A stretch of 64,000 bases of DNA from Halalkaliarchaeum sp. AArc-CO (GTDB lineage: Archaea; Halobacteriota; Halobacteria; Halobacteriales; Haloferacaceae): positions 2,418,001 through 2,482,000 of the forward strand of contig NZ_CP087723.1 of assembly GCF_024972735.1 (NCBI RefSeq), in the 5' to 3' direction. This document shows, one piece after another, positions 1-64,000 of the stretch. The translations under genes were made by a program, and so were the position numbers. The number at the start of each line of letters is the position of its first letter. Within the stretch, counting starts at the first letter, position 1. The notes below the pieces were generated by a model. The model was not told the origin of the DNA. It saw nothing but the letters and a program-made list of their open reading frames with translations, and made no database searches.

Positions 1-168
1 GTTCTCCGGCCCGAACGGATCCGCGTCGAACGGGATCCGTTCGTGGGCCAGCCGAACGGCGGCCCCTCGGCCCCCGATAAACCGTTTCAAGATCCCGTCG
101 ATGTCGACGGTGGCTGTACTGCAATCGCTCACGTCCACTGAAAGCAGTGGCCCCTCGAGGTGGAGCAT
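1..168 (-). CDS. aor: Aldehyde ferredoxin oxidoreductase, N-terminal part (cut by window edge)
   Basis: Reading leftwards from the ATG at 168 gives 56 codons open to the window edge. The segment FIGGRGAAVRLAHERIP followed by GADP-like DADPFGPEN matches the conserved beginning of the tungsten-containing aldehyde ferredoxin oxidoreductase family (GGRGLA...P.GADPLGPEN). The family oxidises aldehydes to acids with a tungstopterin and a 4Fe-4S cluster, reducing ferredoxin. Only the N-terminal domain is visible, so the substrate class and the cluster cysteines cannot be checked. The tungstate transporter at 41416-43910 in the same window would supply its metal. The family call is fairly secure; the exact member is unknown. 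Confidence 0.8.
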   Translation of the reverse strand, partial: MLHLEGPLLSVDVSDCSTATVDIDGILKRFIGGRGAAVRLAHERIPFDADPFGPEN

Positions 169-273
169 ATCCCTACGTCGACGCCTCGTTTCAAGTAAGT
201 ACCGCTCGCCGCCAGTATGGAACAGGAGAAGACAGCCAAAATCAGATCGGGAAGTTCCCGCCGGAGTCGCCAC

Positions 274-1890
274 TCAGTCGTCGTCCGCCGCCGTAAACTC
301 GTCCCGGGCGGAGACGACAGGGATCTCCTCTTCGGACTGAAGGAATATCGGCCGTTCGCCCCCGAACGTAACGATCATGTTCAACATCCCGAGGAACAGG
401 ACGATCCCGAACGGCGTCCCGAGGATGATCGCCGCCGCCTGCACCGCGTCGACGCCGCCGACGACCATCAACATCGACGCCAACATCCCGATGAGGGCGG
501 CCCAGATGACCCGGTTGATCGTCGAGGGACTCTCGGCGCCGCCGGTGGTGAGCATCCCCAGCGCCAGCGTCGAGGAGTCCGCCGAGGTGATGAGGAACGT
601 CGTGATCAACACGAGGAACATCACCGTGAGCAGTTCTCCGAGCGGAAGCGCCTCGAACATCGGGTAGCCGGCTGCGGCCTCGTCGCCGCCGTACTCGCCG
701 ATGACAGCGAGAACGTCGGCCTGTCCGGTTTCCTGCATGAAGATCGACGTGCCGCCCATCGTGGCGAACCACGGGATCGTGATCCCCGTCGAGGCGAACA
801 CGCCGGTAAACGCGACCTGACGGACGGTCCGACCCTTCGAAATGCGGGCGATGAACAGCCCGACGAACGGTGCCCACGAGAACCACCACGCCCAGTAGAA
901 CACCGTCCAGCTACCCACGAACCACGCGGGTTCGGCCCCCTCGGCGTTCGTGTACAGGCTCATCGTGATGAACTCGTTGATGTAGCCGCCGAGGGCCTCG
1001 GTCCCGGCGGTCATGATGTACGACGTCGGCCCCAGGAGAAACGCCGCGATCATCAACACGAAGAACAGCACCATGTTGAAGTGAGAGACCCGACGGATCC
1101 CCCGGCGGACCCCAGCGGCGACCGAGAGGGTAAAGCCAACGGTCAATCCGGTGATGACCAGTACGGTGCCGAGGTCGCCGACCTGGACGCCCGCGACGTA
1201 GTTCAACCCCACGAGGAACTGGGAGCCGACGAGTCCGAGCGTCGTCGCCACCCCGCCGATCGTCGTGAGCACGGCGACGACGTCAATCACCTTTGCCCAG
1301 AAGCCGTCCAAGTTGTCCAGTCCGACCCACGGTGCGATCACCGTCGAGATGCGCAACGGCGCGTCGTGACGGTAGGCGTAGAAGGCGATCGGGAGCGCCA
1401 TGATGATGTACACCGTCCATGCGGAGATCCCCCAATGGAAGAAGGTGTACTGGAGCGCCCCGACTGCGGCCTCGGAGGTCATTCCGTCGGCGCCGACCAG
1501 CGGCGACGGCGTCTCGTAGTGGAAGATCGCCTCCGCGGGCCCCCAGAAGACAATCCCCGCGGCGATCGCCGCCGAGTACAGCATCACGAAGTACGACAGG
1601 AACGTGAACTCGGGTTCCTGACCGTCCTTGCCGAGTTTGATCTTCCCCCACGGACTCAAGATCAGGAAGATCACGAAGACCACGAACACGAACATGATCA
1701 TCAGGTAAAACCAGCTGAGCTGTTCCCAGAGGAGATCGTTGATGCTCCACATGATCTCCGTCGCCGCCCCCTCACGGAAGATAAACGCCGCGACCGCAAG
1801 CGACGCGACGACGACGCCGATGCCGAACGTCAGCCCGTCGACCTCGTTCGTAAACTGTTCGACCATCCCTCGAGATCGTTCTTGACTCAT
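274..1890 (-). CDS. BCCT-family betaine/carnitine/choline transporter
   Basis: The 538-residue membrane protein has about twelve hydrophobic segments. The stretch FFHWGISAWTVYIIMALPI is the BCCT signature helix with its Trp residues, and FWAWWFSWAPFVGLFIARIS matches the second conserved family segment. BCCT carriers import quaternary ammonium compounds such as glycine betaine, usually with Na+ or H+. The gene is divergent from an MttB-family methyltransferase, which suggests the imported compound is also degraded rather than only stored for osmoprotection. An ATG at 1890 fits the family N-terminus. The substrate is inferred from family and neighbours. Confidence 0.9.
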   Translation of the reverse strand: MSQERSRGMVEQFTNEVDGLTFGIGVVVASLAVAAFIFREGAATEIMWSINDLLWEQLSWFYLMIMFVFVVFVIFLILSPWGKIKLGKDGQEPEFTFLSYFVMLYSAAIAAGIVFWGPAEAIFHYETPSPLVGADGMTSEAAVGALQYTFFHWGISAWTVYIIMALPIAFYAYRHDAPLRISTVIAPWVGLDNLDGFWAKVIDVVAVLTTIGGVATTLGLVGSQFLVGLNYVAGVQVGDLGTVLVITGLTVGFTLSVAAGVRRGIRRVSHFNMVLFFVLMIAAFLLGPTSYIMTAGTEALGGYINEFITMSLYTNAEGAEPAWFVGSWTVFYWAWWFSWAPFVGLFIARISKGRTVRQVAFTGVFASTGITIPWFATMGGTSIFMQETGQADVLAVIGEYGGDEAAAGYPMFEALPLGELLTVMFLVLITTFLITSADSSTLALGMLTTGGAESPSTINRVIWAALIGMLASMLMVVGGVDAVQAAAIILGTPFGIVLFLGMLNMIVTFGGERPIFLQSEEEIPVVSARDEFTAADDD

Positions 1891-2194
1891 GATGTCACCT
1901 CACCTCTGACCGCGTTCTCGTGCGTCGACAGCCGGTTGGTCCGGCCTGTCCGAGGATGTCGACCGCCCCGAGGATGTCGACCGCCCCGAGGATCGGTTCG
2001 TCTCGACGGACATCGGGCTAGCCCGGACGACGCCGGCTGGTGAATCGCACTCCGTCACATCTCCACGACAGTGACGGTTACTACAAGACGTTCCGATGGA
2101 GGGTTATAAATGTTTGGTGATTGTTCACTCGGAACTCGAGATCCCGGACGCCGATCGCCAAAACAAATTTATGAGTCGGTCGGAAGGTCAAAAC
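1891..2194. promoter_or_regulatory. Divergent spacer between BCCT gene and mttB homologue
   Basis: About 300 bases carry the promoters of both divergent genes. An 18-bp unit, CGAGGATGTCGACCGCCC, is repeated in tandem at 1951-1968 and 1969-1986, with a partial third copy to about 1994. TTATAAAT at 2103-2110 and AAATTTATG at 2165-2173 are TATA-like. The second is centred 27 nt before the ATG at 2195, the usual spacing for a leaderless haloarchaeal transcript. I see no convincing gene here. Confidence 0.55.
1951..1994. repeat. Tandem 18-bp direct repeat in the BCCT/mttB spacer
   Basis: Two perfect consecutive copies of CGAGGATGTCGACCGCCC plus the first seven bases of a third are seen directly. 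They lie about 60-100 bp upstream of the BCCT start. They could be regulator sites or simple slippage; nothing decides between these. Confidence 0.7.
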
Positions 2195-3661
2195 ATGGAG
2201 TACGATCTAGAGACGATAGACGTCCCTACCCTCGAAACCCTGTCCGAAGCGGGCGTCGAGGCGATTCACGAGACGACGATAGAGATCCTCGAAGACATCG
2301 GGATTCGGATAAGCCACGAGGGCGCAGTCGAACTCCTGGAGGAACACGGCGCGTCCGTAGAAGACGACAGCGAGGACGCGGAACTGGTAACGATCCCGCG
2401 ATCCCTCATCGAGGACGCGGTCGCCGAGGCACCGTCGTCGTTTACCTTGCACGCGCGCAATCCCGATCGATCCGTCGGCGTCGGCGACGGCGACGGGCCG
2501 GCGCTGGCGTCGGGGTACGGCGCGCCGAACGTGCGGACGTTCGAGGACGGGACGCGCTCGTCGACGATCGACGACTACGAGACCCTCGCCAAGCTGGCAC
2601 AGTCAGAGGACGTGATCGACGTCACGGGCTATAACCTCTGTGAGCCCAACGACGTCCCCCAGGAGGTGAAACACTACGAGATGATCCAGCGGTCGCTCAC
2701 GCTCACCGACAAGCCGATTCTGGGATCGACTTACGGCCCAGACCGGGCGAAAGCGAGCCTCGAGATGGCCGGCATCGCGAACGACGACCGGGAGCTGTCG
2801 AAGCCGTACGCAGCGGGGGTTATAAACACGATCTCCCCCCGCCGGTGGGACAAGAAGATGACTGGCGGCCTGATCGAGTATGCGAAACACGGCCAGCCGA
2901 CGCTCGTTTCCGCCGCCGTGATGGCCAACGCCTCGGGACCGTCGCCGCTGGCGGGATCGATGGCGCTCGCGAACGCCGAGATACTCACCGGGATCACGAT
3001 CGCCCAGCTCACGAACCCCGGAACCCCGGTCGTGTACGGTCTACCCTCCTCGAACGTCGACGTCAGACACGGGACGTTCTCGATCGGGAGTCCCGAGGGA
3101 GCGCTGTTCGTCTCCTACGCCGCCCAGATCGGCCGATACTACGACATTCCTTCGCGCGCAGGGGGGTGTCTGACCGACGCGAAGACCGTCGACGATCAAA
3201 GCGGCGCGGAGTCGATGATGCAGCTGATGACGACGATGTACAGCGGCATCGACTTCGTCCTGCACGCGGCGGGGATCCTGGATTCCTATTCGACTGTTTC
3301 CCCGGAGAAATACGTCCTCGACGCCGAACGGATCCGGTACGTGAAGCGATTCCAGGAGGGGTACGACCTCGACGAGGACGCGTTCGCGCTCGACCTACTC
3401 AGGGAAGTCGAACCCGGCGGACACTTCCTCGACAAGCGGCACACGCTAAACCACTGCAAGACCGACCACTACATGTCGGAGATCTACGACCGACAGTCGA
3501 CCGACGACTGGGAGAACCAGGGTGAAAAGACGTCGTTCGAACTCGCCCGGGAGAAAGTCGACGCTCGCCTCGAGGAGTACGAACAGCCCCCCCTCGACGA
3601 GGACCTGGCGGCGGAACTGGAACGGTACGTCGAGAAAGGATCCGAGAAAGCGCTCCAGTAG
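2195..3661 (+). CDS. MttB-family (non-pyrrolysine) methylamine/glycine betaine methyltransferase
   Basis: The 488-residue protein resembles the trimethylamine methyltransferase superfamily (COG5598) from end to end, with family-like stretches such as GAPNVRTFEDGTRSSTIDDY, PILGSTYGPDRA and GAESMMQLMTTMYSGIDFVLHAAGIL. No in-frame amber codon is present, so it is not a pyrrolysine MttB. Characterised non-Pyl members such as MtgB move a methyl from glycine betaine to a corrinoid protein. The reading frame is open further upstream to 2096, but the ATG at 2195 is 27 nt after a TATA box and is preferred. No corrinoid protein or MtrH-like gene is in the window, so the methyl acceptor is unknown. The BCCT carrier and FAD oxidase on either side suggest a betaine or dimethylglycine route. 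Confidence 0.85.
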   Translation: MEYDLETIDVPTLETLSEAGVEAIHETTIEILEDIGIRISHEGAVELLEEHGASVEDDSEDAELVTIPRSLIEDAVAEAPSSFTLHARNPDRSVGVGDGDGPALASGYGAPNVRTFEDGTRSSTIDDYETLAKLAQSEDVIDVTGYNLCEPNDVPQEVKHYEMIQRSLTLTDKPILGSTYGPDRAKASLEMAGIANDDRELSKPYAAGVINTISPRRWDKKMTGGLIEYAKHGQPTLVSAAVMANASGPSPLAGSMALANAEILTGITIAQLTNPGTPVVYGLPSSNVDVRHGTFSIGSPEGALFVSYAAQIGRYYDIPSRAGGCLTDAKTVDDQSGAESMMQLMTTMYSGIDFVLHAAGILDSYSTVSPEKYVLDAERIRYVKRFQEGYDLDEDAFALDLLREVEPGGHFLDKRHTLNHCKTDHYMSEIYDRQSTDDWENQGEKTSFELAREKVDARLEEYEQPPLDEDLAAELERYVEKGSEKALQ

Positions 3662-3767
3662 GACGATCTCGTCCCCGCAGTTCGGATTCGGTCCTCGTTC
3701 GCATCCATCCCAAGGTTTTATAGTGCGATCCCGTGGATGATAACGCGATCAGGTGGTAGCAATACAC

Positions 3768-4976
3768 ATGAGTACGGACGTCGTCGTGATCGGTGGCGGG
3801 ATTTCGGGCGCAGCAGCGGCCTACTACCTCTCAAAACGGGAGGAAATCGGAGACGTAACGCTGCTCGAACAGGGCGAGAACCTCGGAAACGGGAGCACGC
3901 CGCGGGCCGTCGGCGGAGTGCGATCGATGTACTCGACCCCGGTGCACGTGGAGCTGTCGCTCGCATCGAGGCCGGTCTGGCGGGAGTTCGAATCCGAACT
4001 CGGGTTCGAGATCGACTACCGCGAGAACGGCTACCTCTTCGGTGTCAGGAGCCGGACCCAGTACGAATCCCTCCGGAAGGACGTGATCATGCAAAACAGG
4101 CTCGGAGCGGGCACGGAGTTCCTGACTCCCGAAGAGGCGACCGAGATCGTCCCCGGACTGGAGACGGACACCTACGTGGCAGCCGCCTGGAGTCCGAAGG
4201 ACGCGATGATGGACGCCCACTCGGCGCTGCAGGCGTACGGAACCCTCGCCCGAGAGAACGGGGTCGACATTCGGGTCGAATCGCGGGTAACCGACCTGTT
4301 ACAGGGCGCGAACGGCCGCGTTACGGGCGTCGAAGTAAACGGCGGGAAAGACGAGGGCGGGACGGAACTGGAGGCGGACTACGTGATCAACGCCGCCGGC
4401 TCGTGGGGCCACCGCATCGCCGCGATGGCCGGCGTCGAGATCCCGATCTCGCCGAAGAAGCGCCGGGCCGCGTTCTTCGAACCGGAACGGACGGTCCCCG
4501 AGGACCTTCCTCTGGTGATGGATCTGGAGTCGGGTGCGTACTTCCGACCGGAGGACGAGCAGTTCGTCACCGGCGGCGGTCATTTCCACCCCGACGACCC
4601 GGACGTCGATCCCGACGAGCCGAGCTCGTTCAGCGACAGCGTCGATCTCGAGTGGGCGACCGACGCGATGGACGCCCTCGTCGAGATGGCCGACTACTTC
4701 GGTCCCGAAACCCGCGTCGCGGAGGGGTGGTCCGGCGTGTACGCGATTTCTCCGAGCAACCACCCCATCATCGAGGAGAGCGTCCCCGGCCTCGTAAACG
4801 ACATCGCCCATTCCGGTCGGGCGTTCATGCACGCGCCCGCAACCGGACAGATCGTCGCGGACCTGGTCGCCGACGGAGAGACCGACATCGTCGACAGGAC
4901 CGCGTTGCAGACCGACGGCGCCGTCGACAGGCGAGGACAGCTCCCGATCCCCTACCAGGCGGACATGTACGAGTAA
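3768..4976 (+). CDS. FAD-dependent amine oxidoreductase (DAO family; dimethylglycine/sarcosine oxidase-like)
   Basis: The 402-residue protein opens with DVVVIGGGISGAAAAYYLS, a Rossmann FAD-binding motif. It carries the DAO-family middle (GSTPRAVGGVRSMY...) and the C-terminal substrate/FAD motif GVYAISPSNHPIIEE followed by HSGRAFMHAPATGQIVADL. Relatives oxidise N-methyl amino acids such as sarcosine or dimethylglycine. It follows the mttB homologue by about 100 bp in the same direction, with TTTTATAG near 3717-3724. The ATG at 3768 is preceded by a GGTGG Shine-Dalgarno-like run; a GTG at 3753 is possible. It has no fused folate (GcvT) domain, so formaldehyde or another C1 acceptor must be handled elsewhere. 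Confidence 0.85.
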   Translation: MSTDVVVIGGGISGAAAAYYLSKREEIGDVTLLEQGENLGNGSTPRAVGGVRSMYSTPVHVELSLASRPVWREFESELGFEIDYRENGYLFGVRSRTQYESLRKDVIMQNRLGAGTEFLTPEEATEIVPGLETDTYVAAAWSPKDAMMDAHSALQAYGTLARENGVDIRVESRVTDLLQGANGRVTGVEVNGGKDEGGTELEADYVINAAGSWGHRIAAMAGVEIPISPKKRRAAFFEPERTVPEDLPLVMDLESGAYFRPEDEQFVTGGGHFHPDDPDVDPDEPSSFSDSVDLEWATDAMDALVEMADYFGPETRVAEGWSGVYAISPSNHPIIEESVPGLVNDIAHSGRAFMHAPATGQIVADLVADGETDIVDRTALQTDGAVDRRGQLPIPYQADMYE

Positions 4977-5606
4977 CCTGTCGATAGTTGGATGGTATTG
5001 TCTTCTCCTAGTAGAGTAATATATTATAATATTAATTAATATAAACTGTTCGTGTTTTTGTTGTAGCTGTTGGTCTCGGTCCACACTAAAAATTCACAAA
5101 TAATAAAAGTAATAAAGAGATTATCTGCGAGAATAAGACTATTTACCGAATTAAACAGGAACATAAATATTTACAGCAGTTACAAGCACGGACCAAACCG
5201 CGTGTCTGCGATCGCAACAATACATAAAAAGTTTTATAATATGGCGAATGTAAAAGTTCGTTGTATTATCTGTAGTCGGGGAGATTCCGGTATAACATGA
5301 TCGGAAAATTGGTTCAGTACCGAATGCCTCGACAACGGAAACCACGTCACCGATAAAAAGTACGGACCTCGCAAAATCGGACCCAAATTCGACCACGCAG
5401 GATTCATCATAATTAATATGATGTTTTGCTGTTTCGAAAATCAGATCAAGTAACGTCACATATATGACCTGATTACGGGTTTTTAAGTAATTCTTTACAA
5501 AAATTCGGTAGACGTAATGTACAAAGCGTACAATTATTACGTTTATTAGAATGACAGGTTAGGGATAATTATTTGTGCATGTCTCTCGTTTCGACGTTTG
5601 CAACAC
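4977..5606. promoter_or_regulatory. AT-rich 630-bp spacer with palindromes upstream of the symporter operon
   Basis: Base composition drops sharply from the surrounding genes, with runs such as ATATTATAATATTAATTAAT. Two clear dyads are present: CATCATA-ATTAA-TATGATG at 5405-5423 and ACGTAATGTAC...GTAC-AATT-ATTACGT at 5512-5542. GGATAATTATTTG at 5563-5575 is the likely TATA region for the gene at 5607. Short reading frames occur on both strands but have uncharacteristic, non-acidic composition and no start signals, so I call none. Confidence 0.6.
5512..5542. promoter_or_regulatory. Candidate operator palindrome before the symporter operon
   Basis: Arms ACGTAAT (5512-5518) and ATTACGT (5536-5542) are perfect inverted repeats, with a nested GTAC pair at 5519-5522 and 5528-5531. 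The dyad ends about 20 bp before the TATA-like GGATAATTATTTG and 65 bp before the ATG at 5607. This is a reasonable place for an activator or repressor site. Confidence 0.45.
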
Positions 5607-5738
5607 ATGTCAGGAGTCCCAATTGGGACGACGATCGCGCTGGCGATAATGATCGTCGTTCCGATCGCGACGTACCTACTGTACCGCATCGACAAAAGCA
5701 GGGGAGACGGACGGGTAACCGTCGTCGGGAAACGGTGA
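5607..5738 (+). CDS. Small single-helix membrane protein next to the symporter
   Basis: An ATG at 5607 opens 43 codons to TGA at 5736-5738, only 3 nt before the symporter ATG. The peptide is MSGVPIGTTIALAIMIVVP, then a few polar residues and a basic tail (YRIDKSRGDGRV...GKR). This gives one transmembrane helix with a cytoplasmic positive end. Several SSS symporters have a small membrane partner encoded just upstream, for example DUF997 with PanF and DUF4212 elsewhere. This peptide is shorter than those, and I do not recognise a named family. A role as a symporter accessory subunit is inferred from position and topology only. Confidence 0.65.
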   Translation: MSGVPIGTTIALAIMIVVPIATYLLYRIDKSRGDGRVTVVGKR

Positions 5739-5741
5739 CCG

Positions 5742-7199
5742 ATGAGCGAACTTCAGTTTCAGCTGACGTTCGGGCTGTTCATCGCCACGTTGCTCGCGAT
5801 CGGGCTGTACTTCTTCTTTACGACGGAGATGAAGCGGCTCTCCGAGTACATGCTGGCGGATCGGGACGTCGGAACCGTACCGATCGCGATCTCTGAAGTG
5901 ACTGCCGTCGCGAGCGGATGGACGTTCTTCGCGTGGGTCGGGGTCGGCTTTACGGTCGGGCTCAGCGGCCTGTGGTTCTCGATCACGATGGTTCTCATCG
6001 TGCTGTTCCTCTACCGGTTCGTCGCCCCGACGTTCCGCCGGACCTCCGAAGAGCTCGGGAGCCAGACGGTCGTCGACCACCTGGCCTCCACGTTCGCCGA
6101 ACACCGCCTGGGGCCGGCGATCCGACTGGTCGCGACGTTCACGATCGTCGTGTTCTTGATGTCGTACATCGGCGCCCAGATTATCGCCATCGGCGAGGCG
6201 ATGGACGTCGGCCTCGGCATTCCGTACACGACGGCGATCCTGATCGGCGGGATCGCAGTTGGCTTTTACACCACGCTCGGCGGATTCAACGCCTCCGTGA
6301 CCGCACACCTGCTGATGGGTTCGCTGGTGATCGTCGCCGCGATCCTGGTGCCGATCGGCATGGTGCTCGAGATCGGCGGCTGGTCGGCGTTCGTCGCCGA
6401 AGCCGGCGCCGTCGACGCGAACCTGCTCAGCATGACTGCCGGAAGCTCCGGGATGGCCCTGACGATCGCCATTCTGGCGTGGATCACCTTCGCCTTCGGG
6501 GCGATCGGCCAGCCACACGGGCTGATGCGGTTCCAGGCGATCCGGTCCGAGCGGATCATCAGCGCGGCGTCGGTGATCGCCGTCGCCTTCCAGTCGCTGC
6601 GCCTGACGGTGCCGCTCATCATGGGCGCCGCCGGACGGGTGCTCTACGAGGGTGCCGACATCCACCACGAGAACGTCGCGATGCACGCTATCGTCGACCT
6701 GTTCCCGGCGTGGCTCGCGGGGCTGTTGCTCGCAGGGATCATCGGCGCGATCCTCTCGACGTCCGACTCGATGATGATCGTCACATCCGCCGACGTCACC
6801 CGTTTCTACGAGGAGCGGATCAACCCGGCGGCGACCGAGCGGGAGCTGATCCTGTTCGGCCGCGGGGTCGTCGTGACCGCCGCCGTGATCGGCGTGGCGC
6901 TGGCGTACGTCCGCCCGGGGACGATCTTCGACATCATCGAGTTCGCGTTCGTCGGGCTCGGCGTCTCGCTCGGCATGCCGCTTGCCGCGCTCGTCCTGTG
7001 GAAGAAGATGACCGCCGAAGCCGTGTTCGCGACGATCGTGTTCGGGCTCTTGGGAACCATCGGGAACCTCTATCTGTTCCCCGATTACTTCCCGATCCTC
7101 GTGTGGCCCGTCGTGATCCCGGTGATGATCGGGGTCGCGCTGGCGACGTACGACGAGGGGGAGGAGTTCACCGAAGAGCGAGAAGTTATCACCGAATAG
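5742..7199 (+). CDS. Sodium:solute symporter (SSS family)
   Basis: The 485-residue protein has about thirteen hydrophobic segments in the SSS pattern. SEYMLADRDVGTVPIAISEVTAVASGWTF matches the family N-terminal region, and GLLLAGIIGAILSTSDSMMIV is the conserved segment following the sodium site (A...STSDS). It starts 3 nt after the small membrane peptide, so the two are almost surely co-transcribed. The substrate is not readable from sequence; members carry proline, pantothenate, sugars or short acids. Location beside betaine catabolism genes makes an amine or a small organic acid plausible. Confidence 0.88.
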   Translation: MSELQFQLTFGLFIATLLAIGLYFFFTTEMKRLSEYMLADRDVGTVPIAISEVTAVASGWTFFAWVGVGFTVGLSGLWFSITMVLIVLFLYRFVAPTFRRTSEELGSQTVVDHLASTFAEHRLGPAIRLVATFTIVVFLMSYIGAQIIAIGEAMDVGLGIPYTTAILIGGIAVGFYTTLGGFNASVTAHLLMGSLVIVAAILVPIGMVLEIGGWSAFVAEAGAVDANLLSMTAGSSGMALTIAILAWITFAFGAIGQPHGLMRFQAIRSERIISAASVIAVAFQSLRLTVPLIMGAAGRVLYEGADIHHENVAMHAIVDLFPAWLAGLLLAGIIGAILSTSDSMMIVTSADVTRFYEERINPAATERELILFGRGVVVTAAVIGVALAYVRPGTIFDIIEFAFVGLGVSLGMPLAALVLWKKMTAEAVFATIVFGLLGTIGNLYLFPDYFPILVWPVVIPVMIGVALATYDEGEEFTEEREVITE

Positions 7200-7214
7200 G
7201 GGCACAGAGAACCG

Positions 7215-7760
7215 TCATTCGGTACTGTCCTCTCTTTCTCCGACCGTCCCCGTTTCGATATCGTCGAACAGCTCCTCCACGAGTCGTTCGATTTCGTCGC
7301 GGATCCGCACGACGTCCTCGAGCGCTCGTCCGTGGGGATCGTCCAGATCCCAGTCCCGGCTCTCCCCGTTCCAGGTCGCCGGACAGACGCCCGAGGCGGA
7401 ACAGCCCATCGTGATGACGACGTCGACCGATGCTAGTTCGCCGGGCGTGATTTCGCTGGGTGTCCGATCGGAGATATCGACTCCGCGTTCGAGCATCGCA
7501 TCGACGACGACCTCGTGAACGTCCTCGGCGGGATGGGTGCCGCCGGTACAGATCCGGACGCGTCCGCGTAACCCGCGTCGGTCCCGCTCCCGACGGGCGA
7601 AGGCAGCCGCCATCTGGCTCCGTCCCGCGTTCTGTACGCAAACGAACGCGAGGGTGACCGGATCGGTCGCGATCGATTCCGGCTGGCTCGTCGGTGTCGA
7701 GTCGGTCGTCGGTGCAGGCTCGCTGGATGCAGCGTTCGTTGTGTCGTCGGGCTGTGTCAT
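7215..7760 (-). CDS. arsC: ArsC-type arsenate reductase (low-molecular-weight phosphatase fold)
   Basis: The 181-residue protein has the phosphatase loop FVCVQNAGRSQM (catalytic Cys41, Arg47). It also has a second redox-type segment MGCSASGVCP (Cys120, Cys126) and WDLDDPHG carrying the general acid Asp141. The cysteine pair after the P-loop is typical of thioredoxin-coupled arsenate reductases rather than plain tyrosine phosphatases. The first 35 residues form a low-complexity Ser/Thr/Pro tail that looks disordered. It lies 27 bp after the phosphate regulator genes on the same strand. Arsenate enters cells through phosphate transporters, so the linkage is sensible. A tyrosine-phosphatase function is less likely but not excluded. 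Confidence 0.82.
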   Translation of the reverse strand: MTQPDDTTNAASSEPAPTTDSTPTSQPESIATDPVTLAFVCVQNAGRSQMAAAFARRERDRRGLRGRVRICTGGTHPAEDVHEVVVDAMLERGVDISDRTPSEITPGELASVDVVITMGCSASGVCPATWNGESRDWDLDDPHGRALEDVVRIRDEIERLVEELFDDIETGTVGEREDSTE

Positions 7761-7787
7761 AGGAGTATTCGGAGTCCGATTGTCGTG

Positions 7788-8798
7788 TCACTTCTGTCTG
7801 TGTCGCATCGCCGCCTGCAAGCCGGCCTCGGCGACGTTTGCGCCGTACCTCGCCGTGCGGATCACGCTATCCAGAACGATACCGAGGTGATATCCCTGTT
7901 CGGGGTCAAGTTCGTACAGCTCCCGGTCGAGCTGCTCGGCATCGTCGGCGATTGCGTCCGCCGCCGCAGCCGCCGACCGAAGCTCGGCGTGATCCCCCTC
8001 GAAGAGGCCGGACAGCGCCGTCCTGGTGACGTCCCGGGAGCGTTTTCCGAGAATCCGGATGCGGTCTGCGGTCGATCCCTCGACGGGACCGTCGATGCGT
8101 TCGATCGTTCCGGCGATCTTCTCTGCGTGGTCCGCGATCCGTTCGATCTGCCGGGCGGCGGTGTAGTAGTCGAACGGAGTCAACCGACTGTCGCCGTCGC
8201 GACTACGTTCCGCCACGCGGGCCTCAGACCGCTGGAACCGCCGTGCGAGCAGGGCGAACAGCCTGTCGACGTCGTGGTCGGCCGCCCGGACGTCGACAGC
8301 CGTGTCGCCGTTAGAGTTCAGGACGGCCTCGATCGCGTCCTCGTGCATCGACAGGGCAGTCATCTCCATTCGCATGAGTGCACGTTCGGGCGGGAGATTT
8401 CCCGACGCAAGCATCGCCCTGGCGATGACCGTCCCGTCCCCCTCCTCGTCGATCTCGAAGCCGATCAGCCGGTCGACTGCATCGCGGATCTCCCGTCGGA
8501 CTCCCGCAGAAACCACGCCGTCGATCCGAACCGCGTCACAGCCGGAGACGTACGCGGCGGCGATTGTCGACTCGAGATCGTACTGTTCGACCTCCCCGGC
8601 ATCGAGGCGGACCGTCCCTCGATCACCGCGATCCTGCTTTCGGGTGATAACCAGTCGGTCCGCGTAGGCGAAACAGCGTACAATCGAACCGCTCTCGATT
8701 TCCTGGCTCATCGCCCATTCTTTGGGCAGCGAGACAGTGTAGGTCGAGCCGCCGGTACGCTGTATCTTCCGTTCGATCGGGTCGACACCGTTTTTCAT
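7788..8798 (-). CDS. AbrB-PhoU fusion, phosphate uptake regulator
   Basis: The 336-residue protein begins with a SpoVT/AbrB-like swapped-hairpin DNA-binding domain (RKIQRTGGSTYTVSLPKEWA at about 9-28). Two PhoU-type helical bundles follow (about 100-330), with the family-like ERIADHAEKIAG. Archaeal proteins of this layout are thought to control phosphate genes. The gene starts 1 nt after the stop of the plain phoU and closes the pst operon before arsC. This links DNA binding and Pst-complex sensing in one chain. Confidence 0.85.
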   Translation of the reverse strand: MKNGVDPIERKIQRTGGSTYTVSLPKEWAMSQEIESGSIVRCFAYADRLVITRKQDRGDRGTVRLDAGEVEQYDLESTIAAAYVSGCDAVRIDGVVSAGVRREIRDAVDRLIGFEIDEEGDGTVIARAMLASGNLPPERALMRMEMTALSMHEDAIEAVLNSNGDTAVDVRAADHDVDRLFALLARRFQRSEARVAERSRDGDSRLTPFDYYTAARQIERIADHAEKIAGTIERIDGPVEGSTADRIRILGKRSRDVTRTALSGLFEGDHAELRSAAAAADAIADDAEQLDRELYELDPEQGYHLGIVLDSVIRTARYGANVAEAGLQAAMRHRQK

Positions 8799-8799
8799 C

Positions 8800-9480
8800 T
8801 CAATACAGGAGTTCGTCGTCGTTTTGTATCATGTACAGTGACCGTGCGGCGATGTTGACCGCGTGATCGCCCACGCGTTCGAGATCCCGGATCGTCAACA
8901 GGGCTGTCGAGACTCCTTCGATCGTCGTTTTCAACGCTCCGTCGTCGTCACCACGGACCTGGTCGGACTGGACGAGTCGTGAGAGTACCCGTTCGGTCGC
9001 CGCCTCGCAGGCCGCGTCGAGGCTGTCGTCCCGGCGAGCGATTTCGAGGCAGGCCGCTACGTCCTCGGCCTCGTAGGCCTCGACCGCGTCATGGACCATC
9101 TCGCCGGCGTCATCTGCGAGTTGCCGGAGCGTTACTTCCTGGTGAAGCTGTCCCTCCGCAGTACAAGAATAGCGTGCGAGGTTCGTCGCCAGATCGGCCA
9201 CTCGTTCGAGATCGGTGATTATTTTGAACGACGCAGCGACGAACCGCAGGTCGCCGGCTACCGGCTGCTGTAAGGCGAGCAACTCGATGCGATCCCTCTC
9301 CAGATCGAGATACAGGTCGTTGACGTCGTCGTCCCCGTCAATCACCGCCTCCGCGAGGACTGGGTCTTCCTTCTCGTAGGCCTGGAGCGCCAGTTCGTAT
9401 CGATCCAGGACGAGATCGGCCATTCCGATAACGTCGGTTCGAAGCTCAGCCAGCTGTTTTTGGTATTCCTGTCGTGGCAT
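8800..9480 (-). CDS. phoU: Phosphate transport regulator PhoU
   Basis: The 226-residue all-helical protein has the two PhoU repeats, with DLERVADLATNLARY in the first and DLERVGDHAVNIAARSLY in the second (the E/DxxxD metal-binding motifs). PhoU proteins gate the Pst transporter and signal phosphate status. It lies 2 nt after pstB in the pst operon. Length and motif order are normal for the family. Confidence 0.92.
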   Translation of the reverse strand: MPRQEYQKQLAELRTDVIGMADLVLDRYELALQAYEKEDPVLAEAVIDGDDDVNDLYLDLERDRIELLALQQPVAGDLRFVAASFKIITDLERVADLATNLARYSCTAEGQLHQEVTLRQLADDAGEMVHDAVEAYEAEDVAACLEIARRDDSLDAACEAATERVLSRLVQSDQVRGDDDGALKTTIEGVSTALLTIRDLERVGDHAVNIAARSLYMIQNDDELLY

Positions 9481-9482
9481 GG

Positions 9483-10325
9483 TTATCCGAACTTCCCAGT
9501 GATGTACTCCTCGACGCGGTCGTCCTCGGGGTTCGAGAATATTTTCCCGGTATCATCGAACTCGACGAGCCGACCGCCCGTGAGGAACACCGCCGTCTTG
9601 TCGGAAACCCTGGCGGCTTGTTGCATGTTGTGCGTGACGATGACGACTGTGTAGTCGTCGACGAGATCGTCGATGAGATCTTCGATCTTCGATGCGGCGA
9701 CCGGATCGAGCGCCGATGTCGGCTCGTCCATCAGGATCACCTCGGGGTCAGGGGCGATCGCTCGAGCGATACAGAGCCGCTGTTGCTGTCCGCCGGAGAG
9801 ATCGAGCCCCGAGGAATCGAGTTGGCCGTGTATCTCCTCCCACAGCGCTGCACCGCAGAGTGCGCGCTCCACCTCGGCATCGAGATCGACGTCCGAAGCC
9901 AGTCCCTGGATTCGGAGGCCGTATGCCACGTTGTCGTAGATCGACTTGGGGAACGGATTCGGCTTCTGGAACACCTGGCCGATCTTCCGGCGGAGCGCTA
10001 CCGGATCGACCTCTTCATCGTACACGTTCGTCCCCCAAAAGGAGAGTTCTCCCTCGACGCGGCAGCTGTCGATCCGATCGTTCATGCGGTTGATACACCG
10101 AAGGAACGTGGATTTCCCGCAGCCGGACGGGCCGATGATCGCGGTGACCTTGTTTTTCGGAATGTCGATCGAGACGTCATCGAGGGCCCTCTCGTTCCCG
10201 TAGTAAACATCGAGGTTCCGAGCGGCGATGACCGTCTCGTCGGGTCGGTTGTTTCGGTCTGTCACCGGTGTCTGTACGTCGGTCGTGATGAGTGCGTCGT
10301 CGGAAACTGTGTCCTGTGTTGCCAT
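9483..10325 (-). CDS. pstB: Phosphate ABC transporter ATPase PstB
   Basis: The 280-residue ATPase shows Walker [10 protein letters not shown], a Q-loop region [13 protein letters not shown] typical of PstB, the signature [14 protein letters not shown], Walker [14 protein letters not shown] and the H-loop VTHNMQQA. It powers phosphate import with PstA and PstC. The frame is open upstream, but GGAGGT ends 9 nt before the ATG at 10325, and the preceding gene stops 2 nt upstream of it. The first 40 residues are an acidic tail before the ABC domain. Confidence 0.95.
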
Positions 10326-10327
10326 GG

Positions 10328-11251
10328 TCAAACCTCCGTTTCGTACCGATTCCGCAGAGACACCGCAACAGCGTTCATCGACAGCATGATCGCCAACAAC
10401 ACCACGATCCCGACAGCTGCGAGGTGGATGAAGTGCTGGCTCGGTTCGGCCGCCCACGCATAGATCTGGGTTGGCATACCACTGAACCGCGAGAGCGGAG
10501 CGCCGACGACGCCGAGTCCGGGTGCTCCAGGTGTTCGATTGACGAACAGCGCGCCGACCATCAAAAGCGGGGCAGTTTCACCGATCGCTCGCGCCAGCGC
10601 AAGGATCGTCCCGGTGAAGATTCCCGGGAGGGCCGCGGGCAACACGACGCGCCGGATCGTCTGCCACTTCGTCGCGCCCGTCGCGTAGGAGCCGTCACGG
10701 ACTCCATCGGGGACCGCCCGGATCGCTTCCTGGGAGGAGACGATGATGATCGGCATCACAAGCAACGCGAGTGCGATCGCACCGACAAGCAGGATCGGGC
10801 CGAGTCCGACACCGTTCCGGAGGGCTGCAAGCGCCAGCAGTCCGTACACGATCGACGGAACGCCGGCCAGATTCGCCAGGTTCGCTTCGATGAGCCTGGT
10901 GAGTCGAGTGTCTGGGGCGTACTCCTCGAGGTAAATCGCCGAGCCGACGCCGATGAAAAACGAGAGGAACGCCGTCAGAAGCATGAGGAACACCGATGCG
11001 ACGATAGCACCCTTGAATCCGGCCAATTCCGGCCGACGAGAGCCGTCCCGCGTGAGGAAATCAACGAGGCCGATGTCGAACTCGGTGATTCCGACGTAGA
11101 AATCGGTCGCGACATCGAACAAAAGCAGCGCGAGCGCCACGACCCCGAACATCGATGCCACGAAGATACTCCCGAGAAACAGCCGGTTTTTCAGGTGTTC
11201 CCACCGCAGGTCTATATCGTCGAACAGTTCCGACCGGACGTCAGTACTCAT
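10328..11251 (-). CDS. pstA: Phosphate ABC transporter permease PstA
   Basis: The 307-residue membrane protein has about six helices and the binding-protein-dependent permease loop ([25 protein letters not shown]). PstA forms the phosphate channel with PstC. The start at 11251 overlaps the pstC stop as TGATG; in-frame codons upstream lie inside pstC and are not used. The C-terminal half has the conserved [13 protein letters not shown] segment of PstA. Confidence 0.93.
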
Positions 11252-12249
11252 CAATACTCCTCCTGGAACCGTCGCTTGAGGTGGTCGTTGAGCAGATTCA
11301 TCGACAGCGTCATCACGAACAACAACAGTCCGACCGCAAACAGCGACTGGTACTCGACAGTACCGACTGCAGAGGTTCCCCGCGCCATCGAGACCATGTA
11401 CGCGGTCATCGTCATGATTTCGTCGAACGGGTTGGCAGTGATGTTGGCGTTGAAACCGGCAGCTAACGTCACTGCCATCGTCTCGCCGATCGCTCGGGAG
11501 ACGGCGAGGATATAGGAGGCGAACACACCCGAAATCGACGCCGGCAGAACGACGTTCGTCGAAACGTCGTACTTTGTCGCCCCGAGTGCGTACGCACCGT
11601 TGCGCAACTCGTCGGGAACAGCCTGCATCGCGTCCTCGCTGATCGATGAAACCATCGGAATCGTCATGATACCGACCACCAGCATCCCTGCGAGCATACT
11701 GTACCGGCCGATGTTGATTCCGAAGCCCCACTCGGCGACGGGAGCGAGGAGCACCGGATTGATGAACGCGATCGCGAAGTAGCCGTAGACGATCGTCGGA
11801 ATTCCCGCGAGGATTTCGAGGGTCGGTTTGAGTTTTCGTCGGACGCGGGGTGAGGCGTATTCCGAGGTGTAGATAGCCGTCGCAGTGCCGATCGGAATGG
11901 AGACGAACGCTGCCCCGACGGTGATAGCCACGGTGCCGAAGACGATCGGCAAGATACCATGTGATGGAGTGGCGTGGTCGGGTGCCCACCGGGTACCGGT
12001 GAAGAACTCGGTGAACGTGACTTCCCGTTCGAACGGTTCCCCCAGGAAAAGCGCCTCGGAGAACCGTGCACTCCAGAAATAACTGGTGGCGTTATCCAGC
12101 AGAACGAAGAAAATGGCGAGCGTCGTAAGAACGGTGATCGCGGCACAGCCGAACAGCAGACGACGAATCCGACGGTTTTCGATCTGGTCGGCCTGTGTGC
12201 CACTGCCCTTTCGTATCTCCGGTCCGAGATCCTGTCCAGTACTCATCAC
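11251..12249 (-). CDS. pstC: Phosphate ABC transporter permease PstC
   Basis: The 332-residue protein has six helices. Its permease loop is EDAMQAVPDELRNGAYALGATKYD, with the PstC-type RAIGETMAVTLAAGFNANIT after it. It has a longer extracellular loop near residues 70-90 than PstA. The gene starts 3 nt after the pstS stop and overlaps pstA by 1 nt. The first codon is ATG at 12249 with a second ATG next to it. Confidence 0.93.
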   Translation of the reverse strand: MMSTGQDLGPEIRKGSGTQADQIENRRIRRLLFGCAAITVLTTLAIFFVLLDNATSYFWSARFSEALFLGEPFEREVTFTEFFTGTRWAPDHATPSHGILPIVFGTVAITVGAAFVSIPIGTATAIYTSEYASPRVRRKLKPTLEILAGIPTIVYGYFAIAFINPVLLAPVAEWGFGINIGRYSMLAGMLVVGIMTIPMVSSISEDAMQAVPDELRNGAYALGATKYDVSTNVVLPASISGVFASYILAVSRAIGETMAVTLAAGFNANITANPFDEIMTMTAYMVSMARGTSAVGTVEYQSLFAVGLLLFVMTLSMNLLNDHLKRRFQEEY

Positions 12250-12252
12250 CAG

Positions 12253-13275
12253 TTACTCGCGTTGGACTGAGAGATCCTCGGTGGCTGCGCCGACTACTTC
12301 CAGCCAACCGTCGATCTTGTCGTGGTTGGAAGACTGCGCCTCGTCGGTAGTGGCGAAAAAGCCTTCATCCCGCGCGAACTCGTGTTGCCCGTTCACGTAA
12401 AAACGGGCAAACGATCCGAGGAGATCGGTCCGCTCTTCGAGGCTTGCCAAGTTGAAGTACACGAACAGCGGACGGGCCAGTGGCGAGTACGCGCCGGACT
12501 CGATGTTCTCTTCCTGTGGGAGGTAAAACCCATCCTGGGTATCGCTCTCGACAGGGACCGCCTCGATCGGTTCATCCTCCTCGATTGCCCGGAGGTAGCC
12601 CACGCCTCCCCAGCCGAAGCCGTCGACGTTGTTCGCGACGGCTCCCATGATTTCGTTGGTCTGGCTCGTCGCCGAGTAGTCGTCCCGGATGTCCCCCATC
12701 TCGCCGTTGATTTCCCGGGTGAAGTAGTCGAACGTCCCCGAAGCGCTGTCCCGAGCGTGGAGTGCAATCTCTCGGTCGGGCCACTCGTCGCGGATGTCAC
12801 TCCATGTCTCGACATCGGATTCGAACTCCCAGACGCGGCGGAGTTCCTCGAGGGTGATCTCCTCGACCCAGTCGTTCTCCGAGTTCTTCACCACAGCGAG
12901 GCCGTCGAGGCCGACCTCAATGTGGTCGTAGTCGATGTCGTTGTTCCCGCACAGTTCGATCTCCCCGTCGGTTATCAATCGACTGGCGCTTTGAACGTCG
13001 GAGTTTTGCCGACAGAACTCCTGGAAGCCGGCTCCCGTCCCCTGTGGGTCGACGTCGACGAGCACGTCGGGGAACTCATTGGAGAAGTTCTCGCCCGCCC
13101 AAGAAGTGATCGGGGCGACGGTGTTGCTTCCGGAAGCGTCGATGGTTCCGGAGAGACCTTCCCCCCCGTCTGCCCCGGCACAACCAGCGATCGCAACCGT
13201 TCCGGCCCCGGCGATCGTTCCGAGTGCTTTCCGTCGTGTAATCCGTCCCGCAACAGGTTCCTGGCGTGGTGCCAT
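12253..13275 (-). CDS. pstS: Phosphate-binding lipoprotein PstS
   Basis: The protein has a Tat-type signal (RRKALGTIAGAGTVAIAGC) with lipobox Cys32, so it is likely exported folded and anchored to a membrane lipid. The mature part has the PstS pattern: SGSNTVAPITSWA near the start, then DPQGTGAGFQEFC, and HARDSASGTFDYF in the middle. All of these help form the phosphate pocket. It is the first gene of the pst operon. The ATG at 13275 is taken; the codon before it is GTG. Confidence 0.93.
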   Translation of the reverse strand: MAPRQEPVAGRITRRKALGTIAGAGTVAIAGCAGADGGEGLSGTIDASGSNTVAPITSWAGENFSNEFPDVLVDVDPQGTGAGFQEFCRQNSDVQSASRLITDGEIELCGNNDIDYDHIEVGLDGLAVVKNSENDWVEEITLEELRRVWEFESDVETWSDIRDEWPDREIALHARDSASGTFDYFTREINGEMGDIRDDYSATSQTNEIMGAVANNVDGFGWGGVGYLRAIEEDEPIEAVPVESDTQDGFYLPQEENIESGAYSPLARPLFVYFNLASLEERTDLLGSFARFYVNGQHEFARDEGFFATTDEAQSSNHDKIDGWLEVVGAATEDLSVQRE

Positions 13276-13568
13276 CACCGAATCGTAGCTGTAGCGGATA
13301 CAAATACTATTATAATATTGATATATCTGGAGGCAGAGTGGGGTGGAGATACGTAGAGAAATCGGTATCGATGGTGAGAGCTACGTACTCTTCAGATGCC
13401 TATATAGGCAACGTGCGTCGGAATCAACTGGTCCGAGACGTTTCGAGGTCTCGTCGGCACGAGGAAGCGAAACGCTCTCGACCGACTTCACAAAGCCCGT
13501 CTTGACGAGGTAAAAAGCCTAAATTATACATCCAAACGTAGAGGCGCGCCGAGCGATTACGGTGGGCG
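13276..13568. promoter_or_regulatory. Divergent promoter region of the pst operon and cysK
   Basis: On the minus strand, the dyad-like AATATTATAATAGTATTT (13302-13319) lies 27-44 nt before the pstS start and includes its TATA box. On the plus strand, AAATTATAC at 13521-13529 is the likely TATA box for cysK, which starts at 13569. A possible phosphate-response site cannot be named from sequence alone. No gene is seen in between. Confidence 0.5.
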
Positions 13569-14513
13569 ATGACAGCGAGCCAGTCCTCCAAACCGGATCT
13601 GAACGCCGTCGAATCGGTCGACGAACTGATCGGCGAGACGCCGCTGGTGCGACTCGACTCGGTTGCGGACAACCTCTTTGCCAAACTCGAGTCCGCGAAT
13701 CCGTACTCGGTGAAAGATCGGATCGCCCGCGAGATAATCGACACCGCAGAGCGGGAGGGCGCCCTGCAGCCGGGCGGGACGGTCGTCGAAGGTACCAGCG
13801 GGAACACTGGGATCGGCCTGGCGTCGGTGTGTGCCGCCCGTGGGTACGAGTGCGTGTTAACGATGCCCGAGTCGATGTCGGCGGAGCGACGAAGCATGCT
13901 TTCTGCGCTCGGGGCGACGCTGGAGCTCACCCCCGCCGAGGACGGCATGGGCGGGGCGAACGAGCGTGCAGAAGAGATTGCCGAGGAACGAGAGAACGCG
14001 ATCGTCGCCCGTCAGTTCGCGAACGAGGCGAACCCGACCGCCCACCGCAAGACCACCGGTCCCGAAATCTGGGAGGACACTGCAGGTGAAGTCGACGCCG
14101 TCGTCGCCGGAGTGGGCACCGGCGGGACGATCACCGGCGTCGCCGAGTTTATAAAGGAAGAGCAGGGCAAAGCGTCGTTCACCGCAGTCGCCGTCGAACC
14201 GGCATCGTCGCCGACGGTGTCCGAGCAGCGATCGGACGGCCACGACATCCAGGGGATCGGACCGGGCTTCCTTCCAGATATCCTCCGGACTGAACTGGTC
14301 GACGAGGTCCGCGGCGTCGAGGGCGAGGAAGCGAAACAGGCCGCCCGCGAACTCGGCGCACGCGAAGGGGTCCTGGTCGGCATCTCCTCGGGTGCGGCGC
14401 TTGCGGCCGCCCGGGAGTACGCCCGCGAGCATCCGGAGGAACTGACGGTCGTTGTCCTGCCGGACACCGGCGAGCGCTACCTCTCGACTGATCTGTTCGA
14501 CGGGAAAAAGTAA
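13569..14513 (+). CDS. cysK: Cysteine synthase (O-acetylserine sulfhydrylase family)
   Basis: The 314-residue PLP enzyme has the lysine motif NPYSVKDRIA, the substrate loop EGTSGNTGIGLA, the phosphate-binding GVGTGGTITG, and VGISSGAALAAA near the C-terminus that contacts the PLP ring nitrogen. The order and length are those of CysK/CysM. It makes cysteine from an activated serine and sulfide. Cystathionine beta-synthase-like relatives have the same fold, but no CBS domain is present here. It stands alone with its own promoter. Confidence 0.92.
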   Translation: MTASQSSKPDLNAVESVDELIGETPLVRLDSVADNLFAKLESANPYSVKDRIAREIIDTAEREGALQPGGTVVEGTSGNTGIGLASVCAARGYECVLTMPESMSAERRSMLSALGATLELTPAEDGMGGANERAEEIAEERENAIVARQFANEANPTAHRKTTGPEIWEDTAGEVDAVVAGVGTGGTITGVAEFIKEEQGKASFTAVAVEPASSPTVSEQRSDGHDIQGIGPGFLPDILRTELVDEVRGVEGEEAKQAARELGAREGVLVGISSGAALAAAREYAREHPEELTVVVLPDTGERYLSTDLFDGKK

Positions 14514-14540
14514 ATTTCACTGACTATTTTCGACCGGTTA

Positions 14541-15056
14541 CTACTCGGGGAGCAGCACGCCGTCGATGACGTGGATGACGCCGTTGGAGGCCTCGATGTC
14601 GGGGGCGACGATCTCGGCCTGGCTGTCGTTCAGTTCGAGGCCATCGACGGTTACGTCCTCACCGTTTAGCATTCCGACGCGTGGTGCGTTGACGACGGAC
14701 TCCGAGTACCGGCGGCCCGAAGTGACGTGGTACAGGAGGATGTCCGCGAGGTTTTCGAGTTCTAATAGCTCTTCCACTTCGACTTCCAGTGCATCGGCCA
14801 GTTCTTCGAAGGCCTCATCCGTTGGCGCAAAGACGGTCAACTGCCTGTTCCCGCTCAACGCGCCCACGAGACCGGCCTCCTGGACCGCCGCTACAAGTAT
14901 ATTGAAGTCGTCGGCCGCGACTGCGACATCGACGATCGTATCATCCCCCCGCGCACCGGATCGACCCCTCGCTGCTGCCGTCCCGACGCCGCCGGTCAGT
15001 GCAATTCCCAGTCCCGCCACCGTCCGCAGTACGTTTCGTCTGTTAATTTGTGTCAT
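14541..15056 (-). CDS. Secreted fasciclin-domain protein
   Basis: The 171-residue protein has a twin-arginine signal (INRRNVLRTVAGLGIAL, then AAARG). One fasciclin (FAS1) domain follows, with the H1 box LTVFAPTDEAFEEL and the H2 region SNGVIHVIDGVLLP. YHVTSGRRYS precedes the second half. FAS1 domains mediate adhesion at cell surfaces; the ligand is unknown here. It stands convergent to cysK. No lipobox is seen, so it is probably released or held weakly at the surface. Confidence 0.9.
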   Translation of the reverse strand: MTQINRRNVLRTVAGLGIALTGGVGTAAARGRSGARGDDTIVDVAVAADDFNILVAAVQEAGLVGALSGNRQLTVFAPTDEAFEELADALEVEVEELLELENLADILLYHVTSGRRYSESVVNAPRVGMLNGEDVTVDGLELNDSQAEIVAPDIEASNGVIHVIDGVLLPE

Positions 15057-15132
15057 GGTATATTACCACAACATATAGAGGGTTTTGAAAAACATATCCC
15101 GAGCGCCTGACCAGTCAGGATACCGGTCGCTC

Positions 15133-15215
15133 ATACTGATTATTCTCGGCTGTAACCGGACGGTCGGCGGGCCGGGTGGCCGATCGACCGGGAAATCGCT
15201 ACAATAATCAGTATC
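15133..15215 (-). repeat. 83-bp repeat element, copy 1, at the 3' end of znuB
   Basis: The segment aligns without gaps to the reverse complement of 59443-59525, with 65 of 83 bases equal by hand count. Its ends are a perfect 12-bp inverted repeat, ATACTGATTATT (15133-15144) and AATAATCAGTAT (15203-15214). Read in the direction of the upstream gene, the element begins inside the znuB stop codon (15216-15214). The second copy likewise begins in the stop codon of an MFS gene. It may be a miniature transposable element or a 3'-UTR structure. Confidence 0.75.
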
Positions 15216-16401
15216 AGTGCATCGAGATCGACGCCATCGACCGGTCCGAGACGGCGATCGCGAGCAGGTAGATCCCGATCGCGACGACGATGATCGACCC
15301 GCCCGGCGGGAGGCTCGCCGCGATCGCGAACGCCAGCCCACCGAGTACCGAAAACTGCCCGAACAGAACCGAGAGGAACAGCGTCTCCCGGAAGCTGTGG
15401 GCTACGTGCGAGGCGGCTGCGACCGGAATCACCAGCAGTCCGGCGACGAGGATCACGCCGAGGATCTGCATCGCGCCCACGACGACGACGGCGGTCATTA
15501 CGATCAACAAGGCGTTGTACCATCGGACGTTCAGCCGGGCCACCCGTGCGGCCTGTTCGTCGAACGTGATGAACAGAAACTGCTTGTAGTTGTACGCCAC
15601 GAGCGCGACGACCCCGACCGTCATGGCGGCCACCAGCTGGGCCCCCTCGGCGGTGACGATCGCGAGGCTTCCGAACAGGAAATGCTCGATGTCGATCGAG
15701 ATCGCGACGAAGTCCCGCCCCCAGCTGATGAGCAGGGTGCCGACCGCGAAGCTGCCCGTGAGCACGATCGCTACCGGTACGTCGCCGTAGGCGTCGGTGT
15801 GTTCCGCGAGCCACTGGAGCCCGAGCGCCCCCAGCACGCTCACCACCAGCGCGACGAACAGGAGCGATCCCGTCCAGCCGGTCACCGCGATGAACAGGAA
15901 GCCGACCGCGACGCCGGCAAATGCAGTGTGGGCGAGCGTCTCCCCGATCAACGCCATCTGGCGGTGGACCAGGTAGGTGCCGACCAGCGGGCCGACGATC
16001 GCAACCAGCACACCCGTCGCGATCGCCCGCCACATGAACGGGTGCCGGAAGACGTTCGTTCCGAGTAGCCCGTCGAGGCTGGCACCGACCGAGAGGTAGC
16101 GGTCGAACGCGAGCGCGCCGAACACTCCCAGTGCGCCCGGCAACTCGCGGAGCCAGTCGATGCCGATGAACGCGAGCATCGCCGTCGCGAGCACGGCGGT
16201 CAGTCCGATCCCGACGAGTTCGATCAGTTCCCGGGTAGTCCAGCCGCCGATCACCGTGTCGACTGTGGTGTCGGAGGCGCCCACCGGCTGCCGGGATGCA
16301 ACAGTCCCGCCGTCGACCGCCGACTCCCCACCCTCGACCGTCGATCCGTCGCCCTCGACCGTCGATCCGTCGCCCTCGCGTTCGTCGTCTCCCCCCGTCA
16401 T
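15214..16401 (-). CDS. znuB: Zinc/manganese-type ABC transporter permease, system 1
   Basis: The 395-residue protein has about eight to nine helices and the ZnuB/MntB family stretches GTYLVHRQMALIGETLAHTAFAG and VVVVGAMQILGVILVAGLLVIPVAAA. It imports a divalent metal with the ATPase and binding protein encoded directly upstream. An N-terminal cytoplasmic extension of about 60 residues contains the repeat GDGSTVE twice and is absent from the second copy. The start at 16401 overlaps the znuC stop as ATGA. The first 83-bp repeat begins at its stop codon. Confidence 0.92.
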   Translation of the reverse strand: MTGGDDEREGDGSTVEGDGSTVEGGESAVDGGTVASRQPVGASDTTVDTVIGGWTTRELIELVGIGLTAVLATAMLAFIGIDWLRELPGALGVFGALAFDRYLSVGASLDGLLGTNVFRHPFMWRAIATGVLVAIVGPLVGTYLVHRQMALIGETLAHTAFAGVAVGFLFIAVTGWTGSLLFVALVVSVLGALGLQWLAEHTDAYGDVPVAIVLTGSFAVGTLLISWGRDFVAISIDIEHFLFGSLAIVTAEGAQLVAAMTVGVVALVAYNYKQFLFITFDEQAARVARLNVRWYNALLIVMTAVVVVGAMQILGVILVAGLLVIPVAAASHVAHSFRETLFLSVLFGQFSVLGGLAFAIAASLPPGGSIIVVAIGIYLLAIAVSDRSMASISMH

Positions 16402-17141
16402 GGATGGTCGTGTTCGAGGATGCCGGCCCCCATGCCGTACGTCTCGGCGATGGCGTCGCTCTCGAGGAACGACACGGTGTCGCCGTGGTGATGCAGCTGG
16501 CGGTTGATGCACGCGACCGTGTCCACGTGCTGGGTGAGCACGTCGACCTCGTGTTCGATGAGGATGATCGTCATCCCCTGGCGGTTCAGGTCGTCAAGGA
16601 GCTCGTAAAACTGGTCCTGGGAGTCGGCGTCGACGCCGACCGTCGGCTCGTCGAGCGCGAGCAGGTCCGCCTCCGACGCCAGCGCCCGGGCGATGAACGC
16701 CCGCTGGCGTTGCCCGCCCGACAGCTGGCTGATCCGGCGCTCGGCGAGGTGGTCGATGCCGACGGTCTCGAGGGCCTGTGCGGCGATCTCGTAGTCCCCC
16801 TCCTGCAGGCGGCCGTGTCCGGCGTGTGCGAACCGGCCCATCAGGACCGTCTCGCGCACCGTTACCGGCATCGCCTCGCCGCGATCGCCCGATCGCTGGG
16901 CGACGTAGCCGATGCGCTTGCCGTCCTCGAACGCGTGTGCCGGTTCGCCGAACAGTTCGACCGAGCCGCGGTCGGGACGCTTCAGTCCGATCATGAGGTG
17001 CAGCAGTGTCGTCTTCCCGGAGCCGTTCGGCCCGATCAACCCGAGGAACGTGCCTTCCTCGACCGACAACGACACGTCCTCGACGGCGACGGTGTTGCCG
17101 TAGGCGAACGTGACGTTCTCCACGTCGATTACGGTGCTCAC
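16398..17141 (-). CDS. znuC: Zinc/manganese-type ABC transporter ATPase, system 1
   Basis: The 247-residue ATPase has Walker A GPNGSGKTT, signature LSGGQRQRAFIARA, Walker B DLLALDEPTVGVD and H-loop IEHEVD. The metal-family form LDEPTVGVDADSQ is shared with the second system at 20703. It sits between znuA and znuB with a 6-nt gap and a 4-nt overlap, so the three genes form one operon. Metal specificity comes from the binding protein, not from this subunit. Confidence 0.93.
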   Translation of the reverse strand: MSTVIDVENVTFAYGNTVAVEDVSLSVEEGTFLGLIGPNGSGKTTLLHLMIGLKRPDRGSVELFGEPAHAFEDGKRIGYVAQRSGDRGEAMPVTVRETVLMGRFAHAGHGRLQEGDYEIAAQALETVGIDHLAERRISQLSGGQRQRAFIARALASEADLLALDEPTVGVDADSQDQFYELLDDLNRQGMTIILIEHEVDVLTQHVDTVACINRQLHHHGDTVSFLESDAIAETYGMGAGILEHDHP

Positions 17142-17147
17142 GGTCGA

Positions 17148-18530
17148 TTACGCTCCCAGCGCCGCCCGGAGTGACGGCAAATTGATCTTTTCCATCTGTT
17201 CGACCCAGCCCCAGCCGTTGTCCTGCCAGTCGCTCGTCGTCCCCTCGGCTGGAGTGAGCGGCAGCGCCTCCTCGACGTCGGTGTGTTCGAAGATGACCTC
17301 GACCATCTGCGGAAGTTCCTCGTCGGGATCGTGCGCTTCGAACGGGTCGTACAGAACAGTGTCGATGCTGTGCTCCTCGATGGTATCGATGAGCCGGGAG
17401 ACGTCGTCGAACGACTCCGCCGCGTCGGCAGTCACGCCGACGGGCGTCTGAAGTTCGAAGCCGTACCGCTGTTCGAGATACTGGAAGGAGTCGTGTCCGG
17501 CGAGTACGGCGACGTCGCGATCGGCGTCGTCCATTAGCGCCTCGAACTTGCCGTCGATCTCCCGCAACCGCTCGACGTACGCGGACGCGTTCTCGGCGTA
17601 CTCGTCGGCGTGCTCGGGGTCGATCTCGCCGAGTTCCGCGGCGATCCGTTCGACCACTCGGATCGCGAGCACCGGATCGGTCCAGACGTGGGGATCGTGA
17701 AACTCGCTGGCCCCCTCGGATCCTCCGGCCGTTGACTCCACCACCTCGACGCCTGCTGGTTCCTCGTCGGTGTCGTAGACGAGTTCGCCCTCGTGGTAGA
17801 TCTCGAAGACGACCTCGGTGCGTCCGACGGACCGCCCGTGAAACACGACACGGTCGCCCCGAGATTCGATCTCGACGACGTCTTCCGCCGCGCCGTCGGC
17901 CAGTCGAGCGTCGACCCGATACGGTTCGTCGTCGCCGAGCGGGACGACCCGCCCCTGTTCGTCCTCGATGACGATTCCGATCGGCACGGTAGCGTCGACG
18001 GCCACCTCGGGGACGCCCCCGTGCCAGTGCTCGACGTGCCAGTAGCCGAGTTGCTCGTTCGACCGTCGATCGTAGATGTCGAACTCCTCGAACAGCAGGT
18101 CGTCGGGGGCGTACTCCTGACCGTAGTCGGGTTCAGGCATCGGTTCGGCGTCGAACGGAATCAGATACGGCTCAAGCCCCTCCATCGCGTCGATGACGCG
18201 GACGTCGTCGTAATCACGCTCGAGTTCTCGCGCGACGTCCTGCGCCCAGCTAAATTCGGGCGTATCGAGATAGAGGAAACACTCGGTGCCGGCGATGTCC
18301 CGGACCAGATCCCCGTCTGGACTCCAGCCGTGACCCATCCGACCGATTTCGACCGGGTTTTCGAACGGGAACCGATCGCCGCCGACCTGCTGGGCCCAGT
18401 CCCACAGGGCGAAAAACGACGCGTAGCCCCGGACGTTCTCGTCGACAACGCCGCCAAGGCAGCCGGCCGTGGCTCCCACGGTGGCGACGCCGAGCCCGGA
18501 TTTCAGGACGGATCGGCGCGTGCGTTTCAT
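17148..18530 (-). CDS. znuA: Metal-binding lipoprotein ZnuA-like, system 1, with inserted domain
   Basis: The 460-residue protein is much longer than the usual 300-350. A Tat lipoprotein signal (RRSVLKSGLG..., Cys24) is followed by the ZnuA fold: MGHGWSPD with His67 at the first metal-ligand site, FHDPHVWTDP with His281 at the second, and AGHDSFQYLEQRYG at the third. Residues of about 130-272, where other ZnuA proteins carry a short His-rich loop, form a separate beta-rich insertion. It begins near EFDIYDRRSNEQLGYWHVEH and has HWHGGVPE and HGRS as possible extra metal contacts. CTTTTACC centred near 18556 is a TATA box placed for a leaderless start at 18530. Confidence 0.88.
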   Translation of the reverse strand: MKRTRRSVLKSGLGVATVGATAGCLGGVVDENVRGYASFFALWDWAQQVGGDRFPFENPVEIGRMGHGWSPDGDLVRDIAGTECFLYLDTPEFSWAQDVARELERDYDDVRVIDAMEGLEPYLIPFDAEPMPEPDYGQEYAPDDLLFEEFDIYDRRSNEQLGYWHVEHWHGGVPEVAVDATVPIGIVIEDEQGRVVPLGDDEPYRVDARLADGAAEDVVEIESRGDRVVFHGRSVGRTEVVFEIYHEGELVYDTDEEPAGVEVVESTAGGSEGASEFHDPHVWTDPVLAIRVVERIAAELGEIDPEHADEYAENASAYVERLREIDGKFEALMDDADRDVAVLAGHDSFQYLEQRYGFELQTPVGVTADAAESFDDVSRLIDTIEEHSIDTVLYDPFEAHDPDEELPQMVEVIFEHTDVEEALPLTPAEGTTSDWQDNGWGWVEQMEKINLPSLRAALGA

Positions 18531-18614
18531 ACGATGACGGTACACCCGGATCGGTAAAAGAGTTATTACTTCGAAGTTCTATCTTAATAATCTGGGGGGT
18601 CGAAGGTCGGCGGA
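18531..18614 (-). promoter_or_regulatory. Promoter of the first znu operon
   Basis: Read on the minus strand, AGTAATAACTCTTTTACC places a TATA-like CTTTTACC 26 nt before the ATG at 18530. This fits a leaderless mRNA. The adjoining AGTAATAAC resembles the AGTAAC half-sites in front of the His/Asp-rich gene, which may point to a shared regulator. Confidence 0.45.
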
Positions 18615-19541
18615 CTAGCTGGGGGTGACGCGAAGCGTGACTTTGCCGTCGTGCGGTTCTGCGACGACATACGCGTCGATGTCGTTGCACTCCTCGACGC
18701 CGTGTTCCTCGTGGTGGAAGTGACCGTCCACGACCTCCACGGTGCCGTACTGTGTGAAGAACCCGAAGCGGGAGCCGTTTTCGTGGTCGTCGTGATCGTG
18801 GTCGTCGTCGTGATCGTCCTCGTGGTCGTCGTGGTCGTCCTCGTGGTCGTCGTCGTGGTCGTCGTGATCGTCGTCGTGGTCGTGGTCGTCGTCGTGGTCG
18901 TCGTCGTGGTCGTCGTGTTCGTCGTCGTGGTCGTCGTGATCTTCGTCGTGGTCGTCGTGTTCGTCGTCGTGGTCGTCGTCGTGGTCGTGGTCGTCGTCGT
19001 GGTCGTGGTCGTCGTCGTGGTCGTGGTCGTCGTCGTGGTTATCACCAACTTCGAACACGACGTATGCACCGTCGTCTTCGACCGTGACGTCGAAAGGCTG
19101 GTGAGTCGTACGGATTACGGGAGCCTCGTCCCCTGATGAGCCTCCTGCGATCGATTCGGGTTCGTCGAACTGCATGTGACCGCACGCGTGTTCGATGGCG
19201 TGGTCGTCGAGGCCTTCGTCGTCGTGATCGTGGTCGTCGTCGTGGTCGTCGTGATCGTCGTCGTGATCGTGGTCGTCGTCCTCGTGATCGTCGTCGTGAT
19301 CATCGTCGTGGTCGTCGTCCTCGTGATCGTCGTCGTGATCATCTTCTGAACCACTACGCCCGACGCCCTCGACGAGAAGCCGTACCGAGTGACTCTCCGA
19401 TTCCGGCGTCGGTTCGGGCGTCTCTTCTGGTTCGGGCGTTCCGTCGGTATCGCCCGGGACGTCCCCGGCGCAACCGGCGAGCGTCCCCGCAGCGACGACA
19501 CCCAGACCGGACGTTACGAACGTTCTCCGTGATCGCTCCAT
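18615..19541 (-). CDS. Secreted lipoprotein with long His/Asp repeat tracts (candidate zinc buffer)
   Basis: The 308-residue protein has a Tat lipoprotein signal (SRRTFVTSGLG, lipobox Cys24) and a Pro/Glu/Thr-rich spacer. Two tracts made almost only of His, Asp and Glu follow (about 67-114 and 168-254), with HDD and HDDDHD units. The tracts flank two short ordinary segments: HACGHMQFDEPES...IRTTHQPFDVTVEDDGAYVVFEVG, and a C-terminal GSRFGFFTQYGTVEVVDGHFHHEEHGVEEC. His tracts bind Zn(II) or Ni(II). Its place between two znu operons supports a role in capturing or buffering zinc outside the membrane. I do not recognise a named family. The repeated codons make the DNA a long low-complexity stretch, prone to slippage. 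Confidence 0.85.
   Translation of the reverse strand: MERSRRTFVTSGLGVVAAGTLAGCAGDVPGDTDGTPEPEETPEPTPESESHSVRLLVEGVGRSGSEDDHDDDHEDDDHDDDHDDDHEDDDHDHDDDHDDHDDDHDHDDEGLDDHAIEHACGHMQFDEPESIAGGSSGDEAPVIRTTHQPFDVTVEDDGAYVVFEVGDNHDDDHDHDDDHDHDDDHDHDDDHDDEHDDHDEDHDDHDDEHDDHDDDHDDDHDHDDDHDDHDDDHEDDHDDHEDDHDDDHDHDDHENGSRFGFFTQYGTVEVVDGHFHHEEHGVEECNDIDAYVVAEPHDGKVTLRVTPS
18783..19038. repeat. Low-complexity His/Asp codon repeat, long tract
   Basis: Near-perfect reiterations of CGTCGTGGT, CGTCGTGAT and similar 6- to 9-bp units encode the second His/Asp tract. A shorter tract of the same type spans about 19207-19345. Such DNA can expand or contract by replication slippage, so length may vary between strains and assemblies. 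Confidence 0.85.
19207..19345. repeat. Low-complexity His/Asp codon repeat, short tract
   Basis: Same codon pattern as the longer tract, encoding residues of about 67-112 of the lipoprotein. It is separated from the long tract by about 170 bp of ordinary sequence. Confidence 0.8.
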
Positions 19542-19716
19542 ACCACGGCCAGGGAATTGTTACTCAAAAGTGTTACTATAGTACTGTGCTAATTTAATAA
19601 ATAGAGCTAATTCTGTGAGGTTGTTAATAATACGACGACGTGCCAGCTGAAGAGAAATCGGAACTGCACGGAACCGGTCGGTGAACACGGAAACTGGAAA
19701 ACTGGGGGCGGACGTC
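19542..19716 (-). promoter_or_regulatory. Promoter of the His/Asp-rich lipoprotein gene
   Basis: On the minus strand, CTTTTGAG at 19563-19570 is 26 nt before the ATG at 19541, so the mRNA is probably leaderless. GTTACT occurs twice on the plus strand, at 19559-19564 and 19572-19577, bracketing this TATA box 13 bp apart. This is a natural place for a repressor that blocks TBP. The rest of the spacer, up to the end of the second znuB, shows nothing else. Confidence 0.45.
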
Positions 19717-20706
19717 TCAATCTGCCGTTTGCTCGTCACCGATCGAGTGTGGCTCCCCGGCGTCCGCCCAGTTCGACTGGAGCTTCCCGAACAGCACGGC
19801 GACGACGTAGATGGCGACGGCGACGAGCACGATCGTCCCGCCGGCGGTCGCCTCGTAATGAAACGACAGCGTGATGCCCACGAGTACGGCCAGTTCGGCG
19901 AGGATCACCGACGCGAGCAGCGCCTCCTGGAAACTCCGTGCGAGCTGGGCAGCACCCGCAACCGGGACGACGAGCATCGCCGCGACGAGGATCACCCCCA
20001 TGATCTGCATCGCACCGACGACGACCATCGCGGTGAGCATCACCATGATTCGGTTGTACCAGCGGACGTTGATTCCGGCGACCCTGGCTGCCGTCTCGTC
20101 GAACGTGACGTACAACAACTGCTTGTACGTGACACCGACCACGAGAGCGATTATCGAGAACAGTCCGATCAGGAGGATCGCGTTCTGGTTCGTCACCGTC
20201 GAGAGGTTCCCGAACAGATACTGGTTGACGCCGACTGCGAGGCCGCCGGCGTTGATACTTATCAGGACCGCCCCCAGGGCGAACCCCGTCGAAAGCACGA
20301 TCGCCATCGACACGTCGTTGTAGGCGTCGGTCACCTCCGAGATGAGTTCGATCGCCAGTGCGGCGACCATGGCGACGACCACGGCCGTGAGATACGGCGA
20401 GACGCCGGTTCCGAGGACCGCGTTGACGAACAGCCCGACCGCCACGCCCGCGAACGCGGTGTGTGCGAGCGCGTCGCCGATGAGCGCGAGCTGTCTGTGG
20501 ACGAGAAACGTTCCGATCAGGGGGGCCATCACCGCGATCAGGATCCCCACCAGGAACGCCCGGTGCATGAACCCGTACTCGAGCATCGCGATCCCGAAGT
20601 GGTCGGCGAGAAACAGCATGAGATCGCTCCACCGGTCGAGCACCCACAGCATCGCGTCGTACGGCGCCGCGAGTGCCCTCGACACGAGGAGGGAACCGGA
20701 ATTCAC
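19717..20706 (-). CDS. znuB: Zinc/manganese-type ABC transporter permease, system 2
   Basis: The 329-residue protein shares family segments with system 1, such as GTFLVHRQLALIGDALAHTAFAG, VTFDETAARVAGINVRWYN and VVVVGAMQIMGVILVAAMLVVPVAGAA. It lacks the repeat-bearing N-terminal extension of the first copy. The start overlaps the znuC stop as ATGA. The two systems look like paralogues from an old duplication, with permeases alike throughout and binding proteins that differ strongly. Confidence 0.93.
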   Translation of the reverse strand: MNSGSLLVSRALAAPYDAMLWVLDRWSDLMLFLADHFGIAMLEYGFMHRAFLVGILIAVMAPLIGTFLVHRQLALIGDALAHTAFAGVAVGLFVNAVLGTGVSPYLTAVVVAMVAALAIELISEVTDAYNDVSMAIVLSTGFALGAVLISINAGGLAVGVNQYLFGNLSTVTNQNAILLIGLFSIIALVVGVTYKQLLYVTFDETAARVAGINVRWYNRIMVMLTAMVVVGAMQIMGVILVAAMLVVPVAGAAQLARSFQEALLASVILAELAVLVGITLSFHYEATAGGTIVLVAVAIYVVAVLFGKLQSNWADAGEPHSIGDEQTAD

Positions 20707-21446
20707 GCGACGGTCACCCCGTCGTCTCGGCGAACGTTAGTTCCGAATGCCCGATCCAGCGCGTCGCTTTCGGCGAACTCGACCGGCGGGCCGTCGAAGT
20801 ACAGTTCGCGGTTGAGACACAGGACCCGTTCGGTGTGTTCGAGGACGGCCCCGATGTCGTGTTCGACGAGTAGGATCGTCATGCCCTCGTCGTTGAGGTC
20901 GCTCAGGAGATCGAAGAACGCGTCGACCGACTCGGCGTCGACGCCGACCGTCGGCTCGTCGAGGACGAGGAGGTCGGCCTCGCCGGCCAGCGCCCGGGCG
21001 ATGTACGCACGCTGGCGCTGCCCGCCCGACAGTTTCGTGATGCGCCTGTCGGCGAGGTGCTCGATCCCGACCGTCCGAAGCGCCTTCCGGGTGAGTTCCC
21101 TATCTTTTGCACCCACCCGTCCGAAGCCAGTGTGTGGGAACCGCCCCATGAGGACCACCTCGGCGACGGTGATCGGCATCTGTTTCGTGTTTTCGGTGAC
21201 GTCCTGGGCGACGTAACCGACGCGCTCCCGTTCGACGAACTCCCGGGCGGGGTGACCGAACAGACGAACGCTCCCCTCATCGGGGTTGTGGAGTCCGAGA
21301 ATCAACTGGAGGAGCGTGCTCTTTCCGGACCCGTTGGGGCCGATGATCCCGACGTACTCGCCGGGATCGACATGAAACGAAATGTCCGTTACGACTGGGC
21401 TGGCTGTGTATCCAAAGGAGACGTTTTCGACGGCGATGAGTGACAT
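20703..21446 (-). CDS. znuC: Zinc/manganese-type ABC transporter ATPase, system 2
   Basis: The 247-residue ATPase has Walker A GPNGSGKST, signature LSGGQRQRAYIARA, Walker B DLLVLDEPTVGVDAES and H-loop VEHDIGA. It has the same length as the system 1 ATPase. The frame is open far upstream, but MSLIAVENVSFGY at 21446 is the normal ABC beginning and follows the znuA stop by 32 nt. Confidence 0.93.
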   Translation of the reverse strand: MSLIAVENVSFGYTASPVVTDISFHVDPGEYVGIIGPNGSGKSTLLQLILGLHNPDEGSVRLFGHPAREFVERERVGYVAQDVTENTKQMPITVAEVVLMGRFPHTGFGRVGAKDRELTRKALRTVGIEHLADRRITKLSGGQRQRAYIARALAGEADLLVLDEPTVGVDAESVDAFFDLLSDLNDEGMTILLVEHDIGAVLEHTERVLCLNRELYFDGPPVEFAESDALDRAFGTNVRRDDGVTVA

Positions 21447-21478
21447 GAGTGGGGTGAAGCTGTCAGTTGGGATGGGCC

Positions 21479-22546
21479 CTAGTCGAAGTTCCGCCACTCC
21501 TCGTCGAACTCGGGTGCCGGATCGCCCGCGTCGAGAACGATCTCGAACGTCTTCATGTTGATCTCCCGGGCGATATCGAAGTAGCCCCAGCCGCGATCGA
21601 CCCACTCCTCGGTGGTTCCGGCGTACGGCGTGACGGGGTAGTACGCTTCGACGCCGGTTTCTTCGCGGAGCTGTCGTGCTGGACGCCGGGACTCGAAGAT
21701 CGCCGCACCGATGTGACGAATGTCGTGTTCGGCGATCGTATCCTCTGCGCGCTGCATGTCGGCCGGTCGGACGTCGTCTTCCGCCGCCAGGTTCGAAACG
21801 AGCGGCTGGATCGTCGCCCCGTAGCGCCGTCCGACGTATTCGAACGCGTTGTGAGCCGCGAGGAAAACCACCTCGCGCTCGGCTCGTTCGAAGATCTCCT
21901 CCCATTCGGCGTGGAGTGTGTCGAGTTCGTCGGTGATTGCGGCCGCGTTCTCGAGAAACGTGTCTTCGTGCTCCGGAACGATCTCGGCGAAGCCGGTAGC
22001 GATGTTGTCGACGGACTCTTTCGCCCGCAGGGGGTCCAGCCAGAAGTGTGGATCCTTCCCGCTGTCGACCTGCTCGTCGTCCTCGACCGTATCCGCGAGA
22101 TCGATCAGGTCGATCCCCTCACGGGCGTTGATCATCTGCGTGTCCGCACCGTCGTCCCGGACGGTCTGTATCGCCCGATCCGCCCACGGCTGAAAGTCCG
22201 GACCGACGTTGACGAACACGTCCGCGTCGATGATGTCCCGCGTTATCGAGGGATCCGGATCCCAGCCGTGACCGTGGAGGCCCGTCGGAACGAGGTTGTC
22301 GACCCGAACCGGCGTTCCGTCCGCAATCTTCCGCGCGAAATCGTAGAACGTGAAAAACGACGCGACTGCCACGTACTGGTCTCCGTCGGACCCGTCGTCG
22401 GCGTCGGCAGACTGGTTCCCACCGTCCGGCGATCCGGCCCCCAGACAACCCGCTATGCCGGAAGCGAGCCCCCCCGCTGCCAGGCCGGCAAACTGTCGTC
22501 GCGAGACAGGATGCGAACTGTTCGGTTCAGAATGTTGCTCTCTCAT
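21479..22546 (-). CDS. znuA: Metal-binding lipoprotein ZnuA, system 2
   Basis: The 355-residue protein has a Tat lipoprotein signal (SRRQFAGLAAGGL..., Cys34). After a short acidic spacer comes the ZnuA fold: GLHGHGWDPD with His91/His93, GKDPHFWLDP with His167, and AAHNAFEYVGRRYG with the third His. It has normal length and a short acidic loop (DTVEDDEQVDSG) where other members carry a His-rich loop. It is the first gene of the second operon. It binds Zn(II) or Mn(II) outside the membrane and delivers it to the permease. Confidence 0.92.
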   Translation of the reverse strand: MREQHSEPNSSHPVSRRQFAGLAAGGLASGIAGCLGAGSPDGGNQSADADDGSDGDQYVAVASFFTFYDFARKIADGTPVRVDNLVPTGLHGHGWDPDPSITRDIIDADVFVNVGPDFQPWADRAIQTVRDDGADTQMINAREGIDLIDLADTVEDDEQVDSGKDPHFWLDPLRAKESVDNIATGFAEIVPEHEDTFLENAAAITDELDTLHAEWEEIFERAEREVVFLAAHNAFEYVGRRYGATIQPLVSNLAAEDDVRPADMQRAEDTIAEHDIRHIGAAIFESRRPARQLREETGVEAYYPVTPYAGTTEEWVDRGWGYFDIAREINMKTFEIVLDAGDPAPEFDEEWRNFD

Positions 22547-23012
22547 TATCCGTCGTTAGGAGGACACACTATTTTAGTTTTTTGTATCAAAGAATAATAT
22601 TAGACTTATCTAAATCACAGTGCGACAGGCTGGTTCCGTGCCCTCGCAGCGGTAATAGGTCTGTAGAGTACCCGAGTGCCACGGAAACCGCGTCAATTTT
22701 TGGAGTCGGCTTGTTAGGTGATGCCGGATGGGGAACAGCGTCCACACACGAAGTCCCGTTCGGCGAGCCCCACGAGTGCTCCCGTCACTGCTCGCCACGC
22801 CGATGGCCGTCCTCCTTTCAGCGTCGCTCGTGTTCGGACCCACGACAGTTACCGACGACCTCCCCGTGGATCCAATCAGTCCGGATGTGGGTTGTCGTCT
22901 AACCTCCGCAGATCAAGAGATACAATAGAAAGTTCGGTAGACAATTTTGAATTAGCCTATTCCAAGATAGTCTATTCGGAAGTATTATTCCATGTCACGG
23001 TGGAGTGGGCGT
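22547..23012. promoter_or_regulatory. Divergent spacer between znuA system 2 and the ATPase gene
   Basis: About 465 bases. The left 70 bases are AT-rich (ATTTTAGTTTTTTGTATC around 22571-22588) and hold the znuA promoter on the minus strand. AGTATTATTCC at 22981-22991 is the likely TATA box for the gene at 23013. The middle (about 22620-22900) is ordinary GC-rich DNA. It has short open frames on both strands, but none has a recognisable product or start signal, so I see no supported gene there. Confidence 0.45.
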
Positions 23013-24395
23013 ATGGACCACTTCGTGAATCGAGAAGATGAACTCGCTCGGCTACACGGATGCTACGAGTCCGATGACGCAGAGATGGTCGTCGTTTTCG
23101 GTCGCCGACGCCTCGGGAAGACACAGCTCGTCCAGCACTCGCTCTCCGACTGTGACGACGTAGTCGTCTATCAGGCCACGGAGACCACCTCCCAAATACA
23201 GCTTGACGAGTTCGTCGATGTCGCCTCCGAAAACTTCCCCAGCATCACGCAGATCAAACAGAACTGGGAAGCGCTACTCGGATATCTGGGGGATCAGGAC
23301 GGAATCGTAGTCCTTGACGAATTCCCCTACCTCATCGACGCCGACGAGAGCCTTCCGTCCGTCATTCAGCGACTATGGGACCAGCGGCTCCAGAACACCT
23401 CGGGAACGCTGGTTCTGATCGGGTCATCGATCAGTATGATGGAAGAAGCGACGCTTCTCGGGAACAGTCCCTTATACGGACGATTCACGGAACGACTTGA
23501 CCTCCGACCCCTCAACTTCGCTGCTGCACAGGAGTTCGTCCCGGACGAGTATTCGCCCGAAGAGCGGATCTTCACCTGGGGAATCTTCGGTGGCGTTCCG
23601 TACTATCTCGATGGCGTCGATCTCGGACGGGACCTCGGAACGGTTCTGGCCGAGGAAGTCCTCTCCCAGAAGGGATATCTACACAACGAACCGGAGTACG
23701 TGCTCCGCACCGAACTCACAGATCCGAACCGGTATTTTGCGATCCTCACTGCCATCGCTGCTGGAAAGACGACGTCGAACGAGATCGCTCAAGCGATAGG
23801 AATCGATGGGAAGCAGATATCGACGTACACACAGAAGTTGGAGCGTCTGCGGCTCATCGAGCGGGAGGTCCCGATCACCGAAGAGAAAGCAAAGTCGCGC
23901 CGCGGGCGCTATCGAATCCTCGATCCGCTGTTCCGGTTCTGGTTCCGTTTCGTCTACGGCAAGGAAGATCGATACGAACGACTCGGAGCAAATGCCTACG
24001 ACGCAGTCATTGAGCCGGAACTTCCAGATTTCGTGAGTCACGAATTCGAGGGGCTCTGCCAAGACGCACTCCCAGGGCTCTACCCCGCAGAGACGTTCCT
24101 CGATATCGGTCGCTGGTGGTATAAGGAACACGAGGTTGACGTCGTCGGATTCACCACGGACGGAACGATGGTTGCGGGCGAATGCAAGTTCACGAACGCA
24201 CCGCTTGACTACGGAGCTCTCGCCTCGCTCGAAGACCATGCCGCCGAGATTCGATGGACGCCGGACACCGATGAGAGAAACACCAAGTACGCCTTATTCA
24301 CCCGAAATGGTGCGACACAGTCCGTTCAGGAAGCCGTGTCCGAGCGCGATGACCTACAACTGTTCGAGCTTGGAGATATTACGGAACACGCGTGA
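23013..24395 (+). CDS. Archaeal AAA ATPase with DUF234 nuclease-like C-terminus
   Basis: The 460-residue protein starts FVNREDELARL, as in the archaeal ATPase family (COG1672). It has a Walker A variant GRRRLGKTQ and Walker B GIVVLDEFPYL. A winged-helix part (about 250-300, NEIAQAIGIDGKQISTYTQKLERLRLI) leads to a DUF234-type end with E-H-E-V-D-V-V...G-E-C-K-F, the pattern of a PD-(D/E)XK nuclease core. An upstream ATG at 22992 is possible, but the TATA box spacing favours 23013. Its cellular role is unknown for the family. It stands alone between metal transport and ribosomal genes, and may have been inserted by transfer. Confidence 0.82.
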   Translation: MDHFVNREDELARLHGCYESDDAEMVVVFGRRRLGKTQLVQHSLSDCDDVVVYQATETTSQIQLDEFVDVASENFPSITQIKQNWEALLGYLGDQDGIVVLDEFPYLIDADESLPSVIQRLWDQRLQNTSGTLVLIGSSISMMEEATLLGNSPLYGRFTERLDLRPLNFAAAQEFVPDEYSPEERIFTWGIFGGVPYYLDGVDLGRDLGTVLAEEVLSQKGYLHNEPEYVLRTELTDPNRYFAILTAIAAGKTTSNEIAQAIGIDGKQISTYTQKLERLRLIEREVPITEEKAKSRRGRYRILDPLFRFWFRFVYGKEDRYERLGANAYDAVIEPELPDFVSHEFEGLCQDALPGLYPAETFLDIGRWWYKEHEVDVVGFTTDGTMVAGECKFTNAPLDYGALASLEDHAAEIRWTPDTDERNTKYALFTRNGATQSVQEAVSERDDLQLFELGDITEHA

Positions 24396-24421
24396 ATTCG
24401 ATAAAATTAGCGTAAGAACCC

Positions 24422-24445
24422 CTAGAACGCTCGTTTACGTTCTAG
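24422..24445 (-). terminator. Stem-loop between convergent genes, end of ribosomal-secY operon
   Basis: CTAGAACG (24422-24429) and CGTTCTAG (24438-24445) are perfect 8-bp arms around an 8-nt loop. The structure is just beyond the secY stop, within the 58-bp gap to the convergent ATPase gene. On the minus strand it is followed by a T-rich AATTTTATCG, so it may end both transcripts. Confidence 0.6.
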
Positions 24446-24453
24446 AGTTGTTC

Positions 24454-25923
24454 TCACCCGTTGCCGAACATCTGGCGCATCATCGGATGCATCTCCATCA
24501 ACTGCTCTTCGGCGATCTCCTCGTACAGTTTGTACGTGATCGAAACCGCCAGTAGCAGCCCGGTTCCGGAGACGCCGCCGATGGTGCCAAGCATGTTCGC
24601 CATCACCGCCAGGAAGCCGACCAGCGCGCCGCCGATGACCGTCACCTGCGGGATGTATCGCTCCATCACCTTCTCTACGACCTGCGGGTTCCGGCGGAAG
24701 CCGGGGATCTGCATCCCGGAGTTTTGGATCTGGCGGGCCGTCGCCTCCGGCCCCATGCCGGTGGTTTCCACCCAGAAGATCGCGAAGATCGCACCGCCGA
24801 TCACCATGAAGGTGAGGTCGATCGCGACCCTGGTTGCGATCATCCACGGCTCCGCGGCGGTTTCGCCGAGGAACCACATCCACTCCTCGCGGGTCTGGAT
24901 CGGGTTCGTGTAGTAGAAGAACCCGGAGATCGGCTGCCCCTGATCCCCGTAGACGCCCAGCCACTCGGGCATCCCCGGCCACTGGGAGTTGAGAATCTGC
25001 CCGAAGAACTGGATGTTCGCCTGCAGCGCCCGAACGAGGATCATCGGCAGGACTGACGCGTAGATGAGTTTCACCGGGAACCGCCCGCGGGCGCCTTTCA
25101 CCCGGGCGTGCGACAGTGGGATTTCGACCCGGACCGACTCCGCGTAGACGACGATTCCGAAGATGAAAAGCGTCGTGAAGATCGCGAGGATTTCGCCCGG
25201 CTCGAACAGCAGGGCGAACAGCCCCTCCGTGGTGAACGGGGAGCCGAGCGCCGTCTCTCCGAAGATAATGCCGTACCAGCTTGCAAAGAAGCCGGTGGCG
25301 CCCAGTCCCGACCAGCTGAAGAAGCCGCCGACGAGCTGCTGGCTCACGCTGGCGATGATGAACAGGCCGACGCCGGAGCCGACGCCCCACTTGCTCACGA
25401 CCTCGTCCATGAACAGAATGAGGACGCCGCCGACGAACACCTGCAGGAACACCAGCGTGTCGATGACGCCGATGCTGACGCCGAGCGCCTGCGCGACGGC
25501 GGGATCCGACGGAAGGAAGTCGCCGGTAAACACCATCGGCGCTGCAGTCATCGCCGTGACGACGATGACCAGCAGCTTCTGGAGCCCCTGGTACAGCACC
25601 TGATCGCGAGGGTCGTTCGTGTCGAGCCCGAGCAGGTTGGCGCCGCCAAGCAACTGCAACACGATGGACGCGGTGACGATCGGACCGATCCCCACCTGCA
25701 TCAGCGATCCGTGCTCGCCCGCCAGGATCGAACGGAACTGTCCGAAGAAGTCCGTCCCCTGGCCAGCTGCGAGCCCGAACGGGTTGATGTTGGTGAGGAA
25801 GAAGTACACGATGAGGATCACGGCGGTCCACATCAGCTTCCGCTTGAACGGGACGTGCCCCTCGGGCCGGTCGATCGAGGGCATCCGCGTCAGGACTGGT
25901 TCGGCGGCCTCCTTCCAGCTCAT
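24454..25923 (-). CDS. secY: Protein translocase subunit SecY
   Basis: The 489-residue protein has ten membrane segments. Typical SecY features include the plug/TM2 region with an N-terminal start VLTRMPSIDRPEGHVPFKRKLMWT, and SESVRVEIPLSHARVKGARGRFPVKLIYASVLPMI in the TM6-TM7 region with its cytoplasmic loop. GFRRNPQVVEKVMERYIP lies before TM9. It is the channel of the Sec export path. It ends the ribosomal operon, 3 nt after uL15, as in other archaea. The adk gene that often follows is not here. Confidence 0.97.
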   Translation of the reverse strand: MSWKEAAEPVLTRMPSIDRPEGHVPFKRKLMWTAVILIVYFFLTNINPFGLAAGQGTDFFGQFRSILAGEHGSLMQVGIGPIVTASIVLQLLGGANLLGLDTNDPRDQVLYQGLQKLLVIVVTAMTAAPMVFTGDFLPSDPAVAQALGVSIGVIDTLVFLQVFVGGVLILFMDEVVSKWGVGSGVGLFIIASVSQQLVGGFFSWSGLGATGFFASWYGIIFGETALGSPFTTEGLFALLFEPGEILAIFTTLFIFGIVVYAESVRVEIPLSHARVKGARGRFPVKLIYASVLPMILVRALQANIQFFGQILNSQWPGMPEWLGVYGDQGQPISGFFYYTNPIQTREEWMWFLGETAAEPWMIATRVAIDLTFMVIGGAIFAIFWVETTGMGPEATARQIQNSGMQIPGFRRNPQVVEKVMERYIPQVTVIGGALVGFLAVMANMLGTIGGVSGTGLLLAVSITYKLYEEIAEEQLMEMHPMMRQMFGNG

Positions 25924-25926
25924 ACG

Positions 25927-26424
25927 TTACGATTCGTCCGAGTCTTCGTCGGATAGGTCTTCTGATTCTGCGTCCGCAGCTTCGGCACGCTCCGAGAGGA
26001 TCGCCTCACCGCCGGCTCCCTCGAGGAGCTCGACGGCGCCGGCAGTGAAGGCGTCGGCGGTGACGCGCAGTTCGTTGCGCACCTGACCGCCGCCCAGCAC
26101 CTTCACGACGTCGGCGTCGTAGCCGTCCTCGGCCACGTCGCGGGCGTCGATCACATACGCGTCGCCGTCGCGTTCCGCCACCCCGTCGGCGGCGTACAGC
26201 GACGCGTCCTCGTCGAGTTTCCGAACGCGCACCTCGACGATCTCCTCCTGGACGTCGTCGGGGCGGGTGAAGCCGTGCTTGCCCAGCGGCCCGTAGTTGT
26301 GGAACTCGTGTTTGTCCCGGCCGGCCGCGCCGCGGCCGCCGCGGTTGCCGGCGCCGCGCCGATTCTTCTGTGAACCGCCGCCGTGCGTGCGAGAGCCTCG
26401 CTGGCGTTTCTTCTTGTTCGTCAT
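25927..26424 (-). CDS. rpl15: Ribosomal protein uL15
   Basis: The 165-residue protein has a basic glycine-rich start (RGSRTHGGGSQKNRRGAGNRGGRG) that reaches into the 23S rRNA core, and a globular part after DKHEFHNYGPLGKHGF. The last 20 residues are a haloarchaeal acidic tail. It overlaps uL30 by 4 nt. Confidence 0.96.
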   Translation of the reverse strand: MTNKKKRQRGSRTHGGGSQKNRRGAGNRGGRGAAGRDKHEFHNYGPLGKHGFTRPDDVQEEIVEVRVRKLDEDASLYAADGVAERDGDAYVIDARDVAEDGYDADVVKVLGGGQVRNELRVTADAFTAGAVELLEGAGGEAILSERAEAADAESEDLSDEDSDES

Positions 26425-26885
26425 CGCATCGCCTCCAGGAGGGCGTCGATCTCTTCAGTCGAGTGTCGACCCAGCTGTCCACCCTCGGCGGTCGGACGCT
26501 TCAACCCCTTGTGACCGCCCCGCGGCGGATGCAGACGGAGCGCAGGGGTGAGCCCTTGCTCGCGAAGGGTCGTCTCCTCGTCGACGAGGGCGGTCGCAAG
26601 TGCGTCCACGTCGTCGTAGTCGGTGTGTTCTGCGACCCACTCGTCGTCGATATTCGCGGTGCCCTCCTCGGGCTCGCCGCGACGTGCGAGCAGCATCGCG
26701 ACAGTCTCCGCGGTCGGCTCGCCGAACGCGACGTAATCGTTCACCTTCGTGATCATCCCGCGGTAGGAGTCGGTCTCGGGGACGAGCGTGGCGTGATTGA
26801 CCCCGTGGAGGTTCAGCATCTCCAGGGTGTCCTGAATGTCGCCACTGATGTTCACCTCCCCGCGAAGCTGGACGATCGCCTGCAT
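26421..26885 (-). CDS. rpl30: Ribosomal protein uL30
   Basis: The 154-residue archaeal-type L30 begins [38 protein letters not shown]. It is longer than the bacterial protein, having a C-terminal domain ending LRLHPPRGGHKGLKRPTAEGGQLG that is typical of archaea and eukaryotes. The start shares one base with the S5 stop (TGATG). Confidence 0.96.
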   Translation of the reverse strand: MQAIVQLRGEVNISGDIQDTLEMLNLHGVNHATLVPETDSYRGMITKVNDYVAFGEPTAETVAMLLARRGEPEEGTANIDDEWVAEHTDYDDVDALATALVDEETTLREQGLTPALRLHPPRGGHKGLKRPTAEGGQLGRHSTEEIDALLEAMR

Positions 26886-27532
26886 CACTCGCCCACCTCC
26901 ACGTCCCGGTGGACTTCGCGAGCGTGCTGGGGCATCCGCGCCTGGGAGGCGTTCTCCAGGGCGTTGAACGTCGCCTTCGCGAGGTTCACCGTCGTCCGGG
27001 TGTTGCCGTTGGATTTCGTCCAGGCGTCCTGGACGCCAGCGAGCTCGAGGATGTTGCGCACCGTCTCGGCGCCCGCCAGTCCCAGCCCCTGCGGGGCGGG
27101 AATGATCTCGACGGTCACCGAGCCGGCCTTCCCCTCGGCCTTGCGGGTCAGGGAGTTGACGCCACCGGCCTGGTCCTCCCAGGAGCCGGAGCCGCGGTCC
27201 ACCTCGATGACGTTCAGCTTCGCTACGTCGATCGCCTTCTGGATCGCCCCGCCGACCTGGTCGTCGCGGGCCTGCGCGAAGCCGAGGTAGCCGTCGCGGT
27301 TGCCCACCGCGACGACGACCCGGAACTTCACCCGGCGCCCGGAGTCGGTCATCCGCTGGACCATGTTGATGTCCAGCACCTCGTCTTCCAGCCCCGGGAG
27401 GAGCTGGTCGACGATCTCCGGCTCCTTCAGCGGGAGCCCCGTCTCGAGCGCCTGTTTCATCGACGTGACGTCGCCGTCCTGTACCTTGCGGCCGAGCCGC
27501 GTTCGCGGTTCCCAGCCTTCGTCGTTACTCAT
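26885..27532 (-). CDS. rps5: Ribosomal protein uS5
   Basis: The 215-residue protein has the S5 RNA-binding region [34 protein letters not shown] and the [21 protein letters not shown] segment. It lies at the mRNA entry side of the small subunit. The frame is open upstream, but [14 protein letters not shown] at 27532 is the proper start, overlapping the uL18 stop by 8 nt. Confidence 0.96.
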
Positions 27533-28082
27533 AGTCTTCCTGGATACGTGCGAGCACCTCATCGAAGTGCTCGGGTAGTTCAGTGGCGTCGAACGCCCCC
27601 GAATACAGCGGGTCGTCGAGCTGCTCGGCGTAGTCGGCGATGTGTTCGCCGCGGTTGCGCGACCAGTCGGCAAGCACGCTGTCGTTGTGGGGGATCTCGA
27701 GCCCCGCGTCGATTGCACCTTCCTGTACTGCAAACGCCTTGTTTCCGGGCGTCGCCGTGTTGAGCCCGATGTCGAGGACGGCCTCCTCGAGCCCCGCCGC
27801 CACCGCTCGGGCGCCGGCGAGATATCCCGTGAGATACGCGCTGGGATGATTGCCCGTCGGGGCTTCCCAGCCGTACGCGGAGAGTTCCTCGCTGGACGCC
27901 GCGGCGTGGGTCTCGTCGCCCTCGGGTCCGGGAGTGATCAGCTGCGCCCTGACGTGTCGGTTGCTCACCCGGGCGACCAGGCGAGGTTTGCCGGATTTCA
28001 GCAGGCGCAACCTCTGGTGGTAATCGGTCCGGACCTCGCGGCGACGCCGCATCGGTACCTTATACCGTGGTCCTGTTGCCAT
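27525..28082 (-). CDS. rpl18: Ribosomal protein uL18
   Basis: The 185-residue archaeal L18 begins [40 protein letters not shown], the usual 5S rRNA-binding start. GLDIGLN-type and LEIPHND segments follow. It overlaps eL19 by one base and S5 by eight. Confidence 0.96.
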
Positions 28083-28540
28083 TAGTCTGTCACCTCTATG
28101 TCGTAGTTGTTTTCGATGAAGGCTTCGAGCCGAGCGATGTCCTCGAACTCGCCACCGCTTGCTTTGTCGTACAGTTCGCGGTACTGGCTCCGGTCGAGGG
28201 GGCCGTCGTCTCGAAGCTCCTTCAGCCGTCGTCGCTGTGCGCGGATCCGGCTGATCCAGTCTTCCTTGGAATCCTTCCGGGCGCCGGCTTTCCCCTTCCG
28301 GGAGCCGGCACCGCGGCGGTGGCCGTACGAGCGCTTCGCGTCCCGCTCTCGGGCCCGACCGCGCGAGTTCGTCTTCGCGTCTTTCGCGCGGATCGTTCCG
28401 TCTTCCACGAGATCGCGGATGTCCTCGCGAGTGATCGCGTCGGCAATCTCTCCCTGTGCCTCCGGGTCGAACCAGACGCGGCTCTCGCCGACGTCGAGGA
28501 CGTCCGCTGCGAGTCGCTTCTGTGCGCCGAGATCAGTCAT
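28082..28540 (-). CDS. rpl19e: Ribosomal protein eL19
   Basis: The 152-residue protein carries [24 protein letters not shown] at the start and the basic RNA-binding stretch [28 protein letters not shown] in the middle. This family is found only in archaea and eukaryotes. The start overlaps eL32 by 4 nt. Confidence 0.97.
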
Positions 28541-29241
28541 TGTTCCACCTCGACTTCGACGTACGTCGGGTTGAGGACGCGGATCTCGCGGTCCTCACAC
28601 ACTTCCTCGATTCGCTCGCGCTTGCGCGCACCGACCGAGGAGGCGATCCGTACCGCCTCCCTCTCGGAATCGACTCCCTCGAGGTCGTCGGTGTTGAACA
28701 CGCGAACCTCCTCGAAGCCGGAGGGATGCAGGCCTCGGGCGGCCCTCGGCGAGCGGAAGCCCGCCTCGACGGTGTCGCCTTTGCCCTTGATCCCGCGGCG
28801 CTGCTTCGAGAGGTCCCCGCGCGGACGCCGCCACGATGTCGGCACCCGCTTTTTCTTGTGGTAGTCCTGGCGGTTGAACTGCGGTTTGCCCTCGCGGTGC
28901 TTCTGTGCGAGCGCGCGTGCAGTGTCGGCATCGAGCTCCGGCGTCTTGTCGGCGTGTCCCCGCGGGCGGAGTTCGGTTTCGACCGCCTCGTCGGGCTCTT
29001 CGTCCTCCTCCGGCTCCTCGACCTCTTCGACCTCTGCCTCGGTCTCTTCTTCGACTTCGAGACCGCCGACGTCGGCCTTGATTCGGGCGGCGAGCGCGTT
29101 TCCGATGCCGTCGATCTCCGACAGCTCGCCCTGCGAGGCGGCCTTGACGTCTTCGATCGTTTCGTAGCCGGCCTCTCGAAGCGCCTCCGCTTTCGAGGGA
29201 CCGACGCCGCTTATGTCTTCGAGCTCTTCGTAATCGCTCAT
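28537..29241 (-). CDS. rpl32e: Ribosomal protein eL32 with helix-hairpin-helix extension
   Basis: The C-terminal 130 residues are eL32 ([24 protein letters not shown]...[23 protein letters not shown]). The first 55 residues form a helix-hairpin-helix pair like those of DNA-repair proteins ([26 protein letters not shown], then [15 protein letters not shown]). An acidic linker joins the two. Such an N-terminal extension is known from haloarchaeal eL32. The total is 234 residues, against about 130 in other archaea. Confidence 0.95.
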
Positions 29242-29781
29242 CTATGCACCACCCGCCTTCACCGGCTTCTCGGTGATGTACACGCCGTCCTGGAAGACGC
29301 GCGTGTCCTTGCCTTTCACTTTCGTGAGCTGTTCGATGTCCGCGGCGGTCTGTCCGACCGCTTCCTTGTCGGGACCCGAGAGGACGATTTCCTCGCCGTC
29401 GATCTGGACCTCCGTGTCGCCACGGATCGGCGTCCGGCGCGGTGCCTTCTCGCCGAGGAAGTTCTCGATGACAACCTCCTCGCCCTCCACGGAGACCTGC
29501 ATCGGGAAGTGGGCGTAGAAGACTTCCATCCTGTACTCCCACCCATCGGTCACGCCGTGGATCATGTTCTCGACGTGGCTTTCGAACGTTCCGACCGTCG
29601 CGTTCGTCTTCGCGTCGGTTTCCTCCGATTCGATGACGACGGTGTCGCCTTCGACGGAGACGGTTACGTCCGGATACCACAGTCGACGGGTGACCGATCC
29701 GTTCGACCCCTCGATCGTGAGATCGAGATGATCGACAGACGCGGACACGTCGTCCGGGATCTCGATTTCTACTCGGTTCAT
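29242..29781 (-). CDS. rpl6: Ribosomal protein uL6
   Basis: The 179-residue protein has two L6 folds in tandem, with VETELRPD-type beta segments in the first (DDVSASVDHLDLTIEGSNGSV) and VFQDGVYITEKPVKAGGA closing the second. It sits near the sarcin-ricin loop. It is directly adjacent to eL32 with no gap. Confidence 0.95.
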   Translation of the reverse strand: MNRVEIEIPDDVSASVDHLDLTIEGSNGSVTRRLWYPDVTVSVEGDTVVIESEETDAKTNATVGTFESHVENMIHGVTDGWEYRMEVFYAHFPMQVSVEGEEVVIENFLGEKAPRRTPIRGDTEVQIDGEEIVLSGPDKEAVGQTAADIEQLTKVKGKDTRVFQDGVYITEKPVKAGGA

Positions 29782-29782
29782 A

Positions 29783-30175
29783 TTAGTATACGTATGCGAT
29801 CACCTGGCCACCGATGCCCCGTTCGCGGGCCTCGTAGTGGCTCATGACGCCGTGGCTCGTCGTGACGACGAGCGCCCCGTAATCGCGGGCGGGGAGGAAC
29901 CGCTTTTCCCACTTTTCGAACTCGTCTGCGCCCGCAGAGTAGCGGGGTTTGACGGCGCCACATTCGTTTATCGCTCCTTTCAGTTCGACCTCGAACCGTC
30001 CGGCCTTGCCGTCGTCGACGAACTCGAATCCGTCGATGTACCCGCGGTCGTAGAGGACCTCGAGCACGGAGCCGATGACGTTCGAGGCGGGCTGTACCGT
30101 GTACTCCAGGTGGCCGACGCGCTCGGCGTTGTCGAGCCCCGAAAGCGCATTCGCCAGTGGATCGTTGCCTACCAT
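29783..30175 (-). CDS. rps8: Ribosomal protein uS8
   Basis: The 130-residue S8 begins [18 protein letters not shown] and ends with the family motif [32 protein letters not shown]. The frame is open upstream inside S14, but the ATG at 30175, 2 nt after the S14 stop, gives the normal protein. Confidence 0.96.
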
Positions 30176-30177
30176 TG

Positions 30178-30372
30178 TTAGCTGTACTTCTTGAATCCCA
30201 TGTCTCGCGCGACCTCGCGGAAGCACTGGCGACAGAGGTTGATGTCGTACTTGCCGACCAACCCCTGCTTTCGACCGCAGCGCCGGCACTCGTGTCGCTG
30301 GCCGGTGCGTCGGGTCGCGTGCTCCCCCGCGGCATCGGCGGACTCCTCGGGTTCGGGTTCGCTTTCGCTCAT
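30178..30372 (-). CDS. rps14: Ribosomal protein uS14, zinc-binding type
   Basis: The 64-residue protein has an acidic 20-residue start and a zinc ribbon of Cys29, Cys32, Cys47 and Cys50 ([11 protein letters not shown]...[11 protein letters not shown]), ending GFKKYS. It overlaps uL5 by 4 nt. The acidic start is longer than in most archaea. Confidence 0.95.
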
Positions 30373-30899
30373 TCGTTCACCTCCACGTCGAACTCCTGCT
30401 CGAGGAACGCGATCGCGTCCTCGGGCGTCAGCTGGTGGGAGCTCGGAATCGACCGCGTTTCCCAGTCGCGCTTTGCGATCCGGTAGCCCGGACGGACCAG
30501 CGTGACGGTCACGTCGAGTCCGTATATTCCGATCTGGGGATCGTACTCCTGGCTCGGGAACGCGGTGTGTTCCTCGACGCCGAAGCTCACGTTCCCGGTG
30601 TCGTCGAACTGCGACCGGGACAGCTCCGTGAACTCGAAGGCGGTATCGAGGAATTCGCGTGCCGCGTCCGCACGCAGCGTGACCTTCGTGCCGATCGGAT
30701 CGCCCTCGCGGACGCCGAACTCGCCGATGGTCTGTTTGGCGGTGGTTCGGACGCTCTGTCTGCCGGTGATCTCCTCGATGATTTCCTCGGCGTGAGCGAG
30801 CGGTTCCCCGCCCTGGCCGACGCCCATGTGGACGACGACCTTCTCGATCTGCGGCTCGCGCATCTCGTGGAACTCCGCGTCCGCCTCGGCGTCGCTCAT
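30369..30899 (-). CDS. rpl5: Ribosomal protein uL5
   Basis: The 176-residue protein has the L5 start [41 protein letters not shown] and the [18 protein letters not shown] segment. It binds 5S rRNA with uL18. Four-base overlaps join it to eS4 and uS14. Confidence 0.97.
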
Positions 30900-31666
30900 T
30901 CGTCGTCACCTCCGTCTTCGTCCGCCTCTGCATCCGGCTCGACGTCGTCCACTGCTGCGTTCTCGTCGGGCTCGTCGTCCGTGAAGTTCTCGTCGATCAC
31001 GACGACGTACTCCTCGACGGTCTCGAAGGTATCCTCGCCGTTTGCGAGGCGAACTGTGTTCGAACCGGAGCCCATCGTCACTTCGATCTCCTCGACGGTT
31101 CCGATCTCGCCGGCGTGCTGCCCGTCGACGACGACCGCGAGCGCGCCCTCCTCGTACGGGAAGTGGGCCACGACGTCTTTGGTCTCGTTGTCGACGACGA
31201 GTGAATCCTTACTCGAGTACTCCGTGTCGGAGTCGACGCGGACGTTCGTGCCGTCGTGGAGCGTGAGCTGCACGTCGCCGCCGGGAACGGTGCCCTTGCG
31301 GACGACCTTCCCCAGACGGCTCTCCGCGGCGTCGGCGTCGATCGGAACGAGCGTCAGGCGGCCCCCTTCGTCGGGGAACACGCGGTAGTACTCCTCCCGC
31401 TCGTCGAACGCCAGGATGTCGAAGATCCCGACCGGTCGCCGGACGTCCGAGACCGTTCCGCCGTTGACGGAGACGGAGCCCTGTCGAAGGGCGTACCGTG
31501 CTTCTTTCTCGTTGTCGACGTAACCGAGCACGTCCCGCAGCAAAATCAGGAGTGGAACCCCCGATTCCCCGTGCGGTCCGGCGCCGGCCTTGACGGTAAA
31601 CGTCGCGGTCTTCCGCTCGACCGGCCAGGAGTTCGGTACCGACAGTCGTTTCTGGTGGTTGCTCAT
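30896..31666 (-). CDS. rps4e: Ribosomal protein eS4
   Basis: The 256-residue eS4 begins [32 protein letters not shown] and contains an S4-type RNA-binding part and a KOW-like part ([15 protein letters not shown]). The last 30 residues are almost entirely acidic. It overlaps uL24 as ATGA. Confidence 0.96.
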
Positions 31667-32019
31667 TCGTTGTCCTCCCGGAGACGCGCCTCGCGGCGGC
31701 TGTCTTCCAGGTCCAGGGCGGTCACGCGGACGTTGCTCGTCGGGAGCGGACGGGGGACCTCCTCGCCGTCGACCTTTTCGACGGTGATGCCCTCGACGGT
31801 GATTCGGGCGTCCCTGAGGTCGACGTCGACTACTTCCCCTTCTTCTCCGGCGAAGTCGCCGCGCATGATCTCGACGGTGTCGCCCGCGTTGACGCGGACG
31901 TTCCGTTTGCCGTACTCCTCGCGGAGTTCCTCCGAGAGGGTTGCACGGACCTGTCGGTGCCGCTCGTGAAGCGGCGCGTTCTCCGTTTCGTTTCGTTGTT
32001 TGCGTGGCTGTCGCGTCAT
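31663..32019 (-). CDS. rpl24: Ribosomal protein uL24
   Basis: The 118-residue protein has the KOW motif [29 protein letters not shown] and a basic start [23 protein letters not shown]. It starts assembly of the large subunit. It follows uL14 by 3 nt. Confidence 0.96.
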
Positions 32020-32022
32020 AGG

Positions 32023-32421
32023 TTATACGATCATCGTTGCGGTGCTCGCGATGCTCCCGAAGCGTTCGGCAACCTCGCGGGCGATCGGGCCTTTGATCTC
32101 GGTACCGCGTGGCTCTTCGAGATCGTCGATGATCACGGCCGCGTTGTCCTCGAACTTGACGCGGGTGCCGTCCGGGCGCCGGATCGGCTTGCGCTGGCGG
32201 ACGACGACCGCCTCCAGCACCTGCCGGCGCATCTCCGGGGTCCCTTTGGTGACCGAGACGGTCACCTTGTCGCCGATGCCGGCCTTGGGATGCCGGTTGA
32301 TACGGCCGGAGTACCCCTTGACGCTGAGCACCTTCAGCTCGCGCGCCCCGGTGTTGTCGGCACACGTGATCAGCGAGCCCTTCTCGAGGCCCTGCGTGAC
32401 GTCGGCTTTCAGCGCCTCCAT
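32023..32421 (-). CDS. rpl14: Ribosomal protein uL14
   Basis: The 132-residue protein has the L14 signature [20 protein letters not shown] and the C-terminal [24 protein letters not shown]. The ATG at 32421 shares one base with the S17 stop. Confidence 0.97.
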
Positions 32422-32765
32422 CACTCGTCACCTCCGAGAACCTGCACGACGACGTGCGATTTGGTCTTCGAGAGTGGTCGCGTCTCCGCGATCTTTACTT
32501 CGTCACCGACTTCGAGCGGTTCGAGCACGCCCGGCACGTGGGCCGGGATGCGCGAACGACGTTTCATGTACCGATCGTATTTCGGTACGAACACGTCGTA
32601 TTCCCGCTCGACGATGACGGTCTTTTCCATGTCCGTCGAGACGACCGTCCCCTCCCGGGTCTGGCCGCGGACTGAGAGGTGCCCGAAGAACGGACACTTC
32701 TCGTAGTCGTATTCCTCCGGATTCTCTGGTTCCGGAGGGGTTGGTACGTCGAGTCCTATCGCCAT
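32421..32765 (-). CDS. rps17: Ribosomal protein uS17
   Basis: The 114-residue archaeal S17 begins [13 protein letters not shown] and includes [34 protein letters not shown], the OB-fold that binds 16S rRNA. The start lies 10 nt inside the end of the RNase P gene, a common archaeal overlap. Confidence 0.96.
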
Positions 32766-33202
32766 GTCGAAACACCTGCGTTTTCGGTGCGTTCGGCGGG
32801 TCGTGAGAGCAGTCGTTCCCCATCCACCGTAACGTAGACCACGTCCTCGCACTCGCTCCGGGCGGAGCTCGCCGGATCCCTCGTGGATCCGGACGAACCG
32901 GACTGACGGGGGAACAACCCCGCAGTATCCGATCCGCGTTCGGACGCGGACCCCGGGGCCTTGCGGTCCCCGGCGGCTTCATCTGTGGGCTCACGGGTCG
33001 GGTCCGCCACGAGGGCGAACTCGAACGTCGTCCCCCGCTTGGGGACGACTTTCTCCCCCGAGTCGGTCGCGACGACGAGCGTCCGCATCGTCTCGCGGAC
33101 GACCCGTCCCTGGATCCCGACGACGTCGGGACTGGTCGCGTCGGCCACCCGCACCGGGAGGCCGGAAAGCTCGTGTTTCGCGATCGTCTCGGGGGTAAGC
33201 AT
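32756..33202 (-). CDS. rnp1: RNase P protein component 1 (Rpp29/Pop4) with low-complexity insertion
   Basis: The 148-residue protein has the archaeal Rpp29 core: IAKHELSGLPVRVADATSPDVVGIQGRVVRETMRTLVV and RGTTFEF, then VVYVTVDGERLLSRPAERTE. Between them, at about 66-118, is a Gly/Ser/Thr-rich charged insertion with no visible fold, which roughly doubles the distance between the last strands. It is part of the ribonucleoprotein that trims tRNA 5' ends. Its place between uL29 and uS17 is the usual archaeal one. Confidence 0.93.
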   Translation of the reverse strand: MLTPETIAKHELSGLPVRVADATSPDVVGIQGRVVRETMRTLVVATDSGEKVVPKRGTTFEFALVADPTREPTDEAAGDRKAPGSASERGSDTAGLFPRQSGSSGSTRDPASSARSECEDVVYVTVDGERLLSRPAERTENAGVSTWR

Positions 33203-33204
33203 CG

Positions 33205-33420
33205 TTACTGGTCCTCCTCGTGGTCGCCTTCCTCTTGCTGGATCGTCTTGATCCGCGCAATCGTCCGGCGGAGTTCGCGGAGTCGGCCCGGGTTTTCCAG
33301 CTGTGCGCCTGTCGCTTGCTGGGCCCGCATGTTGAGCAGCTCGGTCTCGAGCTCTTCGAGCTCGACCTCGCGCTCGGCTGGCGTCATGTCCCGGATCTCT
33401 TCGGGGTAGAGGATCGCCAT
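33205..33420 (-). CDS. rpl29: Ribosomal protein uL29
   Basis: The 71-residue two-helix protein begins [38 protein letters not shown] and ends with an acidic HEED tail. It lies near the exit tunnel, where signal recognition particle and SecY dock. Confidence 0.96.
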
Positions 33421-33423
33421 TGG

Positions 33424-34407
33424 TTACTCCTCCGTTCCCTCGTCTGCATCGTCGGTCGACGGCGCTTCCTCGTTGGAGTCGTCTGCATCCTCCATCTCGG
33501 CGACGAGGTCGGCCGCCTCCTGTTCGATCTCCTCGTCGAGGTCCTCGAGGTCTTCCTCGACGTCCTCGGCGGTCGGCCTCTCGGCGTCGGCGTCCCCGGC
33601 GTCGGTGCCGGCGTCCGTCTCCTCGACGACCTCCTCGACGATCTCCTCGTCGATGACCTCTTCTGGCTCCTCGTCGGGGATCTCGACGTCTTCGTCGGCG
33701 CCGACCGGTTCGGTCTCCGCGTCGGCCACGTCGGGAACCTCTTCGGGTTCCTCCTCGAGCAGGGCATCGACGCCCTCCTCTTCGATGGTCTGTTCGACCT
33801 CGGGGGCCTCGGCGTCCTCTTCGAGACGGAAGTCGTCGGGCAACTGTGCGCCCGGCGGGATGATCTTCACGGTGACGCCGATCGTCCCGAGCTTCATCAC
33901 GGCGACCGACTGACCCTCGTCGACGACTTCCTGGGCGGGTTCACCGTTGTGCTTGATGTAGCCACGGTTGAACTTCTCCACGCGCGATCGTGCGCCCGTG
34001 ACCTTGCCCGAGAGCACGATCTCCGCGCCCAGCGCGCCGGCGTCCATGATCCGGTCGATCGTCGTGTGACCGGCCTTCCGGAAGTACCAGCCGCGTTCGA
34101 GGGCGTTCGCCAGGCGGTCGGCGACGATCCGGGCGTTGAGGTCCGGCTCGTCGACCTCCTGGACGTCGATCTGCGGGTCGTCCATGTCGAACCGCTCTTC
34201 GAGCTCGGTCGTGATCTTCCGGATGTTCTTCCCGCCCTTGCCGATGACCATGCCGGGTTTTTCGGCCTTGAGCACGATCTGGGTGCCCATCGGCGTCTTG
34301 GCGACGTCCATGCCGCCGTAGCCAGCACGGCCCAGCTCCGAGGCGAAGAACTCGTCGATCTGGGAGCGCTGCAGTCCGTTCTCGATGAACTGGTGTTCGT
34401 CTGCCAT
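33424..34407 (-). CDS. rps3: Ribosomal protein uS3 with long acidic C-terminal extension
   Basis: The first 205 residues are archaeal S3 with a KH domain (MVIGKGGKNIRKITTELEE). The remaining 120 residues are nearly all Glu, Asp, Ala and Val (for example EEPEEVIDEEIVEEVVEE) with no predicted fold. The total of 327 compares with about 210-250 in most archaea. It follows uL22 by one base. Confidence 0.95.
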   Translation of the reverse strand: MADEHQFIENGLQRSQIDEFFASELGRAGYGGMDVAKTPMGTQIVLKAEKPGMVIGKGGKNIRKITTELEERFDMDDPQIDVQEVDEPDLNARIVADRLANALERGWYFRKAGHTTIDRIMDAGALGAEIVLSGKVTGARSRVEKFNRGYIKHNGEPAQEVVDEGQSVAVMKLGTIGVTVKIIPPGAQLPDDFRLEEDAEAPEVEQTIEEEGVDALLEEEPEEVPDVADAETEPVGADEDVEIPDEEPEEVIDEEIVEEVVEETDAGTDAGDADAERPTAEDVEEDLEDLDEEIEQEAADLVAEMEDADDSNEEAPSTDDADEGTEE

Positions 34408-34408
34408 G

Positions 34409-34882
34409 TCAGGCCTCCTCCTCCGTGTCGGGTTCCTCGAGGATCAGTTCGACGTCACAGAGCGTGGTGTTCCACGGCGACGCGCGCCCCATCGCCCGGG
34501 GCTTTCGGCCGGGGCGCTCCCCGACCTTGTGCGGCGCGACGTGCATGATCTCCATCTCCTCGCCGTCGAACCCCTGCTCGGTGGCGTTGTTCTTCGCGTT
34601 CTCGAGCAGTTTGAGGAAGTCCTTCGAGGCCTTCTCCGGATAGCGGCCGGCGTCCCATCCGTCGATGTTCGACCGGTGTCCGACACCGGAATTGTGCTGA
34701 CGGAACGGAACGGGCTGTTCCTCGTCGATCACCGCATGGAGGTACTCCTCCGCCTCGGCGACCGTCTTGCCCTTGATCTCGCGGGCGATGGCCTTGCTGT
34801 GCTTCAGGCTGATGGGCCGGTCCCTGAGCATCGCTTTCGCGGTCGTGTCGGGGTCGGCCTCGACGCTGTAGTTGATTCCCAT
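34409..34882 (-). CDS. rpl22: Ribosomal protein uL22
   Basis: The 157-residue archaeal L22 begins GINYSVEADPDTTAKAMLRDRPISLKHSKAIAREIKGKTV. It ends with the beta-hairpin that lines the exit tunnel (KPRAMGRASPWNTTLCDVELIL). It lies 3 nt after uS19. Confidence 0.96.
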   Translation of the reverse strand: MGINYSVEADPDTTAKAMLRDRPISLKHSKAIAREIKGKTVAEAEEYLHAVIDEEQPVPFRQHNSGVGHRSNIDGWDAGRYPEKASKDFLKLLENAKNNATEQGFDGEEMEIMHVAPHKVGERPGRKPRAMGRASPWNTTLCDVELILEEPDTEEEA

Positions 34883-34885
34883 GGG

Positions 34886-35308
34886 TTATTTGAGTGGCAC
34901 GAACTTCGAGGATCGGGTCGCACCGATTCCGGCCTGTCCGTGCTCGACGGACGTCCGGGTGAGCTGGAACTCGCCGAGATAGTGGCCGATCATCTCCGGC
35001 TCGACCTCGACGCGCTCGAACGACTGCCCGTTGTAGACGGCGAACGTCTTGCCGACGAACTCCGGCAGTACGGGCATGTCGCGCAGATGAGTTCGGATCG
35101 GCTCGCTCGCCGTCTCCTCTGCGTCGCGTCGACGCGCTTTCTCGAGCAGCTTCCGGTGCTCGGTCCCCAGTCCTCGGGTGATAGTTCGCCGCTGGCGTGC
35201 GGGAAGCAGTTCCGCGACCTCCTCGACGCTCATCTCCTGCAACTCGTCGAGCGTGTGACCGCGGTAGGTGAACTCACCTTCGCGGCCGGTTCGGTAATCG
35301 GAGCTCAT
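34886..35308 (-). CDS. rps19: Ribosomal protein uS19
   Basis: The 140-residue protein has the S19 motif [35 protein letters not shown] at its end and [18 protein letters not shown] before it. The N-terminal 75 residues are the archaeal extension. It overlaps uL2 by 4 nt. Confidence 0.96.
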
Positions 35309-36027
35309 TTGTTCTTCCCTCGTCCGGTTCGCTTCGATGCGATGTCGCCGACCTTCCGTCCCGGCGGGGCGTCCCGCGAGACCGACTTCGGTCGGCCGGG
35401 GTGCTGTCGGCCGCCGCCACCGAACGGGTGGTCGACGGCGTTCATCGCGACCCCGCGAACGCGCGGGTACTTCGTCCCGCGCGATTTGAGCTTGTGGTGC
35501 TTCTTTCCGGCCTTTACGAACGGCTTTTCGGTCCGGCCGCCCCCGGCGACCACGCCGATCGTGGCGCGGCAGTCGGGGCTGAGCCGCTTGACCTCGCCGC
35601 TTGGCAACTGGACGACAGCGACGTCGCGGTCGTGGGTCAGAAGCTGCGCCGAGACGCCCGACGCCCGAGCGAACTTGCCGCCGTCGCCGGGGTGGCTCTC
35701 GACGTTGCAGACGGGGACCCCTTCCGGGATCTCCGACAGTGGGAGCGTGTTGCCGGGTTTTATCTCGGCGCTCACGCCTACCTGTAACGTCTCGCCCACG
35801 CGAACGCCCTCGGGTGCGAGCACGAGGCGGCGGTCGCCGTCCTCGAACTCCACGTCCGCGAGGGGTGCGCTCCGGGCGGGATCGTGTTCGATGCCCACGA
35901 TCTCCCCGGAGACGGTCTCGTCGTCCTCGTCGGTCTTGTGTGAAAGCTCCGCCTTGTAACGGTGCGACGGCGCCCGGAACGTGGGACCGCCACGACCGCG
36001 TCGTTGTCCCTGGATTCTGCGTCCCAT
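35305..36027 (-). CDS. rpl2: Ribosomal protein uL2
   Basis: The 240-residue protein carries the peptidyl-transferase-centre motif [24 protein letters not shown] with its conserved His. It begins [24 protein letters not shown], as in archaea. It is 2 nt after uL23. Confidence 0.97.
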
Positions 36028-36029
36028 GA

Positions 36030-36284
36030 TCAGAACACCCCGATCCGGGAGGCGATCTCGGTCGCGTCGTCGTCCTCCGACAGCGTGACCGTCGCCTTCT
36101 TCCGGCCTTGCGGTGTTATCTGCGTGTTCACGTCGACGATGCGAACCTCGAACTGTGCCTCGATGGCGTCGCGGATCTCCGGCTTCGCAGCGTCGATGTC
36201 GACGACGAACTGGAGCTTGTTCTCGAAGTCCATCTCGTTCATCGCCTTCTCGGTGACCAGCGGGTGTTTGATTACCTGCGTCAT
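36030..36284 (-). CDS. rpl23: Ribosomal protein uL23
   Basis: The 84-residue L23 begins [32 protein letters not shown]. It lies at the tunnel exit and contacts the Sec and SRP machinery. It overlaps uL4 by 4 nt. Confidence 0.96.
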
Positions 36285-37027
36285 CGCTGAGCCACCTCTT
36301 CGAGTGCGCTTTCGGTGTAGATCGTCAGGCGTCCGGGATGAGTACCGGGCGCGAGATCCTCCGCGCTCACTTCCCGGGCGGTCGCGACGTCGGCACCCGC
36401 GAGGTTCCGGGCTGCACGCGACGGCTCCTCGCTGGTGACGAACAGGATCGACGACGGGCGCGTCGTCTTGCGGCCGCGGGTCTTGCCCCGACCGGCACGG
36501 ACGCGCTTGCCGTCGTCGGCGCGAGCGATGTCGGCGTGGACGCCGAGCGCCTCCAGCACGTCGACGACCTCCTGCGTCTTCACGAGTTCCTCGAACTCGT
36601 CCGTGACGACCAGCGGGAGTTCGACGTCGTCGCCGAACTCGTGGCCGCGCTCGCGAACGAGTTCGGGATCCGCCGTTGCGGCGAGCGCCGAGCGGTTGGC
36701 AAGCTTGCGCTCCTTCGCGTTGATTCCTTTGCCCTGATCCTTCTCGGCCTTCGGCGGGTGCGCCCTGCGACCGCCGACCGTGTTCGGAACGCGCCGTCCG
36801 CGCCCGTTCGATCGGGGGACGTGCGCCATCCCGCGGCCGGAGCCGGGCGACTCCGCCGGGGTTCGCATCCCGGCGAGGTCGTCGGCGCCGTAGGCCTGTT
36901 TCCGGTTCGCCTGCGCGGCGACGACGGCCCGCCGGATGAGGTCCGGCCGGTGCGGCGTCTCGAAGACGTCGGGCAGTTCGATCGTGCCCGCGTCGTCGCC
37001 GTCCAGGTCTCGTACTGTTGCTTCCAT
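36281..37027 (-). CDS. rpl4: Ribosomal protein uL4
   Basis: The 248-residue archaeal L4 begins MEATVRDLDGDDAGTIELPDVFETPHRPDLIRRAVVAAQANR. It has the internal loop GMAHVPRSNGRGRRVPNTVGGRRAHPPKAEK, which lines the exit tunnel. It follows uL3 by 6 nt. Confidence 0.97.
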   Translation of the reverse strand: MEATVRDLDGDDAGTIELPDVFETPHRPDLIRRAVVAAQANRKQAYGADDLAGMRTPAESPGSGRGMAHVPRSNGRGRRVPNTVGGRRAHPPKAEKDQGKGINAKERKLANRSALAATADPELVRERGHEFGDDVELPLVVTDEFEELVKTQEVVDVLEALGVHADIARADDGKRVRAGRGKTRGRKTTRPSSILFVTSEEPSRAARNLAGADVATAREVSAEDLAPGTHPGRLTIYTESALEEVAQR

Positions 37028-37033
37028 GTTATG

Positions 37034-38050
37034 TCACCCCTGATTCGACGCGGTCGAGACGTACCGCACCTCGGGGTCGAGGCGCGGCTGGTCGTTCGGC
37101 CGGATGGCCGGGCGGAACCGCAGCAGCCGCTTGTTCGGTCCGGGCAGTGAGCCCTTCACCAGCGCGTACGGGCCGTCGACCTCGCCGTAGTTGACGAAGC
37201 CGCCCTCGGGCGTCGCATCGCCGTCCTCGCCGACGGAGATGAGCCGCTTGTTCAGTTCTGTGCGCTGGTGGTAACCGGTCTGTCCCTGCTGGGGAACGGT
37301 CGAACGCACGCGGGAGGGGTTCCACGGACCGAGGTTGCCGATCCGGCGCCGCCATCCCTGGCGGGCGTGTTTGCCCTTCCGCTTTTGAACGCCCCACCGC
37401 TTTACGGGGCCTTGCGTTCCTTTCCCCTTCGTGACGCCCGAAGCGTCGAGGTACTCTCCCTCGCGGAACACGTCCGTGAAGTCGTGTTCCCCGCCGTCTT
37501 CGAGCAATCCGAGCGCGAAGTCGGCGCGCTCCTCGAGGGAGCCGCCGCCGACGCGCGTCTCCATGACGTCCGGCTTCTTCTTGGGGACGTTCGCGAGGTC
37601 CGAGGGAACGGTGTGGGTGATCATCCGGAGATCGTCGACGCTGCCCTCCGCGAGCAGCTCCCGCAGCGCCTCGGCGTCCTCGTCGAACGTGTCTTCCGCC
37701 GGGAGATCGAGCGTCCGGTCGAGTTCCTCGTGGAACTCGCTGGCCCAGACTTCGGTCACCGGCTTCTTTCCGTACGGCGTCTCTTCGTAGGCCCGCACTG
37801 CGACGGCCCGCATCGGTGGGGTCTCGACGACCGTCACCGGAACGGACTGCTCCATCCCCTCTCGCGGGGAGTTGGCCTCGTCGTTGATCATCACGACGTG
37901 GGTCATCCCGGCCTTGTAGCCGGCGAAGCCCTGCAGGGCAGGTGAGCCGTCGTCGTCGGGCCACGAGCGGATGCGCGGCACTTCAGAGACCGCACGCTTC
38001 CGCGGGCTGAAGCCCAGCGAGCCTTTGCGTGGTCTGTTTGGTTGTGGCAT
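37034..38050 (-). CDS. rpl3: Ribosomal protein uL3
   Basis: The 338-residue archaeal L3 begins MPQPNRPRKGSLGFSPRKRA. It has the loop near the peptidyl-transferase centre, GVQKRKGKHARQGWRRRIGNLGPWNPSRV, and VTKGKGTQGPVKRWG before it. The frame is open upstream in the methyltransferase gene, but the ATG at 38050 is the normal start. Confidence 0.97.
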   Translation of the reverse strand: MPQPNRPRKGSLGFSPRKRAVSEVPRIRSWPDDDGSPALQGFAGYKAGMTHVVMINDEANSPREGMEQSVPVTVVETPPMRAVAVRAYEETPYGKKPVTEVWASEFHEELDRTLDLPAEDTFDEDAEALRELLAEGSVDDLRMITHTVPSDLANVPKKKPDVMETRVGGGSLEERADFALGLLEDGGEHDFTDVFREGEYLDASGVTKGKGTQGPVKRWGVQKRKGKHARQGWRRRIGNLGPWNPSRVRSTVPQQGQTGYHQRTELNKRLISVGEDGDATPEGGFVNYGEVDGPYALVKGSLPGPNKRLLRFRPAIRPNDQPRLDPEVRYVSTASNQG

Positions 38051-38054
38051 GTGT

Positions 38055-38924
38055 TCACTCCGTGAGTGTGAGCTGTGCGAGGGTGGCGAACAGTGCTTCC
38101 TCCGTCCGCACGACCTCGCTCGCCTGTCGTGGGATCGTGTTCGACCAGAGGTCGAACCCACGGCCGGGTTCGACTGTCCCCTCGACGGTGCGATCCACAC
38201 CGGAGTCCGCCTCCGGGGGGATCTCGTCGGGGGTGATCCCGAGTATTTCCGGAAGCCCGCGCCCGGGCGAGCCGAAGGCGACGGTGAACCCGTCTTGGAG
38301 CTTCGGCGCGAGCGTCGCCAGCCGCGAGATGGTCGTCGGTCGACCGTGTCTCGAGGTGGCGATCCGCGGCTTCGGCCCGCGGGCGAGTGCTTCCGACAGG
38401 TCCGTGGAAACCACCTGAAAGCCCACCTCGGGCTTTTCGGTGATCCGGGCACGGACCGGCTCTCTCGAATCGATTCTGATGGTGACGCGCTCTCCCTCCT
38501 CGAGTTCCATTCCGGTGGGAACGAGGAGCGAGATCGGGTGTTGCAGTTCGCAATTGACCCGAACGCGACCTTCAGGTCCGACCTCAGTCACGATTCCCTG
38601 TGTTGACGACTCGGATCCGTTCGGATCCGAGCCGGCCTCCGACGGAAGCCGAAGCGGCGGGAGTACGCCGGCGTACTGCAACTCGTCGCGTTGTCCCCAG
38701 AGATCCGTTCGGAGTTCCGGGGGCGTCGCGGCGTACCGCAGCACGGTTTCGACGAACTCGCCACCGAGGTGGCGTTCGCCTTCCCGGTCCGGGAAGACGA
38801 CCAGCCTTCTCGCCCCGTACACCGCCGCCGCGCGGGCGACGGTGCCGAGCTTGCGAGTTGCCTCGCGTTTGTCCTCGGCTTCGCGGACGAGCGAGGACGG
38901 CACCAGGATGTGGATACCGTCCAT
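38055..38924 (-). CDS. SPOUT-class RNA methyltransferase, first gene of the ribosomal operon
   Basis: The 289-residue protein belongs to the archaeal/eukaryotic Methyltrn_RNA_3 group (DUF171, COG2106). It has HILVPSSLVREAEDKREATRKLGTVARAA at the start, an internal OB-like insert (GIVTEVGPEGRVRVNCELQHP), and the knotted SAM site TVAFGSPGRGLPEILGI near the end. The group is thought to methylate rRNA. In archaea the gene often leads the uL3 operon. The ATG at 38924 gives the family start; a GTG at 38936 is possible. CCTTTTAGG on the minus strand near 38970 is the operon's TATA box. Confidence 0.85.
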   Translation of the reverse strand: MDGIHILVPSSLVREAEDKREATRKLGTVARAAAVYGARRLVVFPDREGERHLGGEFVETVLRYAATPPELRTDLWGQRDELQYAGVLPPLRLPSEAGSDPNGSESSTQGIVTEVGPEGRVRVNCELQHPISLLVPTGMELEEGERVTIRIDSREPVRARITEKPEVGFQVVSTDLSEALARGPKPRIATSRHGRPTTISRLATLAPKLQDGFTVAFGSPGRGLPEILGITPDEIPPEADSGVDRTVEGTVEPGRGFDLWSNTIPRQASEVVRTEEALFATLAQLTLTE

Positions 38925-39159
38925 GGCTTCCGTCACGAGACTGTACAGGTCTTACCGAACCAGGACCTAAAAGGATAGCGAATCCGTTCCGGGCTGAAAA
39001 GGGTTCACACGCCGCCAACGGGCGAAATTCGATTCGAATCGACGGCGGTTCCATCGACCGAAGCGAAGCCAATCCTTCGACGAGCGATCGACGGACGTCC
39101 GAAGGTGAGCGACGAATCCCGGAAGAGTGATACGTGTATTCCTAGTTTGTTCGCTGGAA
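38925..39159. promoter_or_regulatory. Divergent promoter region of the ribosomal operon and MFS gene
   Basis: TATA-like CCTTTTAGG (minus strand, 38966-38974) would start transcription near 38944, about 20 nt before the methyltransferase ATG. The rest is ordinary GC-rich sequence, and no clear TATA box is seen for the MFS gene at 39160. No gene is seen. Confidence 0.45.
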
Positions 39160-40371
39160 ATGATCGAGTACAGACGCGGCGATACGTCGTTCGTTGTCGC
39201 CGTCGTCTCGATCGCTCACTTTTTTTCACACGTCTTTTTGCTGGCGTATCCTCCGTTGTTTCCGTTACTCGCGGCAGAATTTAGCGTCACTACAGCACAG
39301 CTTGGCTTGCTGGTGACCGCAATATACGTCCCGCAACTCCTCTTTCAGCTTCCGCTCGGCGAGGTCGTCGACAGGGTCGGTGCAAAGTGGATACTCGTCT
39401 CGGGGCTCGTAGTCACCTCTCTCAGTATCGGTGGGTCCGGGCTTGCAACGTCCTACTGGATGCTGCTCGCTTTTGCGTTCGTGTCCGGTATCGGGCAATC
39501 TGTGTTCCATCCAGCGGATTACGCGCTCCTCGAGACAGTCACCACAGCAGAGAACGAAGGGAAAGGGTTCAGCGCCCACACGTTCGGCGGTTACGCGGGG
39601 TTTGCGGCAGCACCGCTCGTGATCGGGAGCATTGGGATTACACTCGGCTGGCAAATCGCACTCGTTACTGTCGGTGTCGTCGGATTCATCGTCGCGATCG
39701 CAATTTCCCTGACGACCGAGTCGGTCCACGCGCGGCGAATCGAATCGATTTCCGGCCGAGCCGACCGAACCGGCCGCACATTGCGCCAGATGGTTACGTT
39801 CGTCAAACAAAGAGATCTCCTCTTCGTGTTCGGATTCTATCTAGTGAGTATGATGGCGCTTGTCGGACTGCAGTCGTTCACGACGGTGCTGGCTGTCTAC
39901 GGCTATGGGTTCACCGAATCAGCGGCAAACACACTACTGACAGTTCATCTCACCTGTACGGCCATCGGCGTCGTCGTGGGTGGGCCACTTGCCGACCGAG
40001 CGTCGTTTCGGTGGATCGTGGTCTGGATGTTCGTTCTGTCTGCAGTCGGGGTCGGCGGACTCGTCGTGAGTGCCCCGGGAGCGAGCTTCACCTTCGCGCT
40101 GTTGTTGCTTGCGATAATTGGGTTCCTGTTCGGGCTCGCGTTACCGTCGCGCGACAAGTTCGCAAACAGCGTCGTCGACCCCGACGCGGTCGGAACGAGC
40201 TTCGGTTTCTTTTTCACTGGCCTCTCGTTGGGCGCCGTCGTTAGTCCCGCACTGCTGGGTGTAATCATCGACCTCTGGACGGCTCCGATCGCGTTCGTCG
40301 TTGTAGGACTCTTACTTCTTGTCGCTGCCCTGATCGTCGTCGTGGCAACGTACACAACTGCGCAAACGTGA
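39160..40371 (+). CDS. MFS transporter
   Basis: The 403-residue protein has twelve hydrophobic segments. It has the MFS loop motif between helices 2 and 3 (LPLGEVVDRVGAKWILVSG) and a weaker copy between helices 8 and 9 (GGPLADRASFRWIVVW). The substrate cannot be told. A GTG at 39127 could lengthen it by 11 residues, but the ATG at 39160 is preferred. Codon use is a little less GC-biased than in the ribosomal genes next to it. Confidence 0.85.
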   Translation: MIEYRRGDTSFVVAVVSIAHFFSHVFLLAYPPLFPLLAAEFSVTTAQLGLLVTAIYVPQLLFQLPLGEVVDRVGAKWILVSGLVVTSLSIGGSGLATSYWMLLAFAFVSGIGQSVFHPADYALLETVTTAENEGKGFSAHTFGGYAGFAAAPLVIGSIGITLGWQIALVTVGVVGFIVAIAISLTTESVHARRIESISGRADRTGRTLRQMVTFVKQRDLLFVFGFYLVSMMALVGLQSFTTVLAVYGYGFTESAANTLLTVHLTCTAIGVVVGGPLADRASFRWIVVWMFVLSAVGVGGLVVSAPGASFTFALLLLAIIGFLFGLALPSRDKFANSVVDPDAVGTSFGFFFTGLSLGAVVSPALLGVIIDLWTAPIAFVVVGLLLLVAALIVVVATYTTAQT

Positions 40372-40602
40372 TCGCAACGGACTCTGCCCGAAGAACTGTT
40401 CACCGTGCCCAGTGCCCGCGACTCTGTTGACATCCTCTCCGCCCTGAAGGGCGAGGTTTTAGTCTTGCAACTTCCATAATGAGAGCAAGTAGCGTTGGAA
40501 AAACGTGCGAACGTACCCCACGCCCGATAGCGATTCGATCCCGTTTTCGGAAGCCTTAAGAGGACGCTTCCTATTACTTTCGGATGCGAAGAAGAGCGGT
40601 GC
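40372..40602. other. Spacer with IS200/IS605-like end remnant and tRNA promoter
   Basis: The region holds a hairpin-bearing sequence at 40427-40461 described separately. CCTATTACTTTC near 40570-40581 is a likely TATA box for the tRNA, about 25-30 nt before its first base. No protein gene is supported. Confidence 0.45.
40427..40461 (+). mobile_element. Remnant of an IS200/IS605-type element end
   Basis: TTGACATCCTCTCCGCCCTG followed by AAGGGCGAGGTTTTAG contains the stem CCTC-GCCCT-GA-AGGGC-GAGG. This layout is typical of haloarchaeal IS200/IS605 (TnpB-carrying) element ends. No transposase or tnpB gene is present beside it, so only an end, or an end-derived miniature element, remains. The call rests on recognising the pattern and is not confirmed by search. 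Confidence 0.5.
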
Positions 40603-40673
40603 GCGCTGGTAGTGTAGTGGTATCACGTGACCTTGCCATGGTCGCAACCGGGGTTCAAATCCCCGCCAGCGCA
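40603..40673 (+). tRNA. tRNA-Gly (GCC)
   Basis: A complete 71-nt cloverleaf can be drawn. The acceptor is GCGCTGG/CCAGCGC with discriminator A, and the D arm is GTG...CAC. The anticodon stem is TGACC/GGTCG with loop TTGCCAT and anticodon GCC. The T arm is CGGGG-TTCAAAT-CCCCG. No intron is present, and the CCA end is not encoded. Confidence 0.96.
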
Positions 40674-40678
40674 TTTTT
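40674..40678 (+). terminator. T-run after tRNA-Gly
   Basis: Five Ts directly follow the discriminator base, the usual archaeal signal for ending a tRNA transcript. Confidence 0.6.
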
Positions 40679-41305
40679 CCGAGGGAACCGAGGAAAATCG
40701 CGTAGCGGGATTTGAACCCTACCAGTCGCGCGCAGCGAACGGAGTGAGCGAGCACGTCTGGTTCCGGTTCAAATCCCCGCCAGCGCACTTCTCTCGATCA
40801 CAACACTGCGAGCGACTCGCGTCGCGATGTCGCGAGCAACACGTGATCGAGTGAATCGATATCTGCGAGGGATTTGAAGTAGACGAGTCGCAGCCCGGAA
40901 CGGCGAGCGCAGCGAGCCGCAAGCCCGGACCGTCTCGGCGTAGTTCAAATCCCCGCCAGCGCACTTCTCTCGATCACAACACTGCGAGCGACTCGCGTCG
41001 CGATGTCGCGAGCAACACGTGATCGAGTGAATCGATATCTGCGAGGGATTTGAACCCGGAGAGTCGCAGCCCGCGCAGCGACCGGAGGGAGCGAGCAGGA
41101 ACGTCTCTACTCGGTTCAAATCCCCGCCAGCGCACTTCTCTCGATCACAACACTGCGAGCGACTCGCGTCGCGATGTCGCGAGCAACACGTGATCGAGTG
41201 AATCGATATCTGCGAGGGATTTGAAGTAGACGAGTCGCAGCCCGCGCAGCGACCGGAGGGAGCGAGCAGGAACGTCTCTACTCGGTTCAAATCCCCGCCA
41301 GCGCA
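40679..41305. repeat. Tandem array carrying four copies of the tRNA-Gly 3' end
   Basis: The last 22 bases of the tRNA gene (GGTTCAAATCCCCGCCAGCGCA) recur at 40766-40787, 41113-41134 and 41284-41305, with 21 of the 22 at 40943-40963. TTC-to-TTC spacings are 176, 171 and 171 bp. A 91-bp block follows each of the first three copies and is identical in all (40788-40878, 40964-41054, 41135-41225). It holds the dyads CTCGATCAC/GTGATCGAG and TCGCGA-TG-TCGCGA and ends in GGGATTTGAA. That end is the inverse of the T-arm, so each variable 60-70 bp cassette is bracketed by inverted T-arm sequences. Frames on the minus strand across this region repeat because 171 is a multiple of three; they are not genes. 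Confidence 0.9.
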
Positions 41306-41415
41306 CATCTCTCGATCACAAAGTCACCCTCCAGGGGAGCACTGAAGTAACTGATATTGGTTAATTAATATAGTTACTACTAAGTATGTGTCCAGTAGTG
41401 GTTGTATCGTAGACG
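41306..41415 (+). promoter_or_regulatory. Promoter and candidate operator of the tungstate operon
   Basis: AGTAACT (41346-41352) and AGTTACT (41372-41378) are perfect inverted arms. Inside them ATATT and AATAT also pair, with a one-base bulge. The centre, GGTTAATTAATATA, includes the probable TATA box, so a bound protein would block transcription of tupA at 41416. The ModE-like protein encoded at the operon end is the obvious candidate. Confidence 0.55.
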
Positions 41416-42333
41416 ATGCAACGAAGAACGTTCCTCGCAACAGCGGCAGGCGGAATGGCTACAGCACTCGCCGGGTGTACGGACAACAGCGACGGGAACG
41501 AGAGTCACGACGCCGAAATTCTAGACGAAACACTCACTCTCACCACCACGACGAGTACTTACGACACGGGGTTGCTCGACGAGATAAATGTCGCATTCCA
41601 GGAGCGCTACGGCGCACGTGTCGAGGCCGTCGCCCAGGGGACAGGTGCCGCCCTCGAGACGGCACGGAACGGCGACTCCGACGTCGTAATGGTTCACGCG
41701 CGAGAGTTGGAAGACGAGTTCATACGGGGCGGATACGGCGTGAACCGACGAGATCTGATGTTCAACGACTTCGTCGTCGTCGGCCCGGACGACGACCCCG
41801 CCGGAATCGACGGTATGGACGAAGTGACGACAGCGTTCGAAACGATTGCGGACACGGAATCGGTCTTCGTCTCCAGGGGAGACAACTCCGGTACTCACGC
41901 AAAAGAACTCTCGATCTGGGACGAATCCCCGACCGAACCGGGTGGCGAGTGGTATCGCGAAGCCGGATCGGGGATGGGCGAAGTGCTGAACCAGGCGAGC
42001 CAGAGCGGCGCGTACGCCCTGGCGGATCGGGGGACGTTCATCTCGATGCAGGCGGAGATCGAGCTGGACATCAGGGTCGAGGGGCCGATCGAAGGAGGGC
42101 CAGAACTGCTCGAAAACCCCTACGGGATCGTGGCCGTCAATCCGGGCGTTCACGACCACGTCAACTACGATCTCGCCATGGCGTACATCGGATTCCTGAC
42201 ATCCCTGGAAGGCCAGCAACTCATCGAAGAGTACACTGTCGAGGGAGAACAGCTGTTCTTCCCCGAAGCGGTTTCAGACGATCCCAACTTCCAACAGTAC
42301 GTACCGGAAGACTGGAGTTCGACGACCGACTGA
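41416..42333 (+). CDS. tupA: Tungstate-binding lipoprotein TupA-like
   Basis: The 305-residue protein has a Tat lipoprotein signal ([13 protein letters not shown]..., Cys21). The TupA pattern follows: [16 protein letters not shown] near the start, [42 protein letters not shown] and [19 protein letters not shown]. These surround the oxyanion site of tungstate-specific binders (the TTxS and SRGD motifs). ModA molybdate binders look different. It is followed by permease and ATPase genes on the same strand. Confidence 0.9.
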
Positions 42334-42360
42334 CTGGAGAACGGACCAGCGAACCAACCC

Positions 42361-43101
42361 ATGATAGGAGCATCGGCGGCGTTACCCCCCTTCGCGGCGG
42401 CGCTGGAGGCCGGCTGGAGCGTACTGTTCGTCGATTTTCCGTTCGAGCGTCACTACGTCGAGAGCATCATCTACGTCTCGCTGTACGTGAGTCTCACCGC
42501 GGTGGTGTTGAGCACGCTGTTTAGCCTTCCAGTGGCCATGCTCGTCGGGTTCTCCGACTTTCCAGGGAAGGGATTCGTGGTCGCAGTCATCAACACGGGA
42601 ATGGGGTTCCCGAGCGTCGTGGTCGGGCTGGTCGTCCTGTTTGCCGTCTCCAGTCAGGGACCGCTGGGAGCGTTCGATCTGGTGTTTACCAGAGAAGCGA
42701 TGATCATGTCCCAGTTCGTGCTCGCCACGCCGGTGATAACGGGTGTGAGCCTCGCAGCGGTCACGAGCGTCGAGCAAGGGGTCCGTGACGCCGCGTACGC
42801 GATGGGCGGAACCCGCCTCGACGTTGCGCTCGTCACGATCAAGGAAGCTCGATACGGCATCGTCACAGGCATACTTGCAGGGTTGGGGCGGGCCATAAGC
42901 GAAGTCGGTTCAGTGTTGATCGTCGGCGGCAACATCGCGGGCCCAGAAGGACACTCTGTCACCCGCACACTCACGACGGCAATCCAGCTCGAGGCCCGCC
43001 AGGGCCGGTTCGAACTCGCCTTGATCCTGGGAGCGATCCTAGTCACGCTCGTGTTACTCATCAACGGCGTCGTCCTCCGCCTGGGGGGTGGCCGGATATG
43101 A
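42361..43101 (+). CDS. tupB: Tungstate ABC transporter permease TupB-like
   Basis: The 246-residue protein has five to six helices and a permease loop ([44 protein letters not shown]) in the form usual for TupB. It lies 27 nt after tupA and overlaps tupC by 4 nt. Confidence 0.9.
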
Positions 43102-43910
43102 GCGACTCGACGGCCCGGATCGACCGACAGCCGTCTACAACAGCAGACGGGATCGCCGTCGCAGGCGTGAGTCACGGCTTCGATGGCGAGGCCGTGCTCG
43201 AAGACGTCACTGTCTCGGTGAACCCGGGAGAGGTGCTCGCGATCATCGGCCCGTCCGGTACCGGAAAGACCACCCTGTTGCGGCTGCTGGCGCTCTTCGA
43301 CCGACCCGACGTCGGGTCGATTCACCTCGACGGGACAGACGTCTGGGCCCAATCCGAACGGGATCGTCTCGCGGCCCGACGGCGAATCGGAATGGTGTTT
43401 CAGGAGCCGAACCTCTTCGACGCCTCGGTTCGTCGGAACGTGAGCTACGGACTGCAGATCCGGCGCGACTGGGATGACCGACTGAATCAGTGGTTTTCGC
43501 GTCTCATCGGCAAGAAAAACGGCACAGTGGCGACCGAAGCGCTCGAAATCGTCGGGCTCGAGGAGGCGGCTACGCAGGACGCGTCCTCGCTGTCCGGCGG
43601 GGAGGCCCAGCGCGTCGCGTTCGCCCGGGCACTGGCGTACGATCCGGATTTCCTGCTCCTGGATGAACCGACCTCGGACCTCGATCCCCGCAACACCGCT
43701 GTCCTCGAGGAGGCGATCGAGACCGCCCGCGACCAGGGCCTGGGCGTCGCGATCGCCACCCACGACATGAACCAGGCCGAACGCGTCGCCGACCGGGTGG
43801 CGGTGATGCTGCAGGGTCGGCTCATCGAGGTCGGGCCGACCGACCGCGTCTTTACAGATCCAGACGACCGACGAGTGCAGAAATTCATCGACGGGGAGCT
43901 CGTGTACTGA
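43098..43910 (+). CDS. tupC: Tungstate ABC transporter ATPase TupC-like
   Basis: The 270-residue ATPase has Walker [10 protein letters not shown], signature [14 protein letters not shown], Walker [14 protein letters not shown] and H-loop ATHDMNQA. An insertion of about 20 residues after the Q-loop ([20 protein letters not shown]) is longer than in PstB or ZnuC. No C-terminal TOBE domain is present; TOBE domains are instead found in the regulator next to it. Confidence 0.9.
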
Positions 43911-43974
43911 CTGGCAGGACGGTCCGCCTGCAGCAGGCGAACCGACTAACTACGCCGGAGTCAAAACAGACCGT

Positions 43975-44751
43975 ATGGACGAGAGTCCGGCCGGCCGAGC
44001 GAAGGCAACGCTCGCTGAAGGCGACGTCGAGTTCGACACGCGCGATGCAGTGCTATTGCGGATGATCCACCGGACTGGGTCGGTCGCAGCTGCAGCGACG
44101 GAGTTGGGGCGCTCCCGGGCACGAGCGCTCAGTCGAATCGAAGCTCTCGAAGCGGCGTTCGGTCCGCTCGTCGAACGCCGGCGGGGAGGCTCGGGCGGCG
44201 GGGGAAGCCGGCTGACCGGAACCGGTCGCCGCCTGCTCGATCGCTACGACCGCCTCTCGGCAGCGGTCTCGGCGACGGCAACCGTACCCGAAACAGTGCT
44301 GTCCGGCGTCGTTCGCGAAATCGACGGCGAAATGGCGACGCTCGAAACCGACGTCGGGCGGTTTCGGGGCCTCCACGAGGGGGTAGCAGTCGGCGACGAC
44401 GCCCACATCCGGATCGGCGCGGACGCGGTGACGCTCCACGAATCAGGGGCGGTGCCGGAGCCGGACGCCACCAGCGCCCGCAACCGGCTCGAGGGGGTCG
44501 TCGCCGGCGTCGACTCCGGGGAGACAGTGTTCACGGTCCGGATCGACGTTCCAGGAGAACGCGACGGCGGAAGCGACGGTGGGAGTGACAGTGGGAGTGA
44601 CGGCGACGATATCACGTTCCGAGCATTACTCACGAAAGACAGCGCACGCCGACTCGACGTCGAGTCGGGTTGTGAGGTTGCGCTCACCTGGAAGGCGACA
44701 GCCACGCGGGTCATCCAAGGCGTGAGTGGCAATCCCACGAGGTCGGAGTAG
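43975..44751 (+). CDS. ModE-like regulator with HTH and TOBE (oxyanion-binding) domains
   Basis: The 258-residue protein starts with a LysR/ModE-type winged helix (about 20-90, HRTGSVAAAATELGRSRARALSRIEALEAAFG). Two molbindin-like TOBE segments follow (about 107-155 LSGVVREIDGEMATLETDVG, and about 170-250). A Gly/Ser/Asp linker interrupts the second. ModE proteins bind molybdate or tungstate and then bind DNA. It lies 64 bp after tupC on the same strand, so it probably senses tungstate or molybdate and controls the tup operon. Confidence 0.85.
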   Translation: MDESPAGRAKATLAEGDVEFDTRDAVLLRMIHRTGSVAAAATELGRSRARALSRIEALEAAFGPLVERRRGGSGGGGSRLTGTGRRLLDRYDRLSAAVSATATVPETVLSGVVREIDGEMATLETDVGRFRGLHEGVAVGDDAHIRIGADAVTLHESGAVPEPDATSARNRLEGVVAGVDSGETVFTVRIDVPGERDGGSDGGSDSGSDGDDITFRALLTKDSARRLDVESGCEVALTWKATATRVIQGVSGNPTRSE

Positions 44752-44759
44752 CCTCGAAC

Positions 44760-46391
44760 TCACAGTCTGGACGCGTCGCCCCGGCCGTCGTACACGATCT
44801 CCCCGTCGACGATCGTCATCGCCACGTCGATCTCCCGGATCCGGTCGGGCGATTCCCAGGGCGATTCGGCGAGCACAGTCAGGTCCGCACACGTACCGGG
44901 TTCGATCGTCCCGAGCCGGTCCTCGTCGAAGCCGGCGTAGGCTGCCCCGTGCGTGTACGCCCTGATCGCCTCCGTCACCGACAGCCGCTGGCTCTCGGCG
45001 GGGGCATTCACCGCCCAGTGGATCCCGACGAGCGGCCCGAGCGGCATCCCGTCGCTACCGAACGCCAGCGGCGCGCCCGCATCGCGCAGTTTGGAGAGGC
45101 GGTTCGTCCGGGGGCGACGGTCGCCGAGCCGGGATTCGTACAGCCCCCCGGACACCGCCCACTTGTGGAAATTCGGCTGCATGGATGCGACGACGCCCAG
45201 CTCGCCGAACCGATCGATCGCCTCGTCAGTCGCGAGTTCGACGTGTTCGATCCGGTGTCTGGACGCCCCCGGATCCGTCGCGTGCTCCTCGAAGACGTCG
45301 AGCGTCGCGTCGATCGCCTCGTCGCCGATGGCGTGGACAGTCAACTGGAAGCCGGCGTCGTCGGCCCGCTCGACCAGCGTCGACAGCTCCGCGGGTGAAA
45401 CGACCCACTGTCCGGTGCCGTCGCCGTCGTCGTACGGCGCCGACAGCTTCGCGGTGCGACCGCCGATCGAACCGTCTGTAAACGTTTTCACCCCGCCGAC
45501 CTGCACCCTGTCGCTGCCGTGGTTCGTCCGGAGCCCCAGCTCCGCGAGCGCGTCGAGGTGATCCGACCAGTAGTTGAGTCGCACCCGGATCGGGAGCTCG
45601 CCGTCGAGATCCAGATCCCGGTACACCTGCGGGGCGTACGATCGCCGGACCATGTCGTGGACGCCTGTCAGGCCGAGTCCTGCGGCGTGCTCGGTCGCCG
45701 CCGAAAGCAGGCTCCGGGTCTCGTCGGGGCCCGGCTCGATCGCGTCGTACACCGGATCGACCGCCTCCTCGACGAGCACGCCTGTGGGCTTCCCCGCTTC
45801 GGTCTCGACGTCGTCGTCGGGCATCGACGACCGGAGCCGGTCGAGGACGACCGAGTTTACGGAAGCGACGTGCATGTCCTCCCGGAACGCCGCAACCGGC
45901 TGGGTATCCGAAACGGCGTTCAGATCCTCCCGAGTGAGATACCGGGACTCTTCCCAGCTGGATTCGTCGTAGCCGAACCCGAGGATCCAGTCGTCGCCGT
46001 CGGTGTCACCTCCATCGCCGTCATCCCCGTCGGGGCTGTCGACGTCGAGCTCCTCGGCCCTGGCTTCGAGCCTGCCGAGCGCTTCCGACGGGCTCCCGGC
46101 GTCCGAGAGGTCGGCGTGGACGAGATAGCGACCGGTGGTCGTCATGTGGGTGTGGGCGTCGATCAACCCTGGGACGACCACCGCGCCGCCGAGATCGACG
46201 ACCGTCGTGTTCGTGCCCGCGAGGAACTCGACGTCGTACGTCGTTCCGAGACGAACGATCTTCCCGTTCCGGATCGCTAGCGCCTCCGGGAGGTCGGCGC
46301 CTGGTCCGGCGTGGAATTCGCTCGCGTCAGCTCTCGCAGTAAACGGGTGGATCTCGCCGTTCAGCAGCACGAGATCGGCAGCCTGCGTCAT
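44760..46391 (-). CDS. Amidohydrolase of the YtcJ type
   Basis: The 543-residue enzyme has the metal-dependent hydrolase fold of COG1574: VVVPGLIDAHTHM near the start, HAIGDEAIDATLDVFEEH and HRIEHVELATDEAIDRF in the middle, and FGSDGMPLGPLVGIHWAV near the end. Related enzymes remove formyl or similar groups from N-substituted formamides, but many substrates are unknown. The frame is open upstream of the ATG at 46391, yet MTQAADLVLLNGEIHPFT is the usual start. An acidic Asp/Gly loop (DGDDGDGGDTDGDD) at about 140-155 is a haloarchaeal feature. Confidence 0.88.
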   Translation of the reverse strand: MTQAADLVLLNGEIHPFTARADASEFHAGPGADLPEALAIRNGKIVRLGTTYDVEFLAGTNTTVVDLGGAVVVPGLIDAHTHMTTTGRYLVHADLSDAGSPSEALGRLEARAEELDVDSPDGDDGDGGDTDGDDWILGFGYDESSWEESRYLTREDLNAVSDTQPVAAFREDMHVASVNSVVLDRLRSSMPDDDVETEAGKPTGVLVEEAVDPVYDAIEPGPDETRSLLSAATEHAAGLGLTGVHDMVRRSYAPQVYRDLDLDGELPIRVRLNYWSDHLDALAELGLRTNHGSDRVQVGGVKTFTDGSIGGRTAKLSAPYDDGDGTGQWVVSPAELSTLVERADDAGFQLTVHAIGDEAIDATLDVFEEHATDPGASRHRIEHVELATDEAIDRFGELGVVASMQPNFHKWAVSGGLYESRLGDRRPRTNRLSKLRDAGAPLAFGSDGMPLGPLVGIHWAVNAPAESQRLSVTEAIRAYTHGAAYAGFDEDRLGTIEPGTCADLTVLAESPWESPDRIREIDVAMTIVDGEIVYDGRGDASRL

Positions 46392-46519
46392 GCGTGCAAC
46401 GCCGAACGCGGGGCGGTTAACCGTTCGGGAACGCGACGATCGTGACCGGTACGTTCGGGAACGCGACGACCGCGGGGCTGGAGCGTGGCCTTTTATACCC
46501 CCGGCGGCCACCTGCGGGT
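46392..46519. promoter_or_regulatory. Divergent spacer with twin palindromes before trm1
   Basis: CGTTCGGGAACGCGACGA occurs at 46422-46439 and 46452-46469, exactly 30 bp apart. Each copy contains the perfect dyad CGTTC-GG-GAACG. TTTTATA at 46491-46497 is the TATA box of trm1, 26 nt before its ATG. Two equal sites three helical turns apart look like a cooperative operator. Confidence 0.5.
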
Positions 46520-47647
46520 ATGCGAATCGAGGAGGGCGGCGTCGAGATCGACGTGACCGACGCCCGGGACGGCGCCAGCGACGGCACCGGCGACGGGGTG
46601 TTTTTCAACCCCGAACAGGAGCTCAACCGAGACGTGACCGTCGCGGTTCTCCGGGCGTATCGGAATCGGGACGACCGCGTGGAGTCGTATCTCGATGCAA
46701 TGGCCGCCTCCGGAATCAGGGGGGTCAGAGCGGCCGCCGAGGGGTACGACGTCACCTGCTGTGACGTCGATACCGACGCCGTCGAACTGGCCCGCGGAAA
46801 CCTCGACCGGAACGGGCTCGACGGCGAGGTCGTCCGCCGGGACGTGAACGCGCTGCTCCACGACCGCAACCGTGTGTTCGACGTGACCGACCTGGACCCG
46901 TACGGAACGCCGATCCCGTTCGCGGACGCCGCGTTCGCCAACACCCGGAATCTGGTGTGTGTCACCGCGACCGACACCGCACCGCTCTGTGGGGCCCACC
47001 TCGCCAGCGGGATCCGGAAGTACGGTGCAGTGCCACGGAACACCGACTACCACCCGGAGATGGGCCTCCGAACGCTTCTGTCGGCGCTCGTGCGGACCGC
47101 CGCCCGTTACGACCGGGCCGCGACCCCGATCTGCTCGCACGTCTCCCGACATTACGCCCGGACGTATCTCGAACTCGAATCGGGCGCACGCGCGGCCGAC
47201 AAACTCCTTGAGGAGCTAGGTCACGTCTACCACTGCGAGGACTGCCTCCACCGGGAGGCCGAGCGCGGCTTCCACGCCGACGCTCCCGACTCGTGTTCGG
47301 TCTGTGGTAGCGAACGGGTGCTCACGGCCGGCCCCCTGTGGCTCGGCCCGATCCGGGACGCGGAGTTCGTTGTGAGCGTCCGCGATGCGATCACCGACGA
47401 CATGGGAAAAGCAAAGCGCGCTCGGAAACTCCTGGAGACGGTCGCCTGCGAACTCGAGACGCCGACCCACTACGACCAGCACCGCCTGTGCAAACAGTGG
47501 GGCCGGCCGGCGATCGGGATGGACGAGTTCGTCGACCGGCTCCGGGATGCGGGGTTCGAAGCGACGCGAGCGCACTACAGCGGGACGGCGTTCAAGACGG
47601 ACGCGACGATCCCCGAGATGCGGGACGCGACCGGCGACGACGGATAA
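46520..47647 (+). CDS. trm1: tRNA (guanine-26 N2) dimethyltransferase Trm1
   Basis: The 375-residue enzyme has a class I methyltransferase core: [34 protein letters not shown], where SAM binds, and the catalytic [20 protein letters not shown] zinc ribbon of four Cys follows (HCEDC...CSVC). It makes m2,2G26 in tRNA. Spacing from the TATA box to the ATG at 46520 indicates a leaderless mRNA, so the longer open frame from 46442 is not used. Confidence 0.95.
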
Positions 47648-47669
47648 ACGGACGGCGGACCCGAACCGC

Positions 47670-48347
47670 TCAGCGGTCTCGTTCGCGAAGTTCCCGCAAA
47701 AGCGTCGCCGTACCGTCCATGTACTCTTCGGACACCACCGTGTCGGCAGCGTGCCGGGCGGCCTCGTCGGCGTTGCCGACGGCGTACGACTCGGCGACCA
47801 GCTCGAACGTCGAGACGTCGTTTTCGGAGTCGCCAATCGCGACGAACGATTCTGCGGGCACGCCGAGCCGGTCGGCGATCGCCGCCAGCCCCTCGCCCTT
47901 GGTCGGTTCCGGCGACTTGAGGTGGTACGCGAACCCGGTGTCGACGACGACGAGTCCGAACTCGTCTGCGACCTCCCGGAGCAGCGCCTCGTCGGCCGAA
48001 AGCGACAGCGCGACCTCTGTCTCGCGCCACCGGTTCACCGTCGAGTCGGGCCCCCACTCGAGGCTTCCGCCCCGGTCGGCGTACGCCTCGAGGGCGGCCC
48101 ACGCCGCCTCCCGGTCGCCCCGGAGGGTGGTCTCGCCGTCGACATGGACGACTCCGCCGTTTTCGGCGACGATCCGCTCTGGAAGTCCCAGGAAGTGACA
48201 GAGTGCGATCGGATACGGAAACGCCTTCCCGGTGGCCAAAATCACCGGGGCGTCCCACCCCGGAAGCAGTTCGAAGACGCGGGGATCCAGCCGGCCCGTC
48301 GGCGTCGTGAGCGTCCCGTCGATGTCCAGTGCGAGCGGAACAGCCAT
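47670..48347 (-). CDS. Phosphoglycolate phosphatase, archaeal HAD type
   Basis: The 225-residue HAD enzyme has motif I ALDIDGTLT (Asp8, Asp10) and motif II ATGK. A cap in the Cof/SPP style follows, then Lys168-type KGEGLAAIADRLG and motif IV AIGDSENDVSTFE. The short form matches the archaeal phosphoglycolate phosphatase group (TA0175 type). Sucrose-phosphate-phosphatase-like relatives are possible. It is convergent to trm1. Confidence 0.85.
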   Translation of the reverse strand: MAVPLALDIDGTLTTPTGRLDPRVFELLPGWDAPVILATGKAFPYPIALCHFLGLPERIVAENGGVVHVDGETTLRGDREAAWAALEAYADRGGSLEWGPDSTVNRWRETEVALSLSADEALLREVADEFGLVVVDTGFAYHLKSPEPTKGEGLAAIADRLGVPAESFVAIGDSENDVSTFELVAESYAVGNADEAARHAADTVVSEEYMDGTATLLRELRERDR

Positions 48348-48428
48348 ACTCCAGAGCGGCGTTCCGCCCGGAAAACGCTCCCGATTCTATCCCCCGAATT
48401 ATTGAGGGAGTAGTCTCTGGGGTACAGT

Positions 48429-49403
48429 ATGTCCACACGCCGGCTGCTCGCCCTGTCCCCGGTGAATATTACGTTCGTGTACCTCGGGTTCGGAATCCTC
48501 TGGATCGCAACCACGGACTCCGCCGTCGTGCTTTTCGTCGCCGACCCGGACGTCGCTGCCTTCCTCCAGACGATCAAAGGCTGGGTCTTTGTGGCACTGT
48601 CAGCGGGTCTGATCTTCGGACTCACGCGGGTGCGTGAGCGACGGCTCGAACAGTCGGAACAGCGTCTCCGCACCGCCACCGAGCAGATCCAGGTACTCCA
48701 CCGGGTGCTCCGGCACAACATCCGGAACGACGTCAACGTGATTCACGGCTACGTAGACATGGTTTACGACGAACTGGATACGTCGGAATCGAAAGCAAAA
48801 CTCGACCACGCCCTCGAGCGTTCCAGACGGATCGCGACGATGAGCGACAAGATCCGGATCCTGGGCGAGCTCGACATCACCGACGAAACCTACGGGACAG
48901 TCGATCTCGTTCGGGTAACAGAACGCTGTCTCGAGGAGGCCAGTTTCGAGGACACTCCCGACATCACGGTTACCTCGACTGTTCCCGAACGAGCACCGGT
49001 ACAGGCGACCCCGGCGATACGACACGGGATCGAAGAACTGCTCGAAAACGCGATCGAACACGCCGACGGCGCCGACGACGCGGTTCGGCTCACGATCGAG
49101 ATTCGCCGGACCAACGGCGAGATCGAGCTGGTGATCGCGGACGACGGCCCCGGAATCCCGCCGCACGAACTGGCTCCCCTGGAGGCGGAATCGGAGTCTG
49201 AACTCCGGCACATGAGCGGCGTCGGACTGTGGATCGCGAAGTGGGTCTGTGAAGTACACGACGGGACGATCGACGTGGAAACCGGGAACGACGGAACCTC
49301 CGCGACGCTTCGATTCCATGCAGCGACCGAACCGGTGAGCGTCGAAGCGGCGATCGAACGAGCCAGAGAATCGCTTCCCGATTCAGCGCCAGTTCCGGCG
49401 TGA
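48429..49403 (+). CDS. Sensor histidine kinase with two membrane helices
   Basis: The 324-residue protein has two transmembrane segments (about 13-38 and 50-66), then a HisKA-like helix (QVLHRVLRHNIRNDVNVIHGYVDM, probable phospho-acceptor His96). A HATPase domain follows with N box EELLENAIEHAD, G1 box IADDGPGIP and G2 box GVGLWIAKW. It has no PAS or extracellular sensor domain, so any stimulus is probably sensed in the membrane. No response regulator is nearby, a common case in haloarchaea. Confidence 0.9.
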   Translation: MSTRRLLALSPVNITFVYLGFGILWIATTDSAVVLFVADPDVAAFLQTIKGWVFVALSAGLIFGLTRVRERRLEQSEQRLRTATEQIQVLHRVLRHNIRNDVNVIHGYVDMVYDELDTSESKAKLDHALERSRRIATMSDKIRILGELDITDETYGTVDLVRVTERCLEEASFEDTPDITVTSTVPERAPVQATPAIRHGIEELLENAIEHADGADDAVRLTIEIRRTNGEIELVIADDGPGIPPHELAPLEAESESELRHMSGVGLWIAKWVCEVHDGTIDVETGNDGTSATLRFHAATEPVSVEAAIERARESLPDSAPVPA

Positions 49404-49488
49404 ACACTATTTAAACCCTGTGCGTGAAGGAATGACATGGGGCGCTCGACGGGCTGTAGAGTCTCTCCGGCCGACCGCTAACAAAGGA

Positions 49489-49496
49489 TTTATATA
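49489..49496 (+). promoter_or_regulatory. TATA box of the thermosome gene
   Basis: TTTATATA follows a purine-rich AACAAAGGA that looks like a BRE element. It lies 27-34 nt before the ATG at 49523, giving an almost leaderless mRNA. The box is one of the strongest in the window, as expected for a heat-induced gene. Confidence 0.75.
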
Positions 49497-49522
49497 GAAT
49501 CACAAACAATCGGGGAACGACT

Positions 49523-51202
49523 ATGTCTCAGCGACAGCGCATGGGCAACCAGCCCATGATCGTACTTTCCGAGGAGAGCCAGCGGACGTCCGGCAAGGAC
49601 GCCCAGACGATGAACATCACGGCCGGCAAGGCCGTCGCCGAGTCGGTTCGAACGACCCTCGGCCCGAAAGGGATGGACAAGATGCTCGTCGACTCGACGG
49701 GCAGCGTCGTCGTCACGAACGACGGCGTCACCATCCTCAAGGAGATGGACATCGACCACCCGGCGGCGAACATGATCGTCGAGGTCGCCGAGACCCAGGA
49801 GGACGAGGTCGGCGACGGGACGACCTCGGCGGTCGTGGTCGCGGGTGAACTCCTCGATCAGGCCGAGGAGCTGCTCGACCAGGACATCCACGCGACGACG
49901 CTCGCTCAGGGGTACCGCCAGGCCGCAGAGAAGGCCAAAGAACTGCTCGAAGAGCAGGCCATCGACGTCAGCGAGGACGACCGCGAGGTGCTCACCCAGC
50001 TCGCCGCCACGGCGATGACGGGCAAAGGCGCCGAGTCGGCCCGCGACCTGCTGGCCGAACTCGTCGTCGACGCCGTCACCGCGGTCGCCGACGACGACGG
50101 GGTCGACACCGACAACGTCTCCGTCGAGAAGGTCGTCGGCGGCTCCATCGACAACTCCGAACTCGTCGAGGGCGTCATCGTCGACAAGGAGCGCGTCGAC
50201 GAGAACATGCCCTACGCGGTCGAGGACGCGAACGTCGCGCTGTTCGACGGTGCAATCGAGGTCAAGGAGACCGAAATCGACGCCGAAGTCAACGTCACCG
50301 ACCCCGACCAGCTCCAGAAGTTCCTCGACCAGGAGGAAGAGCAGCTCCGCGAGTACGTCGACAAGCTGGTCGACGTCGGCGCCGACGTCGTCTTCGTCGG
50401 CGACGGAATCGACGACATGGCCCAGCACTACCTCGCCCAGGAGGGCATCCTGGCGGTCCGCCGGGTCAAAAGTGACGACTTCCGCCGGCTGGCCCGCGCG
50501 ACGGGCGGTCAGGTCGTCTCCAACCTCGATGACCTCTCCGAGGAGGACCTCGGCTTCGCCGGCTCCGTCGCCCAGAAGGACGTCGGCGGCGACGAGCGCA
50601 TCTTCGTCGAGGACGTCGAGGAGGCTCGCTCGGTTACGCTGATCCTCCGGGGCGGCACCGAACACGTCGTCGACGAAGTCGAGCGTGCGATTATCGACAG
50701 CCTCGGCGTGGTCCGCACGACTCTCGAGGACGGACAGGTGCTGCCCGGCGGCGGCGCACCCGAGACACAGCTGGCGCTGGACCTGCGTGACTTCGCCGAC
50801 TCCGTCGGCGGCCGCGAGCAGCTCGCCGTCGAGGCGTTCGCCGACGCGCTGGAGGTCATCCCGCGCACGCTCGCCGAGAACGCCGGCCTCGACCCGATCG
50901 ACTCGCTGGTCGACCTGCGCGCCCGCCACGACGGCGGCGAACGCGCGGCCGGGCTGGACGCCTACACCGGCGGCGTCATCGACATGCAGGAGGAGGGCGT
51001 CGTCGAACCCCTCCGCGTGAAGACTCAGGCGATCGAATCCGCCACCGAGGCGGCCGTGATGATCCTCCGGATCGACGACGTCATCGCTGCGGGCGACCTC
51101 CGCGCCTCCGGCGACGACGGCGGCGACGACGATATGCCCGCCGGCGGTGCCGGCGGTATGGGCGGTATGGGCGGTATGGGCGGCATGGGCGGCGCAATGT
51201 GA
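49523..51202 (+). CDS. Thermosome (group II chaperonin) subunit
   Basis: The 559-residue protein has group II chaperonin motifs: [51 protein letters not shown] (catalytic Asp of ATP hydrolysis) and [13 protein letters not shown] near the end. The tail is a repeat of Gly-Gly-Met, a haloarchaeal feature. It builds an eight-membered-ring folding chamber in the cytoplasm. Haloarchaea carry two or three subunit types; I cannot say which this is. Confidence 0.97.
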
Positions 51203-51364
51203 AGTCGGCCACAGCCTGACACCCATCCGACCGCCGGATCGCCGTTCGACCACCGGACCGGCGTCCGATCGCCGCATCCGCTCCGATCTTCGTTTCTTTC
51301 GCGTCGGACCATCGACCGAACAGTCCGTCCTCGGCATCCCCGGCACAGTTTCATCTGGCTGATG

Positions 51365-51372
51365 TTTTTATC
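51365..51372 (+). promoter_or_regulatory. TATA box of the alpha/beta hydrolase gene
   Basis: TTTTTATC is centred 26 nt before the ATG at 51395, which supports that start over the upstream in-frame ATG at 51362 and indicates a leaderless mRNA. Confidence 0.6.
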
Positions 51373-51394
51373 CCTGCCACCCCAACTGTCGCAC

Positions 51395-52207
51395 ATGGCC
51401 GAACACGGCACCTACCTCGTCGGCGATCGCGTGTTCCCGTACTACCGGTTCGGGAGCGGCGACGTTCCGCTCGTCGTGCTTCCGGGGATAAGCGACGCGC
51501 TCCGACCGGCTGGCACGTCCACAGTCACCGGCGCGTTGCTCCAGTACGGCATGTTCAGAGCGTACCGCGAGTACGACGTGTGGATCGTCAGTCGACCTCG
51601 AGATCTCCCCGGGGAAGCGACGACTCAGTCGATGGCCGACGACTACGCCGCGCTGTTAGATCGGATCGGCGAGGCCCACGTGCTCGGGCTCTCGATGGGC
51701 GGACTGATCGCCCAGCATCTCGCGGCGGAGCACCCCGAACAGGTCCGACGGCTGGTGTTGGGGGCCGCGGGCGCCCGTGTCGGTCCAGAGGGGCGGGAGA
51801 CGCTCGACCGCTGGGCGGCGTGGGGCGGAAAACACCGGTTCCGGGACGTGTACCTCGACGCCGTCGAGGTGTCGTACACTGGGTACCGAAAGCTGCTGTA
51901 CCCGCCGATCGTGCGAGTGGCGTCCCGGCTGTTGCGCGAGCCCGCGGCGCCGGACGACTTCGTCGTTTCGTGTGCGGCGTGTCGCGACCACGACGGGCGC
52001 GAGGCGCTGTCGAAGATCGAGGCGTCGACGCTGGTCGTCGGTGGGAGTCACGACCACTTCTTCCCGGAGTCGACCCTGCGGGAGACTGCCGCCGGGATCG
52101 ACGGCGCGAAGCTGGCGCTTTTGGGCGGCACCGGCCATGCCGCCTACGAGGAGCGACGCGGCGACTGGGACGCGACCGTCACGGCGTTCCTCACTGACGA
52201 GCTGTGA
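51395..52207 (+). CDS. Alpha/beta hydrolase
   Basis: The 270-residue protein has the hydrolase fold with nucleophile elbow VLGLSMGGLIAQHLA (Ser), acid residue in VVGGSHDHFFPE (Asp) and base in GGTGHAAYEE (His). A cap region lies at about 130-190. The substrate is unknown. It stands alone after the thermosome gene. Confidence 0.88.
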   Translation: MAEHGTYLVGDRVFPYYRFGSGDVPLVVLPGISDALRPAGTSTVTGALLQYGMFRAYREYDVWIVSRPRDLPGEATTQSMADDYAALLDRIGEAHVLGLSMGGLIAQHLAAEHPEQVRRLVLGAAGARVGPEGRETLDRWAAWGGKHRFRDVYLDAVEVSYTGYRKLLYPPIVRVASRLLREPAAPDDFVVSCAACRDHDGREALSKIEASTLVVGGSHDHFFPESTLRETAAGIDGAKLALLGGTGHAAYEERRGDWDATVTAFLTDEL

Positions 52208-52293
52208 TCGGGTGACGGCCGCCGCTCGAACCGATCGCAGCAAATCGATCCCATGTCCACACGTTTACCACGTCACGGAGTCACCTACTTCGC

Positions 52294-52533
52294 ATGGCGC
52301 GAGAAGTCACACACACCGAAACCGGACCGCAGCGGCTCGACGAGGACGACATGGGCGACGACGGGGCGATCTTCGTCTGTCGGTGCGGGCTCTCCGCGAA
52401 CAAGCCGTTCTGTGACGGGTCACACAACGCGACCCGCGACGAAGAGGAGGGCGCGGTGTACAAGTACGAAAACGACGACAGCGACGGCCCTCGAAGGGAA
52501 ATCGAAGAGATCGTGTTCCGCGACGAAAGCTGA
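52294..52533 (+). CDS. CDGSH iron-sulfur domain protein
   Basis: The 79-residue protein has the motif CRCGLSANKPFCDGSHN, giving Cys29, Cys31, Cys40 and His44 as 2Fe-2S ligands, exactly as in the CDGSH (mitoNEET) family. No membrane helix is present, so it is a soluble electron-transfer or cluster-handling protein. Its partner is unknown. Confidence 0.93.
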   Translation: MAREVTHTETGPQRLDEDDMGDDGAIFVCRCGLSANKPFCDGSHNATRDEEEGAVYKYENDDSDGPRREIEEIVFRDES

Positions 52534-52556
52534 AGGCAGCCGAACGTGAGGGCGCT

Positions 52557-53651
52557 CTACAAGACGCCCATCTCGTCGAGCCGCTCGGGCAGATACGTGT
52601 CGGTAACGAAGTCGAGTCCGCGGGAGGCAAGCGCCTGCTGTTCGGCCTTCTTGTCGATGTCGAGCTGGAGCTGTATCTGTTCCTCCCAGAAGTCGGTCTG
52701 GAACCGCGGATCTTCCAGCTCCGACTCCAGGGCGTTTTCGTCCGAGTCAGAAAGAGGGTCCGTGGGAAGATCGTACTCGACGATGTCTTCCGGCCGGATG
52801 CCGACGTACTCGGCCTCCGGGGTCGCCAAATACTCCGAGAGGTGTGCCGACTTGATCGAGCCGTACGCCACCGAGCCGTAGATCCGGTAGGACCACGGGT
52901 CGCCGTCGGTAAACACCAGCGCCGGGATCCCCTGCTCGTCGTGGAGCCGCTTGATGATTCGACGGGTCGCCCGCGCCGGCTGTCCCTTGAGGTGGACGAC
53001 CAGACAGTTGTACTCCTCGTCGAAGCCGTTCTCGACCAGCCGGTCGCGCATCCCGCCCGTCTCGACGGCCAGCATGAAGTCGACGTCGTGATCGAGGAAT
53101 TCGATCGTGTCCGGATTGTTCGGGATCTGGTAGCCCCCCTCGCCGACGTCCTTCTGGCAGTGGATCTCCCGCTCCCCGCGCCGGGTCTGCTCGCGGAGTT
53201 CGAGGGGACCCATCAGCGTCGCGCCCGACTCCTCCGGGCGCATGTGGAAGTCCTCGCGGGTCACTTCCGAGACGATTTCGAGGTCCTCGACGAGCTGGTT
53301 CGACTCGTCTTGACTCGAGAACTGCGCCTCCTCGTTGTCCCACGATTCCGAGAGGTAGTACAGCTCACGCAGGGTCGAGGAACGCCCCTCTTCGAGCTGG
53401 TTTGCGAGGAACTCGATCGTGTAGGCCGCCTTCAGCAGCTTCCGGGCCCCGCGAACCGAATTCGCCGATCGAGTCGACGTTCGGTCGCCGTACACCCACA
53501 CGCCCTTCTCCTCGTCGTACTCGATGTTGCTTTTCGTCCGAGTGGGCAGTGTCATCTCGGGGATCTGCCCCTCGGCGAACTGGTCGTAAAACTCCGCGGC
53601 GAGGGCGATGAGTTCCTCGCGTGCGTCCGCTTGTGAATCCTGTGTGCTCAT
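52557..53651 (-). CDS. top6A: DNA topoisomerase VI subunit A
   Basis: The 364-residue Spo11-like subunit has the catalytic Tyr in [12 protein letters not shown]...-type and [12 protein letters not shown] (Tyr of the RxxYY motif). The Toprim metal site appears as [14 protein letters not shown] and [19 protein letters not shown] (DxD). It cuts both DNA strands and stays linked through the tyrosine. It lies 13 nt after top6B on the same strand. Confidence 0.96.
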
Positions 53652-53664
53652 GTATTATCCGTGA

Positions 53665-56157
53665 TCAGGTGTCGATCGTCAGTTTCTCGGCGTCGATCCC
53701 GTCGACGTTGATGTCGAACGTCGCCTCCCCGTCGACGTCGTAGCTGAGCTGTGCCTCCTCGCCGGCGGCGACGTCGACCGTCCAGGTGAGGAAATACTCC
53801 CCGTCGACCTCCACTGCCGACGCGCCGTCGCCGATCGAGGAGGGTTTCTGGCTCACGATTTCGGTGATCTCGAGCTCTTCCCCCCGATCAGAGTAGTTCT
53901 CGACGTGCAGCGTGACGCTCCCGTTCTCGACGGTCCGTTCGACGCTGACGTTGTTCATGATCCGCGCGAGCGCGCCGTCGATGTTGGGCGGCTCCCGGCC
54001 GGTCACCTCCGACACCTTCTGGGCCATCTCCGGGAGGATCCGCCCGAGGACGTCCTGCTTTTCCCGGCGTTTTTGCATCGACCGCCGACGGTTGAGATAG
54101 GACTTCAACTCCCGGGACGCCTCCCGGATCGCCAGCTCGATCTCGTCTTCGATCTCCGGGACGTTCGCGATGGCGTCCTTCGACTCGCTGGTAAAGGGAA
54201 CGTTCGTCGACGCGACGTGGACCATGATCACCGCCGGCCCATTGGGGACGCCGCTGCCGCCGGGCTGGTCGAGCCCGTAGTTGCGCCAGCCGATCCGTTT
54301 CACGACGTCGGTGGTCGCACACGCCCCGCGCTGGTAGACCAGCGGAACCCGGTTAGCGAACCGGAGCACGTCGGCGTTCCCCTCTGCGGGCAAGGCCCCG
54401 CCGTAGGCGATCCCGGCCTCGACGATGAACGGATCGCCGCCGTGTACCTCGGCGTCGCGGGTCGCCGCCGCATAGAAGTCGGCGTCGAACTCCTTGCGGA
54501 GCCCCGCCTCGACGAGTTCGGCGGTGATCGGCGCCAGACAGTCCGTCGGCGGCGCGAGGATGTCCGTCTCCCGCATCGCCTCGAGCAGGTCTCTGGCGGC
54601 ATTTCGTTCGTCGGCAACGACCTTCACCTTCGGCGGATCGTCCGGGACGGTCGCCATCGTCGCCCACAACGTCTCGGTGACGTTCTCCCGAGCGGTCTCG
54701 CCGACCGTTGCGCCGTCGTACTCCATCGTCGCCTCCGCGGCGTCGTCGACGTACGTCCGGAGCCCCTCGCGAGTGACACGGTGGCGCTCGTCCCCGGACG
54801 CGAACTTCCGGGCGATCCGCCGGGCCAGCGCCTCTACGGTGGCGTCGTCCTTCCGCTCGCTGGTCGCCTCGTCCACCAGGGCGTACAGGTCGGCTGTGAG
54901 CCGACCCCGGTCCGATCCACCGGCGCTGGCACCGCCCGCCCCGTCTCCGGCGCTGACGTCCCCCCGGTCGACCTCGTCGGCCTCCGGATCGTCGAGCCCC
55001 TCGTCGGTGATCTCGTTCCAGGCGGCGTCGAGCGCCTTCTCCCGGACCGTTTCACCGAACGTCTTTCCGGTCTCGTCTTCGATCGCCTCGGCGGCCTGTT
55101 CGATCAGGCTCCGGAGCTGGAAATGCGTCACCCGGTCGCGATCGGCCAGCGCGTCAGTGACCCGTTCGGCGAACGCTGCGGTCGCCTCCTTGCCCTTGTT
55201 GGCGACCGCCTCCTCGAGAGCCGCCCCGACGTCGGCGTCCTCGTGGGGCCGGGGCGGCGTCCAGGACATCTCGCGGCCGTAGTGTCGGTCCCGGAACGCG
55301 GCCACGATGCTGTCTGTCGTCTTTCCGCCCACTCTTGTGAACTCCGACTGGAGAAAACCCGACACCGAGTAGGAGTCGGTTGCTTCCAGCATCTTGATGA
55401 GCGTCCCGAGCTCGACGCCGTGGGGGTGTGGGCGGATCTCCTTGGTCTCGGCGGGGAGCTGGTCGGTCGCGCGCTCGAACTTCAGCGGCTCGTCGAGTTT
55501 GGGCTCCCGGAGCTCGATCCGGGCGTGGGGGTTGACCACCGCAGTGTGTTTGATGTACTGGTGGAGCTGGGACCGGGCGCGCATGTTCGCCTCCATCTCG
55601 AGTTCGATCCGCGTGCCATGCGGGCGGTCCCAGCTGGTGGTTTTCGCCTCCTTGATCTCCGGCTCGTTGTCGTCGGTGTCGATGATCAACTCGACGTACT
55701 CCGCCTCCGAGGCCCCTTTCGGTCGAGACGTGATCTTCGCGGGCTCCCCGGAGGTGAGCTGGGAGTACAGGACGGCCGCGGAGATTCCAATCCCCTGCTG
55801 ACCGCGCGACTGAGCCCGGATGTGGAACCGGGAGCCGTACAGGAGTTTTCCGAATACTTTCGGCATCTCCTCTCTGGTGATCCCGGGCCCGTTGTCCTCG
55901 ATCACGAGACGGTAGTAGTCGCCGACATCTTCGATCTCGACGTAGATGTCGGGGAGGATTCCTGCCTCCTCTCCAGCGTCGAGAGCGTTATCTACACCCT
56001 CTTTTACCGCTGTAACAAGTCCTCGGGCCCCCGAATCGAACCCGAGCATGTGCTTGTTCTTCTCGAAGAACTCGGCGATGGAGATCTGCCGCTGGCCCTC
56101 GGCCAGCTCCTCGGCGATCCCGGCATCCTCGCCGAGCGTCGACTGGAAGGACGTCAT
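53665..56157 (-). CDS. top6B: DNA topoisomerase VI subunit B with duplicated helical insertion
   Basis: The 830-residue subunit is longer than the 530-670 of many archaea. It has the GHKL ATPase: [15 protein letters not shown] (N box), IEDNGPGI (G1) and [18 protein letters not shown] (G2), then the transducer lysine region near 515-560. Between about 310 and 505 lie two related 60-residue helical segments, at 322-382 and 437-500. They share the pattern ...GxTxGETxRE...LW, and an acidic/Gly-rich linker joins them. It drives strand passage through ATP-dependent closing. gyrB and gyrA, often adjacent in haloarchaea, are not here. Confidence 0.96.
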
Positions 56158-56259
56158 TCGTGTGCCCGCCCCTTCCCCGCCGGAACGTAAAACCTCTCCG
56201 CCATCGCGGTGAAAGTGAACCGAACCCCGGGACTGCGCCCGCCCGACGACTCCCTTCGG

Positions 56260-57036
56260 TCAAGTGACGACCACGGTGTCGACGATGACGATCAACGCGA
56301 AGCCAACGAGGAACGCGGCGGTCGCGGCGTCCGCGTAGCCGTGGCCGTGGCTCGACGGGATCATCTCCCGGAAGACGACCGCGAGCATCGCGCCGGCGGC
56401 GACCCCAGCTGCGAAGGGGAACAGTCCCTCGAAGAGGGCGACGAACAGGAAGCCGGCGACGGCGGCCGCGACCTGTGGAACGACTCCCGACAGCGTCGTG
56501 TACGCGAGCAGTTTACTCCTGGAGATTCCCGTTTCGCCGAACGGCACGGCGAAGGCAAACCCGTCCGGGACGTTCTGTATCGCGATCACGATCGCGAGCA
56601 CCAGCGCAACCTCCTCGAGCCCGGAGGCGTACCCGACCCCGATCGCCAGCCCCTCCGGGGCGTTGTGCAGCGTGATCGCCGCCCCGACGAGCACCGCCCG
56701 CCGAATCGTCGGCGTCAGTGCCGCCTCGTCGGCGCCGCCCTCCCCGACGAGCCCCCGGTACTGGGCGTGGAAGTGTGGAATCAACCTGTTTGCGACCAGC
56801 AGGAACGCCCCGCCGGCGAACACGCCGGCGACGACGACCGGCAGCGATCCTTCTTCCATCCCCGGGACGATGAGGCCGAAGACGCTGGCGGCGACCATCA
56901 CTCCGGCGGCGAGCCCCAACGCGGCGTCGTAGGTCCGGTGGCTCACATCCGTTCGAAAGAAGACGGGGAGCGCACCCACACCCGTCGCCGCGCCGGCGAG
57001 AAACGTCACGAGGATCACCGTACCGAGGTCCGTCAT
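56260..57036 (-). CDS. ZIP-family metal transporter
   Basis: The 258-residue protein has about eight helices and the ZIP signature helices TLHNAPEGLAIGVGYASG (His-Asn...Pro-Glu-Gly) and AIQNVPDGFAFAVPF in TM4/TM5. SSHGHGYADAA is a His-rich loop near the end. ZIP carriers bring Zn(II) or related metals into the cytoplasm. With two znu ABC systems in the window, it may serve as the low-affinity route. Confidence 0.92.
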   Translation of the reverse strand: MTDLGTVILVTFLAGAATGVGALPVFFRTDVSHRTYDAALGLAAGVMVAASVFGLIVPGMEEGSLPVVVAGVFAGGAFLLVANRLIPHFHAQYRGLVGEGGADEAALTPTIRRAVLVGAAITLHNAPEGLAIGVGYASGLEEVALVLAIVIAIQNVPDGFAFAVPFGETGISRSKLLAYTTLSGVVPQVAAAVAGFLFVALFEGLFPFAAGVAAGAMLAVVFREMIPSSHGHGYADAATAAFLVGFALIVIVDTVVVT

Positions 57037-57113
57037 TCGAGTCGGTTGCGGGTTCTACTCCCATTCATATAAAAGGCAACAGCGTTTTCTCCCGGGACAC
57101 CCTCGCAGGGGAC
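57037..57113. promoter_or_regulatory. Shared divergent promoter of ZIP and HD genes
   Basis: CATATAAAAGG at 57066-57076 reads as TATAAAAG on the plus strand and CTTTTATATG on the minus strand. One AT-rich core can thus serve both genes, with starts near 57098 (plus) and 57044 (minus). Confidence 0.5.
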
Positions 57114-58034
57114 ATGACCGAAAACGTCGACCCCGAGGACATCGACTCTGAAGATGTCGATCCCGACGGCGTCGACTCCGAGGACGTCGACTCCGAACCC
57201 GTCACCCCCGAGGAGATGGACCTCCCCCCGGCGTCGGAGGAGGGCGGCGGTGGTCGGGAGTACGATCCCGAGGCGGAACACGACTTCCCCGACGAGAAGG
57301 TGAATCGCGTCCTGAAAGCGATCGAGTCGGATCCCGAAATCCGGACGTATCTCCGGGCCCAGAACGTCAACCCGGTCGACCGAATGGGGTACAACGACCA
57401 CGGGAAGAAACACGTCGAGATCGTCCGCAACCGGGCGCTCAGGCTGTACGACCTGCTCAAGCGCGGCGGCGTGGAGTTCAACGGCGCCCGCGATCAGGGG
57501 CTCGAAGAGGCCGACGAGGCGGTGATCGTCGCACTGGCGGCCACCTTACACGACATCGGCCACGTAGTTCACCGCGACGAACACGTCTACTACTCGATTC
57601 CGTTGGCAGCGGACGTCCTCGACCGGCTGTTGCCGGAGTTTTATAGCCCCGAGGACGCGGTCAAGGTGAAATCAGAGACGCTACACGCAATCCTCTGTCA
57701 CCACACCGAGGAGATCCCGCTCTCCCGGGAGGCCGGAATCATCCGGGTGGCGGATGGCCTCGACATGGAGCGGGGTCGCTCCCGGGCGCCGTACGAACAG
57801 GGCGGCCGCGGGATCAACACACTCTCCTCGCAGGCGATCCAGTCTGTTCGGCTGGAGGAAGGTAACTCCAGTCCCGTGTACGTCGAAATCGAGATGACGA
57901 ACGCCGCCGGCGTCTACCAGGTCGACAACCTCCTCAAGGCGAAACTCGAGGATTCGCTGCTCGAGGACCTGGTTCGGATCATCGCCATAAACACGAAACG
58001 GGAAGATCGACTCGTCGAGCGGATCGAACTGTAG
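57114..58034 (+). CDS. HD-domain phosphohydrolase
   Basis: The 306-residue protein starts with an acidic repeat-like tail (ED-VD-SED units, about 1-40) and has an HD domain: GYNDHGKKHVEIV (His), ATLHDIGH (His-Asp pair) and LCHHTEEIPL. The rest resembles archaeal HD proteins of unknown substrate. Such enzymes cleave phosphate esters or nucleotides with a metal pair. Confidence 0.85.
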   Translation: MTENVDPEDIDSEDVDPDGVDSEDVDSEPVTPEEMDLPPASEEGGGGREYDPEAEHDFPDEKVNRVLKAIESDPEIRTYLRAQNVNPVDRMGYNDHGKKHVEIVRNRALRLYDLLKRGGVEFNGARDQGLEEADEAVIVALAATLHDIGHVVHRDEHVYYSIPLAADVLDRLLPEFYSPEDAVKVKSETLHAILCHHTEEIPLSREAGIIRVADGLDMERGRSRAPYEQGGRGINTLSSQAIQSVRLEEGNSSPVYVEIEMTNAAGVYQVDNLLKAKLEDSLLEDLVRIIAINTKREDRLVERIEL

Positions 58035-58130
58035 AGAGACCCCGGGCGGTTCACGGCCGGAGGGGAGTGGACGGGAGGCAATCGACGGCGCGACGGACGG
58101 CAATAGTGTCTTTTTTGTCTGCCCACCGGG

Positions 58131-59444
58131 GTGTTTCGAAACGTAACAGTGGCCGGGTTCGGGAGCTCGATCGGACTGTTGAAGGATCGAGAGTTCGCCG
58201 CCCTCGCGGGAACGGCGTTCGCGAGGAGCCAGGCGTACTCGACGATTCTGATCGCACTGGCGCTGTACGCCGACGCGTTCGGGACCTCCGGCTTCGTCGA
58301 AGGGCTGTTCGGAACTGCCTTCGCGATCGTCCAGCTGTTCGTCGTGTTGCCACTCGGACGGAAAGTCGACACCGGAAACGCGAAGCTGTTCCTGCTTGCG
58401 GGGTTTCTGATCAACGTCGGCGTGTTCGTCGGCTTTATCCTGGTCCAGAACTCGATTCACGTCGTTCTCGTCCGTATGCTCCAGGGCCTCGGCGCGTCGG
58501 TGCTGTGGATTACGGGATCGACGATCGTCGGCGAGATCAGCCCCGACGGCGAGCGGGGACGGTGGCTCGGCTCATACAACCAGTTCGCCTCCTTCTCCTC
58601 GCTGGCGGGCGACGTCGTTGGGGGCTACCTCCTGTACGCACACGGCTTCACCACGACGTACGTTGTGTTGTCGGGCGTCACGCTGGGCGCATTCGTTCTC
58701 GTGTTCGGATTCCTGCGTGACAACCCCGGCGGGAGGAAGGATCCCGATGAGGCAGGCGGCGTCGAGACGTTCCGCGACCTGCTCGACCTGCCGATGCTGC
58801 GTGCGCTGATCGTCTTTCGATTCACGTTCAGCGTAGGAAAGATGGCGGTCATTATCTTCCTCCCGATCTACGCTCGGACGTCGTTCGGCATCTCCGCGTT
58901 CGCGATCGGGTGGATCATGGCGGGCGGGAAGCTAACCAAGGCGCTGACGCAAGGGTTCGTGGGCGATCTCACCGACCGCCTGGGTCACAAACACTACTTT
59001 GTCGCAGTCGGGGCGATCCTCTACGGCCTCGGCACCGGGCTGATTCCGCTTGCCGCGTACTTCGAAGGCCGGATCGAGCCGTACCACGTCTCCTTCTTCG
59101 GTGATTCGATGGTGCTCGGCGGGGCGTTCTTCGCTTTGTTTTCCGCCTACGCAGTGCTCGGGCTCGCCGACAGCATCCGGCTGCCCGCGAGCATGGCGCT
59201 GTTCGTCGAGGAGGGGGAGGCGTACGACTCGGTAGCCTCCAGCATGTCCTTGCGGTCGCTCTCCTGGAAGATCGGCCAGGTTACCGGCCCAGTGCTAGTC
59301 GGGACGACGATGGACTTCGTCTCCACCGAGGCCGGGTTCCTGCTCGCGGCAGGGTTCATCGTCTTTGCCACCGGCGGGTTCACGGTGATGGCATCCCGGG
59401 CACGAACGACCGGCACGTCCGGGGAACCGATCCCCGGTGACTGA
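58131..59444 (+). CDS. MFS transporter
   Basis: The 437-residue protein has twelve hydrophobic segments and the MFS helix 2-3 loop (VVLPLGRKVDTGNAKLFLLAG). GFVGDLTDRLGHKHYFVAVG lies between helices 8 and 9. The start is GTG at 58131, with no nearer ATG in frame. The stop codon is the first part of the second 83-bp repeat. The substrate is unknown; drug or metabolite export is typical. Confidence 0.85.
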   Translation: MFRNVTVAGFGSSIGLLKDREFAALAGTAFARSQAYSTILIALALYADAFGTSGFVEGLFGTAFAIVQLFVVLPLGRKVDTGNAKLFLLAGFLINVGVFVGFILVQNSIHVVLVRMLQGLGASVLWITGSTIVGEISPDGERGRWLGSYNQFASFSSLAGDVVGGYLLYAHGFTTTYVVLSGVTLGAFVLVFGFLRDNPGGRKDPDEAGGVETFRDLLDLPMLRALIVFRFTFSVGKMAVIIFLPIYARTSFGISAFAIGWIMAGGKLTKALTQGFVGDLTDRLGHKHYFVAVGAILYGLGTGLIPLAAYFEGRIEPYHVSFFGDSMVLGGAFFALFSAYAVLGLADSIRLPASMALFVEEGEAYDSVASSMSLRSLSWKIGQVTGPVLVGTTMDFVSTEAGFLLAAGFIVFATGGFTVMASRARTTGTSGEPIPGD

Positions 59445-59525
59445 TGATAATTAGTGTAGTGATTTACCGGTCAGTGGGCCACCCCGTGGGCCGATCGTCC
59501 GGTTACGGCCGAAAATAATCATTAC
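59443..59525 (+). repeat. 83-bp repeat element, copy 2, at the 3' end of an MFS gene
   Basis: Its reverse complement aligns without gaps with 15133-15215, with 65 of 83 bases equal by hand count. As in copy 1, the element begins inside the stop codon of the gene before it, here 59442-59444, and lies in the same orientation to that gene. Imperfect terminal inverted repeats (GATGATAATTA... and ...AAATAATCATTAC) bound a GC-rich middle. Confidence 0.75.
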
Positions 59526-59541
59526 GAGGAACCGGTTCGCG

Positions 59542-59568
59542 ACACCGCAAACGTTCGGTTTACGGTGT
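59542..59568 (+). promoter_or_regulatory. Hairpin just before the DMT transporter start
   Basis: ACACCGCAAAC (59542-59552) and GTTTACGGTGT (59558-59568) pair at ten of eleven positions around the loop GTTCG. The structure ends 3 nt before the GTG start at 59572. It could hide the start in RNA or bind a regulator as DNA. Confidence 0.45.
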
Positions 59569-59571
59569 TCG

Positions 59572-60474
59572 GTGGCGAACCCGGACACAGTGAAGCGACA
59601 CACGTTCGGTGTCCTGCTGGTACTCGTTGCCTCTGCGGGGTTCGGGACGCTCGCCATCTTCGGCAAGTTCGCGGAAGCGGCAGGCCTCAACACGACGACG
59701 CTTCTCGCCTTCCGGTTCACTATCGGTGCTGGCCTGCTTTGGGTCGGGTTGGCAGTTCTCGGCCGGGCTCGTCGCCTCCCGGCGGGACAGTTGAAGGTCG
59801 CGTTCGCGCTGGGACTGCTGTACGCCTCCTTTTCGGCACTGTTCTTCTGGGCACTGTTGTACATTCCGGCGGGGGTCGCGGCGATCGCGTTCTACACGTA
59901 TCCGGCGTACGTGTACGCCATCTCGGTGAGCGTTTTGAACGAACAGCTCACCCGGCTGAAGCTGGTCGCGCTGGTGGTTGCCGTGTTCGGGGTCGCCCTG
60001 ATCGTCGGCGGTGACACCGCCGCGATCGACCCGTTCGGGATCGCGCTGATACTGCTTGCCGCGCTGGGATACGCGCTCTACATCGCGGGGAGCCGCGCGG
60101 CGCTCGGGTCGATCGCTCCCGATCTCCTCGCAGGGGTCGTGTTGATCGCCACCTCGATCTCGTTCGTCGGATTCGGCTTCGTTTCGGGACGGCTGTTCGT
60201 CCCGGCAGGTGGCCAGCAGTGGGGGATCATCCTCGGGATCGCGGTGATCGGGACCGCCCTTCCGATCTTCCTGTACGTAACCGGCCTCGAGCACATCGAA
60301 GCCAGTCAGGCGAGCATCCTCGGGACCGCAGAACCGCTCGTGACTGTGCTCCTCGGCGTCGCCCTGCTGGGCGAGGTCGTCACGCCAGCCGTCGCCGTCG
60401 GTGGGGCGCTGGTGCTGCTCGGAGTCGCCTTGATCCAGACGGACGCGGCAGGCGACGTTCGGACGCCCCAGTAA
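59572..60474 (+). CDS. DMT-superfamily (EamA) transporter
   Basis: The 300-residue protein has ten helices in two EamA repeats: ...FGTLAIFGKFAEAAGLN in the first, and ...EPLVTVLLGVALLGEVVTPAVAVGGALVLLGVALIQ ending the second. The family exports or imports small metabolites. GTG at 59572 is the start. A hairpin precedes it. The substrate is unknown. Confidence 0.88.
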   Translation: MANPDTVKRHTFGVLLVLVASAGFGTLAIFGKFAEAAGLNTTTLLAFRFTIGAGLLWVGLAVLGRARRLPAGQLKVAFALGLLYASFSALFFWALLYIPAGVAAIAFYTYPAYVYAISVSVLNEQLTRLKLVALVVAVFGVALIVGGDTAAIDPFGIALILLAALGYALYIAGSRAALGSIAPDLLAGVVLIATSISFVGFGFVSGRLFVPAGGQQWGIILGIAVIGTALPIFLYVTGLEHIEASQASILGTAEPLVTVLLGVALLGEVVTPAVAVGGALVLLGVALIQTDAAGDVRTPQ

Positions 60475-60528
60475 CCGACCGACCGGTTGAAGGGTCTCCT
60501 CTACAATATCTCTTTGAGGACCATTACC

Positions 60529-63500
60529 ATGGCAGGCAAGCCGACGGAACCTCCGGCGATCACACGCGGTGCGGATCCATCACAAGAGCGCCGTGCGAAC
60601 TACGACTATCGGGGCGGTCCGATACATCGGCCGGATCTCGTCGAAGAGCTTCGGCCGCTGGTCGACGGCGACGTCCGTTTCGACGAGTTCACCCGGGAGA
60701 TGTTCGCGACCGACGCGAGTATGTACGAGGCCATGCCGATCGGCGTCGTCTTCCCACAACACACTGACGACGTGAGTGCCGTCGTCGAGTACTGCGCGAA
60801 ACGGGAGATCCCGGTTCTGCCCCGGGGGGGCGGGACGAGCCTCGCGGGACAGACGGTCAACGAGGCCGTCGTGCTGGACTTCTCCCGGTACATGAACGAC
60901 GTGGTGTCGATCGATCCGGACGGGCGACTCGCGACCGCGGAGCCGGGGATCACCCTCGCACAGTTGAACGACCCCCTCGCGGAGCACGGGTTGAAATACG
61001 CGCCGGACCCCGCCTGGGGGGACAAAAGCGTCCTCGGCGGCGCAATCGGCAACAACACCACGGGCGCACACTCCCTGAAGTACGGGAAGGCCGACTACTA
61101 CCTCGAGGAGGCCGAGGTCGTTCTCGCGGACGGGACGGTCACGACCCTCGGAGAAGTGACCGTCGAGGAACTCGAAGCGCGGGGCGACCGGGAGGGCAAT
61201 CTCGAGGAACGACTCTACGCGGTCGCCAGCTTGATCCTCGAGGAGCACGCCGAGGAGGTGAAAGATCGATACCCCACGCTGAAGCGCAACGTCTCCGGGT
61301 ACAACTTCGACATGCTGGTCGACGAGGCCGAGGGGAAGCGCCGGCTCCCGGACAACTCGGGGCTCGATCCGGATAGCGAACCCGGGACCGTGAACCTGGC
61401 CCGCCTGCTGGCCGGCAGCGAGGGAACGCTCGCAGTCGTCACGGAGGCGACGGTGTCGCTGGAGCCGATCCCCGAGACGAAGTCGGTCGTCATGCTGACG
61501 TACGACGACGTGATGGACGCGATGAACGACGTCGCGCCGATCCTCGAGCACGATCCCGCCGCGGTCGAAGTGATGGACGACGTCCTCCTGGATCTAGCGC
61601 GGGAGACTCCCGAGTTCGCCGACGTCGTCGACATTCTCCCGGAGGGCACCGATTCGACGCTGCTGGTGGAGTTTTACGCCGACAGCGACGCCGACGGGAA
61701 ACGAAAGGTCGCAAACCTGCTCGCGGATCGACTTCCGGACGCGACGCCGACGGTCGAGCCCGACGGCGACGCCGGGAACGTCACCAGCGACAGGGTGTAC
61801 GCGAAACGGGCGCTGGAGGCCCACGACGCGAAGACCCAAAAGGAGTTCTGGACGATGCGGAAGGCCGGCCTGCCGATCCTGCTGTCCCGGACGGGCGACG
61901 AGAAACACATCGCGTTCAACGAAGACACCGGGGTACCGCCGGAGAACCTTCCGGAGTACGTCGCCGACGTCCGGGAGATCATGGAGGACCACGACACGTT
62001 CGCGTCCTACTACGCCCACGCCGGCCCCGGCGTGCTTCACATCCGCCCCCTCATCAACACGAAAACCGTCGAGGGGACCGAGGACATCGAATCGATCGCC
62101 GAGGGGATCACCGACCTCGTCGTGGAGTACAACGGTTCGATATCGGGCGAACACGGCGACGGACGCGCCCGGACCCAGTGGAACCGGAAGCTGTACGGCG
62201 AACAGCTCTGGCAGGCCATGCGGGAGTTGAAGACCGCAGTCGATCCCGACTGGATACTGAATCCGGGGATGGTGTGTGGCGACGTCAAACTCACCGAGAA
62301 CCTCCGGTTCGGTCCGGACTACGAGTTCGACTTCCCGTTCGAGCCGACGCTGAACTGGGAGAACGACAACGGATTCCAGGGAATGGTGGAACTGTGTCAC
62401 GGCTGTGCCGGCTGCCGTGGCGACCAGAAACACACCGGCGGCATGATGTGTCCCACCTACCGGGCGGCCGAAGAGGAGATCCTCTCGACCCGGGGGCGGG
62501 CGAACATGCTCCGGAACGCGATGAACGGCAACCTCGAGGACGACGTGCTGTTCAGCGACGAGTTCGTCCACGAGGTGCTGGACCTGTGTGTGAGCTGCAA
62601 AGGCTGTATGAACGACTGCCCAAGCGGCGTCGACATGGCGAAGCTGAAGGCGGAAGTGGAGTACCACTACAAGCGAAAACACGGCGGCGCCAGCCTCCGC
62701 GACAAGCTGTTCGGCAACGCCGGGACAATGTTGAAGGTCGGCAGCGCCTTTGCCCCCCTTTCGAACGTCGCGATGCGGCTGCCCGGCGTCGGAACGGTGA
62801 TGGAAAAGACGATCGGTATCGCCCGAGAGCGGGCGTTACCGGAGTTCAAACGCAACACCGTCGTCGACTGGTTCGAGGACCGCGGCGGCCCAGCGGTTCC
62901 GGAGTCGGACGCCGATCGCCGGGTGCTGTTCGTGGTGGATCCGTACACGAACTACATGTACGTCGAACGCGGGAAGGCGGCGATCCGCGTGCTCGAGGCG
63001 GCGGGCTGTCGCGTCCAGTTGCCGGAGGGGGTGACCGACACCGGTCGGCCGGCGTACTCGAAGGCGCTGATCGACGTCGCCCGCGAGACGGCCCGCGAGA
63101 ACGTCGCCCGGCTGGCGCCGAAGATCAGCGAGGGCTGGGACGTCGTGACCGTCGAACCATCGGCGTCCGTGATGTTCCAGTCGGACTATCCGGACCTGAT
63201 ATCGGGGGAGAGCGTCGACGCCGTCTCCCAGAACAGTTACTCGACCCTCGAGTATCTGGACACGTTCGGGCTCGTCGAGAACCTGACGTTCGGCGCGGTC
63301 GACGAGTCGCTCACCTACCACGGCAACTGTCTGCACAAGGCGACCAAAAAGGGTCACCACGCCGCGACCGTGATGGCACAGGCCGGCTACGACGTCGATT
63401 ACCTCGACAGTACCTGCTGTGGGATGGCCGGCTCGTTCGGCTACGAGGCGGAACACTACTCGCTGAGTCAGTCGGTGTTCGAGATCCTGCGCGGGCAGAT

Positions 63501-63621
63501 CGACGACAGCCCCGGCGACACGGTGGTCGCCACCGGCGCATCCTGTAAAAAGCAGATCGGCGACGGGCTCGGCGAGAAGCCGCCCCATCCGGTGCAGATG
63601 GTCGCCGACGCCCTGGAGTAG
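60529..63621 (+). CDS. FAD/Fe-S D-lactate (or glycolate) dehydrogenase, single large chain
   Basis: The 1030-residue protein joins three units. First is an FAD-binding PCMH domain (about 70-260, PVLPRGGGTSLAGQTVNEAVVLDFSRYMN and SVLGGAIGNNTTGAHSLKYG) with its oxidase C-terminal domain (to about 570, HAGPGVLHIRPLIN, SGEHGDGRARTQWN). Next is a 4Fe-4S part with Cys groups near 622 (CHGCAGC) and 686 (CVSCKGCMNDC). Last is a CCG-type end (HGNCLHKATKKGHH, CCGMAGSFGYEAEHY near 962). Haloarchaeal D-lactate dehydrogenases have this layout. An ATG at 60529 follows a GAGGA run; the frame is open to 60487. The lactate permease gene facing it supports lactate use. Confidence 0.88.
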   Translation: MAGKPTEPPAITRGADPSQERRANYDYRGGPIHRPDLVEELRPLVDGDVRFDEFTREMFATDASMYEAMPIGVVFPQHTDDVSAVVEYCAKREIPVLPRGGGTSLAGQTVNEAVVLDFSRYMNDVVSIDPDGRLATAEPGITLAQLNDPLAEHGLKYAPDPAWGDKSVLGGAIGNNTTGAHSLKYGKADYYLEEAEVVLADGTVTTLGEVTVEELEARGDREGNLEERLYAVASLILEEHAEEVKDRYPTLKRNVSGYNFDMLVDEAEGKRRLPDNSGLDPDSEPGTVNLARLLAGSEGTLAVVTEATVSLEPIPETKSVVMLTYDDVMDAMNDVAPILEHDPAAVEVMDDVLLDLARETPEFADVVDILPEGTDSTLLVEFYADSDADGKRKVANLLADRLPDATPTVEPDGDAGNVTSDRVYAKRALEAHDAKTQKEFWTMRKAGLPILLSRTGDEKHIAFNEDTGVPPENLPEYVADVREIMEDHDTFASYYAHAGPGVLHIRPLINTKTVEGTEDIESIAEGITDLVVEYNGSISGEHGDGRARTQWNRKLYGEQLWQAMRELKTAVDPDWILNPGMVCGDVKLTENLRFGPDYEFDFPFEPTLNWENDNGFQGMVELCHGCAGCRGDQKHTGGMMCPTYRAAEEEILSTRGRANMLRNAMNGNLEDDVLFSDEFVHEVLDLCVSCKGCMNDCPSGVDMAKLKAEVEYHYKRKHGGASLRDKLFGNAGTMLKVGSAFAPLSNVAMRLPGVGTVMEKTIGIARERALPEFKRNTVVDWFEDRGGPAVPESDADRRVLFVVDPYTNYMYVERGKAAIRVLEAAGCRVQLPEGVTDTGRPAYSKALIDVARETARENVARLAPKISEGWDVVTVEPSASVMFQSDYPDLISGESVDAVSQNSYSTLEYLDTFGLVENLTFGAVDESLTYHGNCLHKATKKGHHAATVMAQAGYDVDYLDSTCCGMAGSFGYEAEHYSLSQSVFEILRGQIDDSPGDTVVATGASCKKQIGDGLGEKPPHPVQMVADALE

Positions 63622-63761
63622 CGACAAGCAGTTTGCCGTCGCTTTTTCCGTACGATCGTTCAAAAATCCGATCAAATTCCGTCGGTGGAACCGCGAGCCC
63701 CGAGCCCCGAGCCGCGAGTCCCGAGCCCCGAGCCGCGAACCGGAAAGATCCTGTGTCGGCC
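63622..63761. repeat. Short convergent spacer with CCGAGC repeats
   Basis: Between the two convergent genes, CCGAGCCCCGAGCC-like units repeat from about 63690 to 63740. They may form a GC-rich structure that ends transcription on both sides. Confidence 0.45.
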
Positions 63762-64000
63762 TCAGAACAGGCCGGGGAACAGGATGTAGCTGAACAGCAT
63801 CGTCAGGATGCCCACCATCAGCGCGTAGTAGAACAGCGGGATCAGGTTGAGCCGCATCACGCGACCCTCCTGCCCGACGAGGCCGACGGTCGCCAGCGCG
63901 GCGACCACGTTGTGGATCGCCACGAGGTTCCCGATCGCGCCCCCGACCGCCTGCGCGCCGACGATGATCTGCGTCGAGATGCCCAGTTCCTGTGCGGCCG
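63762..64000 (-). CDS. lctP: L-lactate permease LctP-family, C-terminal part (cut by window edge)
   Basis: Reading leftwards from 64000 gives 79 codons and a TGA at 63764-63762. The peptide includes QIIVGAQAVGGAIGNLVAIH, then NVVAALATVGLVGQEGRVMR, and ends FSYILFPGLF. The VGGAxGN...IHNVVAAxATVGL pattern is the C-terminal signature of lactate permeases. It imports lactate or glycolate. The gene starts outside the window. Confidence 0.85.
   Translation of the reverse strand, partial: AAQELGISTQIIVGAQAVGGAIGNLVAIHNVVAALATVGLVGQEGRVMRLNLIPLFYYALMVGILTMLFSYILFPGLF

Follow-up and report, generated by a model that had tools for sequence, protein, structure and literature searches.

A mobile, nearly palindromic 80-bp element of haloarchaea whose 3-bp target duplication often coincides with a stop codon

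INTRODUCTION

The 64,000-nt stretch of the Halalkaliarchaeum sp. AArc-CO genome analyzed here (contig NZ_CP087723.1, positions 2,418,001–2,482,000; referred to below as the window) contains two copies of a short repeat, which are located directly at the ends of two unrelated genes. This raises the question of why a repeat should begin exactly at a stop codon. The sequence-only reading of this DNA had considered two answers, either a miniature element whose end supplies or targets stop codons, or a conserved 3′-UTR structure acting as a terminator or stability element. Here, the repeat is compared with its relatives in the same genome, in the sister species, and in other Halobacteriales.

RESULTS

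The repeat unit is 80 bp long and is flanked by a duplicated triplet

The ungapped comparison of positions 15133–15215 (copy 1) with the reverse complement of positions 59443–59525 (copy 2) gave 65 identities in 83 positions, exactly the count reported from the sequence alone, and the perfect 12-bp inverted end of copy 1 and the imperfect one of copy 2 were reproduced as well. A BLAST comparison between copy 1 and copy 2 gave an E-value of 2.4e-19, and the next matches in the rest of the window had E-values of at least 0.2, save for a weak match of copy 1 to its own reverse complement. This E-value, together with the further copies in the genome described below, rules out a chance match between the two window copies. 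The overlap of the repeat with the stop codons of both genes was also borne out, but the actual repeat unit is 80 bp plus flanking triplets, rather than 83 bp.

The 80-bp element of copy 1 (15134–15213, minus strand), the canonical left arm of which is at 15213, is supported by a covariance-model match of 97.1 bits, by the 15 other long copies of this genome, and by an empty site in the sister species. The duplicated triplet on its gene side (15214–15216, minus strand) is the TGA stop codon of an ABC-3 family, ZnuB-like permease gene (15214–16401, minus strand; Pfam PF00950, E = 2.3e-54), whose stop is thus the insertion site, as indicated by the sequence, the gene prediction, and the single TGA present in the sister species. 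The far-side TGA duplication is located at 15131–15133 (minus strand), as seen from the sequence and the sister-species empty site, and on the forward strand the element is flanked by TCA on both sides. Copy 2 (59445–59524, plus strand), which is more decayed, gave a covariance-model match of 79.6 bits. Its gene-side duplication (59442–59444, plus strand) is, according to the sequence and the gene prediction, the TGA stop codon of an MFS transporter gene (58149–59444, plus strand; Pfam PF07690, E = 3.1e-41), which again marks the insertion site; the sequence of the far-side duplication (59525–59527, plus strand) is now CGA, with one substitution.

Downstream from copy 1, beside the znu-like transport genes, there is a gene for a fasciclin-domain protein (14541–15056, minus strand). 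Neither copy gave an Rfam match at the gathering score, and no known RNA family was recognized in the repeat. Another part of the window (38476–38575, minus strand) strongly matched (74.7 bits) Rfam RF03135, the L4-Archaeoglobi ribosomal protein leader, in what is apparently a haloarchaeon.

Copies are dispersed, and the loci are not shared with the sister species

The genome to which the window belongs (G000; 3.18 Mb in two contigs) contains 16 long copies as well as shorter remnants. Two of the deletion remnants, 9 bp (L048, near position 1500) and 42 bp long (L091, 1504–1545), are each located directly after a predicted TGA stop. When 40 genomes including G000 were searched, matches were found in three, which were G000 itself, the sister species G001 with 13 long copies, and G002 with a weak match; G001 was the sole other genome of the same genus among the 40. 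Hence, the further copies for which a search had been proposed exist both in the genome and in a relative. The flanking triplets are identical in 12 of the 16 copies of G000 and in seven of the 13 copies of G001, one of which (L037) has GAT as the repeated triplet as aligned.

For the comparison of orthologous sites, the flanks of 14 G000 copies were sought in G001 and those of 12 G001 copies in G000, which recovered loci of ∼3 kb for 12 and six copies, respectively. The element was absent from all of the orthologous loci in the sister species (0/12 and 0/6), and the best ungapped identity of these 18 loci to the 80-bp consensus was 34–42 of 80 positions, compared to 77 and 66 in two true copies. 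For two empty sites, both flanks could be aligned cleanly. The sequence at znuB is CAC-TGA-GCGG in G001 (L094) and CAC-TGA-[80 bp]-TGA-GCGA in G000 (L001), while in the reverse direction G000 (L112) reads CAC-TGA-AGC and G001 (L039) reads CAC-TGA-[80 bp]-TGA-AGC. Each of these insertions is within a stop codon, which it duplicates, and the two arose on different branches. In the remaining 16 loci the far side was diverged or unaligned, and there the absence of the element is visible at a resolution below that of the exact junction. These data confirm that the repeat is a cargo-less, nearly palindromic mobile element of 80 bp with a 3-bp target duplication (TGA/TCA). The proposal of a miniature element thus stands with regard to its mobility, seen in the copies, the 3-bp duplication, and the empty sites, and to the stop codon as its target site; the stop is not supplied by the element.

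Other genomes also indicated activity. Eight identical copies are present in G100, and the 4.6-Mb genome G438 contains 413 matches to the element end motif, compared to none in the controls, which suggests about 200 copies. Both observations imply that the element has been active. In the locus L173 (1438–1598) an 80-bp copy is nested within a small element of the kind described at the end of the Discussion, the insertion site being a TNA (TTA on the left, TCA on the right), which together with the identical copies of G100 speaks for mobility.

The absence of the element from every orthologous locus examined in the sister species makes a conserved 3′-UTR device unlikely. According to this explanation, a terminator or RNA-stability structure would be maintained by selection at gene ends, and the position of the copies at gene ends is consistent with it, as is the folding of copy 1, which as DNA is better than that of shuffled sequences (z = −3.8). 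Copy 2, on the other hand, does not fold better than its shuffles (z = −0.75). The T-run terminator pattern is absent around copy 1, although the consensus for this pattern is of the bacterial type and the host is archaeal. The same orientation to the upstream gene, which had been reported for the two window copies, is correct for these two, but in the family either arm may face the gene: the two arms did so in eight versus three cases in G000, in two versus two in G001, and in 25 versus 21 in the genus g42. Therefore, this part of the earlier proposal was not upheld, and we consider a selected 3′-UTR structure very improbable.

The element has a constant form and is widespread in Halobacteriales

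The element consists of two ∼35-bp arms arranged head to head, each with a terminal TAnnG...TTGTA sequence, followed by a TTACCGG-like motif and a GC-rich stem. The arms are complementary over 31 pairs, with 89% of cells paired, and changes on both sides were observed in 19 of the 31 pairs. This complementarity, which is kept across genera, could be taken to support a structure functioning in the 3′-UTR, but it is equally expected from terminal inverted repeats, and the covariation fits inverted ends and a hairpin alike, as both would produce it.

A covariance model built from the G000 and G001 copies reported the element for 31 of the 170 genomes searched in the family, which represent 10 of 28 genera (E up to 0.01, own genome included). 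The second model, built from five genera, reported relatives for 148 of the 392 Halobacteriales genomes, spread over 45 of 96 genera (own genome included), at E-values up to 1e-4, the calibration of which is rough. Single loci taken from 25 further genomes were nearly all 77–80 bp long, and most had matching or near-matching TNA triplets. No element was found in phages. The 111 and 68 matches in viral contigs did not contain an 80-bp pair in 156 loci, and look like chance matches in AT-rich DNA, while the exact core pattern had a single match across genome contigs, which was in a bacterium and was taken as chance.

The duplicated triplet is frequently a stop codon

The coincidence of the duplicated triplet with stop codons was counted using gene predictions based on codon usage, with the window as the training set; these calls are uncurated, which affects the counts and the null expectations alike. 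The duplicated triplet coincided precisely with a TGA stop for 11 of the 16 copies in G000 and for four of the 13 in G001. In the main sample, which comprised copies from other genomes of the family, it was a stop in 57 of 78 copies (73%); these were obtained from 89 loci after dropping 11 without a clean element, including L131 and L168, which had earlier been counted as stops. Among the best copies from the further genomes of the order-wide search, 12 of 25 were exactly on a stop, with L445, which is from the own genome, left out and L450 counted as a non-stop though it is a stop. In G438, from which 20 loci were fetched, 11 with clean copies and nine without, the retrained predictor placed five of 12 copies exactly on a stop. 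The main and G438 sets required matching triplets and are no measure of duplication decay. In addition, four copies counted as non-stops in the main sample (L160, L180, L223, and L225) have long coding frames that end at the duplicated triplet. The pooled data showed exact coincidence with a predicted stop in 89 of 144 copies. The overlap with a stop thus holds for these 89 copies, while the orientation is not fixed. The RefSeq annotation agrees in one case, that of a Halomicrobium mukohataei plasmid, where a GH2 glycoside hydrolase gene ends at the TGA of the element; two other plasmid copies do not coincide with the end of an annotated gene, the gene table used there being incomplete.

The element prefers the target CTGAG. 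This 5-mer was found in 45 of the 78 copies of the main sample and in 10 of the 21 that were not called as stops, and the duplicated triplet was almost always TGA or TCA, with TTA in one of the 78. The sampled DNA contained 56 non-coding CTGAG sites, namely 21 stops, three sites up to 60 bp downstream from a stop, and 32 in other positions. With all non-coding sites taken as equal and the observed 5-mers used as weights, the expected share of copies on stops is 27%, far below the 73% observed (P = 6e-17), while among sites at a stop or up to 60 bp after it 69% exact stops would be expected, compared to 57 of 66 observed (P = 0.001); these null figures are rough, as the non-coding set includes missed genes. 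The difference between 27% and 73% means that either a loss of those insertions that are not at gene ends or some active preference must be assumed.

The explanation that we prefer, with a probability of roughly three in four, is that of a non-autonomous element of the cut-and-paste type, whose phase relative to stop codons results from the target motif, the duplication of the stop, and purifying selection. A transposase acting in trans would cut 3 bp apart at CTSAG (target C-TNA-G, nearly always with TGA or TCA). When the cut is within an in-frame TGA stop, the duplication would put TGA at both junctions and the gene would keep its own stop; such an insertion would be harmless because the duplication rebuilds the stop. 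Insertions elsewhere, within genes and probably in promoters, would be lost, this selection step being assumed. If so, the motif and the position at gene ends explain most of the stop phase, and a modest excess remains. This excess of exact stops, which persists even in comparison to near-stop sites (P about 0.001), is an observation against the preferred explanation. As only 21 of the 56 non-coding CTGAG sites are stops, that explanation was weighed lower and active targeting higher.

Active targeting could involve recognition of a longer context (GAC-TGA-G), or coupling to translation termination or mRNA 3′ ends. Besides the two excesses over the null expectations, it is supported by the bases preceding TGA, which were G, A, and C in 13, 14, and 16, respectively, of 20 copies not called stops, several of which are possibly stops of missed genes. 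A further argument comes from the element ends: 200 of the 208 arms have a stop in the frame of the duplicated TGA at a distance of up to 15 nt, compared to six and none in the other frames, while in shuffled arms stops were found within 15 nt in 38%, 32%, and 33% for the three frames. These counts are not independent because the end sequences are homologous, and they amount to one observation repeated, which is kept in several genera. Moreover, copies are found at CTSAG-like sites of both kinds, stops and non-stops, the CTGAG sites near gene ends comprise 21 exact stops and only three others, and the share of stops is lower in G438 and G001. We therefore regard active targeting as unlikely, and loss of insertions elsewhere as the better account.

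No longer element with the same ends was recognized among the matches listed

The driver of the element was sought among longer sequences with the same ends. The pattern matches listed for G000 and G001 included no autonomous copy, and those listed for G100, G095, and G086 no inward-facing end pair at insertion-sequence distance. Of 30 loci, which came from 14 of 19 genomes, 25 contained an arm pair, spaced 78–80 bp in 23 cases, 69 bp in one, and 100 bp in one, and five did not. Similarly, 28 of 30 loci from G438, G337, G422, and G465 contained a 77–80-bp pair, several of these loci representing opposite ends of a single copy, and an apparent 2.3-kb end pair was rejected as a longer element because it consisted of two separate 80-bp copies. 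When TNA-flanked end pairs were counted in 364 haloarchaeal and other loci (1.1 Mb), the distances peaked at 80 bp (196 pairs), with 24 pairs at 79 bp. At least 23 pairs were longer than 100 bp, some of which were two neighboring elements or involved the second element type described at the end of the Discussion. Element-like ends were not found at any of 30 places examined, out of 67 with a PF01609 transposase in six genomes; several of these had no clear ends, and the clearest target duplications there were mostly 8 bp.

Among the matches listed, and in loci of ∼3 kb, a longer version of the element was not recognized; the driver may be encoded elsewhere. IS1031-type IS5 and PIF/Harbinger elements also duplicate a TNA target, and a DDE enzyme is therefore the best guess for the driver. 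A different possibility is single-strand mobilization, in which the whole 80-nt hairpin is recognized, as in REP/RAYT or IS200/IS605 systems. Whole-hairpin recognition would account for the constant length of ∼80 bp, which is unusual for deletion-derived MITEs. This explanation agrees with the length of 77–80 bp in nearly all copies read, with the second element type, which has another interior and shares the length and ends, and with the fact that no autonomous element with these ends was seen among the matches listed. The clean 3-bp duplication at the two empty sites speaks against it, as such a duplication is typical of DDE rather than HUH enzymes. Single-strand mobilization thus seems improbable to us, more so than active targeting, and the cut-and-paste explanation is retained.

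DISCUSSION

The TNA duplication of the element (TGA/TCA, rarely TTA) is shared with IS1031-type IS5 and PIF/Harbinger elements, while no such transposase was linked to the ends of the element, as the 30 examined PF01609 loci, out of 67, have no element-like ends and their clearest duplications are mostly 8 bp. ERIC, RUP, and Correia elements are short palindromic mobile elements of bacteria, which are intergenic, present in high copy number, and flanked by TA duplications; to our knowledge, they have no phase relative to stop codons. The 80-bp element is also short, palindromic, and mobile, but differs from them in its 3-bp duplication, its archaeal hosts, and its stop-codon phase. The ERIC and Correia elements are also covered in a review (PMC10969869).

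The element works like a MITE whose parent transposon is missing. MITEs such as MITEAba12 are short and transposase-free, with inverted ends, a target duplication, and many copies (PMC6382973; PMC10969869), and prokaryotic MITEs are normally intergenic (PMC10969869). The same features are seen here, namely the small size without a transposase gene, the paired arms as terminal inverted repeats, the TGA duplication with clean empty sites, and the many dispersed copies, which were 16 and 13 long ones in the sister species and the 413 end matches of G438. The differences are that no parent transposon with these ends was seen among the matches listed, that the length is nearly constant across genera, and that the duplication coincides with stop codons, a term that is absent from the main text of the MITE review (PMC10969869). 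Closest in host and size are the SMRs of Haloquadratum walsbyi, which are 80 to about 110 bp long, with inverted ends unrelated to known transposons and a mobilization called “enigmatic” (PMC3119063). For both, the driver is missing. SMRs reportedly insert into other mobile elements without duplicating the target, and one of them, the SMR-B HqIRS41, is 80 bp long (PMC3119063). The 80-bp element differs from the SMRs so described in that it makes a 3-bp duplication and is mostly located at gene ends, with 89 of 144 copies at predicted stops and one copy seen nested in another element. The literature search, which had most subscription journals outside its reach, found no account of stop-codon docking by a mobile element or of the 80-bp element.

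We tentatively propose, with somewhat less than even confidence, that a widespread transposition system of Halobacteriales moves cargo-less hairpins of ∼80 bp into CTNAG, with the TGA stop as a safe harbor and backup stops in frame. If this is true, the stop is restored through the 3-bp duplication, and the backup stops in the element ends are almost exclusively in that frame. The element shows how low-harm spread can be achieved in gene-dense genomes, as the target triplet doubles as the stop and exactly this triplet is duplicated. It may be regarded as the predicted footprint of an archaeal transposase, and its constant length poses a concrete question on the mechanism. The element could also serve as a marker for gene ends and recent insertions in haloarchaea, and accounts for a class of interspersed repeats overlooked by gene annotation.

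A second palindromic type, 77–78 bp long, occurs beside the 80-bp element and has the same TACTG ends, with another interior that by eye is unrelated. Copies were seen at L141:2381–2458, L142:1374–1451, L142:2000–2077, L167:2513–2590, L210:2542–2618, and L450:63–139, and the flanking triplets match in three of these six.

Follow-up and report, generated by a model that had tools for sequence, protein, structure and literature searches.

Tandem hairpin units with tRNA-derived ends form a class-wide repeat family behind haloarchaeal tRNA genes

Why would the end of a tRNA gene recur, at regular intervals, behind the gene itself? The usual interpretation of such repeats is that they are att scars. 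The array that follows tRNA-Gly(GCC) in the window, the whole 64,000-nucleotide stretch of Halalkaliarchaeum sp. AArc-CO DNA analyzed here, belongs instead to a structured, class-wide family. The anchoring tRNA (40603-40673, plus strand, as are all elements of the array; called by ARAGORN and matched by Rfam RF00005 at 63.1 bits) is intact, and its 3' end recurs four times, at 40766, 40942, 41113 and 41284, with spacings of 176, 171 and 171 bp, just as an earlier note based on the sequence had reported.

The array consists of four units built in one order: tRNA nt 52-73, a first hairpin (HP1), an inverted T-arm, a variable tip X, and the next nt 52-73. The first tRNA end lies within the gene as called (40652-40673). 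Unit 1 (40674-40765) continues with a 33-nt HP1 (40674-40706), an inverted T-arm complementary to tRNA nt 52-63 (40707-40718) and tip X1, whose fold is of the CCAG/CTGG type (40719-40765), and is followed by copy 1 of nt 52-73 (40766-40787). In unit 2, an 81-nt HP1 (40788-40868) leads to an inverted T-arm (40869-40880) ending in GAAGT, which pairs with the AGTTC of the next copy, and to tip X2, of the CGAG/CTCG type by BLAST and folding (40881-40941); copy 2 (40942-40963) carries A at nt 52 and so begins AGTTC rather than the GGTTC found elsewhere in the array. Unit 3 comprises HP1 (40964-41044), an inverted T-arm (41045-41056), tip X3, which folds as AGAG/CTCT (41057-41112), and copy 3 (41113-41134). 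Unit 4 has HP1 (41135-41215), an inverted T-arm like that of unit 2 (41216-41227) and a recombinant tip X4 (41228-41283), X2 on its left and X3 on its right, with a broken CGAG/CTCT helix, a combination found in this tip alone among the tip set. Copy 4 (41284-41305) ends the array and is followed by the 16-nt truncated start of another HP1 (41306-41321).

The HP1 of units 2, 3 and 4 is identical, and together with the core of the inverted arm it makes up the 91-bp block, an 81-nt hairpin plus GGGATTTGAA, that the earlier note had found unchanged after the first three downstream copies; it is indeed the same in all three. As the core of the system, however, this block is too narrow a choice: it is one local hairpin, whereas conservation resides in the T-arm dyad and its covarying tip. 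The 33-nt hairpin of unit 1, unlike the HP1 of units 2-4, had gone unnoticed, as had the recombinant fourth tip. The variable cassettes are bracketed by inverted and direct T-arms as described, although they measure 47, 61, 56 and 56 nt, not 60-70 bp. The 179-aa minus-strand ORF (40769-41308) merely follows the repeat period, of which it had rightly been called a by-product, and the units account more generally for spurious small 'WRGFEP/GGDLN' ORFs of this sort behind haloarchaeal tRNAs. In the array, the only credible Rfam match is the tRNA itself. BLAST within the organism's own genome gives E-values of 1e-56 to 3e-64 between units and, with the same organization seen at other tRNAs and in other genera, confirms that the array is real and beyond chance; that recurrence also argues against an assembly artefact.

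The array is one of many in this genome. With the neighborhoods of all Rfam-detected tRNAs examined, complete units lie at 18 of the 44 tRNA genes, roughly four in ten, for a total of 38, and remnants lie at a few further tRNAs; BLAST with a single unit likewise returns many matches adjoining other tRNA genes. Each unit repeats nt 52-73 of its own local tRNA, and the inverted T-arm tracks that sequence, as with GGGAATTG for the Gly(CCC) arm GGTTCAATTCCC. The units are gene-free, tandem and about 85-190 bp long, and every one is bounded by 22-nt direct repeats. Nearly all contain two hairpins: HP1, which begins immediately 3' of the discriminator base and in many folds has one extrahelical T in its stem, and a second hairpin (HP2), in which the inverted T-arm and the next T-arm enclose tip X. 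One-base shifts of the same type recur at different tRNAs: in several arrays (those of Asp, Pro, Phe and Thr) the final copy is frequently GTTCACAATCC or GTTCAATATCC.

What is conserved is a shape: a 12-bp T-arm helix, side loops of 3 and 4 nt, an NNAG/CTNN helix and GA/GNA-loop tips. At each of its two variable positions the NNAG/CTNN helix pairs in 73 of 74 distinct main-type tips, against a mean of 32 and a maximum of 45 in shuffles, and the side loops hold their lengths of 3 nt (64/74) and 4 nt (63/74). In a gap-free alignment of 36 units, 96.8% of the cells are paired and 109 have changed on both sides (33.7 in shuffles), and sliding the partners lowers pairing to 18-48%. Given this pairing, the fixed side loops and the covariation, selection on the structure, be it in RNA or in single-stranded DNA, is well supported. 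The structure also has a strand. Of the GA-NN-GNA-NN-GA tip motifs in the units, 146 are on the tRNA-sense strand and 10 on the antisense strand, and folding energies favor the tRNA-sense strand for HP1 (p = 1e-14) and HP2 (p = 0.03). Five of the 12 motif occurrences in the 64-kb window fall within the array, with 1.5 expected window-wide under simple shuffling. A further strand test comparing G.T and A.C mismatches was dropped, as the outer helix favors G.T and the inner 1x1 loops A.C; the latter excess is perhaps due to conserved C.A mismatches. At Leu(taa) of Halorubrum sodomense (L178), one tip is reversed relative to all others of its type, as expected from an inversion between the two T-arm arms.

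How far does the family extend? Among 194 Halobacteria genomes, 108, from 46 of 66 genera, contain the exact T-arm dyad pattern, and a reversed-pattern control gave zero matches in the same set. In a phylum-wide sample of 393 genomes the pattern occurs in Halobacteria only and is absent from the roughly 310 genomes outside this class. A scan of 84,980 species returned at least 119 loci; among the matches listed, 108 are haloarchaeal, and of 111 haloarchaeal hairpins, 97 are found no more than 1 kb 3' of a tRNA whose end matches. In Halobacteria, then, this is a real, structured and class-wide repeat family. Outside it, a Woesearchaeota tRNA-Ser (L162, 6317-6452) is followed by one unit of the same layout, with an exact 3'-end copy, a small hairpin, an inverted T-arm and a long hairpin. 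The same plan appears behind a Rhodospirillaceae tRNA-Pro, and an alphaproteobacterial metagenome-assembled genome carries, at tRNA-Pro(cgg) (L293, 1148-1740), a tandem 100-bp array on the T-arm dyad plan that is interrupted by an assembly gap. Pattern matches in Bifidobacterium, Streptomyces, Rhodococcus, Clostridia, Verrucomicrobia, Acidobacteria and Methanomassiliicoccales are without a tRNA array. Nine loci (L128-L132, L134, L135, L150 and L151) are perfect palindromes of a tRNA 3' half, on prophage-like bacterial contigs and in two Bifidobacterium genomes, and may mark att sites. Carriage by viruses was considered and rejected: none of the eight IMG/VR matches is recognizably haloarchaeal (seven are palindromes on prophage-like DNA and one lies in a tRNA cluster), 50,697 phage records gave zero matches, and the pattern matches include no haloarchaeal virus.

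Between species the arrays turn over. In two congeners (G028 and G032, in that order), Ser(tga) has five versus two units, Gly(gcc) four versus three tRNA-end copies, Arg(ccg) one versus no unit and Gly(ccc) none versus two, and at Ala(ggc) HP1 is kept with a different tip X between unchanged arms. The ortholog of the window array in a further genome (G001) has one T-arm unit against four, and the tRNA-proximal unit, unit 1 with its HP1, was not seen there. The earlier note had predicted arrays at further tRNA genes and differences in copy number, and both are borne out, the first in this genome and in other genera alike; the outcomes that it had set against its own reading (a block found only here, a fixed copy number, an artefact of assembly) are excluded. 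Its interpretation is supported in part: the inheritance of whole units, the tip swaps and the recombinant unit 4 show behavior of both the insertion and the conversion kind, two of the processes it had offered.

Co-inheritance of parts can be read from positions at which T copies differ. At nt 57, all 14 informative inverted arms agree with the T at the start of their own unit; only two arrays (L165 and L096) are reciprocal at this position, so the independent events are few, and some of the 'own' matches may reflect drift in the next copy. At nt 52 the inverted arm mostly matches the following copy (14 versus 2), and over nt 54-63 as a whole own matches outnumber next matches by 56 to 25 (p = 0.0008), without being unanimous. 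Together, nt 57 and nt 52 place the junction between these two positions, and the matches at nt 57 point to a heritable unit that runs from T to X and is joined near G53/T54. The target, too, depends on G52-G53: units occur on 46 of 96 tRNAs with GG at nt 52-53 and on 0 of 10 without it (p = 0.005). Internal copies are better preserved than last copies (p = 0.003). Tips are common to different tRNA genes and the tRNA-derived frame stays local, with local acceptor copies in 171 of 196 hairpins and one possible foreign acceptor end (L196). Circles hopping between different tRNAs were accordingly rejected as the main route, and movement between tRNAs would not proceed by simple cassette hopping.

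Other elements share these sites. A second hairpin class, with 14 candidate elements, uses the acceptor stem as its arm (L031, L010, L063, L096, L145 and, in G001, L296); a few candidates, such as L143, overlap the T-arm class. It is present at Arg(gcg), which lacks GG at nt 52-53 and where the T-arm class is absent, and it bears the tip motif on the antisense strand (9 versus 1). A transcript from the tRNA promoter could not contain the folded strand of this class, which weighs towards a role at the DNA level. Larger insertions are also found. A 55-kb island with a tyrosine integrase (G032, 1166485 to 1221366; L100, L089) sits between tRNA-Arg(tcg) and its hairpin unit and has a core repeat of about 14 nt (13-15) of the acceptor end. 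Two toxin-antitoxin pairs lie between copies of tRNA 3' ends: a vapBC-like pair with a PIN domain toxin at Glu(ctc) (L087, 1849-2603), whose segment repeats the whole T-arm end and lacks a hairpin unit on the distal side, and a mazEF-like pair at Val(cac) (L086, 3601-4242), whose segment has a short acceptor core at its boundary. We considered these pairs as cassette cargo and rejected this, because the right junctions of the mazEF segment and of the island are 13-15-nt acceptor cores; the vapBC and mazEF segments are therefore treated as separate integrative elements.

For the anatomy, the covariation, the dependence on G52-G53, the turnover between species and the co-inheritance of T and inverted arm observed here, the best-supported reading, which we put forward tentatively, is that the units are small non-coding hairpin cassettes, anchored on the T-arm and turning over by recombination there. 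One cassette would comprise TTCRAATCC...N73, HP1, the inverted T-arm, X and GG, its end (inverted T-arm, X and next T-arm) folding into the conserved stem, and the form active in recombination would be the single-stranded fold of the tRNA-sense strand. With joining between GG and TTC in the T-arm (nt 53/54), each newly proximal cassette would give the tRNA gene an intact 3' end, pushing older ends downstream to decay. Arrays would also change by tandem duplication, by loss, by exchange of whole units between lineages and by the swapping of tips through short T-arm matches. We infer that an enzyme acts on the cassettes. Tyrosine recombinases are encoded in all six array-bearing genomes checked, and among the ORFs compared a single recombinase family is common to the six; its best match is archaeal XerA, with a score under the equivalog cut-off. 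This XerA-like protein is a candidate by sequence for acting on the arrays, and it may instead only resolve chromosome dimers.

The main rival, a real possibility if a less probable one, places the function in RNA. The units would be transcribed with the tRNA as structured trailers and processed to small RNAs whose 3' ends resemble those of tRNAs; the hairpins would be maintained by selection on the fold of the RNA, and homologous recombination would alter their number. The better folding of the tRNA-sense strand, the sense bias of the tip motif and the strong covariation fit such a role, as does the start of the units right after the discriminator base, the position at which RNase Z cuts, and the E. 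coli RtT array has the same layout. Covariation, however, cannot tell RNA from single-stranded DNA, the presence, number and tip sequence of units vary freely between congeners, and the antisense motif of the acceptor-based class lies beyond the reach of the tRNA promoter. Palindromes might also evolve with no enzyme at all, which we regard as unlikely: replication slippage and template switching at T-arm microhomologies would give rise to duplicated units and swapped tips and would correct palindromes that are imperfect, as the recombinant unit 4, the truncated units at array ends, the tip swap between identical arms at Ala(ggc) and the recurrence of the topology in unrelated lineages, without a known shared enzyme, would suggest. 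Such events leave unexplained the dependence on G52-G53, the constant 3- and 4-nt side loops with their covarying helix, and the class-wide tip families.

Mobile elements of known kinds fare less well. It is very improbable that the units are miniature elements of the IS200/IS605 type (PATE- or REP-like), moved by a Y1 transposase able to recognize the hairpins and to target tRNA ends, even though Y1_Tnp proteins are found in six of six array-bearing genomes (one to four in each), many HP1 stems contain the single extrahelical T, and haloarchaeal PATEs bear near-terminal palindromes (PMC3119063). Elements of this type insert without target duplication (PMC3119063), yet the 22-nt direct repeat bounds every unit; no copies with a transposase gene were seen among the units, and the position is tied to a tRNA in 97 of the 111 haloarchaeal hairpins among the matches listed. 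We give least weight of all, next to none, to the units being ordinary leftovers of tRNA-targeting integrative elements with SNJ2-type integrases. Such elements do insert at the same tRNAs, as the island and the vapBC and mazEF segments illustrate, but the repeat of the island and of mazEF is the short acceptor core, free of inverted T-arm and hairpin; the units are small, gene-free and tandem, whereas an integrative element carries an integrase inside and an att site at each end; and the phage and virus searches above returned no haloarchaeal match.

The open literature searched yielded no description of the family, and Rfam has no entry for it; it is a widespread repeat system, apparently new to description. 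If it acts at the DNA level, it would be a gene-free cassette system anchored on essential tRNA genes; if it acts at the RNA level, it would be a large unannotated set of trailer RNAs in an experimentally tractable group. Integrons offer one comparison. Their arrays comprise an attI site, attC sites with a GTTRRRY/RYYYAAC core, and the integrase IntI. Like them, the haloarchaeal arrays hold tandem cassettes at a fixed anchor, each with a folded site made of an outer arm, an unpaired spacer, an inner arm and a variable tip, an inverse arm complementary to the start of its own cassette (the 14 of 14 matches at nt 57) and a junction next to G/TT. Unlike them, they use the T-arm GGTTCRAATCC/GGATTYGAACC in place of the attC core, the tRNA itself as anchor, with many anchors per genome, and the tRNA-sense strand as the favored strand, and the hairpin units are without cargo genes. 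The shared tyrosine recombinase, the one family scored, reaches 19.9 bits on the integrase_gron model against a cut-off of 265. Membership among integrons was dropped on these grounds: IntI not found, the wrong core and no cargo. A broader proposal, which we consider doubtful, is a gene-free and platform-free integron-like system in which tRNA T-arms would be the insertion sites, single-stranded hairpins the substrates and a conserved chromosomal XerA-like recombinase the enzyme that shuffles them in trans, the same plan having arisen or spread in Halobacteria, a Woesearchaeote, Alphaproteobacteria and at E. coli tyrT. Integrons have been reported in nine archaeal phyla, in a text that mentions neither haloarchaea nor tRNA (PMC9668308).

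Among haloarchaeal repeats, the PATEs and SMRs of Haloquadratum are likewise short, non-coding, palindromic and mobile, but have IS605-related ends and no target duplication and are not described as anchored on tRNAs (PMC3119063). The closest remark found in the open literature concerns Haloferax gibbonsii, in which partial tRNAs may sit directly beside a full copy, there unrecognized as hairpin units or arrays (PMC7921747). The att repeats of large elements are a class apart from the hairpin units.

The nearest known relative is the repeat array at E. coli tyrT/tyrV, the source of RtT RNA (RF00391). The tyrT repeats have long been described and yield rtT RNA, although a search of the open literature returned no paper on them. 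As in the haloarchaeal units, the array is tandem and follows a tRNA gene, whose final 19 nt recur with a spacing of 178 bp, and each unit contains an inverted piece of the tRNA end (GGGGAAGGAT) together with structured sequence. The Rfam model finds three RtT copies in K-12, and one to four are annotated in other complete E. coli genomes. The differences are also clear. The E. coli array is found at one locus, in enterobacteria; its direct repeat begins inside the T-loop, whereas haloarchaeal units begin at nt 52; it lacks the covarying NNAG/CTNN tip on a 12-bp T-arm helix; and its sequence is unrelated, the RF00391 covariance model giving no match in the window array at E-values up to 5. What the two have in common is the arrangement itself, in which a tRNA is followed by tandem copies of its own 3' end, and the haloarchaeal arrays also bring comparative evidence to a long-standing puzzle, that of the E. 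coli tyrT repeats.
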